Shown piece after piece: positions 1 through 64,000 of a DNA stretch of 64,000 nucleotides. The notes under the pieces were generated by a model. It did no database searches, was not told the DNA's origin, and worked only from the letters and a program-made list of their open reading frames with translations. A program made the position numbers and the translations under genes. This DNA comes from Moniliella sp. 'wahieum'. Lineage: Eukaryota; Basidiomycota; Moniliellomycetes; Moniliellales; Moniliellaceae. Numbering within the stretch: position 1 is the stretch's first letter; every line of letters starts with the position of its first letter. Location of the stretch: contig RSEE01000028.1 in NCBI GenBank assembly GCA_003971905.1, positions 248,001 to 312,000 on the forward strand, given 5' to 3'.

Positions 1-1459
1 CAGTACATGCTTATGACTATCTGCCATCACTATCATTCGCCACTGCCTTTATTCAAGTAATCTTCCTTGCCTCCACTATTGCCTATACCAACATGCTATA
101 TAGCTACACGTCTGTCTGCTTATTATTAACTGTTCTGTTACCCGATCATACTCTTTCTGACGCCACACTCCCATTTTTGTCGATATAGCTATGTCACACT
201 CACGTCATGCTAGGGATCCCCTGACCCCACTAGGCCCGTAGGGGCACTTTGGCGCATGATTCTCATCAGTTGGAAGTTCTTGTGTCCACCTCTCGACTGT
301 GCCCCCTTCCTTCTGAGATACATGTACCTCCAGTCCGTCCATAGATGTATCCCCTCCATCTCCTCCGTTTCCTCTGTCTCACTGTTGGGGCGATACCCCA
401 ATCACGCCATCCTGCGTGATAGTCATCACCCCTCTTATCCGCCCGGAAGCTTCCTCAGCTCCGCGGTACCCTCGTCTATATAAGGCCCTACCCTTCTCAT
501 AGCCTCCTGTACCTCTCCTCAGAACCACATCCTCCATTCCACTCCTCCTTCAGCATCACGTTCCATGAAAACCGAAGGGCAAGGATGGCGCTCTCTCTTT
601 TGTCTCGATCTTCTCCGACTGCTACATCGTGTCCCTTTATCGGCGAAGTTCATATCTCAATCTCACAGCTTACGCTGGTTTAATCAAGAGACCCGTGCCA
701 GGTGATACGGCAAGAGCGCTGCATTTGGGCATATCCGCCCGCATCAACTGCGTCAACGTCAACGTTCAACCCATATACCGTCCTCTCGGAGAGATATCAA
801 ACGTATATAGTTTCGGAGATCGCATACACGCTATTATTATAAGGGTGACTGCGCGGCATGCGATGGATGCACCATTGCTATCACCTGGTGTTACGGTGTG
901 AGGTCGAAGTTTTTCCTGGCTGTACATCTGTTATGCCGCAGCTCTTGGTGACATCAATCATCTCTTCGATTTTGTTACCGACTATTAGTGCCACCCGAAA
1001 GTGTTTTTGGCAATCATGAAGGGGTCTCTCTTGGGTATGACCGAGAGAGTTGTATTTTTTCGGAGACTAAAGGTGCCCCTTCCTTCTGCCTTTTTACAGG
1101 GGTTTGCTTCCTCATGGCTGCACGCGCAAGCTAGTCTGTGAGTATCAACTGTGCTTTCGACTTTTCACAGAGAGCGATGAACTCTTCATCGTTGTTGAGA
1201 CTACGTTCAACGCGTTCACCGCGTCGTCACGCAAAAACGTTCCGCAGCGCGTGGCGTGTCAAACGCGCAATATGAAAGTTTCCAGTTCTGGCCCAAAGCA
1301 AACAGCGGAAATGCCACTGCTTAATTCCGCGCTTCGCCACCATCGTTGGGCACTTCAAACTGCCTCGTGCCTGCGTAGATGAGATCGGCCACACCTCCAC
1401 CCCGCACCATCCCGCCACCCCTTCCATCCTTCTGTCTCCTGCTATCCCCTGCGTAGACG
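1..1459. other. Left-edge gene-poor stretch
   Basis: No gene can be supported here. The stretch is visibly A+T-richer than the genes to its right. A TATA-like word (TATATAAGG) lies near 477-485, with two ATGs about 80-105 bases downstream (near 565 and 584). Each opens only a short frame of about 30-45 codons without recognisable features. The last few hundred bases must hold the promoter and 5' leader of RPB3. Confidence 0.5.
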
Positions 1460-2570
1460 ATGGACGCGACGCAGGCTGCGGGTCTGGTACCCCTTGCTGG
1501 GACACAGTTGGGGGCACCCGAACCCCCACATCACCATTCGGCACATTGACGCGGAGCGGGTGGATTTTATCCTCGAGGACTGCGATATGTCCTTCGCCAA
1601 CTCGCTTCGCCGTGTTATGATTGCTGATGTGCCCACTGTCGCCATTGACACGGTGGAGATCAGCGAGAATACACTTCGGTGATCCCAGACAGTTTCTTGC
1701 GCATCGCATGGGCCTCATTCCGCTCATCTCGACTGACACGGATCGGGTGCTGGTGGATGCCCGCGATTGCATTTGCGAAGAAGGATGCGAACGGTGCACT
1801 GTCGAACTGACGCTTCACGTTCGGTGTTCCCGTTCCCAACGGGCTACCCTCGACGTGACCACGGCGGACTTGATTCGATCGGCACCGCTGGGCGAGCCGT
1901 ACCCGGGCGATCCGATGATGAACAGCGAAGGTCCCTTCCCAGCCAACCCCAACAAGCATCCCGACTTTGGCAAGCCTACCTCGCAAGTCGGCACGGCGCA
2001 GCCCGCCATCCTGATTGCCAGGCTGGCTCCTGGGCAGGAGCTCAAACTGCGCTGCTTGGCCCGCAAGGGATTTGCCAAGGAACATGCCAAGTGGTCTCCC
2101 GTCTCGGCGGTAGGGTTTGAGTACGATCCATGGAACAAGCTCCGCCACACTTCGTACTGGTTCGAAACGTCGGCCGAGGAAGAATGGCCCTTGTCCCGCA
2201 ATGCACCATTTGAGGAACGACCGGATCCGGATCAGCCCTTGACTACAATGCTGTGGCCAACCGGTTTTACTTTGATGTGGAAACGGTCGGCAGCATGTCG
2301 CCCCAAGAAGTCGTTGAGACCGTACGTTTTCTCCCCGCCCTTTCTTCCAGTGTTGACCACCGACTGACGCGTTCCCTTTTTGGCCTCTGTCTCCTTCTGT
2401 AGGCACTGAACATTCTCGAGTCTCGTACTACCCAGGTGATTCAAGGGCTGGGTGTCCAAGGGCCCGACATGGCCATGGACACGGCCATGGGCATGAACGG
2501 GAATGGCCTCAACACACCCTATGCGCCCATGGCCGAGGCGAACGGATACGCCAATGGTGCCATGGCCTGA
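1460..2570 (+). CDS. RPB3: RNA polymerase II subunit Rpb3
   Basis: Core subunit of RNA polymerase II; it pairs with Rpb11 to form the alpha-like assembly platform in the nucleus. Family hallmarks are plain: FILEDCDMSFANSLRRVMIA near the N-terminus (alpha-like dimerisation motif), FLAHRMGLIPLIS, a Cys-rich zinc loop (CICEEGCERC), KEHAKWSPVSAVGFEYDPWN and SYWFETSAEEEWPLS. A GT-AG intron of 81 nt (2322-2402) interrupts VVET|ALNILES and joins in phase 0. The tail after the intron is Gly/Met/Asn-rich, as in other Rpb3 proteins. The reading frame is broken near 1515, 1675, 1702 and 2240 by apparent one-base losses; the protein is otherwise conserved end to end. The start is the first ATG (MDATQAAG). 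Length without breaks is about 340 residues, normal for the family. Confidence 0.95.
2322..2402 (+). other. Intron in RPB3
   Basis: Donor GTACGT and a pyrimidine-rich acceptor ending TTCTGTAG. Removing it joins VVET to ALNILES in frame, which matches the conserved Rpb3 helix. Confidence 0.85.
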
Positions 2571-3606
2571 TGTCGGGGTGGATGGCGGGGGGGAATGCAC
2601 ATTCGCCCAGTTGGGTGATCACAGTTGTCTTGACCATCTCGCCTCAAAAATGTACTTGTTGCGCGAAAGAAGGGCTGGGGCCGATTGCTATACGTATACT
2701 ACTGCAGACAACCAATGTTTTCTAGAAGGTATGGATTTCAGGAGCGGATGTCCGACAAGCGTAATGACACGCAACCCATGACGTGTGCAAGCACACGCGG
2801 GCTAGGTGCAAAGTGATGCTTGGCGAGCATGTTCTGGGCCACGCATGAAACTCGTACGCCAGTAGAGAGGCTGGCGACGAGCGATTAATGGGCCCATTAC
2901 CTGTCCTCGGCACAGAAGAGAAAGAGAAGCAACGACAAGGAGAAGGTTAGTGTGTGCATTCGACATGCATTGCGATGCACTGGCTTGGGCTTGGGGGAGT
3001 GGGCGGGGGGCCTGGATGGCGGAGGCGAGCGTGGTGGTCGGACAAAGAAACAGAACCGCCTTGTTCAAGCTGAAATAAGAAGAACAAAACTGGGCAGCCT
3101 CCACCGCGGAACGAGGCGCGGAACTGCATCACGTGCTGCTGCGTAAGATGCACGTGTACGCTAGGGTTAGATGGCGCGTTGATGCAACTTTCAAGCTTTA
3201 CGGGCCAAAGACACTGATGATGTCATGCATACACTGCCCCTGCAGCACTGTGAGCCTGAATAGTGACTGCCCTTCTGCTCGCTCACTTTGTCCAGATACA
3301 GTACCAATGTGACATGTCACTCGCAGGCCTTACCTTGTGTCCGTGCATGCCGGGGCTGGATTTGTCAGGCCTGTGCAGAGCTGGATGGACCCATGCATTC
3401 GGTAACCGGCAATCGAACATGCATCATGCATCATTCATCCTTAATCCTTAATCAGCGGACATCAGCCGCCATGGCCTGGCCCCCCTTCCCACCGTTTCCT
3501 GAGCCCGACCACCAGCAGGCTCAATCCACTCGCCTCCCTCCCCACCTCGTTTCTGCATCTTCCCACTGCTCCTCGTCTCTCCTCAAGCGACTTACCCCAA
3601 CGAAGA
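2571..3606. other. Intergenic region RPB3-CYB2
   Basis: No supported gene. It is the terminator side of RPB3 and the promoter of the CYB2-like gene. A CACGTG E-box is at 3130-3135 and a TGACATGTCAC word near 3310. A short frame from an ATG at 3470 runs close to the CYB2 start in another phase. If a base were missing it could be a presequence for that gene, but this cannot be decided here. Confidence 0.5.
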
Positions 3607-5110
3607 ATGCCTCTCAAGTACGAAGAAGTTGCCAAGCATACCTCGCGCGACTCGTGCTGGGTTATCGTCCATGGCAAGGCATATGATTTGACCGACTTTC
3701 TCCCCGAGCACCCGGGGGAAGCAAGATTCTACTAAAGTATGCAGGTCACGATGCCACCAAGGCGTTTGACCCCATCCACCCTCCCGGCACCTCGAGGAAA
3801 ACCTACCAGCGGACAAGTGTCTCGGGCCGGTCGACCCGGCGACGCTTCAAGGTGGGGTGGCGTTGATCGACAGTGAGAAGGCGGGGGCCGAGGCAGGAAA
3901 AAAGCCGAGCCCGACTCGCCTGACAAGGTACCCCTGCTGGGCAAGGTGCTCAATCTGTTTGATTTCGAGGTGATTGGCCAGCGTGTGCTGGATCCCGCTG
4001 CCTGGGCCTACTATTCCTCGGGCGCTGACGACGAGGTGACGCTGCGTGAGAACTCGGCGGTGTTTGGTCGGGTTTGGTTCCGGCCACGCATCCTCGCGAC
4101 GTGTCCCACGTTGACTTTTCCACTTCCATCCTCGGTCATCGCACCTCGCTTCCTGTTTATGTTACGGCCACTGCACTGGGTCGGCTGGGCCACCCCGACG
4201 GGGAGAAGAACCTGACGTGGGCGTGTGGCAAGGAGAATGTGATCCAAATGATTCCCACCTTGGCCAGCTGCAGCATGGACGAGTTGGTGGAGGCGCGCAC
4301 CCACGAGGACCAAGTCCAATTCTTCCAGCTCTATGTGAATGCGAACCGCAAGTAACAGAACGGCTTGTACGCAAGGCGGAAGAACGGGGAATCAAAGCAC
4401 TGTTTATCACGGTGGATGCGCCGCAACTGGGGCGACGGGAAAAGGATATGCGACTGAAATTTGACGATGTGGGTTCGCAAGTGCAGAATGACGAGAAGGA
4501 GGATGTGGACCGGTCGCAAGGCGCAGCCCGTGCCATTTCCTCCTTCATTGACCCTTCGCTCAGTTGGGATGACTTGCACTGGTTCAAATCCATCACCCGT
4601 CTGCCGCTCATCCTCAAAGGCGTTCAGTGCTGGGAAGATGCCGTGATGGCGGCCGAGGCTGGTTGTGCTGGCATTGTTATCTCCAACCACGGAGGCCGAC
4701 AGCTTGACTTTGCCCGCTCGTCAATCGAAGTGTTGGCAGAGGTGGTGCCAAATTAAAGGAGCGCAACTTGTTCCCCTCCCCTTGCTTCCAGATCTTTGTC
4801 GATGGCGGCTTCCGCCGTGCAACGGACGTGCTCAAGGCCATTGCGCTGGGCGCAACAGCAGTGGGGATTGGGCGGCCGTTTCTGTATGCGTATTCGGCGT
4901 ACGGTGCGGATGGGGTGGCTCACGCCTTGGGTTTGCTCAAGGCGGAAATGGAGATGAACATGCGCCTCCTCGGGGCGCGTACCTTGCGGGGTGACGCCCG
5001 ACATGATCGACACACGCTCCCTTTACTCGCACATCAATCCCCCCCGTACTCGATGGGCTCCCAAATCTGGCACACCTAGCCTGGCAGTGTCCAACTCTTC
5101 CAAACTGTAA
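3607..5110 (+). CDS. CYB2: Cytochrome b2-type L-lactate dehydrogenase (FMN)
   Basis: Predicted flavocytochrome that oxidises L-lactate to pyruvate with FMN and passes electrons to cytochrome c. An N-terminal cytochrome b5 domain (residues ~1-80) carries the haem histidines in EHPGG and AGHDATKAF. The FMN-dependent alpha-hydroxyacid dehydrogenase barrel follows: [55 protein letters not shown] (active-site Lys), [13 protein letters not shown] (catalytic His and substrate Arg) and [20 protein letters not shown]. The frame breaks several times (near 3710, 3795, 3905, 4090, 4354, 4752 and 4985), typically where one G of a run is missing. The start chosen here opens directly on the b5 domain, so no mitochondrial presequence is visible. 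Other flavin hydroxyacid dehydrogenases with a b5 domain cannot be excluded as substrate class. Confidence 0.92.
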
Positions 5111-6460
5111 AGCACCCAGCCCGCCAACCATGTCAATCGGCCATCACTGTGGATACACAGCTTGCTCGAGCAAGCGTCTCGCTTTGCCATGCTTGAATTT
5201 CTACATCACCACGCGAGCGTTGGGTGGGGTCGGGGAAGGAGAGGGGATCACCGTCTTTCCCCCCCCAACAGCTCCCATTTTTGGGGGCTTCATACCATCA
5301 TTTCCCCAACTCCATAGCTGGAATAGAAGGGAAAGCCTCGTCGAGACGGGCAATGGATCGGACATGAGCTAGAATCTGGTCTGGTGATGCTGCGGACTTC
5401 TTAATATTCCTGAGGCGCTTAGTCGCTCAAGGAGGGGTTACTGAGATGTGCTTACTAGTCCGAGGAAACCATGGCAGTGGTAGCTTGCAGCTGCGCTTCG
5501 ATATCCTGGTCCAAAATCCTTTGGCAGGCCGAGTGGTGGCCGGCGGTCACGTGATGCATGCGAGCATCAGATGTGATATCGCACGCACACGTCCTTACTC
5601 AATCACATCAATTGCGATTGCGACCTTGCGCCAGCTCGGCAGGCGGCATCGCGCATCCCAATCCCTCGTCCTTCGTCCCCGGTCCGGTCACGAGCTCACC
5701 GGTCCCGGGCTGCTTGAAGAGTGACTAGTGAGTGCGTATTGGCCTGAGGCACTGGGACGCAGTACGCACCGCCGCGGACTTGGTGGCTAACCACTGAGCC
5801 CTGCTGTGGCCTTGCTGCGCCTCGCCAGGCTTGCCTCAGCGCTCAGCCAGAGCAGGACGCCACGCCGGACCTGCAGCACCTCGCACTGCGGCAGCTACGG
5901 CACAGCGGCAGCGCACTGCCCCTGTGCGTCGAGGTGGAACATTCGACTAGCGCTGGCCCATCGGCACGCATGTCGGCTGCCCCAGAGTGGGGCCATGCGA
6001 GGGCCGTCCGGGCGGCTGCGAGCAGATCGCACTAGTTCCTGGCGCCGCGCTGGCTCGGCTTCTTAGCTTCTTTGGACATCTGATCGATGATCGACCAGAT
6101 CACATCTCAGATCGGGCCAATGAGCCGGCGCTGTCCAGCACGGCGGCAGTGCTGCGTAGTGCGGCATAGTGCTGCCCCGTGCTACGCTAGCCTGCGCTCT
6201 GTTGTTTGCTGTGCCGTGCCACGAGTCAGGCAGACATCCGGCAGCAACCCGGGCTGCCACCGCCACCGCCCCTCCCCCGCCTCCCCCATCCCCACTTCTC
6301 CTTTGGCCAGCTCTGCGAGTAGCCTCTTTCCTACCTGCACTCCCATCCGCGTCCTGGCTGGCGTCCTGGACCTCCCATCCCGCCTCGCTCTCACCAAGCT
6401 CCGCTATCCGCCAAAGTCACCTCACCATCTTTTTTTCACACGCAACACCCGTTTGGTAAC
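5111..6460. other. Intergenic region upstream of the GH128 gene
   Basis: No gene supported. It contains a GTCACGTGA E-box at 5547-5554, a direct GATCGATGATCGACC word near 6083, and a long pyrimidine-rich leader just before the next ATG. Short open frames here have Arg/Ser-rich, unstructured translations and look like chance. Confidence 0.5.
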
Positions 6461-7680
6461 AATGAAGTTCGCTCTCTTCTCCTTCACTACCCTCCTCGCC
6501 GTTGCCCAGTCCGTCCAGGCCCTCCATCTCGGCCTGGCATGGGCTGCCGACCCAATGGGCCCATGAGATGGTTGGAACCCCGCGGTCAACAGTTACCATC
6601 ACTGGGAGGTGCGTTCTTCCATTTCGTCTTCTCTGCGACTTGTCGCTGAACCAGCCTGAATTTTTGTGATGATGGGCCACATTCCCCAGCTTTCCCACGC
6701 GGGTCTCCAGTTCGTGCCCACGCGCTGGGGTACAAGAAGAACAAAGACTGGCCTCGTCTGCGTAGCCTGTTCCCCAAGTACCGCTACCCTTCCTTCTTGC
6801 TTATAATGAGCCCGATGTGTCGTCTCAGTCCGACTACTCGCCTCAGGACGCTGCCGCGGCGTTCCAGCGTGAGCTTGCTCCCCTGCGTCAGTACGGCACC
6901 CGTATCTCCTCGCCCCAGATCTGCTGGAACGCGGACTGGCTCGAGCAATTCACCCAGTCCCTCGCCAATAAGGGCGGTACTACGATTTTGTCGCTGCTCA
7001 TTGTACGTTCCCCTTTCCCTTGTCGTGCTTCCTGACCGACGGAGACAACGGATTGACATTTCTGTTCTTCCAAGACTACGGCAGCTGGAAGTCGATCGAC
7101 CAGCTAAAGAGCTATGTTCAGGGCTTGCACCAACGTTTCGGCAAGGACCTTTGGATCACCGAGTATGGAGTCACTGCTTCGTCCAACCCGTCCACTGCGC
7201 AGGCCAAGCAGTTCATGATTGATGCTACCGAGTTCTTTGCTTCGACGGGCTATGTCAAGCGTGCCTTCCCTTCGGCATGTGGGCCACCCCTCCCGACACG
7301 CTTTGGTTCGGCGCAGAACGCGGCGTTTTTTCCAGTCCGGCAGCCTGCGCTCGCTCGGCAAATACTACCGTGCGTACTCGGCCTCGAAGCGCTCGCTCTC
7401 CGGGCATCTCCTCATTCGCGCGTGATGCGCCGCCAGCGCAACCTTCTTGCCCGTCTTGCCCAGCCCGACCCTGCGGATGGGAGAACTGGGACAATGTGAC
7501 GGAGACGTCCACTGCGACGAACAGTGCCAAGGCCGTGCTCATGGCTTGCCAAGATCAAAGATGCCCCACCCTTCAACGCCTCGGCTCGTGGCCCGGCCCT
7601 TGACCATGACTACACCCACCGTGCCTATTGAGGACTTTGTTGCAGAGCCCATCGCGGCGGACGACGACAATGACTTGTAA
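6461..7680 (+). CDS. Secreted GH128-family glucanase (Asl1-like)
   Basis: Predicted extracellular beta-1,3-glucan-active enzyme of the GH128 (Asl1-like) type. A clear signal peptide opens the protein (MKFALFSFTTLLAVAQSVQA). Family motifs follow: LGLAW, NGWNP-like, LQFVPTRWG, an AYNEPD segment carrying the acid/base Glu, ISSPQICWNADWLEQF, then LWITEYGV with the second catalytic Glu, and PFGMWATPPDTLWFG. Two introns fit: 6609-6689 (GTGCGT...CCCCAG) and about 7003-7074 (GTACGT...CAAG). Frame breaks occur near 6560, 6800, 7265 and 7395. The glucanase core ends near 7395. Beyond it an open frame continues through a Cys/Pro-rich PSCPSCP segment to an acidic end at 7680. In another phase a stop falls at 7425, so the tail is less certain than the core. 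Confidence 0.85.
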
Positions 7681-9678
7681 TGTTGTTCGTCTTTGTGTGT
7701 CGGAACACTTGCCCGATCCTGCTTAATTTTGCGCTTGCTCCTCGTTTTTTTTTGCTTGCACCTTCACGGCTTCCCACTTCCACCCCTTCGCTACCTGATC
7801 TTCACTGCTTGCACATTCTTCTGCCAGTCACGGTCTCTCCTTGCGTTACGGGCCTTGCCATGGGCCATACCTCCTGTCTCCCTTCTCTATCCGCGTCTTT
7901 CTTTTGTTGTTCCTTTGTGTCGGTTCTCGCCCTGTGATTTGGCCCCAACTGTGTTGGTTTGGCCAGGCGCAACAGTGGTTCCGTCTTGGCGTGCTTTCAT
8001 GTCGCCAGTGTTAGTACTGCTCCAATGACACTTTCTTTCTTTCTTTTACCTGCTGTTGTTTTGTTTATACCTTTTTGGCAACCTTGTGCATAGACACTTT
8101 GTCTGCGCTTCCTCCCCCCTTCCAATCGTTCGAAGATCTGGATTCGAATGGCCCCTGCATTCGCTATGTCGTTACATTCACCTTTGCCCCTAGAGGCAGA
8201 CACCGTGCGGCTCTGGCGCGCGTGGTCCACCATGGTTACTTGCTTAACCTGGCTTGTTGATTCATAAATCAAGTGGCGGATTCCAAGTTGGAAAGATGGA
8301 TCTTCCGTCATGGACCTTATGCAGCCCCTCCATACGCAGCTGCGGCCCTTTTGGAAAGGCTATACACCTTGCGAACACTTTCTCTCTCCACCGCGGTGGG
8401 CTTGAGGTCTGAATTCCTGCCACCAGCACCGCATCCCAAAACCACAGTCCCAGTCCCTTTAATCTGCCCCGGTTCCCACCGCCTCACCTTGCTGCTGCCT
8501 CTCCCGAACACTATTGGGACCCGCGGTCCCGTACATAGGCCAAGGCGCCTTTTCACCCGTTGCCCCTTATTTGACCTCCGAAGCCTCCACGTGTATACTC
8601 AGGCTTGTTTGAACCCTTGTTTCCTCTAGATGGGGCGAGGCTTAGACCTAACCACCACCACCGCGATTGCATTGCTCTACATTTCCAGAGGTTCATCACC
8701 CAACCCTTTGGGTTCCTCCTCGTCTTACAACAACATGTGAGGGGTTTTGCTGTGATCACAATCGTGATCGCGCTCACAACCGTAGTTTTTTTTGCCCATA
8801 CGTGCTAACGGCGCCCGGTGGGGGGAGGATGCTCTTCTTTTGTGCACGACGGGTGTGTTGGAGGGAGTGGCAGTTGTGACAAATGTATAAGGGTGGGGGA
8901 ATGTGTGTGGGCATGTGTGTGGGCGAAGAATTTGAGAACAAGGCAAGTCCACCGAGAGAACGCGCAGAATATTGGAGCTGCGGCTGCCAATGCGTCCGCA
9001 TGCAAAGCAGAGACTGCCCTGTGGTGGGCTATCCACCTGGGCGTGGAGGATGGAGAGCTGATCCGATGAGTTGGGCCCCGTCCGCGAGACAGGGAATGAG
9101 TATAGAGAACAACAGGAGGGTCGGGCGGACCTTTTCAACTGGCGTCGCGGCAAGTGGGCTGGAGTGGGACGGGGGCAGTACATGTGGAGGGGGGGGCGTG
9201 TTGGTTCCTAGTTACTATAGTTACTAGGTTTCCCAGCACATTGCACACGCAGACGTATCTACGCGTTTACCCCGCCTACCACTCTCGTGGGTGGCGCCAA
9301 GCCCGCGGATGCCAAGCCGAAGTTGAAACATTGGGCGTGCCGGGCGGCTGCGTTCCGATTGTTGCTCATCGATCATCGCCCGTCGGGTGGCGCAGGGCCA
9401 CCGTGTTCAGGCACGTGACTGCTGAGCTGGGCCTGTCTGCTGGCACCGATGACACTCACGTCGTAGCCGTGGCTGCCGGTTGGCCGGAGGCCCAACTACT
9501 ACCTACCGCGTCGCCCCCATCCCCCCGCCACGACCGCCCGCATTCTCCGTCGACGCTCAACCTTCCCGGGTGCGTGTTGGGCTCAGCGCGCAGCCCGCGT
9601 TCCACGTCCACGCTTCCGCCCACCACCACCACCACCCGCCCCGCACTGCATCCATCGCTGCCACCTGGCACTGACGAA
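7681..9678. other. Intergenic region GH128-Sel1 protein
   Basis: Nearly 2 kb with no supported gene. Pyrimidine-rich runs (7700-8060), an ATCGATCATCG word near 9366 and a CACGTG at 9412-9417 (about 260 bases before the next start) are visible. Several open frames of 70-150 codons on the minus strand are low-complexity and show no family features. Confidence 0.45.
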
Positions 9679-11837
9679 ATGCGGCGCAGACGCGACTCGA
9701 ACGCCAGCTTTGCCTCGGCCGCTTCTGCACGCACAGTGTACTCGAGCTTCTCTCTCGCCGCCTCGGTCTTTGCCGCCTCCCACCCGCTCCCTTCCCTCCC
9801 ACCCAGCGTCCAGCTCGACTCCACCCCCGCCCATGCGGTCGCCTCCTCTCCCGCGCCCCCTCGCGTCCGCACCCGCACTACCTCCAGCGCTGCCCCCGCC
9901 CTCATTCGTGCGCTGCATGATTGCTACGTCGCTGGCCGCTACCGCGAACTGAGCGGCACCATGGGCCTTGGCTCTGGCACTGGCTGCTTCCGCATCCGCT
10001 GCTGCTGCTGCTACGGCAATCGCTACTTCCCCTACTGCTGGTGGTGTGCCTCCAACTCCCCGCCGTCGCACCGCCTCGTCCGTCTCACTAGCCTCCTCCA
10101 CAATCGACCTCGAACTACGAATGAAGACGGTAACCGACCCTCGTCGCCTCGAGTGGGAAATTCAGCTTGCTCCACCAGCACTCCTCTTGCGCGCATCTTG
10201 CCCCTGCTCGACCGTGCTGCCGAGCTGGGCTCGTTGACCAGTATGGCCCGCCTCGCTTTGCTCTACGCATATGGGGTCCAGCGCCACCACCCTCCTCCTG
10301 TGGTCGTTGTTCTTGCCCGAGAACCTCGTAGGGCTGTGCACTGGGCCATTCGTGGTCTCCATGCTGCCATGGATCAGAACGATGTGGCCACTGTTGTATC
10401 TTTGGTTGCCTTGCTGTCACGGTGTGTGCGAGCGTCGGCCTTGGCTTGGCCCGCGCTCGACACGTTCCGTCCGCAAAAGTCCACGCTTGCCTCTTCCCCT
10501 GCCTCCTCCATTTTGCCCACTTCCACCCCAGTGCGCGCGCCAAAGAAGAAGAACTGTTGTCTGCCTCAGCTCTGTGGGAATGGATTGCCTCGCTCACTGA
10601 CACAGTTGAGCCTTTTCTCTCCACCCACACTTCCGCTCTCCCGGCCTTCGACGACCACCGACGATGTCGACGACGAAGAGGAGCCTACTCCGGTGGATGC
10701 CACGGCTAGCATGGCACAAGTTCACTTCCTTTCTGCTCTGGTGAAGCTACGCGACTGGCTGGCTGATTTGGCTCAAACCCCCGAGGACGCCGTGCTGGAT
10801 GCTGACCAGAGCCGTGACCTACTGGACTGGCTCAGTGCCCCCCCGGCGCCACGATCTCAGGAGGAGGAGCCGAGCAAGGGTCCAAACAAAGAGGTGCACG
10901 CTGCAGTACAGGCCGTGATCGAGGCTGGGCGAGCGCTCAAGGGGCCGGGGGCTGGTGATACCAGCGGAATTTCAGATGGCTCGATCCCGGTGGGCGTGCC
11001 CGAAGGGCTGTACACGGCGGTACAACATCTGAGCAAGGCCCTGTCCCTTTCCTTGGAGGAGGAGGTACCTATCAGGGTGCCCATTCCCAAACCCCCGTCT
11101 CCTCCCAAGCATCGCAAGGCCGCATCCCTCGCGCCTCCCGTCAGCCCGCCCACAGCACTTCCGCGCCGGCCCTCCAAGAGTGGTACCACCGCGACCAGTA
11201 CCCCCCTCTCCCCCCGGGCATGACGGCCTTCCCTTCCGCCCGGCCCACGTCGCTCTTCCTCCCATCGGCAAGCACCTCTCTTCGCTCTCATTTGACCCCC
11301 CGTGCTCGCACTCCCTCTGCCCACGCGGCGCTCAGTGCGTTTGCGCCATCTACTCGCGTCCCATCCATGCCACCGGGACAAGAAAACTTGGCGTCTCCTT
11401 TCCCGCGCGTGCGCACCGTCTCTAAGGCTTCGACCGCAGCCCCGGCTCCCACTCGGCTCCGGACGCCAAGCACAGCTAGCTCCACCGCCCGTTCGTCCCG
11501 AGGCGCATTAAGTTTGCTGGTCCAAGCAGGATCGGGTCGACAGAGCCTGCGTGCCACCAGCTCCATCTCAGTTTCTACCTCAATGGAAGAACCTACCCTG
11601 CCACCCACTTTGGAGCGTACCAGCTTACCCAAGCCCAGGAACGAACCGACCCAGGCAGAGAAGCCATCATCACAGGGTCTGCACCAGTCGCTCGCCGACC
11701 CCGAAGAGGCGAGCATGCTGCGTACCGACCAGACCTGCGTCACATGTGGACGGAGCGTGCGCAATGGGCCGTTGGATCGACAAGGCCGCGTGTTTTGCGG
11801 GCGCGAGTGCCGCTTGGCGGCCAAGAAGGTGGTATGA
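9679..11837 (+). CDS. Sel1-repeat protein with C-terminal CxxC zinc motif
   Basis: Function unknown. After a Ser/Ala/Arg-rich N-terminus (MRRRRDSNASFASAAS) comes LIRALHDCYVAGRYREL. A Sel1-like helical repeat follows (AAELGSLTSMARLALLYAYG) and then a probable second repeat (AVHWAIRGLHAAMDQND). A helical middle part reads SALWEWIASLTDTVEPFL and LVKLRDWLADLAQTPEDA. Next come about 200 Ser/Pro/Thr-rich residues, and a compact C-terminus with the spacing C-x2-C-x16-C-x3-C (CVTCGRSVRNG ... FCGREC), likely one zinc site. Sel1 proteins are usually scaffolds for signalling or chitin synthase partners; that is only an analogy here. The frame is broken near 9955, 10190, 10470, 10640 and 11215. The ATG at 9679 is chosen because upstream sequence in frame has no conserved look. 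Confidence 0.6.
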
Positions 11838-12122
11838 TTGATTATCCTCCCACCGTGGTTCTTCCCTGGTTGATGGACAGCGGTCCTGTTGACCGAGTCC
11901 AGCCTGGAAGAGCATCAGGGGGCGGGAGGTGGAAGAGAGAAGGAAAAGGGGCTTCTATCATCCCTTTTTCCCTCCCCCCGCTTTTTCTCTTTCTCTCTTT
12001 CTCTCTTGCCCACGTGCTACATGGACTGACAAAACTCAATTTTCAATGCTCATAATCCCACTGTATCAGGCACTTTCTCTGCAACGAGTCGTCTTTCCCT
12101 CCCCTCTAGATCACGTCCATTT
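11838..12122. other. Intergenic, 3' of the Sel1-repeat gene
   Basis: Short pyrimidine-rich spacer with a CTTTTTCTCTTTCTC run near 11980-12005 and one CACGTG at 12011-12016. It ends where the dispersed repeat begins at 12123. Confidence 0.4.
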
Positions 12123-12260
12123 CATTGACAGAGCTTAAGGCTGGGACAGGGGGAACGCTACGTCTAAACCTAACCGTTCATCTTGCGGGGGTTACTTGGA
12201 AGCGCTACCAAGCTTAAGGAACCAGCGGGATCGCCAGGATATCAGGACCCTCCGGTTCTC
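12123..12260 (+). repeat. Dispersed repeat, copy 1 (inverted partner at 38.3 kb)
   Basis: About 138 bp that recur on the opposite strand at 38321-38460 with roughly ten differences. Both copies start CATTGACAGAGCTTAAGG and contain GCGGGGGTTACTTGGAAGCG and GATCGCCAGGATATCAGGA. Similarity stops sharply at CATTGACAG on one side and fades after CCGG[T/C]TCTC on the other. No terminal repeat, RNA polymerase III box or known RNA is recognised. Confidence 0.85.
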
Positions 12261-12771
12261 GCCATCCGGTCCCGTACCCTAGGAAGCGCGTGTGGACACG
12301 GAGGAACGTGGTTGATATCCGAGCGAGGAACCATTTCCACTGAGACTTCGAATAGCCAACTCCTTCCAATGCGCAAACAACTTGCCCGCTGTCTTGGTGC
12401 CGTAGTATCCTCGCGTCGTCAAAACTAGGGGGAAAAACGGCTCTTGAGTGCGTCCCTGGTACTCGCGCGTTCTTGTCGCATTCTGCTTGTTCAAGCAACC
12501 GAAGCAGCTCCTTCTCCCGGCGTTCCAAGGGGGTTGCGGTGCTCTCATGCACCACCCTCCGGAACGCGCTCTGAGCCTCCAGCGATCCCGTGTCGCGCAG
12601 CGTGTGGTCTATCTCCATTCCTGAGCCTCCGAGTGCTCCGGGCCCCATCACGCGGCAGTCGGTGCGCTGTGTCCTCTGTCTCCTGCCATCCCCTTCCTCC
12701 ACCATAGGTTCGTTGCGGACGTGGGTGTCGGGGATGGAGCGTAGGAGCTGGAGAATGGGCTCCCAAGCCAT
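12214..12771 (-). CDS. Unassigned ORF abutting the dispersed repeat
   Basis: An open frame of 185 codons starting MAWEPILQLLRSIPDTHVRN. The middle is charged and helical (SAFRRVVHESTATPLERREK, KELLRLLEQAECDKN), with balanced composition unlike the low-complexity shadow frames nearby. I do not recognise a family. The last ~16 codons lie inside the dispersed repeat copy (12123-12260), so the natural C-terminus may be lost or supplied by the repeat. Its start lies about 195 bases from the divergently oriented THOC5 gene, so both would share a promoter. It may be a real small gene, a decayed one, or chance. Confidence 0.35.
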   Translation of the reverse strand: MAWEPILQLLRSIPDTHVRNEPMVEEGDGRRQRTQRTDCRVMGPGALGGSGMEIDHTLRDTGSLEAQSAFRRVVHESTATPLERREKELLRLLEQAECDKNARVPGTHSRAVFPPSFDDARILRHQDSGQVVCALEGVGYSKSQWKWFLARISTTFLRVHTRFLGYGTGWREPEGPDILAIPLVP

Positions 12772-12965
12772 CCGGCGATACAGGCTTCCAAATTATACAC
12801 GCTGTTTTTGTCAGTGCAAAGGCAGAGCATAACCCTAGCGACCGGAAAATGCCCCTACGGTATATGAAACTTTCGTGTGGTAGGTAGCTTGGGCTGCCGT
12901 TGTGTGTGCCCATCGTCTGGGACGATTGATTGGCTTTTCTTGTACCATCACCTTACTCCTCCGCC

Positions 12966-13801
12966 ATGGCAATCGATAGGGAATCTGTCTTGGCCCAAAT
13001 CGGCGACGCATGCCAAACATACACCGATTCCCCCCCTCCCTCTGACAAGGAAACGTTGCGGAGGGAAGCAGGGGCTCTCGCTCAGTTGCTTGGGGCCGTG
13101 CGACAAGCCAATCGCTCCGCCGCCGAATCGGCCGCGTCCGGTCGGGCGCAGGTAGCAGCGCGGCGGCAAGCGGCCGAGCATGCCCAGCTGCGCCTGGCAA
13201 GTCTACGTGCCGAGCGGGCGCAACTCAAGCAGGCCATCGCTGCCTGTCGCCGTTTCCGTGCGCTGTACCCTACCATCAGCTTGCACTCGGAGGAGGAGTT
13301 TGACCAGCTGCGGAGCAAGGACAGGAGGAAGCATGATGCCCCGGCCGACAAGCCCGCGTCCGAGAAGGAGGAGAAGGACACGGATATGGAAGAGGCAGAT
13401 GGGGGCGCTGCATCAGCGCAGACGCCGGCTCCGGCGTCGACGGACCCCGAAGAAGGGGCGGCGGTCGAATCAGAGTCGTCGCCGCCAGGCCCTGCACCGG
13501 GAGAAGAGACGGCGCACGATCGGATGCTGGCCCGGCTTCAGTTTGAGCTGGAGGAGCGGCGGCGGCTGGAGAGTGTGCGTCTGGGGCTGCAGGCGGAGCG
13601 GCTCAAAGCGGCAGCGACCACCCGGCAGCGCAAGGCGGAGCTGCTGCGGCTGGAGCAGGACATTCAGAGTGTGATGCGGGTGCGTGCGGATCCTGTGTTG
13701 GTGTGTGTGTGGCGGCGGACAGAGTGCTGACGCAGGCAGGATGCTTGGACGGACAGGCGGCGCGGCCGATTGCCCAGTCGCTGGACAAGTTCCTCGAGTA
13801 G
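12966..13801 (+). CDS. THOC5: THO complex subunit 5 homologue
   Basis: Likely THO/TREX component linking transcription to mRNA export in the nucleus. The protein is about 259 residues: an N-terminal coiled region (RLASLRAERAQLKQAIAACR), the THOC5-like segment ALYPTISLHSEEEFDQL, an acidic Ser/Pro/Glu-rich linker, and then the family's best block, ARLQFELEERRRLE, followed by a second coiled coil (KAELLRLEQDIQSVMR). An intron of 56 nt (13680-13735; donor GTGCGT, branch-like CTGAC just before the acceptor) joins in phase to AGCLDGQAARPIAQSLDKFLE and a stop. Alternative acceptors at 13739 and 13756 exist; 13756 also keeps the frame. Unusually for this window, no frameshift is needed. Animal THOC5 is much longer; short fungal versions keep only this N-terminal part. 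Confidence 0.75.
13680..13735 (+). other. Intron in THOC5
   Basis: Donor GTGCGT and acceptor GCAG preceded by GTGCTGACG. Splicing joins IQSVMR to AGCLDGQAARPIAQ in frame and to a stop at 13799-13801. Unspliced, the frame ends at 13730 with a Cys/Arg tail that looks non-coding. Confidence 0.65.
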
Positions 13802-13977
13802 GCGCACGCCGCATCAATCGAGCCCATCATAACCACCGCAGACAATCTGTTTTCTTTTCTGAGTGCCATAGACCTGCCCTGTCCAGTGAAAGTTTCAGGC
13901 CAGCTGCTGTCGCCAACTCGGCACGCAGCGTGTTGATCTCGGCCGCAACCACAACCACCGTCACTACGCGCCCGGCC

Positions 13978-16900
13978 ATGGACTCGTTCCGCATGCCTTC
14001 TGCACCGGGCCGGCCGTCGCGCGGAGATGGCGACGACACGTTTGCCCCGCCGCATCCGCGCCCCGGGCTCGTGCTCCCCCTGCCGCTGTCCTTTGCCGGT
14101 GGCGCCAGCAGTGGCCCGCGCGGCAGCAACGGCCCCCGTGCCGCCCCCAGCGTCGGCGAGGACAGCGCCGATGGCAGCACCAGCATGCTCACCCGCGCTA
14201 CGCTGCCGCCCATGGTGCGCCACGCCCCCTCGCACTCTCCCTTGCACCCCATGCTGCTTCCGGACCGCACACGCCCTCCGCCTTCCTGGCCGACGACTCC
14301 ACCAGCTCGGTGGTGCGGGACGACGAGCTGGCCAACTCCAGTGGCCTCCTCTTTCACGCCCCCATTTTTGCTCCCATGCGCCCAAACAGGAGGAACCTCA
14401 ACCCCATTTCTGAGAGCGTGCTGTCGCATTCGCCCGTCGGCCCCGCCTTGGGGCTGCCCCGCTCTGCTCCCTCTCACACCCCCCCAAATGGTCCGAACGC
14501 GCCAACGGGCTCTTTCACCCCGGCCGGGCCTGCTGGCCCTACCCTCGCTCCCCCCCGGCTCAAGGCCAAGAGGAGACTGGATCAGGGCCTGAGTGACTCG
14601 TACTCGGTTCATGCTTCGAGCCCACTCCGCGCTACCCTCGGGCACCCGCGCATGGACGTTTCGGATGGCCCCGAGACGCCTGTGCACGCGGAGGAGGCCA
14701 TGGCAGAGCCCTTTGCGTCGGACCCTCCTCTGAAGGAGGACGACGCTAGCCGACAGGCCCGACCATGACGCAAAAGCTCCGAGTTTGGATGCACGACGCG
14801 CTCAAGCACCATCTCTACGACACGGCCATCTTTTGGGGACAAGCTGCTGTCGCTCGAGCGGGGCGAAGAGGCTTACAATGACGCCTACTTTCTTGCCCTC
14901 GCTTATTTTTACACGCACCAGTACCGCAAGACGGTCGCCCTTCTTACTGCCCCCCTGCCTGCCCCACGGGGGACGCTGAGGCGGCGGCTGGGCGCCCCCA
15001 CCTGTGCCGGCAGCCAATCCAGCACATGTGGCTGACCCTTTGGTTGCCGCGCTCAATGGCACAAGAGAGACGGCCTTACTTCCGCTTTCCTCGCGCCGCG
15101 CGTCCAAACGCAAGGACCGCGCATTTACCGTCTCTGGCACCGGCACGGCTAGTGACGAGGACCCATCTCTGGCCCCCGAACCGTCCGAGACGGAGCCACT
15201 TGGGGCAGAGCGCATCCCCGCTCCTCCCAAGCCGGAGGAGGAGATGGATGTTCAAGCTGAGGCAGAGGCCGATGCTGCTGCCTGGGCTGCGACCGTGGCG
15301 GAGGATGCGACGGAGGGCCAAGCGTATGCCTGGATGGAAGATGTGGACCAGTGCATGGCCAGTGTCAGCTCGGCCGCGCCGCCGCCGAGCGAGGGCCCGT
15401 GCCTGGTGAGTTTCAGCCAGGCCTGCCGCTACTTGGCAGCACAAGCGTTGGTCCGCATTGGACGGATGCATGATGCTGGATTTGTTGGGACGCGATGCCG
15501 GGCGGTGGCGGGGAGCGAGCCAGACATTTGAGAAACGACCGGCCCTCGATGGCGGGATCAAGCTCGTTTCGTCGGCATGCCACTTGCGTGGCTTGATTTA
15601 CCTCCGTCTGGACGATTTGGACCGGGCCAAGGAAAACTTTCTTAAGGCTTGGCTTTGGACGTGAAGAATTTCGATGCGTTTGCCGCGTTGGTTGAGGGCG
15701 CCTTGGTCCCCCCGATGCGCTGTGGGACTTTGTCCAGAACTTGGACTATGCTGCGCAGAGTGAGGGCGTCATCTCCCAGGGCCAGCGGATCAATGAGTTG
15801 GACATGGTAAAGGAGCTCTACCTCCTTCGTCTGCCTACCGCTTCCGCCGACCAGGCCCATCGGGTCGGACAGGCTCGCCAGGTGCTGGCGCGTGAGTTTG
15901 GGATTACGCTGCTCAACCCGGATGTGCTCCTATCGGTCGCCGAAGAACTTTACACCCGATTGCGATGGGAAGACGCCCATACGGTAAGCCAGCGTATCAT
16001 GGACCTTGCACCAGATCATGCTGCGGCTTTGTGGGTGCACGTGGGCAGCATGGTCCATGTGCCACGATTGCATCCTGCCCTCTTTGCGTTGGCCCATCGA
16101 CTGGTCGCGTCGGATCCGGGTGCGGCGGTGAGCTGGTACGCTGTCGGTGCGTGGTACGCTGCGACGGGGCGGTGGCTGGATGCGCGGCGATACTTTGGCA
16201 AAGCCTCGCTCCTCGACCCGCAGTGCACCGGTCTGGCTCGCGTTTGGCCACTCGTTTGCGTTACAGGGAGAGAGTGACCATGCGTGGTGGCCTACTCGAC
16301 GGCGGCGCGCAAGTTTGTCCAGTCCCCGCTCCCGCCCATCTTTATTGCGATGGAGCACATTCACCAGGGCAACTTTCGACTTGCGCATCTCTTCCTCTCT
16401 GCCTCCCAGCAGGCCGGGGACGATCCGTTGGCCCAAAATGAGCTGGGCGTGGTGGAGTTCCATGCGGGCAACTACGAAGCGGCCCAAGCGGCGTTTGATG
16501 CGGCGCTGACGATTGCCAAACAGGGCAAGCATGCACTGGGGCCGTGGGTGCCAACGTTGCTCAACTTGGCGCAGACCCAACGGTTGTGGGGCAGCTGGAG
16601 AGCGCCTCAGCGTCTTACACCTTGGCACTCGAGTTGGACCCGCATTGCGCCCCGGCCTACTTGGGCCTGGGGCTGGTGCAGTTGGCGCAGGACCGGGTGG
16701 GCGAGTGCATCACCTCGTTGCACCAAGCCTTGGCTTTGGATCCTCGCGATGCAGGGGCCACCATGCTGCTGGAGTATGCGCTGGCCGAATGGGCCACGAC
16801 GACCGGCGGACTTTTTGACATGCTCGACCCCGAGGTGGTTCAACGCTTGTCACGTCCCACGCCCCCGCCCCCGAGAACAACGGCGCTGGATACGAGCCAG

Positions 16901-17080
16901 AGCCGGAGTGCCCACTCGGTGTCTGCCTCCCTCTCCCGTTTCCCCGACCTGTCTCGGTCACACGATGCGTCGCACTATTCGCACTCGCACTCTACCGAGA
17001 CGTCGGTGGGTCGGCTGTCGCAGTCGCAGAGTATGCTGCTGGATGAATCGGCGAGCGCGAGCGATATGATGTTCGAATAA
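13978..17080 (+). CDS. CDC16: Anaphase-promoting complex subunit Cdc16/APC6
   Basis: TPR scaffold subunit of the anaphase-promoting complex, the nuclear ubiquitin ligase that triggers anaphase. The first ~260 residues are Ser/Pro/Ala-rich and unconserved. The conserved part opens at about 14780 with LRVWMHDALKHHLYDTAIFW and NDAYFLALAYFYTHQYRKTV, the diagnostic Cdc16 N-terminal TPR. An acidic linker follows (15100-15390), then TPR arrays from YLAAQALVRIGRMHDA through FGHSFALQGESDHAVVAY, NELGVVEFHAGNYEAAQAAF and PAYLGLGLVQLAQDR. The C-terminus is Ser/His-rich (HYSHSHSTE). The frame breaks at least seven times (near 14270, 14768, 14840, 14995, 15480, 15660 and 16240), usually by one base. About 1030 codons in all, longer than yeast Cdc16 because of the N-terminal extension. 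Confidence 0.92.
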
Positions 17081-17352
17081 GAAATACGATGCGGCGGGTC
17101 ACCACCGATGTTGCGGCCAGCAGAGGGCAGCAGGAATGAGTACAGAGTGAGGAGTGAAAAGGTGAGTTGGGACTAATGCACTAATGGGCACTAATGGGAT
17201 ATGCGCGGGGAAGAAGAGGATGAACAAGGGACATGCAAATGTGAGAGGGATGAATGGGTAAAAAATTGAAGGGACGCAATGCAAAGAGAAGGAGGAGATG
17301 GTCCTCTTTTGGTGGAGCAAAAGCAAGATGCAGATAAAAGGAGAGGCTCGGC

Positions 17353-20300
17353 TCAAGCATCCGAGCTGAACGGGGTACGGGGAAAAGGCAGGCTGTCGGG
17401 AGTGGCAGCGCCCAGCACGCCCTCGAGATGCAAGCCAATGTGAACAAAGAGCGTTGCATGGGGCAACGGGTTCAGATGGGCATCGTACAGGCGCAAATGG
17501 TGGTAGCCCTCGGCGAGGGAACCAATGCTGGCCATGTGCGCTGCTACCAGCTTCCGACCCGCTTCGGCCTCCTCGGAATGGGAGCGGCGACGGAGGGGGG
17601 CGAGCAGCTTGTTGGTTTGCGCATCTCGTCCTCAGCATGGGACCAGACTTGGAACCGGACAAAAGCCAGGTCCAACAGTCCGCCCGTCAAGCTCGTAGGT
17701 TTTGGTCTCCCGCCCGCGCCGACGCACCCACACAACGGCACGTCCACCGCCACCGACAGTTCCTCTTCCCAGCGCGGGTTGAAGCCGTTGCGGGAGACGA
17801 CGTGGGTACTTTGCGGTTCCGATGCTTCTCCGCTTTCGCGTCGGATCAGCTTGGCCAGCTGCCCAGCCGAGATGGCGCGCTGATCTTTCCACTGCGGCGG
17901 CGTGTGCAACGCCAGCGACACGGACGGCGACAGCAGCCCTCCTCCACACGAGGTAAGAGTTGGGCCGACTTGACCTGCACCACTAGGCGAATCCGGACGG
18001 TAGCCGTCGGCTGGTATGGGTCGCGCAACGCGCGAGGCTTGAGTACGTACCCGGCCGCTGCGTTGCGGGCAAATAGCGCATGCGACAGTTCCAAGCCCAA
18101 ATCACTCGTTTGCCAATTCAGCGCTACCTGTTGGCACCCAGCCATCCAGAACGCCAATGGGTCGGGGTTGGCCGAGGTGTGCTTTCGCCGCGCTACATTG
18201 TGCATGAGCGAGGGGTAGATGCGTACCAGGTGGTCGCGCGTGGTCCACCAACTGGGACAAATGTTTCTTGCCTCCAGCTTCGGAGAAACTCAGCATCTGT
18301 TCCGGCGGCGCGGGGTCAAACCCACGAAACTTGACACCGACCGTGTACACCAGAAGCTGGGCCAGGCGAGGCGACAAGGCTCGTTTCGACGGCCGTAGTT
18401 TTCGTCCGAGGCGACCAAAGTTCTCGTCCGAGGTTGAGGCCTCGTCAGAAGCACTGCACCTTCGCTCGACGAAGTCAATGAGGGGGTCAAGAGCAGCTCA
18501 TCGTCCCTGGCTGGAGAGGACAATGACGATTGCGATGATGGCGATGGCGATGGCGAGGGTGATGGCGAGGGTGATGGCGATAACGATGACGACGGCGATG
18601 GCGAAGGGGAGAGGGATCGAGATGAAGAGAACGAAGACAAAGGTGAGGTGTTGGGGGTCGGCGGCTGAGCTGCGTGATCGGGGACATGCTTGGCCTTGAT
18701 CAAAATCCGTCCCCTCAGTTCCCGCGGTGAGGGCAGGTTGGGCGCATGGACCGAGGAGGGCAGACGGTGGGTAAGCAAGGCCGGGCCCAACTCGGTGCGG
18801 AGGATGGAGGCAAGGCGGTCCTGTTGCGGCAGAGTATTGTGCACCTCGAGACAGAGAATCAGAGGCCAGGGGGAAGCGGCAAACGCATAGCGTGCCACGG
18901 CGCGCAACGCATCCCGAATGCCCAACCGCGTGGTCCATGTTCGACCATGTGTCACCACCGGTTCGCCCTCCGCACCGTCCCAGCAATCAATCTCGATCGA
19001 CCGTGCACCCGCTTGAAGCGCGCGAACTAACCCTTCCACCTCGCTGCCTCCGACCAGTTGGCCCGACACGAGGTAGGTGTTGTGGCTAGCCGCAATGAAG
19101 TACTCGTTCAGAGGCCGGTCCATGTCATGCGCACAGCCATCCTCCTCTGAAGAAAGCGCGGGCGGGGCAGGCTGTGGCGTGGCGAGCGCCAAAAAGCGCC
19201 TCGGGGGTGTGGGCCGACAAGCGCTGCACATGGGGGTGGGACGGGCCTTGTTGCATCTGGGGCAACGGCCAGGGTGCATATCGATCGGCTATCGCGCAAT
19301 TGTCTGCGCTCAGCAGAAAGGTGGTAAACCCATCGAGCGTCAGCAACCCCGTTGTGCGTCGGCATACTTGCGGAACAGCATGGACAGAGCACCGTCGTCC
19401 AGCATCATCTGGTATGCCAACAGGGTCAGCAACGCACATTCTTACACAACAAGACACCAGGCGGGGGAAATGGGACGAAAGCACGGACCTTTTGCTGGTG
19501 AGCCAGAAAGCTCCCAAATCTTGCTGGCTCATCCCCGCGCCTGGCTCCGACCAGGCGGCGTAGATGGCGTCCACCTCAGCCGGTGCGTGAGGAGCCGGAC
19601 AAAAACGTGGAACTGGGCCAGGTCCAGAGTACCGCCCGGCTGGTATCGGCTTGAGCAAAGAGGCCGCCAGCGTCGGCTGGGAAGTCGTGAATGCCGTTGG
19701 CGGCACAACGCACCCACCTGTGCTGCCAAGTCGAGACGCTCACCCGGAAGGAGGAGGGACCAAAACCGCAGCGTGGGCGGCCACCGCAACCTCGGTCAGC
19801 GCAAAAGCGCGGGAGGCGAAAGGGACGTGGGGGCGGTCAGCGGGGGCACCGGGCTCGGGCCGAGAAGAGCATGTTGGGCGAGCAGAAGGCTGAAGCGCAC
19901 GCCGCCAGCAGGCAAAGCTGGCGTCGACAAGGCAATGAGTGGAGCTGTTTGTCCGCAGGCGGGTCCCCGGGCCGAGCAAAAACCCGTAGCAGACAGTAAT
20001 CCACCGAGATTCATGTGCCGAAAACCGAAACTGAGCGCCTCCCGGTCTGCTGCAGCGGCTGCCCCAGCACGGAGGAAACGAGAGAGGCGATGTAACGCGG
20101 TTGGATTTTTTGCTCGCCCACGTCATCTCTCCGGCGACAGCGTCGAGACGGAAGCGGAAGAACCGCTGACGGACCTTGCGGGTGGTGACTTTAAGCATCA
20201 CTTCCCCATTTTTGGCGGAGGGCAGTCGAGGGGGGGTGGTGAGGCAACGGTGGGGTGAGAGCGGAGGAGGCAATCCGAGCATCAGAAGAACGACGACGGA

Positions 20301-20691
20301 CCAGCGGGATGGTTGAGAAGACTCCCGAGCTGGGAGGACCGAGGAGGCTGCGGGGGTGAAAGCGCCGGGCGAGAGAAAAGGGGCGGTCAACAACAGGCAA
20401 CGTCGCGGCACGTGCAGGGAGGCGAAGCTGGGGAAGAGGTTGAGGCTGAGGTTGAGGTTGAGGTTGAGGTTGGGAATGAAAATGCAGAGGCGGATGCGGA
20501 CAAGGGTCAAGAGGAAGATGGGGTGGAGGGTAAAGTGAAGGGGGAGACTCAGGATCGAGCTGGATTAGTTGGGGCGCCACCACTGCGCCTGAACTGGCAG
20601 AGGCGGGCAGGGGAGGCGGCATGGGCGCGGTGGCAAGAGTAGGCTCGGACTGGTGGCGGATGATGGGCATGGTGGATAGCGACGCGGACAT
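17353..20691 (-). CDS. PLC1: Phosphoinositide-specific phospholipase C
   Basis: Cleaves PIP2 to inositol trisphosphate and diacylglycerol at the membrane. Domains in order: Pro/Gln-rich N-terminus; PH domain near 20220-19990 (EVMLKVTTRKVRQRFFRF, RWITVCYG-like); helical EF-hand region (~19700-19290; LLTLDGFTTFLLSADN); X box near 19160-18850 with both catalytic histidines in IAASHNTYLVSGQ and VVTHG; a linker of SPSPSP repeats encoded by GATGGC-type microsatellite (18530-18620); Y box (~18350-18040; KFRGFDP, NPDPLAFWMAGCQQVALNWQ, GYVLKP); and a C2 domain ending GYHHLRLYDAHLNPLPHATL. One intron probably lies near 19410-19480. Frame breaks occur near 20215, 20100, 19990, 19560, 18840, 18390, 18230 and through the C2 domain. 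The start chosen is MSASLSTMPIIRHQ. Confidence 0.92.
18530..18620. repeat. GATGGC-type microsatellite inside PLC1
   Basis: Imperfect GATGGC/GATGGCGAG repeats on the plus strand, read on the minus strand as alternating Ser-Pro in the X-Y linker of PLC1. This linker is unconserved in length in PLC enzymes, so the array can vary without breaking the enzyme. Confidence 0.8.
20440..20478. repeat. GAGGTT hexamer array in PLC1 N-terminus
   Basis: About six copies of GAGGTT on the plus strand, read as Gln-Pro repeats (PQPQPQ) in the Pro-rich N-terminus of PLC1. Confidence 0.8.
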
Positions 20692-22576
20692 TGGGACCAG
20701 AGTAGCGCGAGGGCAGGAATGGTGGTCTCAAGGGCTCGAAGTGTAGGCTGGGATCGGGACAGTCATGGAGGCGATTGGGGGGGGGGGGGCAGGAAGGACG
20801 CTAAGGTTGAAGGACAGAAAGGGGGCAAGCGATCGGAGCGGCCGAGGACAAAAGAGTGGAGGGGGTTCTACCGGTTACCGTCGAGGCGCGGTGAAGCTTG
20901 AAGGCGAGGTGCCGGAGCGGATCCAGCCGTCTTTGATGACTCGATAGCCCTCGTGACAAAAAAGCCAAGCCAAGCCGAGCAAGGAGGAGTGGGAGCAGTG
21001 TGATCAGTACGTCCTGTCGATCAGATCTGCAAGTTCCGGCCGGCCGTACCAGCAGCGCGCACAACGGGAGGTGGTATAGACTGAGCCGGGTGGAATGGTG
21101 CCGGCTGGCGTTGGACTATAAGGCGCATCTTCCGATCCAGATCTTCCCGTTTGTTGTCTGTTGTCCGTTTTCCCCGACACGACTCACTGCGTTCGCTCTG
21201 CCTGCTCGCTGGGCCTGAGCGTCCGGTTTGGCCTGGGCGCTTGGCGCACAACCCGTCGTCATCGCCTTCTCGATCATCGACACAACCGGCCACCCTCGGA
21301 TGGGTGACACTGATGCGGACGCGCTGACGCACCACACATCACCCATCAGGCACCGCCGTCAGGCGCCACTGCACCACAGCAGGCCACAATCATCCAATGA
21401 ATCATCTGCCAGGCAGGGCCGATCATCGATCACCCATCCTATCGCGGGCCTATCGACGGCGGGACACTGCCCCTGTCCTAGTCCGTTAGCACCCACAGCG
21501 AGGCTGGCGCTGTGCGGCGCAGCGCCAGTACTCACGCAGTGTATCAAGTACGCTCAGTCCGCAGTGCTCAGTCGGCCAGTGCCGGCTGGTGCCAGCAGCG
21601 TCGATATCGCAACGCGATCAGCCGTGCTGTGCTCGGCCGTGCTCAGCGCGCCGCGGCTCGGCGGCCCAGCCCTGCGCGGCCTCCGCCATCTTCTTCCCTG
21701 CTTTCCCCGCACCCTTGGCTCCCCCTCGGGCCGGACCGGACCTGTTGGAAAGCGCGGATGGTCGATAGACGATAGACGATGTTGGCAGCACACACTCCCC
21801 ATCCGCCCCCTCTCCGCCTCCTCTCGCAGCCGCCGTCGCACTGATTGCACTTGGCTCAAATAGTCCATCGCGCTCGGGCGCAAACCGACGCAAAGCAAAG
21901 CCTGCGAAAAGACGCACCAGCCAGCCCATTCTTTCCCTCGTAAAGCTTAACCTCCTTCTACAGATACCCATCCTCCCAAGCCAATCCTCATTCGTATCTC
22001 TTGTTCTATAGGCAGCATCGACATCCACCCTCATTTTTTCCCTTCTTCGCGCGCCGCGCGTATCGCCAGGTACATTGTTAGCGCGGTAGCGTTATCGCTC
22101 CCTTCTTTTCCGTCAACGCCGTCGCTGCACACACTTCAGGGCTTCAGGGACCAAATATCACTACATCACAATGAGAACATGTCAGACCATTGACATATGG
22201 ATCCACCCCCCAAACAACGTCTATGCGTGGTCATGCATTACCTGGCCACCAAACAGCAGCACGGCTGGGGCTTTTGTCCCACCCATGCACCCGCCACGCA
22301 CGGTGCCAGGCCCTGATTGGGGCAGCAAAAAAGAGTACCAGATACGAGGAAGAGGCGGGCAAACACTAACAAGGACAGAGAACTAGGACAGGCAGAGGGC
22401 GCCAAGACGCCCACAGGGAGGGCAGCACAGCAGGCAGACGCGATCCAATGCAGTGTCAGCACCAGGTTCGCAACGACACCCTCTCTTGGTCGTTCTTTGG
22501 CTTTCCTACCACACTCCGGCACGCTCAGCCTTCGGCCCAGCGCATTGCGCTTTACGGGAGCGTCTCCTTTTCCCGC
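20692..22576. other. Intergenic region between PLC1 and the Sec14-like gene
   Basis: About 1.9 kb with no supported gene. It holds the PLC1 promoter (a 13-G run at 20777-20789, then the leader) and the region 3' of the Sec14-like gene. ATCATCGA-type palindromic words occur near 21270 and 21420. Open frames are short and low-complexity. Confidence 0.45.
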
Positions 22577-24055
22577 TCACGGCGTCGTGGCCGAGGGCGG
22601 ACCCTTGTACAGATCGACCGAGGTGTGTGCATGCACCCAGTTTCCCACACGCCGGTGAAGATAGGCGTGGTACGACTCGGGCCACGGGCCGGGTTGGCCA
22701 CCGTACACCAACCACCCGGGACAGGGGGCCTGCGAGCCGGCTGCTGCAGGGGCGTGGAAGTGTGCGAAGCCGGGGCGGAGAGAAGCAGGTGCGGTCTTGG
22801 TCGACGCGGAGGGTCGAGCGAAAGGGCATCGGGTGCTGGTCCAGCGCCGCTGCGCTTGCCGCCTTTTCCAGCGGCGGGGAGAGGAGGGAGCCGGCACAGA
22901 GCTCGCACCCGCCCCCTCGTTGCCTGCCACCGTGGTCCCACCGAGCGTGGCGGGCGCATGATCGGCACACGTGCAGGTGCCTCCCAGGTGGACTGGCAGG
23001 TTTTCGGCAGGGATGTAGTCGAGCAAGATCGACTTGTAGTCGGCGCCAACAATGTCAATCTTCTCCCGTGTCGCGACGGGAAGCCAGCCTTTGATGTAGC
23101 CAAACATGGTAGCAAACACCCACGGCGCATTGATGATCTGCACCCGGCCCGACAGCTCGGGAAGTTGTTGTCGAGAATGCCGAGCAAGGTTTGCAGCTGC
23201 GCCTTCATGGCCCAAAACGTGCCCAGCCCCAGGCCTTCGACATTGACAATCATCAAGTTGTCCTCGATCGGCCGCGGCACCTGGGCCGACGCGCAGGCAT
23301 ACTGGTACCGCACCGCCGCCTCGAGGCTGACCGAAAACTTGCCACAATGTCGGCCGGGTGACCTTGTTGAAGATGGCGGTCGTGTTGATCCCAGCCAAGT
23401 CCTGAATAAACACGGGCGGGCCAAGCTTGTCGTCCTTGTGGAAGTACTCCGCCATCCCAACTCGCTCACCTCCCGCTCCCGGGCCAAGTCCAGCCCGATG
23501 CCAACTTGTCCTCCAGCCCAGCGGCGGCACCCCATCGTACGACGCTTGCGCCAACGCCACCTGCGCCGCCGCCTGCTCCGGGCCCGACGCGGGCACCACG
23601 GGCGGCGCGTCGTACTTCCACTGATGCGCACGCACGTACATCTGCACCGCTTGCGCCACGTTCCACTCGCGCGCACGCAGCCATCGCAGCAGGTGGACGC
23701 GCTGCTGCACCACCACTGGCTGCGAGCCCCCACGTGCTTCCACCTCGTGGGGGGCGGGCCGCTGTGAGGCGGGGCCGGGCAGCTGGCTCAACGAGGCCAG
23801 GCAGCGTCGGCGTAACCGATTCGGGGCGCAGAATGGCAGCGGGTGCGATGGGATCGTAGGGGGTAGGGAAGAAGCGCAGTTCCTTCATGTCGTACAGAGT
23901 CATGACAAACTGGGCCAGGAGGGCTTCCTGTTGCGCACTCATGTTGCCCACATGGCCAGAGGGATGGAAAACGCCTGAACGACGGGGTCGTTGGCGTAGG
24001 GGTCCGGCGGGAGGAGGGAGGAGCTGGGCGCCGGCGGCGACGGTTTGGACGACAT
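22577..24055 (-). CDS. Sec14-like CRAL-TRIO lipid-transfer protein
   Basis: Predicted phosphatidylinositol/lipid-binding protein of the Sec14 type, cytosolic or at membranes. After a Ser/Pro start (MSSKPSPPAPSSSLLPP) and QEALLAQFVMTLYDMKELRF comes the CRAL-TRIO N-terminal helix (VHLLRWLRAREWNVAQAVQM). The lipid-binding fold follows: MAEYFHKDDKLGPPVFIQDL, VNVEGLGLGTFWAMKAQLQT, GILDNNFPEL, VQIINAPWVFATMFGYIKGW and EKIDIVGADYKSILLDYIPA ending in LPVHLGG, the conserved lid and exit region. The C-terminal 150 residues are less conserved and end DLYKGPPSATTP. Frame breaks lie near 23960, 23800, 23510, 23345, 23160 and 22640. It resembles fungal Sec14 homologues such as Sfh proteins; which paralogue cannot be told. 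Confidence 0.87.
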
Positions 24056-24926
24056 GTTGTGGGGATGGGATGGGACGGGACGGAGAGGAGAGAAGAGGAG
24101 ACGAGGTGCGATGGGCTGGGCGGGGCCAGGAGACAGACGGCAGAAGAGACGCCAGGACGCGGGAGGGAGGACCAACACAGACAAGCCGGCGGGAGGCAGG
24201 GAGGCAGAAGGCGGCCGGGGCAAGGAAGGAGGCAGCCCAGCCAGGCCAGTGGGAGCACCGCGTGCTGAGCTCAGCCGGGCACTGAGGTGGAGCGCAGGCA
24301 GCCAAGCGCCACCCAATCGGCCGAGCTGGACGGTGAGCGCCCCACCGGTGACCCTCACCCGTGCGCGCCCCTGCTCACCGGTCGCGTCAGACGCAGGGCG
24401 ACACTGCCCGCGCAGACGGCCAGTGTCCGTGCGCATGCGTGGCAGCTGCCCCCGTGCCCGCCGCTTCGAGCGCGTCGCCCCACGGGGCCGCTCAGGCTGT
24501 TCCCCTGCCGACGACAGTGGTGTCGTACGAGCGGCCGCGGCGATCGGTGACCGGTGATCACATGCATCACACGCATCCATCGTCGCTTCGTCTATTACTA
24601 TTCCGCAATTCCCCTGCCCCATCCCGCAGGCGCGTGACCGAGGCACGTGACGGTCACGTGTCACCGTCCCCTTCGCCCCCGCCCCCCATCCACGGCTCCT
24701 ACCCCACCGTCCGTGCGGGGCCAGCTCAGCACAGCGCAGCACAACACAGCTCAGCACAACACAGCTCAGCTCAGCTCAGCTGCCACCTCGCTATCCCTCT
24801 CCTATCCTATGCGCACACACCTCCCCCCAGCATTCCAGCGGCATGGATCGAATTGCAATAACCTAGCGCGCCTCGTCTTCCTTGCGGTCCACTGCGGCCC
24901 TTTGCAGCGCCCAGCAGAGTGACCGC
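24056..24926. other. Promoter of the Sec14-like gene / 3' side of ATP1
   Basis: No gene. A near-perfect palindrome of two E-boxes, CACGTGACGGTCACGTG, lies at 24644-24660. A CAGCTCAG/CAGCACA microsatellite runs from about 24722 to 24782. Long G/A-rich tracts precede the Sec14-like start. Confidence 0.5.
24722..24782. repeat. CAGCTCAGCACA-type microsatellite
   Basis: Mixed 5-mer and 7-mer copies of CAGCT, CAGCACA and ACAGCTC in tandem, between the Sec14-like promoter and the 3' end of ATP1. Confidence 0.8.
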
Positions 24927-26649
24927 TTACTTGGCCAAGAAGCCCGACACATGCTCCTGCACGACCGACTTGATCTGCGCATCGAGCTCCTTGGTCATCG
25001 TGCCCTTGGCAATCTCGGCCAACAGCTCGGGCTTGGTGGTGAGGAACTCACGGAAGTTCTCCTCCCACGCCACAATTTGGTCGACGGGCACCGTGTCAAG
25101 CAGACCGTTGACACCGGCGTAGATGATCGGCACCTGGATCTCCACACCCAGCGGGTGGAACAGGCCCTGCTTGAGCAGCTCCGTCAGACGCGCGCCACGC
25201 TCCAGCGTGTAACGCGTACCGGCGTCCAAGTCCGAACCGAACTGGGCGAACGCAGCCAGCTCACGGTACTGAGCAAGGTAGAGCTTGAGCGAACCGGCAA
25301 CCGCCTTGTACACCTTGGTCTGAGCCGCCGAACCGACACGCGCGACACGGACAGACCCACGTTGACGGCAGGACGCACACCCTTGTAGAACAGCTCGGCC
25401 TCCAAGAAGATCTGGCCGTCGGTGATAGAAATGACATTGGTGGGAATAAACGCCGACACGTCACCACCCTGCGTCTCAATCACAGGCAGAGCCGTGAGCG
25501 AGCCGCCGCCAAGCGAGTCGTTCATCTTGGCCGCACGCTCGAGCAGACGAGAGTGGAGGTAGAAAACGTCACCGGGGTAGGCCTCACGACCGGGGGGACG
25601 ACGAAGCAGCAGCGACATTTGACGGTAGGCGACAGCCTGCTTCGACAGGTCATCGTACACGATCAGGGCGTGCTTGCCATTGTCACGGAACCATTCGCCA
25701 ATCGCGCAGCCCGAGAAGGGAGCGAGGTATTGAAGAGGGGCAGCCTCCGACGCGGTGGCGGCCACGACAATCGAGTACTTCATCGCGTCACGTTGCTCAA
25801 GCACCTTGACGAACTGAGCAACAGTCGAACGCTTCTGGCCCACAGCGACGTAGACACAGTACAGCTTCTTCTTCTCCTCGTCACCGTCGTTCCAGCGCTT
25901 CTGGTTGAGGATGGTGTCGAGCGCAACAGACGTCTTACCAGTCTGGCGGTCACCAATGATCAGCTCACGCTGGCCACGGCCAATGGGCACCATGGCGTCA
26001 ATGGCTTGATACCAGTGGCCATGGGCTCGTTGACCGAGCGACGCGGCAGAATACCAGGGGCCTTAAGCGAGATACGGCGGCGAGTGGTAGCGTTGATGGG
26101 GCCCTTGCCGTCAATGGGAGTGCCAAGAGCGTCCACCACACGGCCAAGCAGCTCCGGACCGACAGGCACGTCGACAATCTGGCCAGTACGCTAACCGAGT
26201 CACCCTCCTTGATGCTGCGGTCGTTACCAAAGATGGTCACACCCACATTGTCCGCCTCCAAGTTAAGGCACATGCCACGCACACCCGACTGGAACTCAAC
26301 CATCTCCTCAGCCTGCACGTTCCGCAGACCGTACACACGGGCAATACCGTCACCAATCGCTGACGAGGGAACACAAGCGTTAGTAGGTGAGGCGGTACAA
26401 GGCGGAGCGGCACTCACTCAGCACACGGCCCGTCTCCTGAACATCAAAACCGCTTTCGGCACCAGCAATGCGCTGCTCGAGGATCGAGGAGACCTCAGAC
26501 GCAGCTGCCTTGGCGGCATAGCCGCGCGCCATGGCAGGCGCCGCCGGGACGGAAGCGGCGCGAAGAGCGGCGGCCGGGGCCACGCGCAGAGCAGTGCGGG
26601 GCACAGCGCGGGCAGCGAGGCCAGCAAGACCGGCGTGACGAGCAAGCAT
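24927..26649 (-). CDS. ATP1: Mitochondrial ATP synthase subunit alpha
   Basis: Alpha subunit of the F1 part of mitochondrial ATP synthase. The first ~45 residues form an Ala/Arg-rich mitochondrial presequence ([18 protein letters not shown] ... ARGYAAKA). Hallmarks follow: [20 protein letters not shown], the P-loop [65 protein letters not shown], and the catalytic-interface Arg in [15 protein letters not shown]-terminal helical domain ends [13 protein letters not shown] 58-nt intron (26360-26417) has a perfect TACTAAC branch point and rebuilds [11 protein letters not shown]. The frame breaks near 26190, 26010 and 25340 by one base each. Length (~554 residues) is normal. Confidence 0.97.
26360..26417 (-). 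other. Intron in ATP1
   Basis: On the minus strand: donor GTGAGT, branch CTACTAAC, acceptor CGTCAG. Splicing turns the split codon A|CG into Thr and restores the universal [15 protein letters not shown] segment. Confidence 0.92.
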
Positions 26650-27271
26650 TGTTGTCAGAGCCAGGCTGGTGGGGGTGGGTAGTATGCAAGAAGCGCTGCC
26701 CAGCGCATGAGAAGAATGGTGCACGGCCGCCGCGCAAGGCACTGCCCCGCTGCCAGCGCAGCCACCGAAGCAGACCCGACACTGCCCCCCCGCTGGGTGG
26801 AGGCGGCAGAGTGCTGGCAGCTGCCGCCCGCCCGGCCGGGGAGGCAGGCCATAACACTGGCGCCGTGCGGGTCTGCGTCCAGCGTTACGTGAGCACTCAG
26901 GCTTAGAAATGGGCCGTCGAGCCCAACCCTAGCAGCAACCCTATTGCTATGTCTACCTCTTACCCCTCTTACCTCTGGCCTGTAAAGCTATAAGCTGCAT
27001 CCTTTAACCTTTACCCTGTTGCTTCTACTTCTGTTCGCTGCGTGTCGTCTGACGCTCATCGAAATACACCCTCGTCCCGGCCGAGAGTCAGAAAGATGGG
27101 GCCAGGTGGGCCGAAAGTGTGCAGGCCATCACCTCGGGCTCTCGCTGGATCCAAACCACAAGCACAAGCACAAAATCCATCTATCTACAAGAAAGTAATG
27201 GGTTGTTGCATCCCGGACACGCAGAAGAAGATCGATGCTTTTGGAGGCGAACAAGAAGGCCGAAACGAAGC
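26650..27271. other. Promoter of ATP1 / 3' side of SEC61
   Basis: No gene supported. The half next to ATP1 is G/C-rich; around 26905-27040 it turns pyrimidine-rich (CTACCTCTTACCCCTCTTACC). No E-box or obvious repeat was found. Confidence 0.4.
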
Positions 27272-28703
27272 TTAGCCGATCAGGTCGCCCAACGCGTTCA
27301 TCTCGGGACCACCCGATTCGCGCAAACCCATTTCAAAGTACGAGTAGATGGTCGTCACAGCCATTAGGATGCCTGTGCCCGAGCCAAACGCGCCAATCAA
27401 GTCGGCCGCGACTGAGAGCGCACCAATCGTGGCGCCACCCCAGGCAGCGGCAGTGGGGATGATTTTCTTCAGTTCCTTGTACATGGAGCCATCGCGGTGG
27501 CCGGCCATGACCATGCCATTGTCCTTCAGCTGCTTGGCCACCTCCCGTGGGCCCGATCCCGACACGTCAATCCACGCCTTGGAAATCACCGCACACATGA
27601 CCAAAGTGAAGGCGACATTGACCAGGGTGTGGATCGGGTCCTTGGCCGCGTCGGACAGGGACGTTGGTGGAGAGAGGTAGTAGGACAAGCCGCCAACGGC
27701 ATGCAGCGGCGAGTCGTCGAGCGGCTCCCACACACCCAGCAGACGCACAAGCAAGTGCGACGGGAAGCGCGAGGAGAGCATTTGCGAAATGATAAACACA
27801 TTGCTGGTCAAGGTACTGGTGAGCATGATGGGCATGTTGGATGTATAGAAGAGCTTGACGGGGTACCGCCCCTGCTGGCCGCGGAAGCGAACCGATTTGA
27901 TCGGGATCTCAACGCGGAAGCCTTGGAGGTAAATAACGGCAAGGAAGACCACAAGGGTGGCGAGGAGGTTCATCACGTTGGGCAAACGGTCGCGGAAAAA
28001 GGCCTCCTTTAGCGCACGAGTCTTGTCGTTCCAGGTAAAGAGAAGGTGCACCAGGGCAACCAGGGCGCCCTCAAACTCGGGACCACGACCAGTGTTAACC
28101 GTGGTGGGGCTAAACGCCTTCCATACAATGCTCTCGCAAATGTTGGTAGCAATAAACAGGCTGATTCCCGATCCCAGGCCGTACCCCTTGACCAACAGCT
28201 CGTCCAACAGAATCACAATGAGTCCAGCAACGACAAGCTGGAGATGAGCAGCAGGCACACCCGGCGCCGAGCTGCGAGGGGGGGCCATACAGACCGGACA
28301 GAACGTATACCGTAGCCTGACCGAGCGAGATGAGAATGGCAAAAAGTTTCTGAGCGCCACCAAAGAGGGCACGGTCCTCCTTGAGGCTAAAGTCAACCTC
28401 AATGAGGTTGGCGCCAGCGAGCAGCTGCATGATCATGCCCGAGGTGATGATGGGACTGATTCCGAGTTCCATTAGTGTCCCGCGATTGGAAGCAAGGATG
28501 ACACGCATCCAGTAGAGTGGGTCGGAACTGTCGGAGGACATGATGCCATAGAGAGGGATCTGCGACGAGACGAGAAAGATGCCGAGCACAATGGCGGTCC
28601 ACAGCACTCGACTGTGAAAGGGCACCTTGCGTTCGGGGGCAGCAACCTCAGGAAGGACCCCCATAAAGGGACGCACCAGCGCCAAGAAGCGGAACGAGCT
28701 CAT
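27272..28703 (-). CDS. SEC61: Protein translocon subunit Sec61 alpha
   Basis: Pore subunit of the endoplasmic reticulum translocon, a protein with ten membrane spans. It opens [20 protein letters not shown], the strongly conserved Sec61 N-terminus. Next come the plug/TM2 region ([40 protein letters not shown]), the gating loops ([40 protein letters not shown]), and [20 protein letters not shown]. The C-terminal span ends [20 protein letters not shown]. The frame is interrupted near 28270-28290 after [11 protein letters not shown], by one or two missing bases; the 3' part is open for over 1 kb. Length ~476 residues is normal. A CACGTG sits 9 bases before the start, with two more within 180 bases (28824 and 28875). 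Confidence 0.97.
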
Positions 28704-29170
28704 CCTCTCCCCACGTGCGAATCTGAGGCCAGGGTCGGGAGTATGGGGTGGTGATGGTAGGCAACCGACTTCCTTCGCAGTCATGCATCATGCCATCCTG
28801 CAAGGAGCCACACTGCGCCCCACCACGTGGCACATTTGGCGCTGTACATATTCTGCCAACCCTACTGCTGCGGTCACGTGCTGGACCCTCTCCGGTTTTG
28901 GCTGGCCATGGCCTCCCTCGGGCGAAAGTGGACGTGGCGGCGTGCACGCGTACACATCGATGGTCCACTGGGATGCATTTCGTGGGGAAGCGAGCGAGGG
29001 AGAAAACAGGGTAGGACGTCTTGGTCCGGACGAGGGAGGAGAAAGATGGCTTCCAGGAAACCAGAACAGGGCGAATCAACGAGTCTTGTGTATTGTTCAT
29101 TGCGCATTGTGCATTTGGCAAACGTTAGCCATCACCGTGCAAACAAAAAGGCCAACGAAACTGGCCAGGC
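28704..29170. other. Promoter of SEC61 / 3' side of epoxide hydrolase
   Basis: No gene. Three CACGTG E-boxes stand at 28712, 28824 and 28875, upstream of SEC61 on its own strand. The rest is unremarkable. Confidence 0.5.
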
Positions 29171-30768
29171 TCACAAATGGGCAGTAGCGTCCTTCGACCA
29201 GGCCTTGGCCCGCTCCTCATCCCACACACCCTCGCGATGGAGGAGGCCATGGACATGCTCCTCCGGGTCAGTGCGGAGGAAACCGGAGGGGGAAAAAGCA
29301 GCACGGATGTGGCTGATGAGGATGTCGGGGACCTCGATAGCAGGAAAGTGGCCCCCAACCTCGGCCTGGGCGGCCCAGACCAAATTGCTTTGGGTTTCGA
29401 GCCAGCGCAGATTGGCTGCATCATCTCGCCAGGAAAACGACTGAAGGCGAGGGGTTGTTTTACATAGAGTGCCGAGTGGGACACGAGCGCTGCAGCATCG
29501 GGGTTAAGGCTGTATGGCAAGAGACTGGTGCCGATACAGCCAGTCTGCCAATAAAGCGTCATGAGGGACAAATACTTGGTCAGCCCCAATCGCGGGCGAC
29601 GCTTCTCGATCGCACCCATTGCCACCAGGCTAGGTTTGTCCGTCAACAAGGGATACGCGATGGCGCTGGTGTACGACAAAAGACTGCGGGTGAGTCAAGC
29701 AGAGCATGCATCACCGCCCCCGGCCGATACTTTTGGATGTAGTATACGCCCATCTTCTTCACGAGTGTAAGTCTGGCCAGCCACAGAGATGAGCAAGGTT
29801 GGTAAAGGAGTCCTGATCGCCTGACAGAAAAAGACAAAAACGTACTTCTCGACTTGGTTTTGGTGTGACCTTACCTGCCTTGGCCTGGAGCGGCGCTTTG
29901 CCCGAGCTCTTACCTTGATTTTTGCCTTGGCTTTGGTCTTACCCCCACCCGAAGGCCGGGGATGATGAGGCCCAGGGAAAAAGTTGAGATGGACAGCTTT
30001 AACAGCGGTGCCGGGCAGATTGGCAAGGACACGGGCATGCAAAGAGCCCCAGTCGGTGCCATGCACAGCATAGCCGGACCAAATACTGCCGCTGCCTCCT
30101 TGCCCGTAGCCAAGGCCGTACATCAGCGCATTGAGAATACGCGCATAACCAAACATGTCCCCGATGTATGTTTGCTTGAAGGCGGAGGGGTGCTCCATAC
30201 GAACCCAGGAAGGGATGGAATGACGACATGGAATGCAGGGTCAGAAGGATCGCCTGTAGGTTCAACGGTTAGTGGGAGGGGGCTAGTGGAAGTAAAGCGG
30301 CTGGCAAGAGGGGCGAGCGAGAGATACATACTTGGGTTGGTTAGCGGCTCAATCAGCTCCCAAAACTCGAAGAAAGATGAGGGCCAGCCATGCAGGAGGA
30401 GGAGCGGAATAGCATCTGGGCGGCGGGAGCGGCGATGAACAAAGTGCAGCTGGTGGCACCAGTCGATATCCGCCACATAGTGGGGGTGCTGTTCCAACGT
30501 AGTCTGGAAGGCGTCAAAGTCAAAGATGCGCCCAGTAGGCCAACTGATCCCGTAACAGCGTCGGGTCGGGCGCCTGCTGCCGAGAGGGCATGTCGGACGG
30601 CAAAATTTCCCAGGGCAGCGTCCGGTCCGCCGAAGCGAGGCGGGCAATGGCCGGGTGCAGTCGTAAGCGCAGATCGTCGACCATGCGCGGGGAGGCCACC
30701 TCCGGCTCGAACGGCTTGAGCCTCCGCACAGGGGCACAGGCTCCGAGAGTGCCTTCTCTGTTGTCCAT
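29171..30768 (-). CDS. Epoxide hydrolase, alpha/beta-hydrolase fold (EPHX1-like)
   Basis: Predicted enzyme that opens epoxides to diols. The N-terminal epoxide-hydrolase domain (VRRLKPFEPEVASPRMVDDL; DFDAFQTTLEQHPHYVADID) is followed by the oxyanion motif HGWPSSFFEFWELIEPL. YIGDMFGYARILNALMYGLG and the nucleophile elbow VHGTDWGSLHARV (Asp) come next. The lid reads KYLSLMTLYWQTGCIGTSLL, and the catalytic His lies in EVGGHFPAIEVPDIL. Two introns are clear: 30254-30331 (GTATGT...CTACAG, rejoining TNP|SDPSDPAFHV) and 29821-29874 (GTAAGG...CTGTCAG). Frame breaks lie near 30530, 30190, 29780, 29700, 29600 and 29420. A Lys/Arg-rich insert (KTKAKAKIKVRARAKRR) before the second intron is unusual. No membrane anchor is seen at the start chosen. 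Confidence 0.88.
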
Positions 30769-31685
30769 TTGTCGACCATGGCGGCTGGTGTGGTGGTGGC
30801 GCGGGAGGGGGGGCGACGAACGATCAACCCAGAAGGGTTCAGCCTGAACGGCAAGGCTGGCCTGATCCAAAGCGCACGGTGGCGCTTCGGCTTTGCCCCA
30901 CACTGAGGCGCCGGACGAGCCGAGGGTTACGTAAAGCCGCCGCTGCCCCTAATGCATTCGGGGGAGGGTAGGCGGCCGCGGAGCTGGGTGGGGAGACTTG
31001 TGTGGCCAGCCGAGCCCTCCGCCACCACACCGCCACCACAGCCGGGTCGGCCGGAATGCATAATTGCGCAACCGAATGCCGCGCATGGCTAGCGCCGCGA
31101 GTGGCGTGTCAACTATCAAGTTCCCACGCTCCTCTGCACCAATGGGAACGTGGAAACCATATCAAATTTCGCCTCTGATCAGTATCACCTGCAACAACTA
31201 CTAGTAAGTTTCCCTCTCAGAACCATTGCCATTAACCACAACCTGGGGAATATTGGCCACATCCATGCGGAGAGATAACTAGGCGTTTGGCCCTGGGGAC
31301 ATGCTCCTTCGCGCTCACGCTCCCGCGCTTTGCTGCGACATGCAGCTTGGGCGCCTATGGACCCGATTACGAATGGAGAGAAGGAAAAGTACAAAAAGGG
31401 CTTATTCAGGAGTGTCCCGGTAGGAAGGAGGGGAAAATGAAGGTTGCCTCACCTCTGCAGATCAGAGACCGGCACGATCTCAAAGACAGGGGGTGAGGGC
31501 GATGGGGGGTAGTCGAGGGGTAACTTGTAAACTGTGAGATGGAAGGAAAAGTCACAGAAATGAAGGTGACATGAAAGACGTAAAGGGTGAGTCGAAACGG
31601 GGGATAACGTGTAAAGGAACCATGAGGAGAGAACGAGGAACCAGACCGGGGAGATATGGAAGACCGTGACGAAAGGGGAAGAGAA
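30769..31685. other. Intergenic region epoxide hydrolase-MAP kinase
   Basis: No supported gene. It is GC-rich next to the hydrolase promoter and becomes purine-rich (GGAAGGAGGGGAAAATG) towards the 3' side of the kinase gene. Confidence 0.45.
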
Positions 31686-33740
31686 TTAGATACTCTGGGC
31701 CCCAGGATCCTTCACCTCCTCCACTTCAAGCTCGCGGGTAAGCTTGAGACATGCGTCCACATTCGGTTCGGCGGCGGTCATGACCAGCGCGGGTGTACGA
31801 CGGACAAACTTGGCACTCGCGTCCTGAGATGCCAGCATCACCCCTGGCTCTGCTTCCGCGACGGGGTGGTCGCCCCGTACCACAGCCTGCGGTCAGGATT
31901 AACTCGGCCGATCCGTCCGAGAAACGGGGGGGAGCGCTGTCTCCTTCCTCTGCTGCTGCCAGCCTCTCGTCCAATACAGGGGCCGAAACCGCAGTCGCGT
32001 GCCGTGAGACGTGCGGGCTGAAGTGTAGCGACGCGAAGTCCATGGTCATGGCCTGATTCTTGGGCAAGAGCTGACCACTCGGCATGCATCTCCCGCGCCT
32101 CGGCTTGGAACGCGGCGATAAAGCCCGAGGGGCACCTGCTAAACTCGACCTCCCCAAATGCAGAGAAAGCAGAGGAGGTGTCCACTGTGCCGAACTTTCA
32201 TGGTATGCTGCAAGCCAGGGGTGCTGAAGAGCGTCTTGAGCCGAAATCCGCTCGAGGGATCCCAACGAAGACATTGGCGGATCAAGTCAACGGCCAAAGG
32301 GTCGGTATCGGGGAACTGTGCTTCAAGTGAGGGCTCGCCGAGGACCCCATGACAAGACGATGCGTTGGGCCGATTGCGAGGAGGAATGGGCGAGCAAGTC
32401 GGGGACGGGCTACCAATCACGTTGTAGATCCGTGATAGTTGATCGACGTAGTCCTTGCCAGGGAACAAGGGTTGACCTAGAAGGAGCTCAGCGAGGATGC
32501 ACCCTACCGACCACATATCCATCTCGGGGCCGTAGCCCTCGCGGAACAGGAGCAGAATCTCGGGCGAACGGTACCAGCGCGTGGCCACATGGCCAGACAA
32601 GGGTTCGCCGGGGTAAAAGAGGCGGGTGGGCTGGTCACTGTGTGCACGCGCAGCTTGCCTGGATGCCAACCAGGCGGAGAACAGCGGAAACGGGTTCATT
32701 GTCGGGGCAACGAGAGCATGGAGAAGAAAGGTGCTGTGCGCTAGCGGCATGTTGCAGGGCTGGACTTGCTTTGGTAGAAAGAGAGGGCGTGTCGGACCAA
32801 GCGCGAGCCAACCATAGTCGCAAATGCGTAACGCACAGTCTGAATTGACTAGCAGGTTGCTCGGCTTCAGATCCCGATGGACAATGTGGGCAGCGTGTAT
32901 GTACCGTACACCGCGCAATAGTTGGACGGCAAAATATTGGAGGTGAGCGTTGCTTAACGATTGACGGGAGCGGATGATCTGCAAAAGGTTGGCTTCCGAC
33001 GGGGCCATGACCAAGTAGATTTCACCCAACTCAACAAAGGTAGCGTCAAAATCGAGAAGGACAGTGGATTGTCGCACATGCTCAGGTGACGCAGGATGGC
33101 AACTTCACGAAGTGCATGGCGAGCGACACCACCATGTTTGAAAATGCGGCTCATTTTCTTCAGGCTAAAAAAACGAGTCAGTGCGGGGGCTCAAGCCCTT
33201 GCGCCAAGAGAGATCATTGTTACTCACGCGACCGTCACGTTGAGAACCGAATCGTGAGCCAGAGCTACACAGCCATAGGAGCCAACACCGAGCGCACGAA
33301 CGAATTTGTAGCGCTGGTGGACGTGGAAAGGGACGCCAAGGCACTCAAATGTGTGGTAACCATGCTGGCGAGTCGGTCGGGGAAAAAGTGGGGTACAATT
33401 GGCCGGGAACACTCACGGGTGTGGGCGCCGCCCGGGGTTGGACGGCAGCATCGGATACACCTCGCCTGCGGCCGACAACAGGAGCACGAACAGAAACTGG
33501 TGAACAGGATGATGGAGGTGGGATGACTGCAGGGGCAGCAGCAGTGGGGGGGGCAGGCGCTGCACTCATGGTAGGCAAGGGGGGGAGTGGGGGAGGCACG
33601 TCGAGCGCGCTGAAGGGGGCAGCAGGTGAAAGGGGCACAGGTGGGGGCGTATGAACAAGGCGATGAATACGGCGCTCACGGCGCCCACGGCGGGGCAAAA
33701 GCGGCGGAGCAGGAGTGAAGGGCGGTGGTGAGAGAGGCAT
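31686..33740 (-). CDS. Atypical Slt2/ERK-like MAP kinase with Ser-Gly-His instead of TxY
   Basis: A CMGC kinase most like fungal Slt2/Mpk1 MAP kinases. After a Pro/Ala-rich N-terminus of ~110 residues the kinase opens with HQRYKFVRALGVGSYGCVAL (glycine loop), then HALREVAILRHLS, VRYIHAAHIVHRDLKPSNLL (catalytic loop intact), ICDYG-LARAWSD (DYG for DFG) and VATRWYRSPEILLLF. The MAPK signature VGCILAELLLGQPLFPGKDY and a C-lobe ending RISAQDALQHPWLAAYH follow. Directly before VATRWY, where MAP kinases have Thr-x-Tyr, this protein reads GEPLSGH. About 50 extra Ser/Ala-rich residues stand between DYG and this point. Frame breaks lie near 33400, 33060, 32830, 32400 and 32250, but the frame around SGH is open for 300 codons. 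An intron is likely near 33170-33230. The C-terminal ~150 residues are unconserved. Confidence 0.85.
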
Positions 33741-34118
33741 GACAGGTGGGGGATGACGGGGGATGGCGGTGGTGGAAGTGGTATTAATGCGCACGCGAGA
33801 TAGGAAAAAGAGGGCGCTTCTAATGTTGTGGCAAGGAGGGAGATGGTCCACGCGCGCGCGTGTGCGCGCAGGCGCGTACTGCACAGTTTTTCAGCATCCC
33901 AGCAAGCGAGTGCGGTTTGTGTGGGCGCTACGTGCCATGTGAAATCTGAGATTCTAAGATCCGACCAGGCTGGCCTCTGGCCCGTGGCCCGCTCGGCTAG
34001 ACGTGGGTTTTGTAGGGCGCTGCCCTGTGTTGCGGTGTGGGGTGTCTACCCATCGACTTCTCAGCACCGAGCGGGACCATCGATCGCCATCGACCAACCA
34101 ACTGCATCACGGCCGTCG

Positions 34119-34178
34119 TCAACGTAGTTCAACGAGTTCAACTGGACGTTGAATTCAATGTTCAACCGAACGTTCAAT
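34119..34178. repeat. GTTCAAC/GTTGAAC word cluster
   Basis: At least five copies of GTTCAAC, GTTGAA or their close variants within 60 bases, in both orientations (CAACGTAGTTCAACGAGTTC, then GGACGTTGAATTCAATG and so on). The same word forms the heptamer array at 37522-37554 and recurs near 38836-38990. Confidence 0.7.
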
Positions 34179-37100
34179 ATATTCTACCGCCCCCGTTCGA
34201 CGGCCGAGGAGCTGAGGTGGGGCCGTGAGATGCCTGGCGCGTTATTGGTGACGGCTCACTGAGGGGCAGCGAGTCATCGATCATCGCATCAGAGCTCAGC
34301 CTGAACATAAACAGAAGAAGCACGCGGTGGGAGTGTTACATGTTACTAGTTGCTGCTTTCGTCCTTGCCACCGGCACAAAACGTCGTTCATATCACCGGC
34401 CAACTCGCACCTACCCGCTGTTATACTACTCCTGTCGGCGCCAGCTCAGCACTCGGTCCCAAGTTTTCCCTCCATTTTGCCAAAGCTTGAAGATAAGAAT
34501 CGTATTGACTCTCCATTTGCCCTTGCCTGTCGTCTCCCAGGCACCGAGGCAACGCTGAGGAGCTGAGGTTCATGTACATACAGGCTCAGCGCTCAGTGTG
34601 AGCCTCAGCCGCACTCAGCAGCCGCGGAACCGAACCCCACAAATGGGGGGACTCGAAGCTTGGAAAGCTTAAGCTATTGTAAGGGCTTGAAGATATAGCA
34701 CTCTTATCATTTGTAAAAGCTTCAACCTTCAAGATAAAAGGACAAAGGGAACGCCGTGTGCCACCGCTGCAGCACTTATATCAGAAGAGGCTCTTCGCTC
34801 ACGCAGCGTGTGCAGCTAATCCGTGCCCACATCAAGCAGGAGGCCAAAACCAGTCGAGGAGAGTCATCGCCAGCAGATGAGGCTATCGCTGCCCTCTCAG
34901 TGACTCCCCCCATTCTCCGCTCCCAAAAAGAGGCCGAATGTATAGCGCGAGTGGATGCGAATGAGCGTGGTAGACATGTGTACAAAGCGATAAAAACAAT
35001 CGATAAACGATCTCCAATGATATAGATTCTTCCCGTCGATCACAGTATGCGATTCTGCAGAGGAGGTAGAGGAGGGTGTCTATGGTTTGGACAGCACTGC
35101 ATCGCCCTCCGTCTCTGCAGGAGGACGAGAACACTCCATGGCGGCGACCGGGATCCGGCCGGTTTGAACACAAGCCAACAGGAAGGTTCACATCAGCGTT
35201 GCCTGAACGAGAGATCCATGGCTGGATGCACCAGCTACCAGCATTAATAACAAGTTTGATTTGGACATTTCTACCTGGACAACACTGTCGATCAAACGAG
35301 CTTAACTTTCTGCGTATCTTCGTTCATCGTCTTGGCAGCGCAGATATGACGTTGTTTCTGTACACAGGTGTGACTCCACTCTACTTTGCATTTTGGAAGC
35401 ATAGATAAGTAGAGATCAACAGAAAAGTGTTAAAACGACCTTGTTTGTCCTAGCTTCTCCCTCATAATAGACTTGTCGGCACTGCCACCTCCTCTTTCTT
35501 TGGACAGCTGACACAGTAACTAAATGTTCAGTGTGGATTCGGTCGATGCGACGATGCGTTTCTTGAATGAGGAGTACTTCAAACGAATTGTAACCATCTG
35601 AATTCCCGAATCTCAAGCGAATGAGCGGAGAATTTTGAATTGGCGCATGCACAACCCAGTTGCACAGAAAACAAAAACGGCACGTCGTGCCATCTCCTTA
35701 TCATCTGGATCCAGGCCAGCATCTCGGAGATCGCAGTCGACGAAAGTGAGAGCGGAAGTCTGGGTTGGCCTGGACCGACGACACATAGTTCGCTACTGCC
35801 GCTGCCGTCAACGTCCTCAACAGCTGTTGCAAGTGGCGTAGAGTCGGATATGGGAGTGAAGCGGTGGCTAAAGAGTTTGGGCTGGCTCGCGCTACCAAAT
35901 GGGAGGCGTTCGCTCAGCTTGACCTGGATGGTTTCACAGCAAAAAGATTATGGTTGCGATCAGCTCAACCAGCCCGCCAAGCGACACTGTCCCTTGGCTG
36001 CAGCAGCATGAAAACGTCACCGTCATGATTCTGATCGCAAAACGCGTGTCCAATGACTTTACTCGCATCTCCGCCGTAGTTGCGAGCCACTGTGCGTCAT
36101 CTTGTGGATGAAAGGCACAAGACGTCGCTGGAGAAGTAATAGAGCACTCGTTCCTCCATGAATATACGCGGTGCCGGCAGTGCACCTCAAATTGTCGGAG
36201 CAGATGTGGAGAAGAAGGCATTCAAGACCAGCATTCGCCCGCTCTGCGTCCAGCTCTATCGTGAAAGGAGAAGTATGTGTTTGTTCGACAGAATCCGATC
36301 CACTGTCTGAATAAAGAAGGCGCTTGGTTCCTCAATGTTCTATGCTCTGAATTCCAGCCGGGTGAGGGTTCGTCAGTGGTCATGTGGTGCTTTTACCGCC
36401 TGCCACCCAACAAACGAGTTCCTTCTCTACTGCGAGTCGCACAGGAGGGCACACCAGTCCCTGTGAGGATGTAAATATGCTGCCCGAGCGAATCGACTTT
36501 TTGGCCCAAGTGACCGGCATCAGTTTCTCCAAAGTATGGCTGAGCAAATCCGTTCATCACTTCGGCCCAAGCCCTATATATACAGTAATGCAGAGTGACA
36601 ATCAATAAGAGAGAGAGGGCCGCTCCCCAAAAGCAATCAGCCCCCGAAGCGAGAGCCAACCTAACCTTGGGCCTGACGAAGACGCCTGATATGCTGATGG
36701 TATATAGCCGAAAAGGTGCGCGTTCTGAACCACAATCCCAATTGTCTTCTTATTGCTAGAGTCGATGGCCTGTCAATAATGCGCGAGAGGGTGAAGTGAT
36801 CCAGACGCGCCATAGGCGGATGACTACATCCAAGTCCTCACCGAGGCAACAACAATTCGAGTGCAATTGCTGAGGATTACGTGCGATGATATACAAACTC
36901 CCTTAGTTCACCAAATGACTTTAATGACTGGGCACCTCTGTGGCTCCAGATTGATCTTGGTTGCCATTCCACCCTACGCCCGAATGCTGTGGTTATACCA
37001 TTCGAGCGGTTTCCGATGGCTTCCAGGCTATATAACTGGCATCGCCTCAACTTTTCTGGACGTTAATTTCCCCCGTCGGCACCCCACCTTACCCACCCCC

Positions 37101-37521
37101 ATCCACTCCTCCATTATAGGCTTTGGTATTCTGATGATATTTTCCTAAGGCATGGCAACTCGATGTCCCTCTCTCTCATTTCCTTCGCCTCCCCGCGGTT
37201 CATGAAATGTTTTGGTCACAAGATACTGAGCCGCTTTGTGCATAACGGAATAACCGACACTCACCCTCTCGAGTGGCGTGAGATGCACGCAGCTCTTTCT
37301 AGTATAGTAGCTGTCTCTTGCGCCGTAGAGAATGAACAAAGAGAAAAGATGATTGAAAGGCATCGACGGCGGAGAGAGGATTTTCGAGGGGTGAGCTTCA
37401 GGGCGCTGGTTGAGAGATGATCGATGATCGCCATCGATGCCCAAAAATCGATAAGCGATCGCGATAAAGCGATCGTAAACAACAATCGTTCCTGATGCAG
37501 ATTATGCATGAATGCATGAAA

Positions 37522-37554
37522 CGTTGAACACGTTGAACGTTGAACGTAGAACGT
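37522..37554. repeat. CGTTGAA heptamer array
   Basis: Four units of CGTTGAA/CGTAGAA in near-tandem, with a two-base spacer after the first. Confidence 0.8.
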
Positions 37555-37781
37555 CGATCGTAAATTCTCGATTACCGATCTATTCAGACATAAACGTTAG
37601 ACGTTAAACGGGTAATGCTTAAAGCCTTTAAGATGCTGTTAAAACGATAAAAGAACGTTATGCGTTAACGCGTTAAGCTCGTTAAGGCCGGCCTTTTAGG
37701 CCTACCTAGCTTTGGCTTTTGAGTCGTAGAATGGTATTACGTTGCCGGTGGCGATTCCCAGTTTCAGGTTACCCATTAGAT

Positions 37782-37817
37782 CGATTGTCGATTATCGATT
37801 CGATTATCGATTATCGA
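37782..37817. repeat. CGATTAT heptamer array
   Basis: Units CGATTGT, CGATTAT, a short CGATT, CGATTAT, CGATTAT in tandem, directly before the first double-hairpin unit. Confidence 0.85.
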
Positions 37818-37828
37818 GATACGAGGAG

Positions 37829-37978
37829 GACCACCGGGCCTACGGCCCGGTCGGCTGGGGCTTCGCTCCAGCATGGTGCTGCGTCGCCACCTTAGCCACC
37901 GTTCCCTTTCGCCACCTTAGCCACCGTTCCACCACCGTCGCTACCGTTCCACGCTGGAACCCTTCCACGCTGGAGAGG
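37829..37978 (+). repeat. Double-hairpin repeat unit A
   Basis: Starts GACCACCGGGCC. Hairpin 1 (37833-37851) is ACCGGGCC-TAC-GGCCCGGT, an 8-bp perfect stem with a 3-base loop. Hairpin 2 (37854-37872) is a 7-bp GCTGGGG stem with one G-T wobble around a CTTCG loop. Then come direct repeats of TCGCCACCTTAGCCACCGTT and finally TTCCACGCTGGA twice. It is repeated at 38081-38210 in the same orientation. Confidence 0.88.
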
Positions 37979-38080
37979 GCAAATAATATCACCGATACTC
38001 TGGCTGCGGGTGGCGGGAAGTGTCACGGGGCAGCTGAGGTAAAAAGTGCAGGGCAACCAACCGATTTTATGATACTAGAA

Positions 38081-38210
38081 GACCACCGGGCCTACGGCCC
38101 GGTCAGCTGGGCTTCGCCCCAGCTTGGTCCTTGGTGCACCGTCGCCACCGTAGCCACCGTTCCCCCGTCGCCACCTTAGCCACCTTTCCACTGTTCCACG
38201 CTGGAGGAAT
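38081..38210 (+). repeat. Double-hairpin repeat unit B
   Basis: Second copy, 252 bases downstream of unit A. Hairpin 1 (38085-38103) is identical to that of unit A. Hairpin 2 (38106-38123) differs in sequence but still folds, with the G-T wobble replaced by G-C. The CGCCACC[T/G]TAGCCACC repeats and the closing TTCCACGCTGGAGG are present. Unit B ends about 110 bases before the dispersed repeat copy 2. Confidence 0.88.
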
Positions 38211-38320
38211 TTTATCACCCATGTGCATGGCTGAGCACGCGGGGGGGGTGCGCATTCCGCCCGCGCAAACAAATAGGTAAGCATGACGTAAGAAAAAAGG
38301 GGGTCTGCGATATAAAAAGG

Positions 38321-38460
38321 GAGAGAGCCGGAGGGTCCTGATATCCTGGCGATCCCCCTGGTTCCTTGACCTTAGTGGCGCTTCCAAGTAACCCCCGCAA
38401 GATGAACGGTTCGGTTTAGACGTAGCGTTCCCCCTGTCCCAGCCTTAAGCTCTGTCAATG
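38321..38460 (-). repeat. Dispersed repeat, copy 2
   Basis: Inverted partner of 12123-12260. Read on the minus strand it starts CATTGACAGAGCTTAAGG and runs through GGATCGCCAGGATATCAGGA to CTCCGGCTCTC. Differences from copy 1 cluster in a short central stretch (GCCACTAAGGTC against GCTACCAAGCTT). Confidence 0.85.
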
Positions 38461-39353
38461 ATATGAATTCAAAAGGGAGATAGAGATACCTGTCACATGT
38501 CACATGTCATGCACGTTATACTGCGGGCAGCTGTGCCGGCGGAAGGAAAAGATAGTTTGCGGTGCGATGGGAGTATTAGCACAGGTAATACATACCTGGG
38601 ATGGGCGCAATGCTAGGCGCTGTGCACTGGGTGGGGAGGCGGTATAAACGACTACTACTTCAAGGAGAACGAGAAAGAAATCATCAGAGTATGTAGTCAG
38701 TACATCCGATCTCGGAATGCGGAGTACAGCGTACATGGATGAATCGATGAGCGCTGAGCCAAAGATTAATTTATCACTACGCCGTGGCTACTGTAACGCG
38801 TGACGTATGACCTCTGACACATGTGGCGGCCGTTGACAACGTTGACATGGTACGTTGACACGTTGACACGGGAGTCCCTAAGGCCTAAGGTCCCTCCTAG
38901 TTTGTCCCTCCTGCCACCGGGAATTTGGTATCTGCCAGGGTAGAAAATTGGCAGAACGCATCGAACGTTGAACGTACGTGTACGTTGAAACACTGCCCCA
39001 TCGATCATCGATATGGGCTTTCGTCTTTACATAATTTTAGCACTGCTCTAGCCGCGTGCCCGTCGACGGCTGTCTCAATATTTACGCCTAACACGATCAT
39101 TGCAGCGCCCGCCGGCATGTGCTGAGGACAAGGCCGCATGCCACCTGTCACATGTGCCGGTGACCGCGACGCAGGGACGCAAACAGAACCTGTGACAGGT
39201 GACGCGGTGACGTATGTATCTGACATGCGACATCGCGGCTGACATCGACACATGTCTGCACAGCGCTGCACTGCCATGTGCGCCACGGTCTCGTATTTGT
39301 TTACCTGCTCTCGCCATCAACGTCATCTATCACCACGTCATCGTGCCCGAGTC

Positions 39354-39411
39354 ATCATGCATCATGCATCATGCATCGTTGAAGCTTCACGCTTCACGCT
39401 TCAAGCTTCAC
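39354..39411. repeat. Two adjacent heptamer arrays, ATCATGC and GCTTCAC
   Basis: Three full ATCATGC units plus ATC at 39354-39377, then four GCTTCAC/GCTTCAA units at 39384-39411. Confidence 0.88.
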
Positions 39412-41371
39412 ACCTTCATGACGCAGTCTCCAGCTCATCAGATGGCTGATCTCAATACTCAATGATCGAGCTTTTCTTTTCGTCGTCTGGGGACGCAATC
39501 TTATAATCATGCAGCGCCATATAGCGTGTTGCCGAGCACACAAAATATTCAGCGGGAGCACACTCATAATCCTAGCGCTCTCGGCGCTCCCTCAGCGCCT
39601 CGGCACAGTCGCTCGCCATTGAATGAGCGCTGAGTAGGTCCAGCCTGAGCGCTGGGTCTCAGCGCTGAGTACCTGAGTATGAGACGCGCAATACTCTCTA
39701 TGTGTTCAACCAACGTTCACCATTACTTTCTATGTTACAGAGCCCACCAATCGGGTTCAGACTGGAAGCTGTCCCTCATCAATCGTCACCAAATCTGGCA
39801 ACCAAATAGACGATGGGGATTGATTGCTGATGAGCGATAGTAAACCGTCGCGGTGAGGGAGGAGAAGGAGGATGGAGTGAAAGAGAGGGAAAAAACTAAG
39901 CTACGATTACCGAAGCTTCGAGAAGGAGGCACGTCGGACTGTCGCACTTTCGCCCGGGCGGATGTAGCGGAGCTAGCAGACGGATGGAAGTGGTTGGGAA
40001 CGTCGGAGTCCGGCTATACCCTTGGCACACTGCACTAGTGTCCCAACGACACATGTGCCTCGTCGTAGTCCGCATCACACGGAGCGCCTCTCCCGTGCTG
40101 TTACGCAGAGGATCATTAATCAGTTATCACTTAATCACTATACACAAGCGCCAGAAAGTAGGGCAAAAAGTCTTTTGTAATTCAGACAGGCACCGATCGT
40201 CGATGGCGTATTGAAGCCGAGATATTGTGGTGGAACTCTCCGCCCCTCTGCGCTGTCTTACATTTCGTCCGTATGGTCCCCCGTCCCCGTGTGGCCTGAA
40301 TTTTTTTGGAAGACGAAAAGGGCATTTGAGTTTGCGGGCGGTGAAACTCTTGCAGCGCGTTGTTGAAACGCTTCATATACATACTCATGCATGATGCATG
40401 ATACATATGGTGCAATATGTCAGCCTGAGCATCCTGAGGCCTGATGGCCTCAGCCTCAGGGGCCAGGATGCGGGTTTTTACATATTATTTTAGTAACACA
40501 AAGCGGCAAATTTTGAAGGCTGGGGTTTAACAATGCCTAGGATACGAACAGGGGCTGGAGGCTGAAGGAACCTTCGTTTTGGTGCCTATGTATGTATCAG
40601 GCATCGTACGCATCATGCAACTTTCAGTACGGCCGACGCAACGTCTGTGCACAGGCTGAGCCAGCATTATTAAATTGATCGATGATCTCAAACTAATAAA
40701 CAAGGCTGCCATAGTCGGGAAGCAACGAGCATGGACTCACAGAAGTACGCTTCAAGGAGGCAAATGACTTTGTTTTTCATTCACTGGCGAAGCCTGAGGC
40801 CGATGAGGTCTCAGATGGAAGTTCGCGCATTAGCACGGCAATAGGAAGGGAGCGGAGGAAGGATTGCCAAATTGTACTCAAGAGACCCGTAGCAAAGCCT
40901 ATATAGGGACTAAAAGGCGGACCTTTTATGCCCAAGGCGAAAGGGAAAAATCAGTTGAAGGTGCCTCGGTTCATGCTTTCTTTCTTGAGCCAACTTACAG
41001 CGTAGGGATAGTCTGTCGACGCCGACGCCCTACTTGGCGGAACGAAGCGGACAGGGGGATTCGCAGAAGTGTGGGTACGAACCCGCAGGAACCGGGCGTC
41101 GGATTGCTGAAGTGCAGCCTTATACAGACCTACTCAGGGCGCCTCAGATCCCCCGTAACTCAGTAATACTTAGTACCCCGGGGCAAACAGTACACAGCAC
41201 TCATCTCAGGCTGAGCTCAGGGCGAGGTCCTCTACAGATGAATATGGCATGTGGACATGTTACATGTGACGTGGGACAGTTGACAACAAGGCGAAACAGC
41301 CGTACACCGATCACACACCGGGTATCATATACGTGTACGTACTCAGTAAAGACACCCCCGGATCCACCATC

Positions 41372-41402
41372 CATCGACCATCGACCATCGACCATCGACC
41401 AT
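41372..41402. repeat. CATCGAC heptamer array
   Basis: Four perfect CATCGAC units followed by CAT. Confidence 0.9.
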
Positions 41403-41921
41403 TTTTGATCGCAGACACCCATTGCGTCTGCGACAGACTACAGACTAGACCCCGCCGTCTGCGACAGACCACAGAATAGCCCCATCATACATCTGCATCA
41501 TGCACCATGCATCACACGTGCGCCACCACTAGCATGTGAAATGGGGCAGGTGGCAGCGTGAAGCTTAAAGCTTTACGCACACTGCCTCCATTTCGGCTGG
41601 ACCGCTGGGATTCGGTGGTCGATGAGCGAATGATGCATATCGATGATCGAGGATTGGCTGTCCGGTCTTCCGGTGACGGGACGCCATGACCCGGTGACTA
41701 TGACTCCGCCGGGGAGACCAGTGCCCTCCAGCGCCTCAGCGCTGATGCATGACGCATGCTTGATGGCCCTGCAGATTGAACGCGGCTGAGCGGCTCCGCG
41801 CTGAGGCCGAGGCCCCCAAATCCGGTGCGACAGGAGCTTCTGCAGCCCCCGTCTTTGCCTTAAAAGACAACACACACCGCCTACCCGCCCCTCCCCCGTG
41901 TTTCCCCTCCCACTCGCCATC

Positions 41922-43133
41922 ATGTCCTTCCCTCCCTTCGTCGTCTCCACATCCCTCGTCCCAGGGTGCGAGGAGACGCTCCTGCACGCCCCCCTCGTCG
42001 GCGCGCCGACGCAGCTCGCAATGCTGCCCACCTTGTCTGGCGCATTTGCCACAGCGCAGCGACACTGGACCCACTCAGTTCACCCAACTTTCCCCCACCC
42101 CGGCCACTCGCACCACGCCGCGTCTCACCCCCCTCCATCTGAACCCACTTCCTCTCCCGCCTCCTCCTCGGTCTCCTCATTGGCATCCGACGTTTCCTTC
42201 GTCCCGACGCAGTTGCAGCCCCCGAGGGCGCAGCTCTCGGCTTCCAATCATTCCTCCCACCACCCAGCACATCGCCGCACGCTTAGCCGCCAGGAGATGG
42301 CTAGTCAGCGTCAAAATGTCTACATTGTCCGCTGCGCCCAGTGCGACAAGTTCTTCACCGACCGCGGGATGAAGGCGGTGCTGTTGCTCAAGCCCCATGT
42401 CACACTTTACAGCACCGACGCGATGCCCGCCAACTGCAGTGCTGTTTATACCCCCCCCCTCCGGGTCAAAGTCTGCTGGACTCGGACGTGCCGCAGGAGC
42501 GGACGTGCAACTGCTTAACCCAGACGCTCGGATGCAATGGATGCGGGAGCGTGGTGGGTTACAATGTCATTGCACCCTGTGCAAAATGCAGTGGAAATGT
42601 TGCCAAGCACAGCCAAGGTTCAAACGGGTACGTCTTTCTTCTTACGCTCTCATCTGCTCACCTTACTCATAATTCGTTGGTATCATGGCAGGCATCGCAT
42701 CGTTTTCCACGCTCTGAAATTAGCATCCATCCCAGGCGCTATGTGCGGGGCGAGCGCGGGTCAACGTCATGAACGTACCACTGCGGCTCAAATTGCTTCT
42801 GGAAGAACAAGCGCTTTTGGTTTCGCAAATCCAGTGTCTTCCTCCTTCCTCGCGCTCGGAATCGGCCGACGGGGGTGAGACAGAGAACGGATTCGTCTCA
42901 TCACCGGCATCGTTGCAAGATGACAACCTGGTCGTTCTCCAGAAACGGCTGTGGACGATCAACCATGTCCTGCGCTTACACTAACATCGCTCCTCAAACA
43001 ATTTGATCGGGGTGCTCGCATCATTCTGGAGGGCGAGCCGGTATATTGGTCAGACATCAACCAGGAAGGCGGGGACCGGACGCAACCTTTTGACCCGGAG
43101 GAATTCCTCCATTTGCCCTTGACGGCCAGATAA
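41922..43133 (+). CDS. FAM72: FAM72-domain protein
   Basis: Member of the FAM72 family, cysteine-rich proteins found in animals and many fungi; the molecular role in fungi is unknown. After ~130 Ser/Pro/His-rich residues the domain reads YIVRCAQCDKFFTDRGMKAV, LYSTDAMP, then CNCLTQTLGCNGCGSVVGYN, VIAPCAKCSGN and NGHRIVFHALKL. This matches the family order CxxC, RGMKAVLL, CxxCG..VGYHV and NGHxxxFH. A 64-nt intron (42628-42691; GTACGT...TGGCAG) rebuilds the Gly of NGHR in frame. After it come a coiled segment (LRLKLLLEEQALLVSQIQ) and the fungal tail EGEPVYWSDINQEGGD ending at 43133. The frame breaks near 42450, 42745 and 42980. The ATG at 41922 is the only one before the conserved part that keeps a sensible leader. 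Confidence 0.82.
42628..42691 (+). other. Intron in FAM72
   Basis: Donor GTACGT, acceptor ATGGCAG. Splicing joins QGSNG to HRIVFH in phase, as in the conserved NGHxxxFH motif. Confidence 0.82.
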
Positions 43134-46100
43134 CCGTCCCTGGTTTCTACCTGCTTCTCACCCATCCCTCGTATATTATCTCTGCTCACCCGCGACAACA
43201 TGCAAGGTCGCCTAGCCCGTTGTGGCTTCCAACGTTTGATACCTCTTCACCTTATTTACACCACACCCACTCCATCTGGCCGCCGCGTCCGCGTTACGAT
43301 CGCGCGGTGGTAGGCTGCCCCTCCCCCCCCGCTCGCGTTCTCTCTAACTTCATCATCACCGTTCCCTTAATATTGTTCCCTGAGCCCACTCTTTTCATTA
43401 TCTGTTCTGCTGGCCAGTGCGGAAGATCTTCATGGAAGAGAAGTGTCAAGCACTGGCTACAAGCCAGCTCCTCACTGTCCATTTTAATCTCCTCCCACTC
43501 TCTCACATCCCGTGCATCGATATTAACTCCCCTCCACATCTGTTTTGATTGTGCTGCCTCCTCATATGTTGGTATACATCCCTCACTGGCCTTGTTCGGA
43601 CTCGATTGGCAAAATGGATCCCCCTCACAGTCACAAGTCGCAATAGTTTTCGGGGGTGAGTGGAGAGGGTATAGCGGCTGGGCTCTCTTTCCGACGACCC
43701 CGACAAGTGTAACGATTCTTCAAAGTCTATTTCCGATCTCTGATCGGGATTTCTCACCCCTCTCGATTCCAGCCCCTTCCAATCTTTTGCGCGGGCCATA
43801 CCCTCAGGGCTAACAGAGCCAGCAAAAAAGTGGGGCAGATGGATGGGGATGTGGGGTTGAAGCTGATGGTGCACAGTGTGATGAATCTAAGCCTACTAAG
43901 TGATCGGTTTTTATGATGAACACCCTGATAATGGAAACACAAGCTGCTGTGGCACACGCATAGTGTGATTTGAGCCGAGACATCTTCAAAGGCTAGGCAC
44001 TAAAAGGCGACCAGACCGAGACGTGAATATAGCGTGAATCCCAAGGGAAGACCCTAAAGCCTCTACAGAAATTAAAAAAGAGGAACTGAACACATTGATC
44101 GCAGGGGGCGAAGGGTCTATAGAAATGACTACTACATACTATAACTGGGCTAAATATGTGCGTACTCAGGTACTCAGTACTCAGTACTCAGTACTCACGG
44201 CCCACCAGGGAAGACCGGACACACAGACTTTTCGGCCGTTGCCGAGAGCGAGTTCGGACTTTATGTTGCGTTTCGGCAGGCAGGACATGATCATATTGTA
44301 TGCGTGTAAAGGGAGGAAAAAGGAACGATGCCTGTGTGGGGGGTCACACTGGTCAACACACAGGTCTCCACGACCACATGTATTCTTCTTTGTCGGGTGA
44401 GAACCTCTGCGAGAGCGGACAGTAAAGGTCGGATGAATCACTGAGAGCCGACCTGGCAAACGAAGCGCTCCTTAGTTCTGGCCCGATGAAGGTTTGTAAA
44501 TGCGTTTATGAATCCGGCAGCCGCCTCACCTATGGCGCTCTCTCATATGACACCTCACGATCATCACTCCGATGCGATCGCGCACAAAACACGTGCCTTT
44601 TTTCAGCTTTTTTGGTGACGTGGGTGGACGGCCCCTCCCTTCAGAGGAGCGACCCACACACTTCTAGGGATGCTTCCTGTTTGGAGAGGAGATACCCACT
44701 CACATTTTATCCACAGTCTACTATTGATGGATCTCAACAGAGGGCGACAAGCGAGAAGAGGTGAGAGAGGTTCAGTACTGTACTCGGTGCGTCGGTTCGT
44801 GTACAAGTGGTATACTTGTTGGCATACTCGACAATTCTCTCTCAGAATGATCATGTACATAGAGGAACCTTTTGATCTTTTTGGTGAGCACTCTGGCCCG
44901 ATCAAGGCAGGGAACCACAGGCTAGAGGTCCTCGACTTGTTGCATCAAAAGGTAATATCGGCTTGCCTAGTCTCGGGCGTTAGCGGATCGTTGAAGAGCG
45001 GGCGCTTGAAGGCGGGCTTTCTGGTGGGATGGAAGCTGTGACATAGTGATGAATTGAGCCAGAATGCCTTCGATCGATGATCGTCGCCCTGTCCCTGCAG
45101 TACTTCGGGCAAGAACAGGTACTATATCCGCAATGACAGCAGTGGACCGGAGGGCTTTGAGATTGGCACCGAAGAAGAGAGGTTTGGTGTGTCCAAAACG
45201 CCTCAATATTCCTCTCTCTGCCTTGCGACATGTGGGGTGAACGGTTGTCTGATGAGGGAGCTGGTGCTGAACGCAGAGATCGAAATGCGGCCGCCAACAG
45301 CCAAACCTGAAAAGAGGGACCCAGGAAACCGACCGATGCACTTTATTGACTGCCACATGACGTGGGTGTAGCAGCCTCGTTTTACGGTTATCTTGCCGGG
45401 TTTGAGAGCGACGGTGGGGATGTCCTCGAGGTCTGCTGGGAAAGAGAGCGAAGGGGAGATTTTTTCCGTCCCGAGTACAGTCATGCATACAGGAGCCACA
45501 GTGGCATCGGATCATTTGGGCGTCTTCACTAGCATACTAGTAGCTCTTCGTCCCTGCTGCTTATAGTATTGGACCACATCGGACGGCCTATCCGTCTCAT
45601 CGTACCCACATTCACATATGCTACTTGGACTACACCTCAATGAACACATTACACACCGGCTTGTTCAGTTCGCCTGTTCATTCTCCCCAATCGAGGAAGT
45701 GGTAGAAATACAGGGCCATCGCATCGCACCCAACAGGCATCCATGCCAAACGAGCGGTGATGACACCAGCACAAAGGCTAACCGCTCGGGCGTCAGCCCA
45801 AGGAAGGGGTCGCGCGCGTGGCACCAAGCCAGAGGGGTGCGGGGGTATATGTGGCCGTGACGACATATACCAGTGTGCGCGACAAGAGAACCACGCGGAG
45901 AACCACAGGCGTGCGGGGATTATGCGAGCGCACAGGCGCCCCCAGCCCCCGTGCAACGATGATGACCAGGGAGAGCCAAGAGACTATCACACCATCCCAT
46001 AAAAGGGGGATAGTAGAAACAGCGTGACGGATGGAAGAAAGGTGAAAGAAGGGTTGGAACAAACTTGTCGGGAATGGGGGTAGGGGGGGATGGGATAAGA

Positions 46101-46276
46101 TGAAAGTGCAAAAACGAGCGAATCGTTCGGTTGCATTACTTTTGGTTGCTCAGTCGGTCACTGCGACCAGGTAGGCTGATATTAGGACCAGAGACAGATA
46201 ACGGACCGAGCCGAGACGACAGCTTTGAGCTGTTTATCATCTTCCTCGTGAATTCGGACGCGGCGGTCAAAAGAAT
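43134..46276. other. Gene-poor stretch FAM72-DED1
   Basis: About 3.1 kb without a recognisable gene. The longest plus-strand frame, 43220-43813 (197 codons), is Ser/Pro/Leu-rich without family features. On the minus strand 45515-44967 contains two overlapping frames with VALKPGKITVKRGCYTHVMW and SGLAVGGRISISAFSTSSLI, which read protein-like but match nothing I know. A TACTCAG heptamer array lies at 44163-44198, and a CGATCGATGATCG word near 45071. Confidence 0.45.
44163..44198. repeat. TACTCAG heptamer array
   Basis: Five units of TACTCAG (the last one truncated), with one extra G after the first. Confidence 0.88.
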
Positions 46277-48271
<1,995 letters not shown>

Positions 48272-49013
48272 GGTGGGCGTGGGAGATGGTGGGGGAGCAG
48301 CAGCCGCCGCGGCCGCCGGGTGCTGGGCAGCGTCGGCCGCCCCGCCGGGTGGGAGGCCCTGTCGGCTTAGTTCAGCCTGTCGCACTGCCTGCGGGTGCGC
48401 AGCCGTGGAAGAAAAAAAAGCAGGCACACGGGCGGCTCCTGCGGGCTGCTGCCTGAAAAAACAGGCAGCATGCAGCCACGCAGCCGGCACGGCGCCACAG
48501 CCAGCCGCCCCTCGCTCCTCAGCTTCTGCCCGCTTCGGTGCAACAGGCGGGCCTTACCTCAGCCCCGATGCCCGCCATCTGCCCTTGCCACTCGAACGAC
48601 CCCCGCAGCGGACTGATTACTGCGAGGCCACGTGATGCGATTGGCTTGGCTACGCTTGCTTGCCGACACACGCAAGACACGTCCTCACCAGGGGTATGCA
48701 CTTCGACCACTTGGGTGGCCCATGTATTTGCCACCCACCGCAGGGTTATATCATCGCTTCAGTCCTGCAAGGCGGCCTTCATACCATCTGGCATACGGCC
48801 AAACAACATCCCCGGTTCTATTGTCGTGAGGCATTTCGCCGCATTACATCCCTTCGGCAGAAGAGCTACCAGTCTCCCTTACTAGGCTTCACTTCTCAGT
48901 CAAGTAATCCTATCCGCCTTTCTGGCGTCCGAATGACGAAACTGGCTGAAGCAAAATCAAGGTCCGAAAGTGTGCGCAGGTATGTGGGCCGAAGTAGAGA
49001 CTGGAGGCGAGAT
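48272..49013. other. Promoter of DED1
   Basis: No gene. A GCCACGTGATGC E-box is at 48629-48634, about 360 bases upstream of the DED1 start. The remainder shows nothing distinctive up to the GGGAA array. Confidence 0.5.
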
Positions 49014-49140
49014 GGGGAGGGAAGGGAAGGGAAAAGGGAAGGGAAGGGAAGGGAAGGGAAGGGAAGGGAAGGGAAGGGAAGGGAAGGGAAGGGGAAGGGA
49101 AGGAAGGGAAGGAGGAAGGGAAGGGAAGGGAAGGGAAGGA
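49014..49140. repeat. GGGAA pentamer array
   Basis: About 125 bases of GGGAA units with a few GGGGAA and GGAA variants. It lies 13 bases beyond the LSB1 stop codon, so it would be copied as a TTCCC-rich tract in the 3' untranslated region of that gene. Confidence 0.95.
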
Positions 49141-49152
49141 TGCCATGGGTTA

Positions 49153-50134
49153 TTAGAAGATGTCGCCAATGATGCCAACTGTTGCTCCAACTGCCAAACC
49201 GCCAACCACGGCCTGGCCAACATTCGAGTTGGCCATCTTGCTAAACTTGGCTCTGCGCGCTTTCATCGTCGCGTCCGATTCCCTTTGGTCCCAGAGCTGT
49301 CGGGGGGGTAGTATCCTCCGGCCGGAGGTCCGTAGTTACCGTACCCGCCCGGACCAGGTGGGGCAGGGTAGGCAGTTGGTGCAGCATCGTACATTGGGGC
49401 GCCCGTATAGTAATCCGTCCGAGGCCCCAACGCCACTGGGGCGTTTGGTACCGCCGCCTCATAACTCGGGGGGGAGTCCTTTGCTCCTATGGCTGAGGAG
49501 CGGTGAGGGGGAAGAGCGGGGGGTGCCTTGACCACTCAACATAATTTGCTGGAAAGAGACGGTTGTTCGCCTCTGGCCCCTTCGCACCCACTCGGTGGCC
49601 CTTCCACCAATCCTCGGTCGTCCGCTCCACAACAACCAACAAATCGCCTTACTAAAGCCCAACTCATCTTCTGCCGAGGCCGAATAATCCCATTGGCTTT
49701 GGCTCGTTCCCCCTTTTCGTCCTGAGGTGGAGTGGCGGCAATCCGCTTTGTGGGAGCCGGGGGAGGGGCGCGCTTGGGCACGCCCTTCACCCCCTGTGCC
49801 GCCTTGGCTGCGGGCGGTCCTGATGGCGGGGTCAGCCCACCCAGACGAGCGGTTAGACTGGCCACCGATGGGCGCCCGCCTTGATGGTTGCAGGTGAGGA
49901 GTATCCAGAGGCAGGTGTGGGGGCGAGACGTAAGAGGCCGTGCGCGATGGTGCGGGGCTGAGCCCGGGGCTGGGCCTGGGCTGGGTGGATACCGCGCTGG
50001 CCGATTGCGTCCTGGTGGCGGGCAACGGGTGCAGTGAGAGCGTCTAAAGCATTTTGGTCGATGGCACCGCGCTGGTGCAATTCCTGGGCAGCCTGGAGAA
50101 CGTTGGCAATGGTGTAGGCACTGGTCGCTTCCAT
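49153..50134 (-). CDS. LSB1: SH3-domain protein of the Lsb1/Pin3 type
   Basis: Probable actin-cortex adaptor that binds proline-rich partners such as WASP. The N-terminal helix (SAYTIANVLQAAQELHQRGA, then QNALDALTAPV) matches the Lsb1/Csh3 start. After a Pro/Ala-rich linker an SH3 domain is readable across frames at about 49690-49540: WDYSASAEDELGFSKGDLL, VVVERTTEDWWKGHRVG, then RLFPANYVEW (ALYDY-like, DWW and PANYV motifs). A Pro/Tyr-rich region (SPPSYEAAVP, APPGPGGYGNYGPPAGGYYP) follows. A glycine-zipper C-terminus (NVGQAVVGGLAVGATVGIIG, ending DIF) corresponds to the conserved Lsb1 tail. Frame breaks are near 49880, 49700, 49540 and 49265. The start is divergent from LTV1, 265 bases away, with a CACGTG between them. 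Confidence 0.82.
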
Positions 50135-50399
50135 CGTGTGGTTTGTGCGCAGTGGTGGCGGGGCAGATCGTTGGCCGGGCGGCTCGGCGCAAGCGCTCGC
50201 TCAGCTGAGCACCTCAAGCTTGTACTTTGAAAGGAGATATGCACGTGATCAGAGCGAGATGGCGGAAGTGCACCTAGACAATCGGCAGGACGAGTGCGGC
50301 GGAATGGCGCAGGGGGTTGCACCGCTGATTTTTTGGGCTGGGCTGGTCGGATTCTGCTTTGGCCCAGCCCGCTGCTACCCAGCAACACCACCGTCCAGC

Positions 50400-52492
50400 A
50401 TGTCCAAGTCCATCTGGCGCGGGCCGAAGGCACAGCACTTTGAGCTCGTTCATCGTTCGCAGCGCGACCCGCTCGCCAACGACCCTGATCTGACCAGCGC
50501 GTGCTCGCTCCGCGCCAGCGGGCCAACGAGGTCCGCCGCCAAAGGGCTCGGGCCTGACCCGCAGCCAGCTCGAGCAGGCGGCGCTGCGTCGGGTCAGCGG
50601 GCCAACGTGGGTGAGGCGGCGCGCTACGGCATCTACTATGACGATACCGACTACGACTATATGCAGCATCTCAAGACCGTCGGCCAGGGCGGTGAGCCCA
50701 CCGAGGATGACGCTCCTGCCGGGCCGACCTTCTTGCTTGAGGCGCCCACGAAAACGAAGGCGCCCAAACCGGCGCCACTGGCAACCGGTATCGCTTTCAA
50801 GGATTCCACCGCCCCCGTCTGTCGGGGAGGCTTCTTCCGTTTCTCACGGGATCCAGCTTCCGCCCGAGGCCTTGCCATCGGCCCTTGAGCTGAACCAGCC
50901 CTACCGCCACGCCCCCGGGAAAAAGGAGGGAGAGGTGCATGGTTTGCACCTGGTTGAATGCCCACTTGCGTCAAACGCTCGAAGCGTTGGACGATGAGGA
51001 GTTTGTTGAGGACGATCTGGAAGATGACTTTTTTGAAGGCATTGTTCAGGAGGGTGTGCAGAATGGTACTGACCCGACTGGATGGAGCAAGCGCCTGAGG
51101 GTGACGAACGTCTCTGGATGAGCACTGCCGATCTGATTCAGTCCAAGGCCGACCAGGGAGAAGAGATTGACGAGGAGAACCTCTCTCTGACCGAACGGGT
51201 GGCCCTGTTCAAGGCTGGTGGCCTGCCGGGCATGCAACGGCCTAGCTACTCTGATGAGGAAGATGAGGAAGAAGCGGCGGATGAGGTGGGATCTCTACGC
51301 GGTCTTCCATCAGCGGCCAGGAGGGCGCCCCGAGCGGCGTCTTCCACAGGCGGCTCCTCTTCTATCTTTGGCGACGAAAAAAAGAAAAAGAAGGCCGGTG
51401 TGAAAGCTCGGTATGCGGCATCGCAAGCGGGCAATCTGCGTTTAGTATGTCGAGCAGTGCGATGAGTCGCAACAAGGGTCTCTCGAGGTCGACACCCGTT
51501 TCGATGCCGTGCTGCGCCAATATGGCCGTCTCAACACGGACGACGATGACGTGGCTGCGTTTGGTACCGGCGTCGATGACGACGACGACCAAGAGATCGC
51601 TATGGAGGCGGAAGCTCGGGCGGAGGCGAGGAGGCTGAAGAGGAAGAGGCGGCCGAGATGGAGATGACTGAGGCTCAAAAGCAAGCTTTGGACCGGGCCA
51701 TGAACGACTTTATGGACCATTATGACGTCTATGGTGGCAAGCTGGCTTCAAGCTTGGCGACCGCGGTACGTCGGCGGCGGATAAGGTGGGACTGCTCGCC
51801 AGAGCTTAGGAGAGGCTCGGATGCCCGATGAAGCTACGTGGGCTGCCGAGCAGCAAGAGTATGAGCAGAACCCCGACGCTGGCATGCCCGAGGTTCGCAT
51901 CATTGGTTCCAACCGTGAAAAGTGGGACGTGGAGACCATTCTCTCCACTCGAACCAACCTAGAGAACCATCCGCGCACGATCAGCGCCGCCAGCGTCAGC
52001 ATTGCCGCCTCAAGTGCGTACGCCCCCACTACGTTGGGTAGCCAGCGCATCTCGGCCCGCGGTATGCTTGGGCCGGATGTGGAGCCTAAAGTGAAGGTGG
52101 ATCTGCGGACGGGGATGTCCAAGGTGGTTGGTTTCCAGAAGCGCAGGGCGGGGCCCCGAGCGCTTCCTCGGACCAGTCAGCTCTCCCCTCCGAAGCTGAT
52201 GAGGATCAAGAGCCTGAAGACGATGCAGCCGGCGAGAGTGGTACCGAGTCGGACGATACCATTGGCCCCTTTACCGTTGGCACCATCACAAGGCCCAAAG
52301 GGGAAGTTCCGAGGACAAGAAGGCGCGGAAGCAAGCGGCCAAGCACGACAAGCAGCTGCGTCGTCAACAAAAGGCCGCACCAAACAGGCGTTCAAATCCG
52401 AGGCCAAGCGCCAGGCGAGCATGCGGGGTGCTGCTGCTGCCAAGGCTGGCGACGTATCGTCGGCAGAGCGTGCCGGTGCGTTGCGTCTGTAG
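50400..52492 (+). CDS. LTV1: 40S ribosome biogenesis factor Ltv1
   Basis: Assembly factor for the small ribosomal subunit head and its nuclear export. It opens SIWRGPKAQHFELVHRSQRD, then EAARYGIYYDDTDYDYMQHL, both diagnostic of Ltv1. Acidic central segments follow (LEALDDEEFVEDDLEDDFFE; LIQSKADQGEEIDEENLSLT), with a Lys-rich patch (FGDEKKKKKAGVKARYA), ALDRAMNDFMDHYDVYGGKL, and REKWDVETILSTRTNLENHP, the conserved C-terminal block. The end is basic (KSEAKRQASMRGAAAAKAGD) and closes at 52492. At least eight one-base breaks occur (near 50500, 50590, 50860, 50945, 51100, 51445, 51620 and 52160). Upstream ATGs (for example 50259) add a hydrophobic leader absent from the family, so 50400 is preferred. 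Confidence 0.93.
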
Positions 52493-53358
52493 TGGCTTTT
52501 TGAGGAGGCCCATCTCTCTGTCCCTTGGGTGGGTCCTGCTACTTCTGTTCCCCAGCATCGTGTCTCCTGATTGCATTTCCATTTACCCCTCGAGCATGGC
52601 ATGCCGAACAACATGCAACTCAGTAACAATCTTCCCGCTGTTTCGTTGTCTGCATGTAAGCCTAATATCTATTCCTCCTAAGTAGGTCTCCCATGGCGCA
52701 CGCGCGTTTCAGATAAAGTTGCTCAAGCTGTTGGTATGCGTATGCCTTGGTGGTGATACAGCATGTGTACAATGTATAGCCTGTAACGGCACAAGGTACC
52801 GTACTGTGTTGGTCGATGAACGTGACTGTCATATACAACTAAAGCCAAGTGAAAGGTGTTGGATCGGGCACTGCAAGTCTCCTGCGCATACACACTGGAC
52901 GGTTTCCGCACTGACCACCTGACCATCGGGCCACGCATCCGGCCGTTCTCGTCAGCCTCCCACGGCTGAGGTCTCGCAGCGGGACTTATTTTCATGACTT
53001 TATCCCTTCCCGGTTGATAGGCAGCCGGCGATAGCTCCATTCCACCTGTGGTCCAAGCAATGCACGCTGGTGGACCAAGCGTCCCGTGACGATGTGATGA
53101 ATTGGAGGGGGGGATGGATGAAGACAAGTGTTCTTTGTTTTAGTAGAGGGGATTCAAGACGATTAGAGAAGGGATGACCAAGATAAAGAAGAGCACAAGA
53201 GCAACGTGTCCCTAGCAAACAAGCAAAGCGAAAGACGGTGGTTCGGTGGACCGACAACAGAAAAGAAGGGAGCGATGGCGGAAACCGTTGAAACGGTGAC
53301 AGACATGCCAGACAGCGCCAAAAGCGGGCCTTATCCTGCGCTTACTGCTCAATGGGCG
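52493..53358. other. Intergenic region, convergent 3' ends of LTV1 and the PKH kinase
   Basis: Both flanking genes end here, so no promoter is expected. No gene, array or hairpin terminator stands out. Confidence 0.45.
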
Positions 53359-56300
53359 TTAGCCGCGGCCGGGGGTCCCGCTCACTGCCGCCGTGGGAGA
53401 TGAGGGAGTGGGTTCCGAGAGCGTGAGGGTCAACTGATTCGACGTGGAGATGTGCGAAACAGGCGTCTTGGTAGGCTTGGCCCCTGAAGCAGGGCTAGGC
53501 GGGGTCGCAGTCCCAGTCGAGTGCAGTTGCGCCGCGGTGGGCGCTGGGGAGGCCATCACCCGGCGCAGTGCACGGAGCCAATACGCATTGTCGCCAGACG
53601 GGTCTTCGTAGTAAAACTGGCGTTTGGACGCTGTCGTGAGCACAAACGCTTTCGAACCGCGTGGCTCAAGGGAGAGCACCAGCTCGGGCTCAGTAGGGGC
53701 AGAGGAGGTAGCGTCTTGCTCTTCTACCGCCTCCGAAGGTTTGGAGGGCAGCGGGAAGACCGGGCCACCAGGCATCGACCAAGGCGCAAGCACAAACTCG
53801 ACCTTGAGAGTACCCTGGCCCAGGGGCGGCTTGACACACACCAAGCGTCCAAAGTCGGTCAGGACCAAGTCACGCCGTTTCGGCGAAAAGAGGTAGGCAG
53901 CACCCGACTTGCGCTGCAAAACAGGAGCTGCAAGAACAATGTTCTCCCCGGGACGGAGGCGCCAAGCATGGTCCACGGCCCCACTTGTTGTCGCAGATGC
54001 CTCGTCGGCAGCAGGGCTAGACTGAGCCAGGCCAGTTGCCTCATTCCGTCCCTCGGTGGACGGAGTGGGGGGCGTGCTGGGCTGAGCAAGGGTGTGGCCA
54101 AGCAGGCTGGATCGACGGAAGAATAGGCGCGATGGAGAGGAAGGCTTGGTGGCGTCTTGTCCTTGTACCACGCTGGCCAGCCCATGAACAGGAACCAGGG
54201 AAGAGCGCTCACCCGACGGGGCCGTACGGTGGCGTGGGGTCGCCGAAGTGGGGGAGGGCACGGGTGTGTTGGCCCCTGCCGCATATGACGCAGCGGACGA
54301 AATGATGGTGTGTGTGGGGGGCACAGCTGGGTTCGCGGGCATGCCCACCGGGTTCACGTGTGGAGCAGCAGCAGACACGGGACCTGGTGGGACGATCGAA
54401 GCCTGCGAGGCAAATTCAGACGAGGGGCGAGGTGCAGTGGCCGAGGCAGGCAGTGGTGCTGCTACTAGGAAAAGGCGTGCGCGCATCCGAGGTGGGTGTC
54501 GCGTGGGAGTGGTCGCCTTGGGCGCGAGCAAGGCCTTGGAGAGCTGCCGTTTCGCTTTTTGACGAAGCTTGCTCGACTTGAGCCTGTCTCGCACCTTGGA
54601 GGGCGAGGGACGGTCCATCTGCTGAGCCGATCCAACCGAGACGGGGCGGGTAGCGTGAGTCCTCGGTGGCAGACTCGAGGCAGAAGACTCTACGGGCCGC
54701 AGGGCATACCAGTCGGGGCCAGAAGCGGGCGGCCGAACGGGCATAGGCCCATTGCTCGTGTGACGCTGCAGGCTCGATTCGTACCCCGAAGGGGCAAGGC
54801 TGGAACGATCATCCAGCTCGTTGTCCGCATCATCCACCTCAGCGGCCTCGGCCACAGGAGCACCTGATATACTGCTTGTCCCTCCGCTAGTCAAGGAAGG
54901 TGACTTTTGATCCTGGGGGGTCACCCCTCATCCCGCCCAATGGCCGCTGAGGGCCTGCCGAGACGATCGAGGGCGAGCGGACAGACGCAGAGTACCTCTC
55001 ATCCTCTGTCGGTGCCATTTCGGATTCGGTGTCGAACATAGCAAAGACATCTTCCGTTTCCCCCTCTGGAGTTTTGGGACGCACAACGATTCCCGGTTTG
55101 AGCGACGGGGCAGGTTTCGTCCACAAGTCGCGCCACACCTCGGGGAGGGAGGCGTTGATGCTGTCGTCGGTGCCCGTAAGGGTTGCATCACCCTCGTGTG
55201 AACTGGTCCCTCAAAGTCGAGGAAAGGAGGGCAGATTCATCGCCCCTCACGTCAACTTGGTCTACTCCGTCAGAGCGGAAGAAAGGGTGGTGGACAAGGT
55301 CGGACCAACGAGCTTCGCCCAGGCGGTCTCGAGGTTCATGTTGAAGAAATGCCGAAACGAAGGAGCGGGCGGCGGGGGGAAGAGCAGCGGGGAACGTGAC
55401 CGGGTCGTGAAGAATTTTTTGGAAGGTGACATACTCGCTAGGCCCCCGGAAAGGCGGCACGCCAGCCAAGAAGTGTGTATATGACGGCTCCAAACGCCCA
55501 CCAGTCGCTCGCAGATGTGGTTTGTTTCGAGTCGAGAAGTTCAGGGGAGACGAATTCAGCGGTACCAACAAACGAGTTGGCTGTGTCTGCCCTAGGGGAG
55601 GGTTGCGCCTCCGACGTTGGCTCGTTAGATGTGATGACTGCCGACAGAGGGTGGCCCTGCGCGTCCCGATCAGTACACTTGGCTGAACCAAAATCAGTGA
55701 TGCGAATTCGCCACTGAGCATCAAGAAGAATGTTCTCCGGCTTCACATCGCGGTGTACAACACCTAACTTGTGAATGGCAGCCAGTGTCTGAGCAATCTG
55801 GGCTGCCCAGTAGCGGGTCAATTCCAGCGAGATCGAGCCCAGGCGGCGTACGTGAGATTGCAAGTCCCCATGAGGCGCCAGTTCCAAGACAAAGTCTGGT
55901 TAAATCAAAGAGGGTCAGACACGTGGGGTTTTCAACCAAGGGGCAGCAGTAACGTACAGAGACTATGACGGTCCTGGAATGTCCAGTACAGGGTAACGAC
56001 GCCCTTGAGCCGTACACACCGAGACAACGCCTCTTTCTCGATCCCGACGTAACGGCTTTTCTTTTCCCGCATGATGTGAACCTTATCCACACCTTGATCG
56101 CATACGCCGTCTTGCCTTGGGCTTCTGCCCGTTGACGCACCAACGAGGCCGCCGGCACTCCGGCAATCGCTTCTGCTGCCGAAACGCGACGATTGGGATT
56201 CGCATCCCCATTGAACCAAGGTGGGAGGGGTCCCCTGCATCCAGCGGAGTCGGCGCCTCCGTTGGCGGCCCGGAGAGTTCATCCCATGCCATCAAGACGG

Positions 56301-58623
56301 AAGAGTAAGATCCCTCGCCCAAGATCACCAAAGCTAAAGTCGCTCGGGCCACGCGGGGTGCGACGCTGGGCAGAGAGAGTCGCCTGTGCGGGTGTCGGTG
56401 TTTGGCTGGGTTGAATGCGGTGGGGAGTGACTGGGCCTTCGGGGGTGAAGCCAAGGCAGATGGCAGAGCTTGGCTGGGAGGAGGAGCCAATTTGGGAGTC
56501 CAAGGAGTAGGTGTGTGTGGTGACAGGCCGGTTGCCCGACAAGTAGGACGTCGAGACGGGTGTTGTGGCGCCGGGTGAGTTTGCCAGCTGACGGGTTGGG
56601 AACGGCATGGCCGCCGTGGGTGTACGAGGCGTGGCATTTTCCGTAGTTGACACGGAAAAAGGCGCTGTAAGAGTCCCATTGACGCGATCCGCCTTGATTA
56701 AGGAGGAACCTCGTTCTTCCCCCCGGGCGGCTAGAGCTGTATCGGGAGACAGACCGAAGGGGGTCCATTCCGCCTTGTTCTGCTGTGGCGACTGCCCACT
56801 GAGCACCGTGGCAGCCGAGTCAGCTGTCGTGGAGCGAGTAAAAGACGGACGAGGGGAAGGTTGAGGTGCCAAAGGGTCGTCCATGGCGACCGAAGCGGCG
56901 GCAGCTGCAGCGACAGCAGCTGCTCTCTCACTAGCTCCATCGGCACCTTGACGAAGATGTGGTGGCGCCGGCCGAATAGGAGGTTCGGCAGCCAAGCGCA
57001 CGTTACCTTGATCGGTGCTTGCAAGCGGAAGGAAACGGAGCCCTAGGCCGGCAAAGTCATCCGCCGTCAGAACACCTCCGCTCGATCTTGGGGAACGCCA
57101 TTTTCATCAACTAGTTCTTCTTGTGAGCGGGCAACTCCACCGCACCAGTACCCATACGCTCTAGCGCTGGAAGGCGCAACTCGGGAGCTGCCTCACGGCC
57201 CGATTCGCCAGTTTCGTCGGGTTGAGGAGCCACAATCGATATTTTTGGATGCGAGTCGTCAGCATTGCTGGAGTACTCGGTATCCCCATCCGCACCCTGA
57301 AAGGACAAAGACGGGAGAATTACGGATCCAGATTGAATAGGCGACGTTTCGGGATGCAGAGGAGGCCGCCGGTGAGGCGTGGCCTGCCCATCCAGTAGGA
57401 TGTCTGATGATGGCGGTGGGTTCAATGCAGACCACTTGACAAACTCGGCAGGGGTCAGGCGTTGGCGCCAGTACTCAGCTTGGGCGTGGTAGGGGTTTGC
57501 CCCTGCCGTCGCATCAACCAGGCCAGGCTCGGAATCGTTCAACGTGTCCGGCAAATACGCCGCTGCTGCCGAAGTGGGGGCGGGACAGGCGATGGTCGGA
57601 GCGGCAGAGATGGGACGGGACGAGGGGGAACGAGCCGAGTGAAGCGTGGGTGTTGTGCCTGTTTCTGGCATATTCGGGCTCGGCGTTTGTGCCTGGGACG
57701 GAATGGTGATGGTCTGGGTGGAGCTGCGCTGTTGAGGACGGGGAGGGCGGCACGGTAGGGGGAAGGCGGTGTCGCCGATGCGGAAACAGGGGAGGAGGCC
57801 ACCTGGGTTGCGGGGTTGGTGTCAAGCTGAAGGTGATTGAATTCAGGGACGAGGGGCGAGCTCATGTCCCGGCTACGTCGGTTGGAAAGCAGCGCGGCCA
57901 TCGGCGGGCGGGAGCCCAAGCCCGGAGCATTTCGAAATTGCCAGTCATGCGCAGTCTCTTTGGGGAGACGGCGCAAAGGCGCGGGGGAGTGTGCCATCGT
58001 CATGGGTCCGATGGCCGGCGTCAATGAGTTGGACGGAGAGTGCGATGGAGATCCGCCCAGCAAAGGAACAGGACGAGCGGTTTGAACGGACGACATGGAC
58101 CCCACCGAGGCGCCGTACATGGAAGGTGTGTGGGGTGGCGTCGAATGCGAGGCGGCAGCACCTGCGCCCGTGCCCGGGATTGGGCGGGCGGGAGAGGGAG
58201 AGTGCGCGCGACGGGGGGGGGGGGGGGGAGGGAAAGCAGGCGCGCGTCGCGGCCATCGTCGCGCGGGGGCGGCGACTGGGACTGGGGCAGGACGGATTCG
58301 AGCGTGGTTCCCGAGACGAGCACGGGCCGCTCTGCGCCGGCCGGCTGGCGGGGGGGGGGACAAGGGCTGCTGCGGGCGCGGCGGGCGGGGCGGGCGGCGC
58401 GTAGGCGGCGCGGACGTTGCCGAGGGGCGCGAGGCGGAAGGGGTGGCCTCGAGGGAGGAGGTGCTTGGTGGCGGAGCTGACGCTGCCGACGGACGTGGCG
58501 CGTTCGAGGGACGAGAGGGGCGGGTGGGCGGGGCGGGGCGGCGGCGGTGGAGCTGGTGGCGCTGAAGCGGAGGGGGTGCGGCGGGCGGTGCGGGATGCCT
58601 GCGGCGGTGCGCCGCTCGGCCAT
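53359..58623 (-). CDS. PKH1: PDK1/PKH-type protein kinase with very long N-terminus
   Basis: AGC master kinase that phosphorylates activation loops of other AGC kinases, downstream of sphingolipid/phosphoinositide signals. The N-terminal ~800 residues are Ser/Pro/Ala-rich. The kinase follows (~56380-55190): LGEGSYSSVLMAWDE with a ~30-residue insert, VDKVHIMREKKSRYVGIEKE, FVLELAPHGDLQSHVRRLGS, GVVHRDVKPENILLDAQWRI, TDFGSAK, and NSFVGTAEFVSPELL, the PDK1 activation loop with its autophosphorylated Ser. A C-terminal PH domain (~54000-53500) reads KRRDLVLTDFGRLVCVKPP and RQFYYEDPSGDNAYWLRALR. A 62-nt intron (55896-55957) rejoins HSLYFVLEL. Breaks are frequent (for example near 58480, 58090, 57660, 57100, 56320, 56090, 55450, 55190 and 54910). 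A run of 16 G lies at 58213-58228. Two genes instead of one cannot be fully excluded, with a split near 57100. Confidence 0.85.
55896..55957 (-). other. Intron in the PKH kinase
   Basis: On the minus strand: donor GTACGT, a CTGAC branch-like word, acceptor TTAACCAG. It joins FQDRHSL to FVLELAPHGD through a split Tyr codon, exactly at the kinase hinge. Confidence 0.88.
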
Positions 58624-58967
58624 CGTCGGTGGGGGGGGCGGCGGCGAGGAGGCTGGCCGAGCAGATGCGGCCGGCGCGGCTGCGGGCCTACTCGCGAGTC
58701 TGGGGGCTGAGTCTGCCTGGGCCCAGCAGCCCCCTGCAGGTCACCTGACCGGGCGGAACGAAGAGCCGCTGGGCCTGTGCTGGCTGCAATTTGAAATGCA
58801 CAAACACACGTGACCAGCAGCGCTGCCCACGGCGACTGACCCTGCCTGCACACTCGCCCGCTGCCACGCACACTCGCCCGCTGCCTGGATATCGCATTCG
58901 CATTCGCCGTCGATGCTCGGCCCTGTCACATGTCACATGTCATCCCAAGCATCCTGCATCCCCCGCG

Positions 58968-60204
58968 CTACGCCGCCCACACCTGCAGGCGCGCGTCCCA
59001 GGACCCCGTGCACAGCGCCTGCCCGTCGGGCTGACCCCGAGGCACGACACCCGGCTCTCGTGGCCCGACAGCACCCCCACCCGCTCCATCTCAGCGTGTC
59101 CCACAGTTGCACCTGCGGCTCGTCGTGCGCCACGGCCAGCATGCGCCCCGAGTGCGTAAACGCCAGCGACGTGACCGGCTTGCGCAGCACCGGGTTCGAG
59201 TACTCGGCCAGCTCCCGGTCCGCCCGTAGATCCAGCAGCTTGCTCGTCCCATCCTCCGAGCCCGTCGCAAACCATTCCCATCGGGGAAAAAACTCACTGC
59301 GTTGATGTCCATCTCGTGCGCATGGAAGCTCTGCACCGATCCTTGGCACTGTCCACGCGTATCCCACAGCTTGGCGTAGCCATCGCACGCCCCCGAGAGG
59401 AAGAGGGACCGGTTGGTCGGGTGGAGAGCAAGGCCCATCACGTCGGCTGAATGTTCATAGTACGCACCTTTTGGTCGACCGGTTTCAATGTCCCAGAGCT
59501 GCAGCTCCGGTCGCCCGACGACGTCACCATTTCCCGGTCCGAAATGAAGCGGCAGTGCGACATGAAGGCCGAGTGGCCCACCAGCTCTCGGGCGGGCTGC
59601 GCGGCGTAGGACAGGGAACGATCGTGTCCGATATGGGATCATCCAGACTCGGCAGGCGAAAGACGTAGCACATTCTCCAGTCCGCCCGTGGCCACCAGAC
59701 GTCCGGAGGGGGAGTAGGCACAGTCCATGACCCATTGGAAGCGGAGAGGTAGGACATGGACCTTGTTGCTGGTGTATGCGTCCCATACCAACAGCTTTCC
59801 ATCCTGCCCGACCGACACGAGGTGCTGCGAGTCGGCAGCCCATTGGAGAGCGTATACTTTAGCAAGGTGGCCCTTGAGCGTGCGGCGTACGCGCAGCTGG
59901 GCGGTGCGGGGGAGGGGGGGAACGGTGCCTTGGCTGACGGCACGGAGTGTAGTATCCGCGAGGGCTTCCCTCTGTTGGGCGACCTGTGCTTTGAGGCCAT
60001 CGGCCGTGCGGCGAGCGTCGGCAATGCGACGCTGGAGGTGTTCGGCTTCCTCTATTTGCTGTGCTCGAGCAGCTGGGGTAAGGGGAACAGTGCCGGCGCT
60101 ACGCCCCTGAACATGGAGTGGCTGCTGCGCGGAGTGGAGACGGGTGGAGGTGGAGGAGAAGGAGCCGTTGGTGCGGGAGCCAGCGTGGCGAGAGGGTAGC
60201 TCAT
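58968..60204 (-). CDS. GPB1: Heterotrimeric G-protein beta subunit
   Basis: Gbeta subunit acting with Ggamma at the plasma membrane, in fungi typically in mating or nutrient signalling. The N-terminal coiled coil that binds Ggamma ([35 protein letters not shown]) is followed by seven WD repeats: [106 protein letters not shown] and a last blade ending [10 protein letters not shown]. Frame breaks lie near 60090, 59660, 59600, 59500, 59280, 59090 and 59020. About 410 codons: longer than animal Gbeta by a Pro-rich N-terminal extension ([18 protein letters not shown]). It resembles basidiomycete Gpb1/Bpp1. Confidence 0.95.
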
Positions 60205-60532
60205 GGCGGCAACCGAGCGGAGGCGAGGCGGGGAACACAACGGGTAGGTTGCTGGCGTCGGCCTGTAGTGGGAGGGGGAGTCAAGCAGGCCAAGGCAACA
60301 ATGCAGACGGGAGGATGCTCGCAGGGAGGTGAAGTTTGGAAGGAGCCAGGTGCAGAGGAGGGCTGGCCACTGGCCGAAGGGGCGGACGACAGCAGCGGTT
60401 TGCGTGGGGATTTGAGATGCGAGGACTGAGTGAGATATGGATGCGCCTGTCCAAGCAGCCCAAGCGCTGCCGCGCTCACGTCACCCCACCCTCCGGCCGC
60501 ACCCATGACGTGTGACATGTGACTCGCTACGA

Positions 60533-60573
60533 GTGACCAGTGACCAGTGACTAGTGACTAGTGACTAGTGACT
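60533..60573. repeat. GTGAC[C/T]A heptamer array
   Basis: Two GTGACCA then three GTGACTA units and a partial sixth, all in perfect 7-base register. Confidence 0.92.
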
Positions 60574-61320
60574 GCCGCCCGAGGCAGTGTGGGGCACGTG
60601 GGTGGGATGCAGCAGCGTCACCCGTCACCCGTGTCGGTCATGCGTGGTGGGGAGGCACAACGCCAGTGTGGGCGCAGATGCGCCCTCGCTAACCCTGCCG
60701 TTTCCGCCACGTGCCAGGAGGCGCTGTGGCGCCCCGGAGATAAGGGCGACGGAAGGCCACGGCGCTGGACGGGCTACACGCAAAGGCCACGCAGTTGTCA
60801 TGGGTTCACCCATACGTTGCCATGCAACACCAGGAGGATGCATGATAATCGATAATCGATAGTCCCTGTCTTCCCCGGCCCTCTCTCGTACTTCCTCACT
60901 GCCTGCGTCCTCATACGCAGTCTACAAATACACCCCTTGTCCACACTGTGTTGCCAACAACCTGCACCACAATCATATAGGGCCTGCCACCAACATTAGT
61001 TGATGCCGCCATCTATACTCTTTGGGGGGTATCCCTACAAGGTGGGCCAATCTCTGTTGGAAGCGAAGAGATTACGCGAGTGCTAGTCGTTGATAATGCG
61101 ATAGCCCAGCGATCCCTTGCAGCAGCGTTTGTGGATACTGTTTTGTACCTGAGGCATGTCAAGCGCATGGGGGCGTGAGAGCGTGCGCCATTGTCCACCT
61201 ATGTACCAGACACCCTACTGTACCCCTTTTGATGGTCTCTCCTTGTGATGCATGCGATGCAAATAAACGGATGAACCAGTCAGTCATATGCTGCCCAAAG
61301 TCCCACACTCGGCCCCATTA

Positions 61321-61351
61321 CCGGTTACCGGTTACCGGTTACCCGGTTACC
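61321..61351. repeat. CCGGTTA heptamer array
   Basis: CCGGTTA repeated four times; the last unit follows one extra C. Confidence 0.9.
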
Positions 61352-61913
61352 TCTGCCCAGGTATTTTTGCTTTTCGCAGCTGCAAGTAAGAGAGCCACCC
61401 TCCATATACCACGATGCATTATCGGCATATCGATGATCACTCGTCGATCATGGAGGTCATCGAGATCATCGATCATCCTTCTGATCCTGCTGAGGCTGAG
61501 GCGCTGAGGCCAAAGAACAGATGGTGCAGGTCCAGTGCCTGTTGGGCTGTGCGCAGCGCAGCGAGGAGCGCGGATCCTCATTGGCCGGAAGGCCCACGGC
61601 GGCAACCGACGACGCGCTCGGGTGCCTGCTTGGGTAGCCACATATCGAAACGAGTGAGAGAGGCGCCGGAGATTGTCCTGAGGCTTTTGGCTGAGGGTCT
61701 GAGGATCTGAGATCTGATGCACTGATGTGCATGAGGCCTGAGGTCTCAGGGCGGATGATTGGTACACGGTGGCCAGTGGGTGGGTGGCGGCAGGCGGTGG
61801 CTGATGGGCTTGGTGTGGCTTGCAGTATTGGCAGTGTATCGGCGGCCATACTGGATACCAGATCATGCACCATGCCAGACCAGCCCACAGCCATCCAATG
61901 TCACACGGACAAA

Positions 61914-61958
61914 TCACATGTCACAATCTCACATGTCACAATCTCACATGTCACATGC
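61914..61958. repeat. CACATGTCACAATCT 15-mer array
   Basis: Three copies of a 15-base unit built on TCACATGTCACA; the third copy runs into CACATGCATGCCACATGAC. Confidence 0.85.
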
Positions 61959-61992
61959 ATGCCACATGACATTGTCACAGACGCTGTCAGTC

Positions 61993-62026
61993 GTGACGCG
62001 TGACGCGTGACGCGTGACGCGTGATG
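61993..62026. repeat. GTGACGC heptamer array
   Basis: Four perfect GTGACGC units followed by GTGATGC. Confidence 0.92.
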
Positions 62027-62162
62027 CATATGCATGATCATCGACCATTCCGGCGCAATTTACCCCAGCAGGTCACGTGGGTGGCGCAACCCCCGTTTCG
62101 GGTGGAACGACCGACCCGAAATTTGGTCGTTCTGCCCGTCAACTCCAGTCCAGTAGCAGAGC

Positions 62163-63116
62163 ATGACAAAGGCCTCTGACTCCTGACTTGGCGGCGGGCG
62201 GCAAGGGCAACATAGGTTCGAGCCTACCCGGCCCCACCACCGCCATCCCATCCTCCTCCTCTAATGAAGGGGCCATTTGGGTCAAAGTATATCCCCGCCC
62301 ACCGCGTCCCAGGAAGTGTTGTGCCCAATCCAGCTGTGCTGGCCTCTCCTTCCAGGGCAACAAGACGGTGCTAATTGACACCTACGCCGGCTTCACTTAC
62401 AACATTGTTGAGGACGTTGAGGTTCGTCGATGGCCGTGCTGATTTTTTTTTTGGCTTGGCTTTCTTCTCCCCCGTTCTGCTTCCGGCCAAACCACTAACC
62501 CCCTCCTTCGTCTGGTTTCGTGCAGTACCTAACTGATCTCGGGGCCGATGTCGTCGTCTTCCGCAACGACAGGGTCACGGTCGAGCAATTGGCGCAGCTC
62601 GCGCCGCACAAAACCTGGTCATCATCAGTCCGGGTCCAGGCCACCCGCTGAAAGACAGTGGGGAGTCTATGCCGGCCATCCACCTGTTTGCGGGGGCCTG
62701 ATTCCCGTTTTGGGGTCTGCATGGGCCTGAAAACGATGTAGGCCGCCTACTCGGGCGTGATGGAGTGTACGGGGGAAATTGTGCATGGCAAAATGTCGGG
62801 TGGAGCACAATGGCAAAGGTCTCTGTATGCTGCATTGGAAGTGGCTGGCGTGATCGGGACGCGCTACCAACATTCGCTCGCGGCCAACATCCATACCCTG
62901 CCCCCCCAGCTTGCTGTTACATCCAAGACCGCCTCGGGGGTGGTGATGGGCATCCAACACAGCCGCTAGGCCATGGAAGCCATCCAGTTCCACCCCGAGG
63001 GCATCCTCTCTCGCTTGGGCAAGGGCGTGATTGCCAATTTCCTTTCCTGGGCCTCTGGCTTCGGCTTATATTTTGACGGTCGTTTGCACTCGTATTTATC
63101 CGCACTAAGCTGGTGA
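62163..63116 (+). CDS. TRP1: Anthranilate synthase glutamine amidotransferase domain (TRP1/TRP3 N-terminal part)
   Basis: Class I glutamine amidotransferase that supplies ammonia to anthranilate synthase in tryptophan synthesis. It reads GNKTVLIDTYAGFTYNIVED, YLTDLGADVVVFRND, NLVIISPGPGHP (oxyanion loop), LGVCMGLKTM (nucleophile Cys), MECTGEIVHGK, RYQHSLAA, then AIQFHPEGIL with the catalytic His and Glu. Two introns are clear: 62287-62355 (ends CTTCCAG) and 62422-62525 (GTTCGT...GTGCAG), joining VEDVE to YLTDLG. Frame breaks are near 62187, 62615, 62755 and 62810. The start MTKASDS is tentative. In fungi this domain is normally fused to indole-glycerol-phosphate synthase, and in many also to phosphoribosylanthranilate isomerase. 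Here the frame stops at 63116, soon after the amidotransferase domain, and neither partner is seen downstream. Confidence 0.85.
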
Positions 63117-63532
63117 GGCAGAAACGTACACAAGGGAATAGAATGGCCACAACAACTAACTTGGAATGGAGGGTGAAAGGTTCTTAACCGCTGGAACAAG
63201 AGGACGGTGCCATACCACGAGTGAAGGGTGACAGACGGGAGAACAACGAGAGAGGTACTAACCAGTTCGATGGAGCGGGGTTCTAATCGGAAGCGAGGCA
63301 AGTACTGAGATGATTTTGAAATGCTAGTGACAGCACAGTGTACGATGCAGGGCAGAAATGAGAGCAATGGCTGGTAAGTACAAATGCGCTATATATTTAG
63401 CTGAACGCAAAGGCGTAACCACATACAGGGGCAGACACAGGCCATATAATGCAAACTCTTGAGCAAACGAGCACAAATCGTACAGGGGAGGGTATAGGAT
63501 GAAGAAATAAACCAAATAGAGAGAGCACAACC
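63117..63532. other. Intergenic region 3' of TRP1
   Basis: A+T-richer, with no gene. In particular I found no indole-glycerol-phosphate synthase or isomerase motif in any frame. The stretch separates two convergent genes. Confidence 0.45.
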
Positions 63533-64000
63533 TCAACAAAGAGGTGCAGCGGGGGGGGCGGGATCCCTACTTTTTTCCCGTTCCCGACGAGGCTCGTGTA
63601 GCCCGCCCAACATGCCCGTCCTTATCTTTCGGTCCTGCTTTCCAGGCGGGGGCGCATCGCGGGACGGGGAAGGAGTGGAATCAGACGGTGTAGGACCGGG
63701 GGTTGGAGTGGAGAGAGGAAGAGAAGGGGTAACTGACCGTGGTCCGAGCGGGGTGAAAGAAAGAACAGAGGAAGCGGTGCTAGCAATGCTCGTCCTTGAC
63801 TCTTCGACTCTCGTGCTCGACTCGGGAGGGAAGGCGTCGAGTTCGGCCCCCCGCTCCCAGTACTGATAGAGGAGCCAAACAGCGACGCCAGCACTCGGTT
63901 CTGCACCGCCTTGTCCCGTTCAATCTGGGCTTGAAGAGCCGCTAGCGGGACCCGCCCCGGCGGACCCACGGGCCGAACAGGTGGAATGGACGGAATGGGG
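63533..64000 (-). CDS. C-terminal part of an unidentified protein (runs off the right edge)
   Basis: An open frame enters from beyond the right edge with PSIPPVRPVGPPGRVPLAAL and a helical segment (AALQAQIERDKAVQNRVLAS), then GSSISTGSGG. A Ser/Pro-rich stretch follows. Past one or two frame breaks (near 63860 and 63700) the tail is basic (DAPPPGKQDRKIRTGMLGGL, HEPRRERE). The end coordinate is tentative: the frame closest to the coding style stops at 63533, another at 63622. No family recognised. Confidence 0.45.

Follow-up and report, generated by a model that had tools for sequence, protein, structure and literature searches.

The window analysed here, a stretch of 64,000 nucleotides, carries on its minus strand a gene for a MAP kinase (MAPK)-like protein in which Ser-Gly-His (S-G-H) is read where MAPKs have Thr-x-Tyr (TxY), the motif whose dual phosphorylation is the textbook hallmark of these enzymes. 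Other proteins encoded in the window include Ded1/DDX3-like and Sec61-like ones, as judged by comparison with the PDB. The three codons concerned, TCT-GGC-CAT, lie immediately 5' of VATRWYRSPEILL. They agree with the sequence-only reading of this DNA, which had reported S-G-H in place of TxY, and the catalytic loop HRDLKPSN, the DYG that replaces DFG and the MAPK segment GKDYVDQLS were likewise all found as that reading had described them (Table 1). The same reading had placed the kinase in an open frame of 312 codons. This frame exists (32139-33077), but it is only part of the gene, as kinase sequence extends on both sides of it: upstream, the N-lobe is encoded in other frames, and downstream, a further frame holds the last kinase helices (ERISAQDALQHPWL). 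The kinase sequence starts at about 33360, is interrupted by an intron-like break of 63 nt, and then continues downstream in another frame. The 63-nt stretch was present in the window gene and in its copy on contig C11, with none in the copies on C21 and C36, suggesting the gain or loss of an intron after duplication.

Table 1. Features of the kinase gene, in window coordinates
Feature	Positions	Strand	Basis or remark
Kinase N-lobe, first coding part (GYHTFECLGVPFHVHQ...GVGSYGCVALAHDSVLNVTVA)	33228..33360	-	tblastn with the C21 protein
63-nt intron-like stretch, GTGAGT...TTTTTTTAG	33165..33227	-	predicted; insertion relative to the C21 open frame
Remaining kinase gene (rest of N-lobe, C-lobe, tail)	31686..33164	-	frame broken by small losses; 3' end approximate
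Catalytic loop HRDLKPSN	32856..32879	-	read directly
DYG replacing DFG	32811..32819	-	DY in every copy (12); the window row of the codon alignment is the only one with an unreadable Gly
Extended Ser/Pro-rich activation segment	32598..32810	-	predicted to be disordered (C21 model)
S-G-H at the TxY position	32589..32597	-	read directly; aligned to Mps1 via the C21 protein
P+1 loop VATRWYRSPE	32559..32588	-	read directly
MAPK-type segment GKDYVDQLS	32433..32459	-	read directly
Common-docking motif region, HPWLAAYHESSAQWTPP, acidic pattern lost	32170..32225 (approximate)	-	codon alignment
Upstream Arg-rich motif RRGRRERRIHRLVHTPPP, D-motif/NLS-like with TP site	33639..33692	-	ATG of its frame at 33740-33738

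Paralogues of the kinase in the same genome

A DNA search of the assembly to which the window belongs (69.5 Mb in 223 contigs, C28 being the window contig) gave matches at 98% on C11, at 78% on C21 and C36, and at 73-75% on C25, C1, C13 and C30 and at second places on C21 and C36. The copies at C28:350k and C11:185k were recovered by protein search. The family thus comprises 12 copies in six allele-like pairs, that is, six loci; this number is a minimum, since only the best candidates were scored by the search and the weaker protein-search matches were covered in part. The window gene, which the sequence-only reading had taken for one odd paralogue, is a genuine MAPK-like gene without TxY, but it belongs to a family of at least six loci with S-G-H, S-S-Y or S-S-F.

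The copy on C21 has an uninterrupted frame of 516 codons, open across the kinase domain, which contains GEPLSGHVATRWYRSPEILL and CDYG as well as the long activation segment; its last part is possibly out of frame, and the limits of the tail are approximate. Direct translation gave S-G-H in the copies on C28 (the window gene), C11, C21, C36, C25, C1 and C30, so that this motif is due neither to chance nor to a sequencing error. It also gave S-S-Y at C28:350k and C11:185k and S-S-F at C36:144k, and 10 of the 12 motifs were thereby read both directly and in the codon alignment. The direct frame was broken at the motif in the C13 copy and in the second C21 copy, for which the codon alignment gives S-G-? 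and S-S-F, respectively. In the codon-aligned rows, the Thr position is occupied by Ser in all 12 copies, and the third position by His (seven copies), Tyr (two) or Phe (two), with one unreadable. Thr-x-Tyr is absent from the 11 fully readable copies, and the twelfth is the one with S-G-?. Counted by locus, four carry S-G-H, one S-S-F and one S-S-Y. A chance open frame was rejected as the source of the kinase reading. These data establish a real, conserved and small family of MAPK-like kinases without TxY, for which the mechanism proposed below would be plausible.

Window positions 27271-33781 and C21:390-397k are collinear: both carry Sec61, two more conserved blocks and the kinase. C28/C11 and C21/C36 therefore look like segmental or whole-genome duplicates. 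Upstream of the kinase, we found an [VI]HTPP motif in 10 of the 12 copies (not in C25 and C11b), preceded by an Arg-rich run in nine of these 10, the second C21 copy being the exception. The form of the motif varies, from the one listed for the window in Table 1 to an RRSRRPIHTPP type elsewhere. Only in three copies (C13, C28b and C36b) are the motif and the N-lobe found in the same open frame. Elsewhere, C21 and the window among them, motif and kinase are in different frames; in the window, that of the motif spans 33345-33890. The search expression for [VI]HTPP had one further match in the window, LHTPP at 17909, and the upstream counts are raw counts. The kinases are likely to have an N-terminal extension with this Arg-rich motif. 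Next to a Thr-Pro site, the motif has the look of a D-motif for MAPK docking or of a nuclear signal, a putative function in either case.

Frame breaks and selective constraint

As compared with the C21 open frame, the kinase region has eight small losses in the window copy, three in C11 and nine in C36, the last also having two short insertions. The loss at residue 1 is common to the window copy and C11, and no other is common among the three copies. C28 and C11 differ by 14 losses of 1-2 nt across the kinase gene of 1.68 kb, a rate of 8.3 per kb, and by three across the Sec61 block of 1.49 kb, or 2.0 per kb. The next gene block had 6.8 per kb, a short intergenic stretch 4.9 and two longer ones 11.5-13.1. 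The gene for ATP synthase alpha in the window (24300-26400, minus strand) is also split between frames, its nucleotide-binding domain (Pfam, 4.5e-77) being directly followed by the C-terminal domain in another frame (Pfam, 2.8e-42), a sign of uncorrected small indels in the window contig. The frame breaks of the window are most likely assembly error for the most part, and part of the 1-2 nt losses between C28 and C11 must be true polymorphism; single kinase copies may have suffered recent damage. Small indels, which had been put aside as a cause of S-G-H, indeed cannot account for it, but they do account for the limits of the open frame and for the residues read in the activation-segment insert.

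The kinase domain is under purifying selection and is not decaying. Over this domain, the NG86 estimate of dN/dS was 0.052 for C21 and C28 (dS 1.13, 345 codons) and 0.055 for C21 and C11, and a ratio of 0.05 at a dS of about 1.1 between the window gene and that on C21 indicates selection rather than decay. Among 66 pairs, nine had an undefined (saturated) dS, and the defined ratios between loci ranged from 0.045 to 0.233. Over 343 codons, the C28 and C11 alleles differ by six synonymous changes and one nonsynonymous change (binomial P = 0.0013 when three quarters is taken as the nonsynonymous share). In the 12-copy codon alignment, GxGSYG, VAxKK, the LRE of helix C, HRDLKP[S/T]N, CDY(G), the Arg of LAR, and RWYR were kept in every readable row. 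A loss of catalytic residues of the kind expected of an Mlp1-type pseudokinase was not seen, as VAxKK, HRD and DYG were present in every readable copy. The hinge of the family reads MAPSEA[N/T]L, in contrast to the ELMEADL type, and the common-docking motif HDxxDEP was absent in 12 of 12 copies, with HESSA, YESSA, AESSA, HTAPV/HTASV or an RLSSA-type sequence in its place.

Activation segment and probable kinship with Slt2/Mps1

DxG and the motif are 72 residues apart in C21, 78 in C1, 55 in the S-S-Y form and 58 in the S-S-F form. The five canonical kinases measured in the same genome have 17, 20 and 17 (TEY), 20 (SEY) and 9 (TGY), and C21 thus differs from the three TEY kinases by 52-55 more residues. 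The sequence-only reading had noted extra residues at this place; their length is real, given the 72 residues from DYG to SGH in C21, but the residues themselves, WLALGPTRP..., are largely out of frame, owing to a loss at the Gly of DYG and two more before SGH in the window copy. The C11 allele reads GLARAWSD at the same place. An in-frame intron as the source of the extra residues was rejected, since C21 reads straight through the activation segment. The insert evolves faster than its surroundings, with a C21/C11 dN of 0.117 as compared with 0.039 and 0.054 in the flanks. The 402 residues of the C21 kinase region were modelled with AlphaFold from an alignment of 16 rows, all of them from the same genome; the model had a mean pLDDT of 78.2 and a pTM of 0.77. 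Its core is confident, residues 173-235 and 379-402 fall below a pLDDT of 50, and the insert is predicted to be disordered.

PDB sequence matches, the AlphaFold model and Foldseek all assign a MAPK-like kinase core and fold to the C21 protein. Its top PDB sequence match is Mps1 (best matches 8h59, 5z33 and 8ztc), and Foldseek ranked Mps1 5z33 first for the model (E = 2.2e-30); the best 60 of 2421 PDB matches include Mps1, MAPK11, MAPK14 and a 'Mitogen-activated protein kinase 6' from a plant or animal. In the alignment with Mps1, the C21 protein has S237-G238-H239 opposite T182-E183-Y184 (numbering of 8h59_A). The family thus appears closest to the cell-wall-integrity MAPKs Slt2/Mps1 (Mpk1) by sequence and modelled fold, a placement taken from the best matches and not from the tree, and the window and C21 genes also have VATRWYR and DYVDQL in common with them. 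It differs from Slt2/Mps1 in having S-x-[H/Y/F] for TEY, DYG for DFG, a MAPSEANL hinge and no common-docking pattern, and in that separate TEY kinases of Slt2 type exist in the same genome. These canonical Slt2-type kinases, which the sequence-only reading had suggested looking for, were found at C92/C37 (best PDB match Mps1, 470.7 bits) and at C116, which groups with C92 at 97%.

The other canonical MAPKs are a Fus3-like TEY kinase on C9, a Hog1/p38-like TGY kinase at C34/C145 (best PDB match p38) and a SEY kinase at C46/C35. In an IQ-TREE analysis of 17 codon-aligned rows (insert columns excluded, the C9 row partial, and the five canonical MAPK rows all from the same genome), the family was monophyletic and not nested with C92/C116. 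It was split from the five canonical rows with 100% support and a stem of 0.975 substitutions per site, and the S-G-H genes were split from the rest of the family at 70%; branching among the canonical MAPKs was weak (58). The S-E-Y MAPKs form a separate and apparently duplicated lineage (C46:408k, C35:99k, C27:623k and C5:1176k), the C46 member of which joins the Fus3-like kinase in the tree at 91%. Further kinases at C28:374k, C21:429k and C36:323k and on C128, C27 and C5 are, by eye and as far as readable, of Hog1, Slt2 or SEY type. Apart from kinases, the genome gave eight matches to microbial-type rhodopsin (PF01036; on C8, C39, C15, C43 and C23), none of which adjoins any of the seven guanylate cyclase matches. 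The flagellar families RIB43A and IFT46 gave no match, and neither did the controls run with them.

Mode of activation

Variation at the TxY position is known from other fungi. A MAPK survey covering 173 fungi gives the variants TTY, TIY, TNY, THY, TSY, KGY, TQY, SEY and SDY (PMC4769017); the present family resembles these in that the position varies, and is unlike them in that all nine keep Tyr and none is S-G-H or S-S-F. A paper on the Cryptococcus paralogues Cpk2/Mpk2 treats the motif in one general passage (PMC11253600). No description of an S-G-H/S-S-Y/S-S-F family was recognised among the matches listed in the open-licence literature. In animals, the S-E-G motif of ERK3/ERK4 similarly lacks the Tyr and has one Ser where the Thr would stand, a likeness that holds for the four S-G-H loci and, with an extra Ser, for the S-S-F locus, but not for S-S-Y. 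This likeness is one of motif. Ser189, the single Ser in the S-E-G of ERK3, is reported in a passage of PMC10191626 to be phosphorylated by PAKs. For Slt2, a passage of PMC9106771 states that phosphorylation of T190 promotes high activity, and that T190A is far more harmful than Y192F, the effect of which is mild.

The kinases of the family are probably switched on otherwise than ordinary MAPKs. A different mode of activation, already put forward in the sequence-only reading, is retained as the best inference for a gene of MAPK type that lacks TxY, TEY MAPKs being present elsewhere in the genome. The scaffold offered there as the alternative finds no such backing: nothing points to a dead scaffold, in view of the catalytic motifs in every readable copy and the purifying selection. 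We prefer the hypothesis, with a probability of roughly 0.55, that these genes, at six or more paralogous loci, form a divergent MAPK subfamily, the members of which would be active kinases gated by a single Ser and released from switching by a dual-specificity MAPKK. The retention of Ser together with its Arg partners, the replacement of Tyr by His or Phe at five of the six loci and the loss of the docking pattern suggest that at most one Ser phosphate is needed and that MAPKK docking is not relied upon. Phosphorylation of the Ser would come about through autophosphorylation or through a second Ser kinase, phosphate on the Tyr would be dispensable, and the insert and tail would regulate the kinase, perhaps under the control of canonical MAPKs; a purely structural role of the Ser is conceivable as well. 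Several observations count against this hypothesis: the S-S-Y locus keeps both phosphorylatable positions; the Arg residues are conserved in MAPKs generally and are thus no proof of a phosphate site; the MAPSEA[N/T]L hinge together with DYG for DFG means that the use of ATP might be altered; the tree places the family on its long stem outside the canonical MAPKs, not with Slt2; and the upstream motif is in frame with the N-lobe in three copies only.

One explanation, which seems to us rather unlikely, is that the S-x-[H/Y/F] loop is active without any phosphate, and that activity is set by the abundance of the kinase or by binding of its insert and tail. The variation at the Tyr position (H, Y or F) and the lost docking pattern make MAPKK input look dispensable, and the insert is long and, in the model, disordered; however, Ser is invariant in 12 of 12 copies and the two residues after it are not, pointing to a specific role of the Ser. 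Mlp1/Kdx1, presumably the K-G-Y kinase of S. cerevisiae, is a fungal Slt2 paralogue as the present family may be. That family members are likewise non-catalytic partners, binding targets of the Slt2 pathway, is unlikely. Such a role has precedents in passages that describe Mlp1, the yeast paralogue of Slt2, as a catalytically inactive pseudokinase (PMC9106771, PMC8836261 and PMC3898958) and in one that records a K-G-Y MAPK in S. cerevisiae (PMC4769017), but here the catalytic motifs are intact and have been kept at six loci under purifying selection. We consider it improbable that an ordinary MAPKK phosphorylates the Ser, with the missing Tyr only lowering the output of a conventional cascade member with a tuned loop: the two phosphorylatable positions of the S-S-Y locus would fit this, whereas the docking pattern lost in every copy and the His or Phe in place of Tyr at most loci argue against it. 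A decaying pseudogene, with S-G-H and the frame breaks as degeneration, is highly improbable and largely contradicted, for although the window, C11 and C36 copies have small losses relative to C21, one of them common to the window copy and C11, and the losses are denser in the kinase gene than in the Sec61 block, C21 is open with an identical S-G-H, dN/dS is 0.05 with allele differences nearly all synonymous, the remaining losses differ among the copies, and the nearby ATP synthase alpha is frame-split as well with both Pfam domains strong.

The single-Ser hypothesis could be carried further, to a MAPK class uncoupled from MAPKKs that has one Ser for TxY, a disordered Ser/Pro-rich segment as its regulator and an Arg-rich, D-motif-like HTPP tail at the N-terminus that would make its members clients of canonical MAPKs, in a duplicated MAPK-to-MAPK relay; we regard this extended version as doubtful. 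As a selected and duplicated family in which the Ser has been kept, the Tyr has been lost at five of six loci and the docking motif is missing, these kinases are a natural test of the roles of the Tyr phosphate and of MAPKK docking. With catalytic motifs that look intact, the family would complement animal ERK3/4 and yeast Mlp1.
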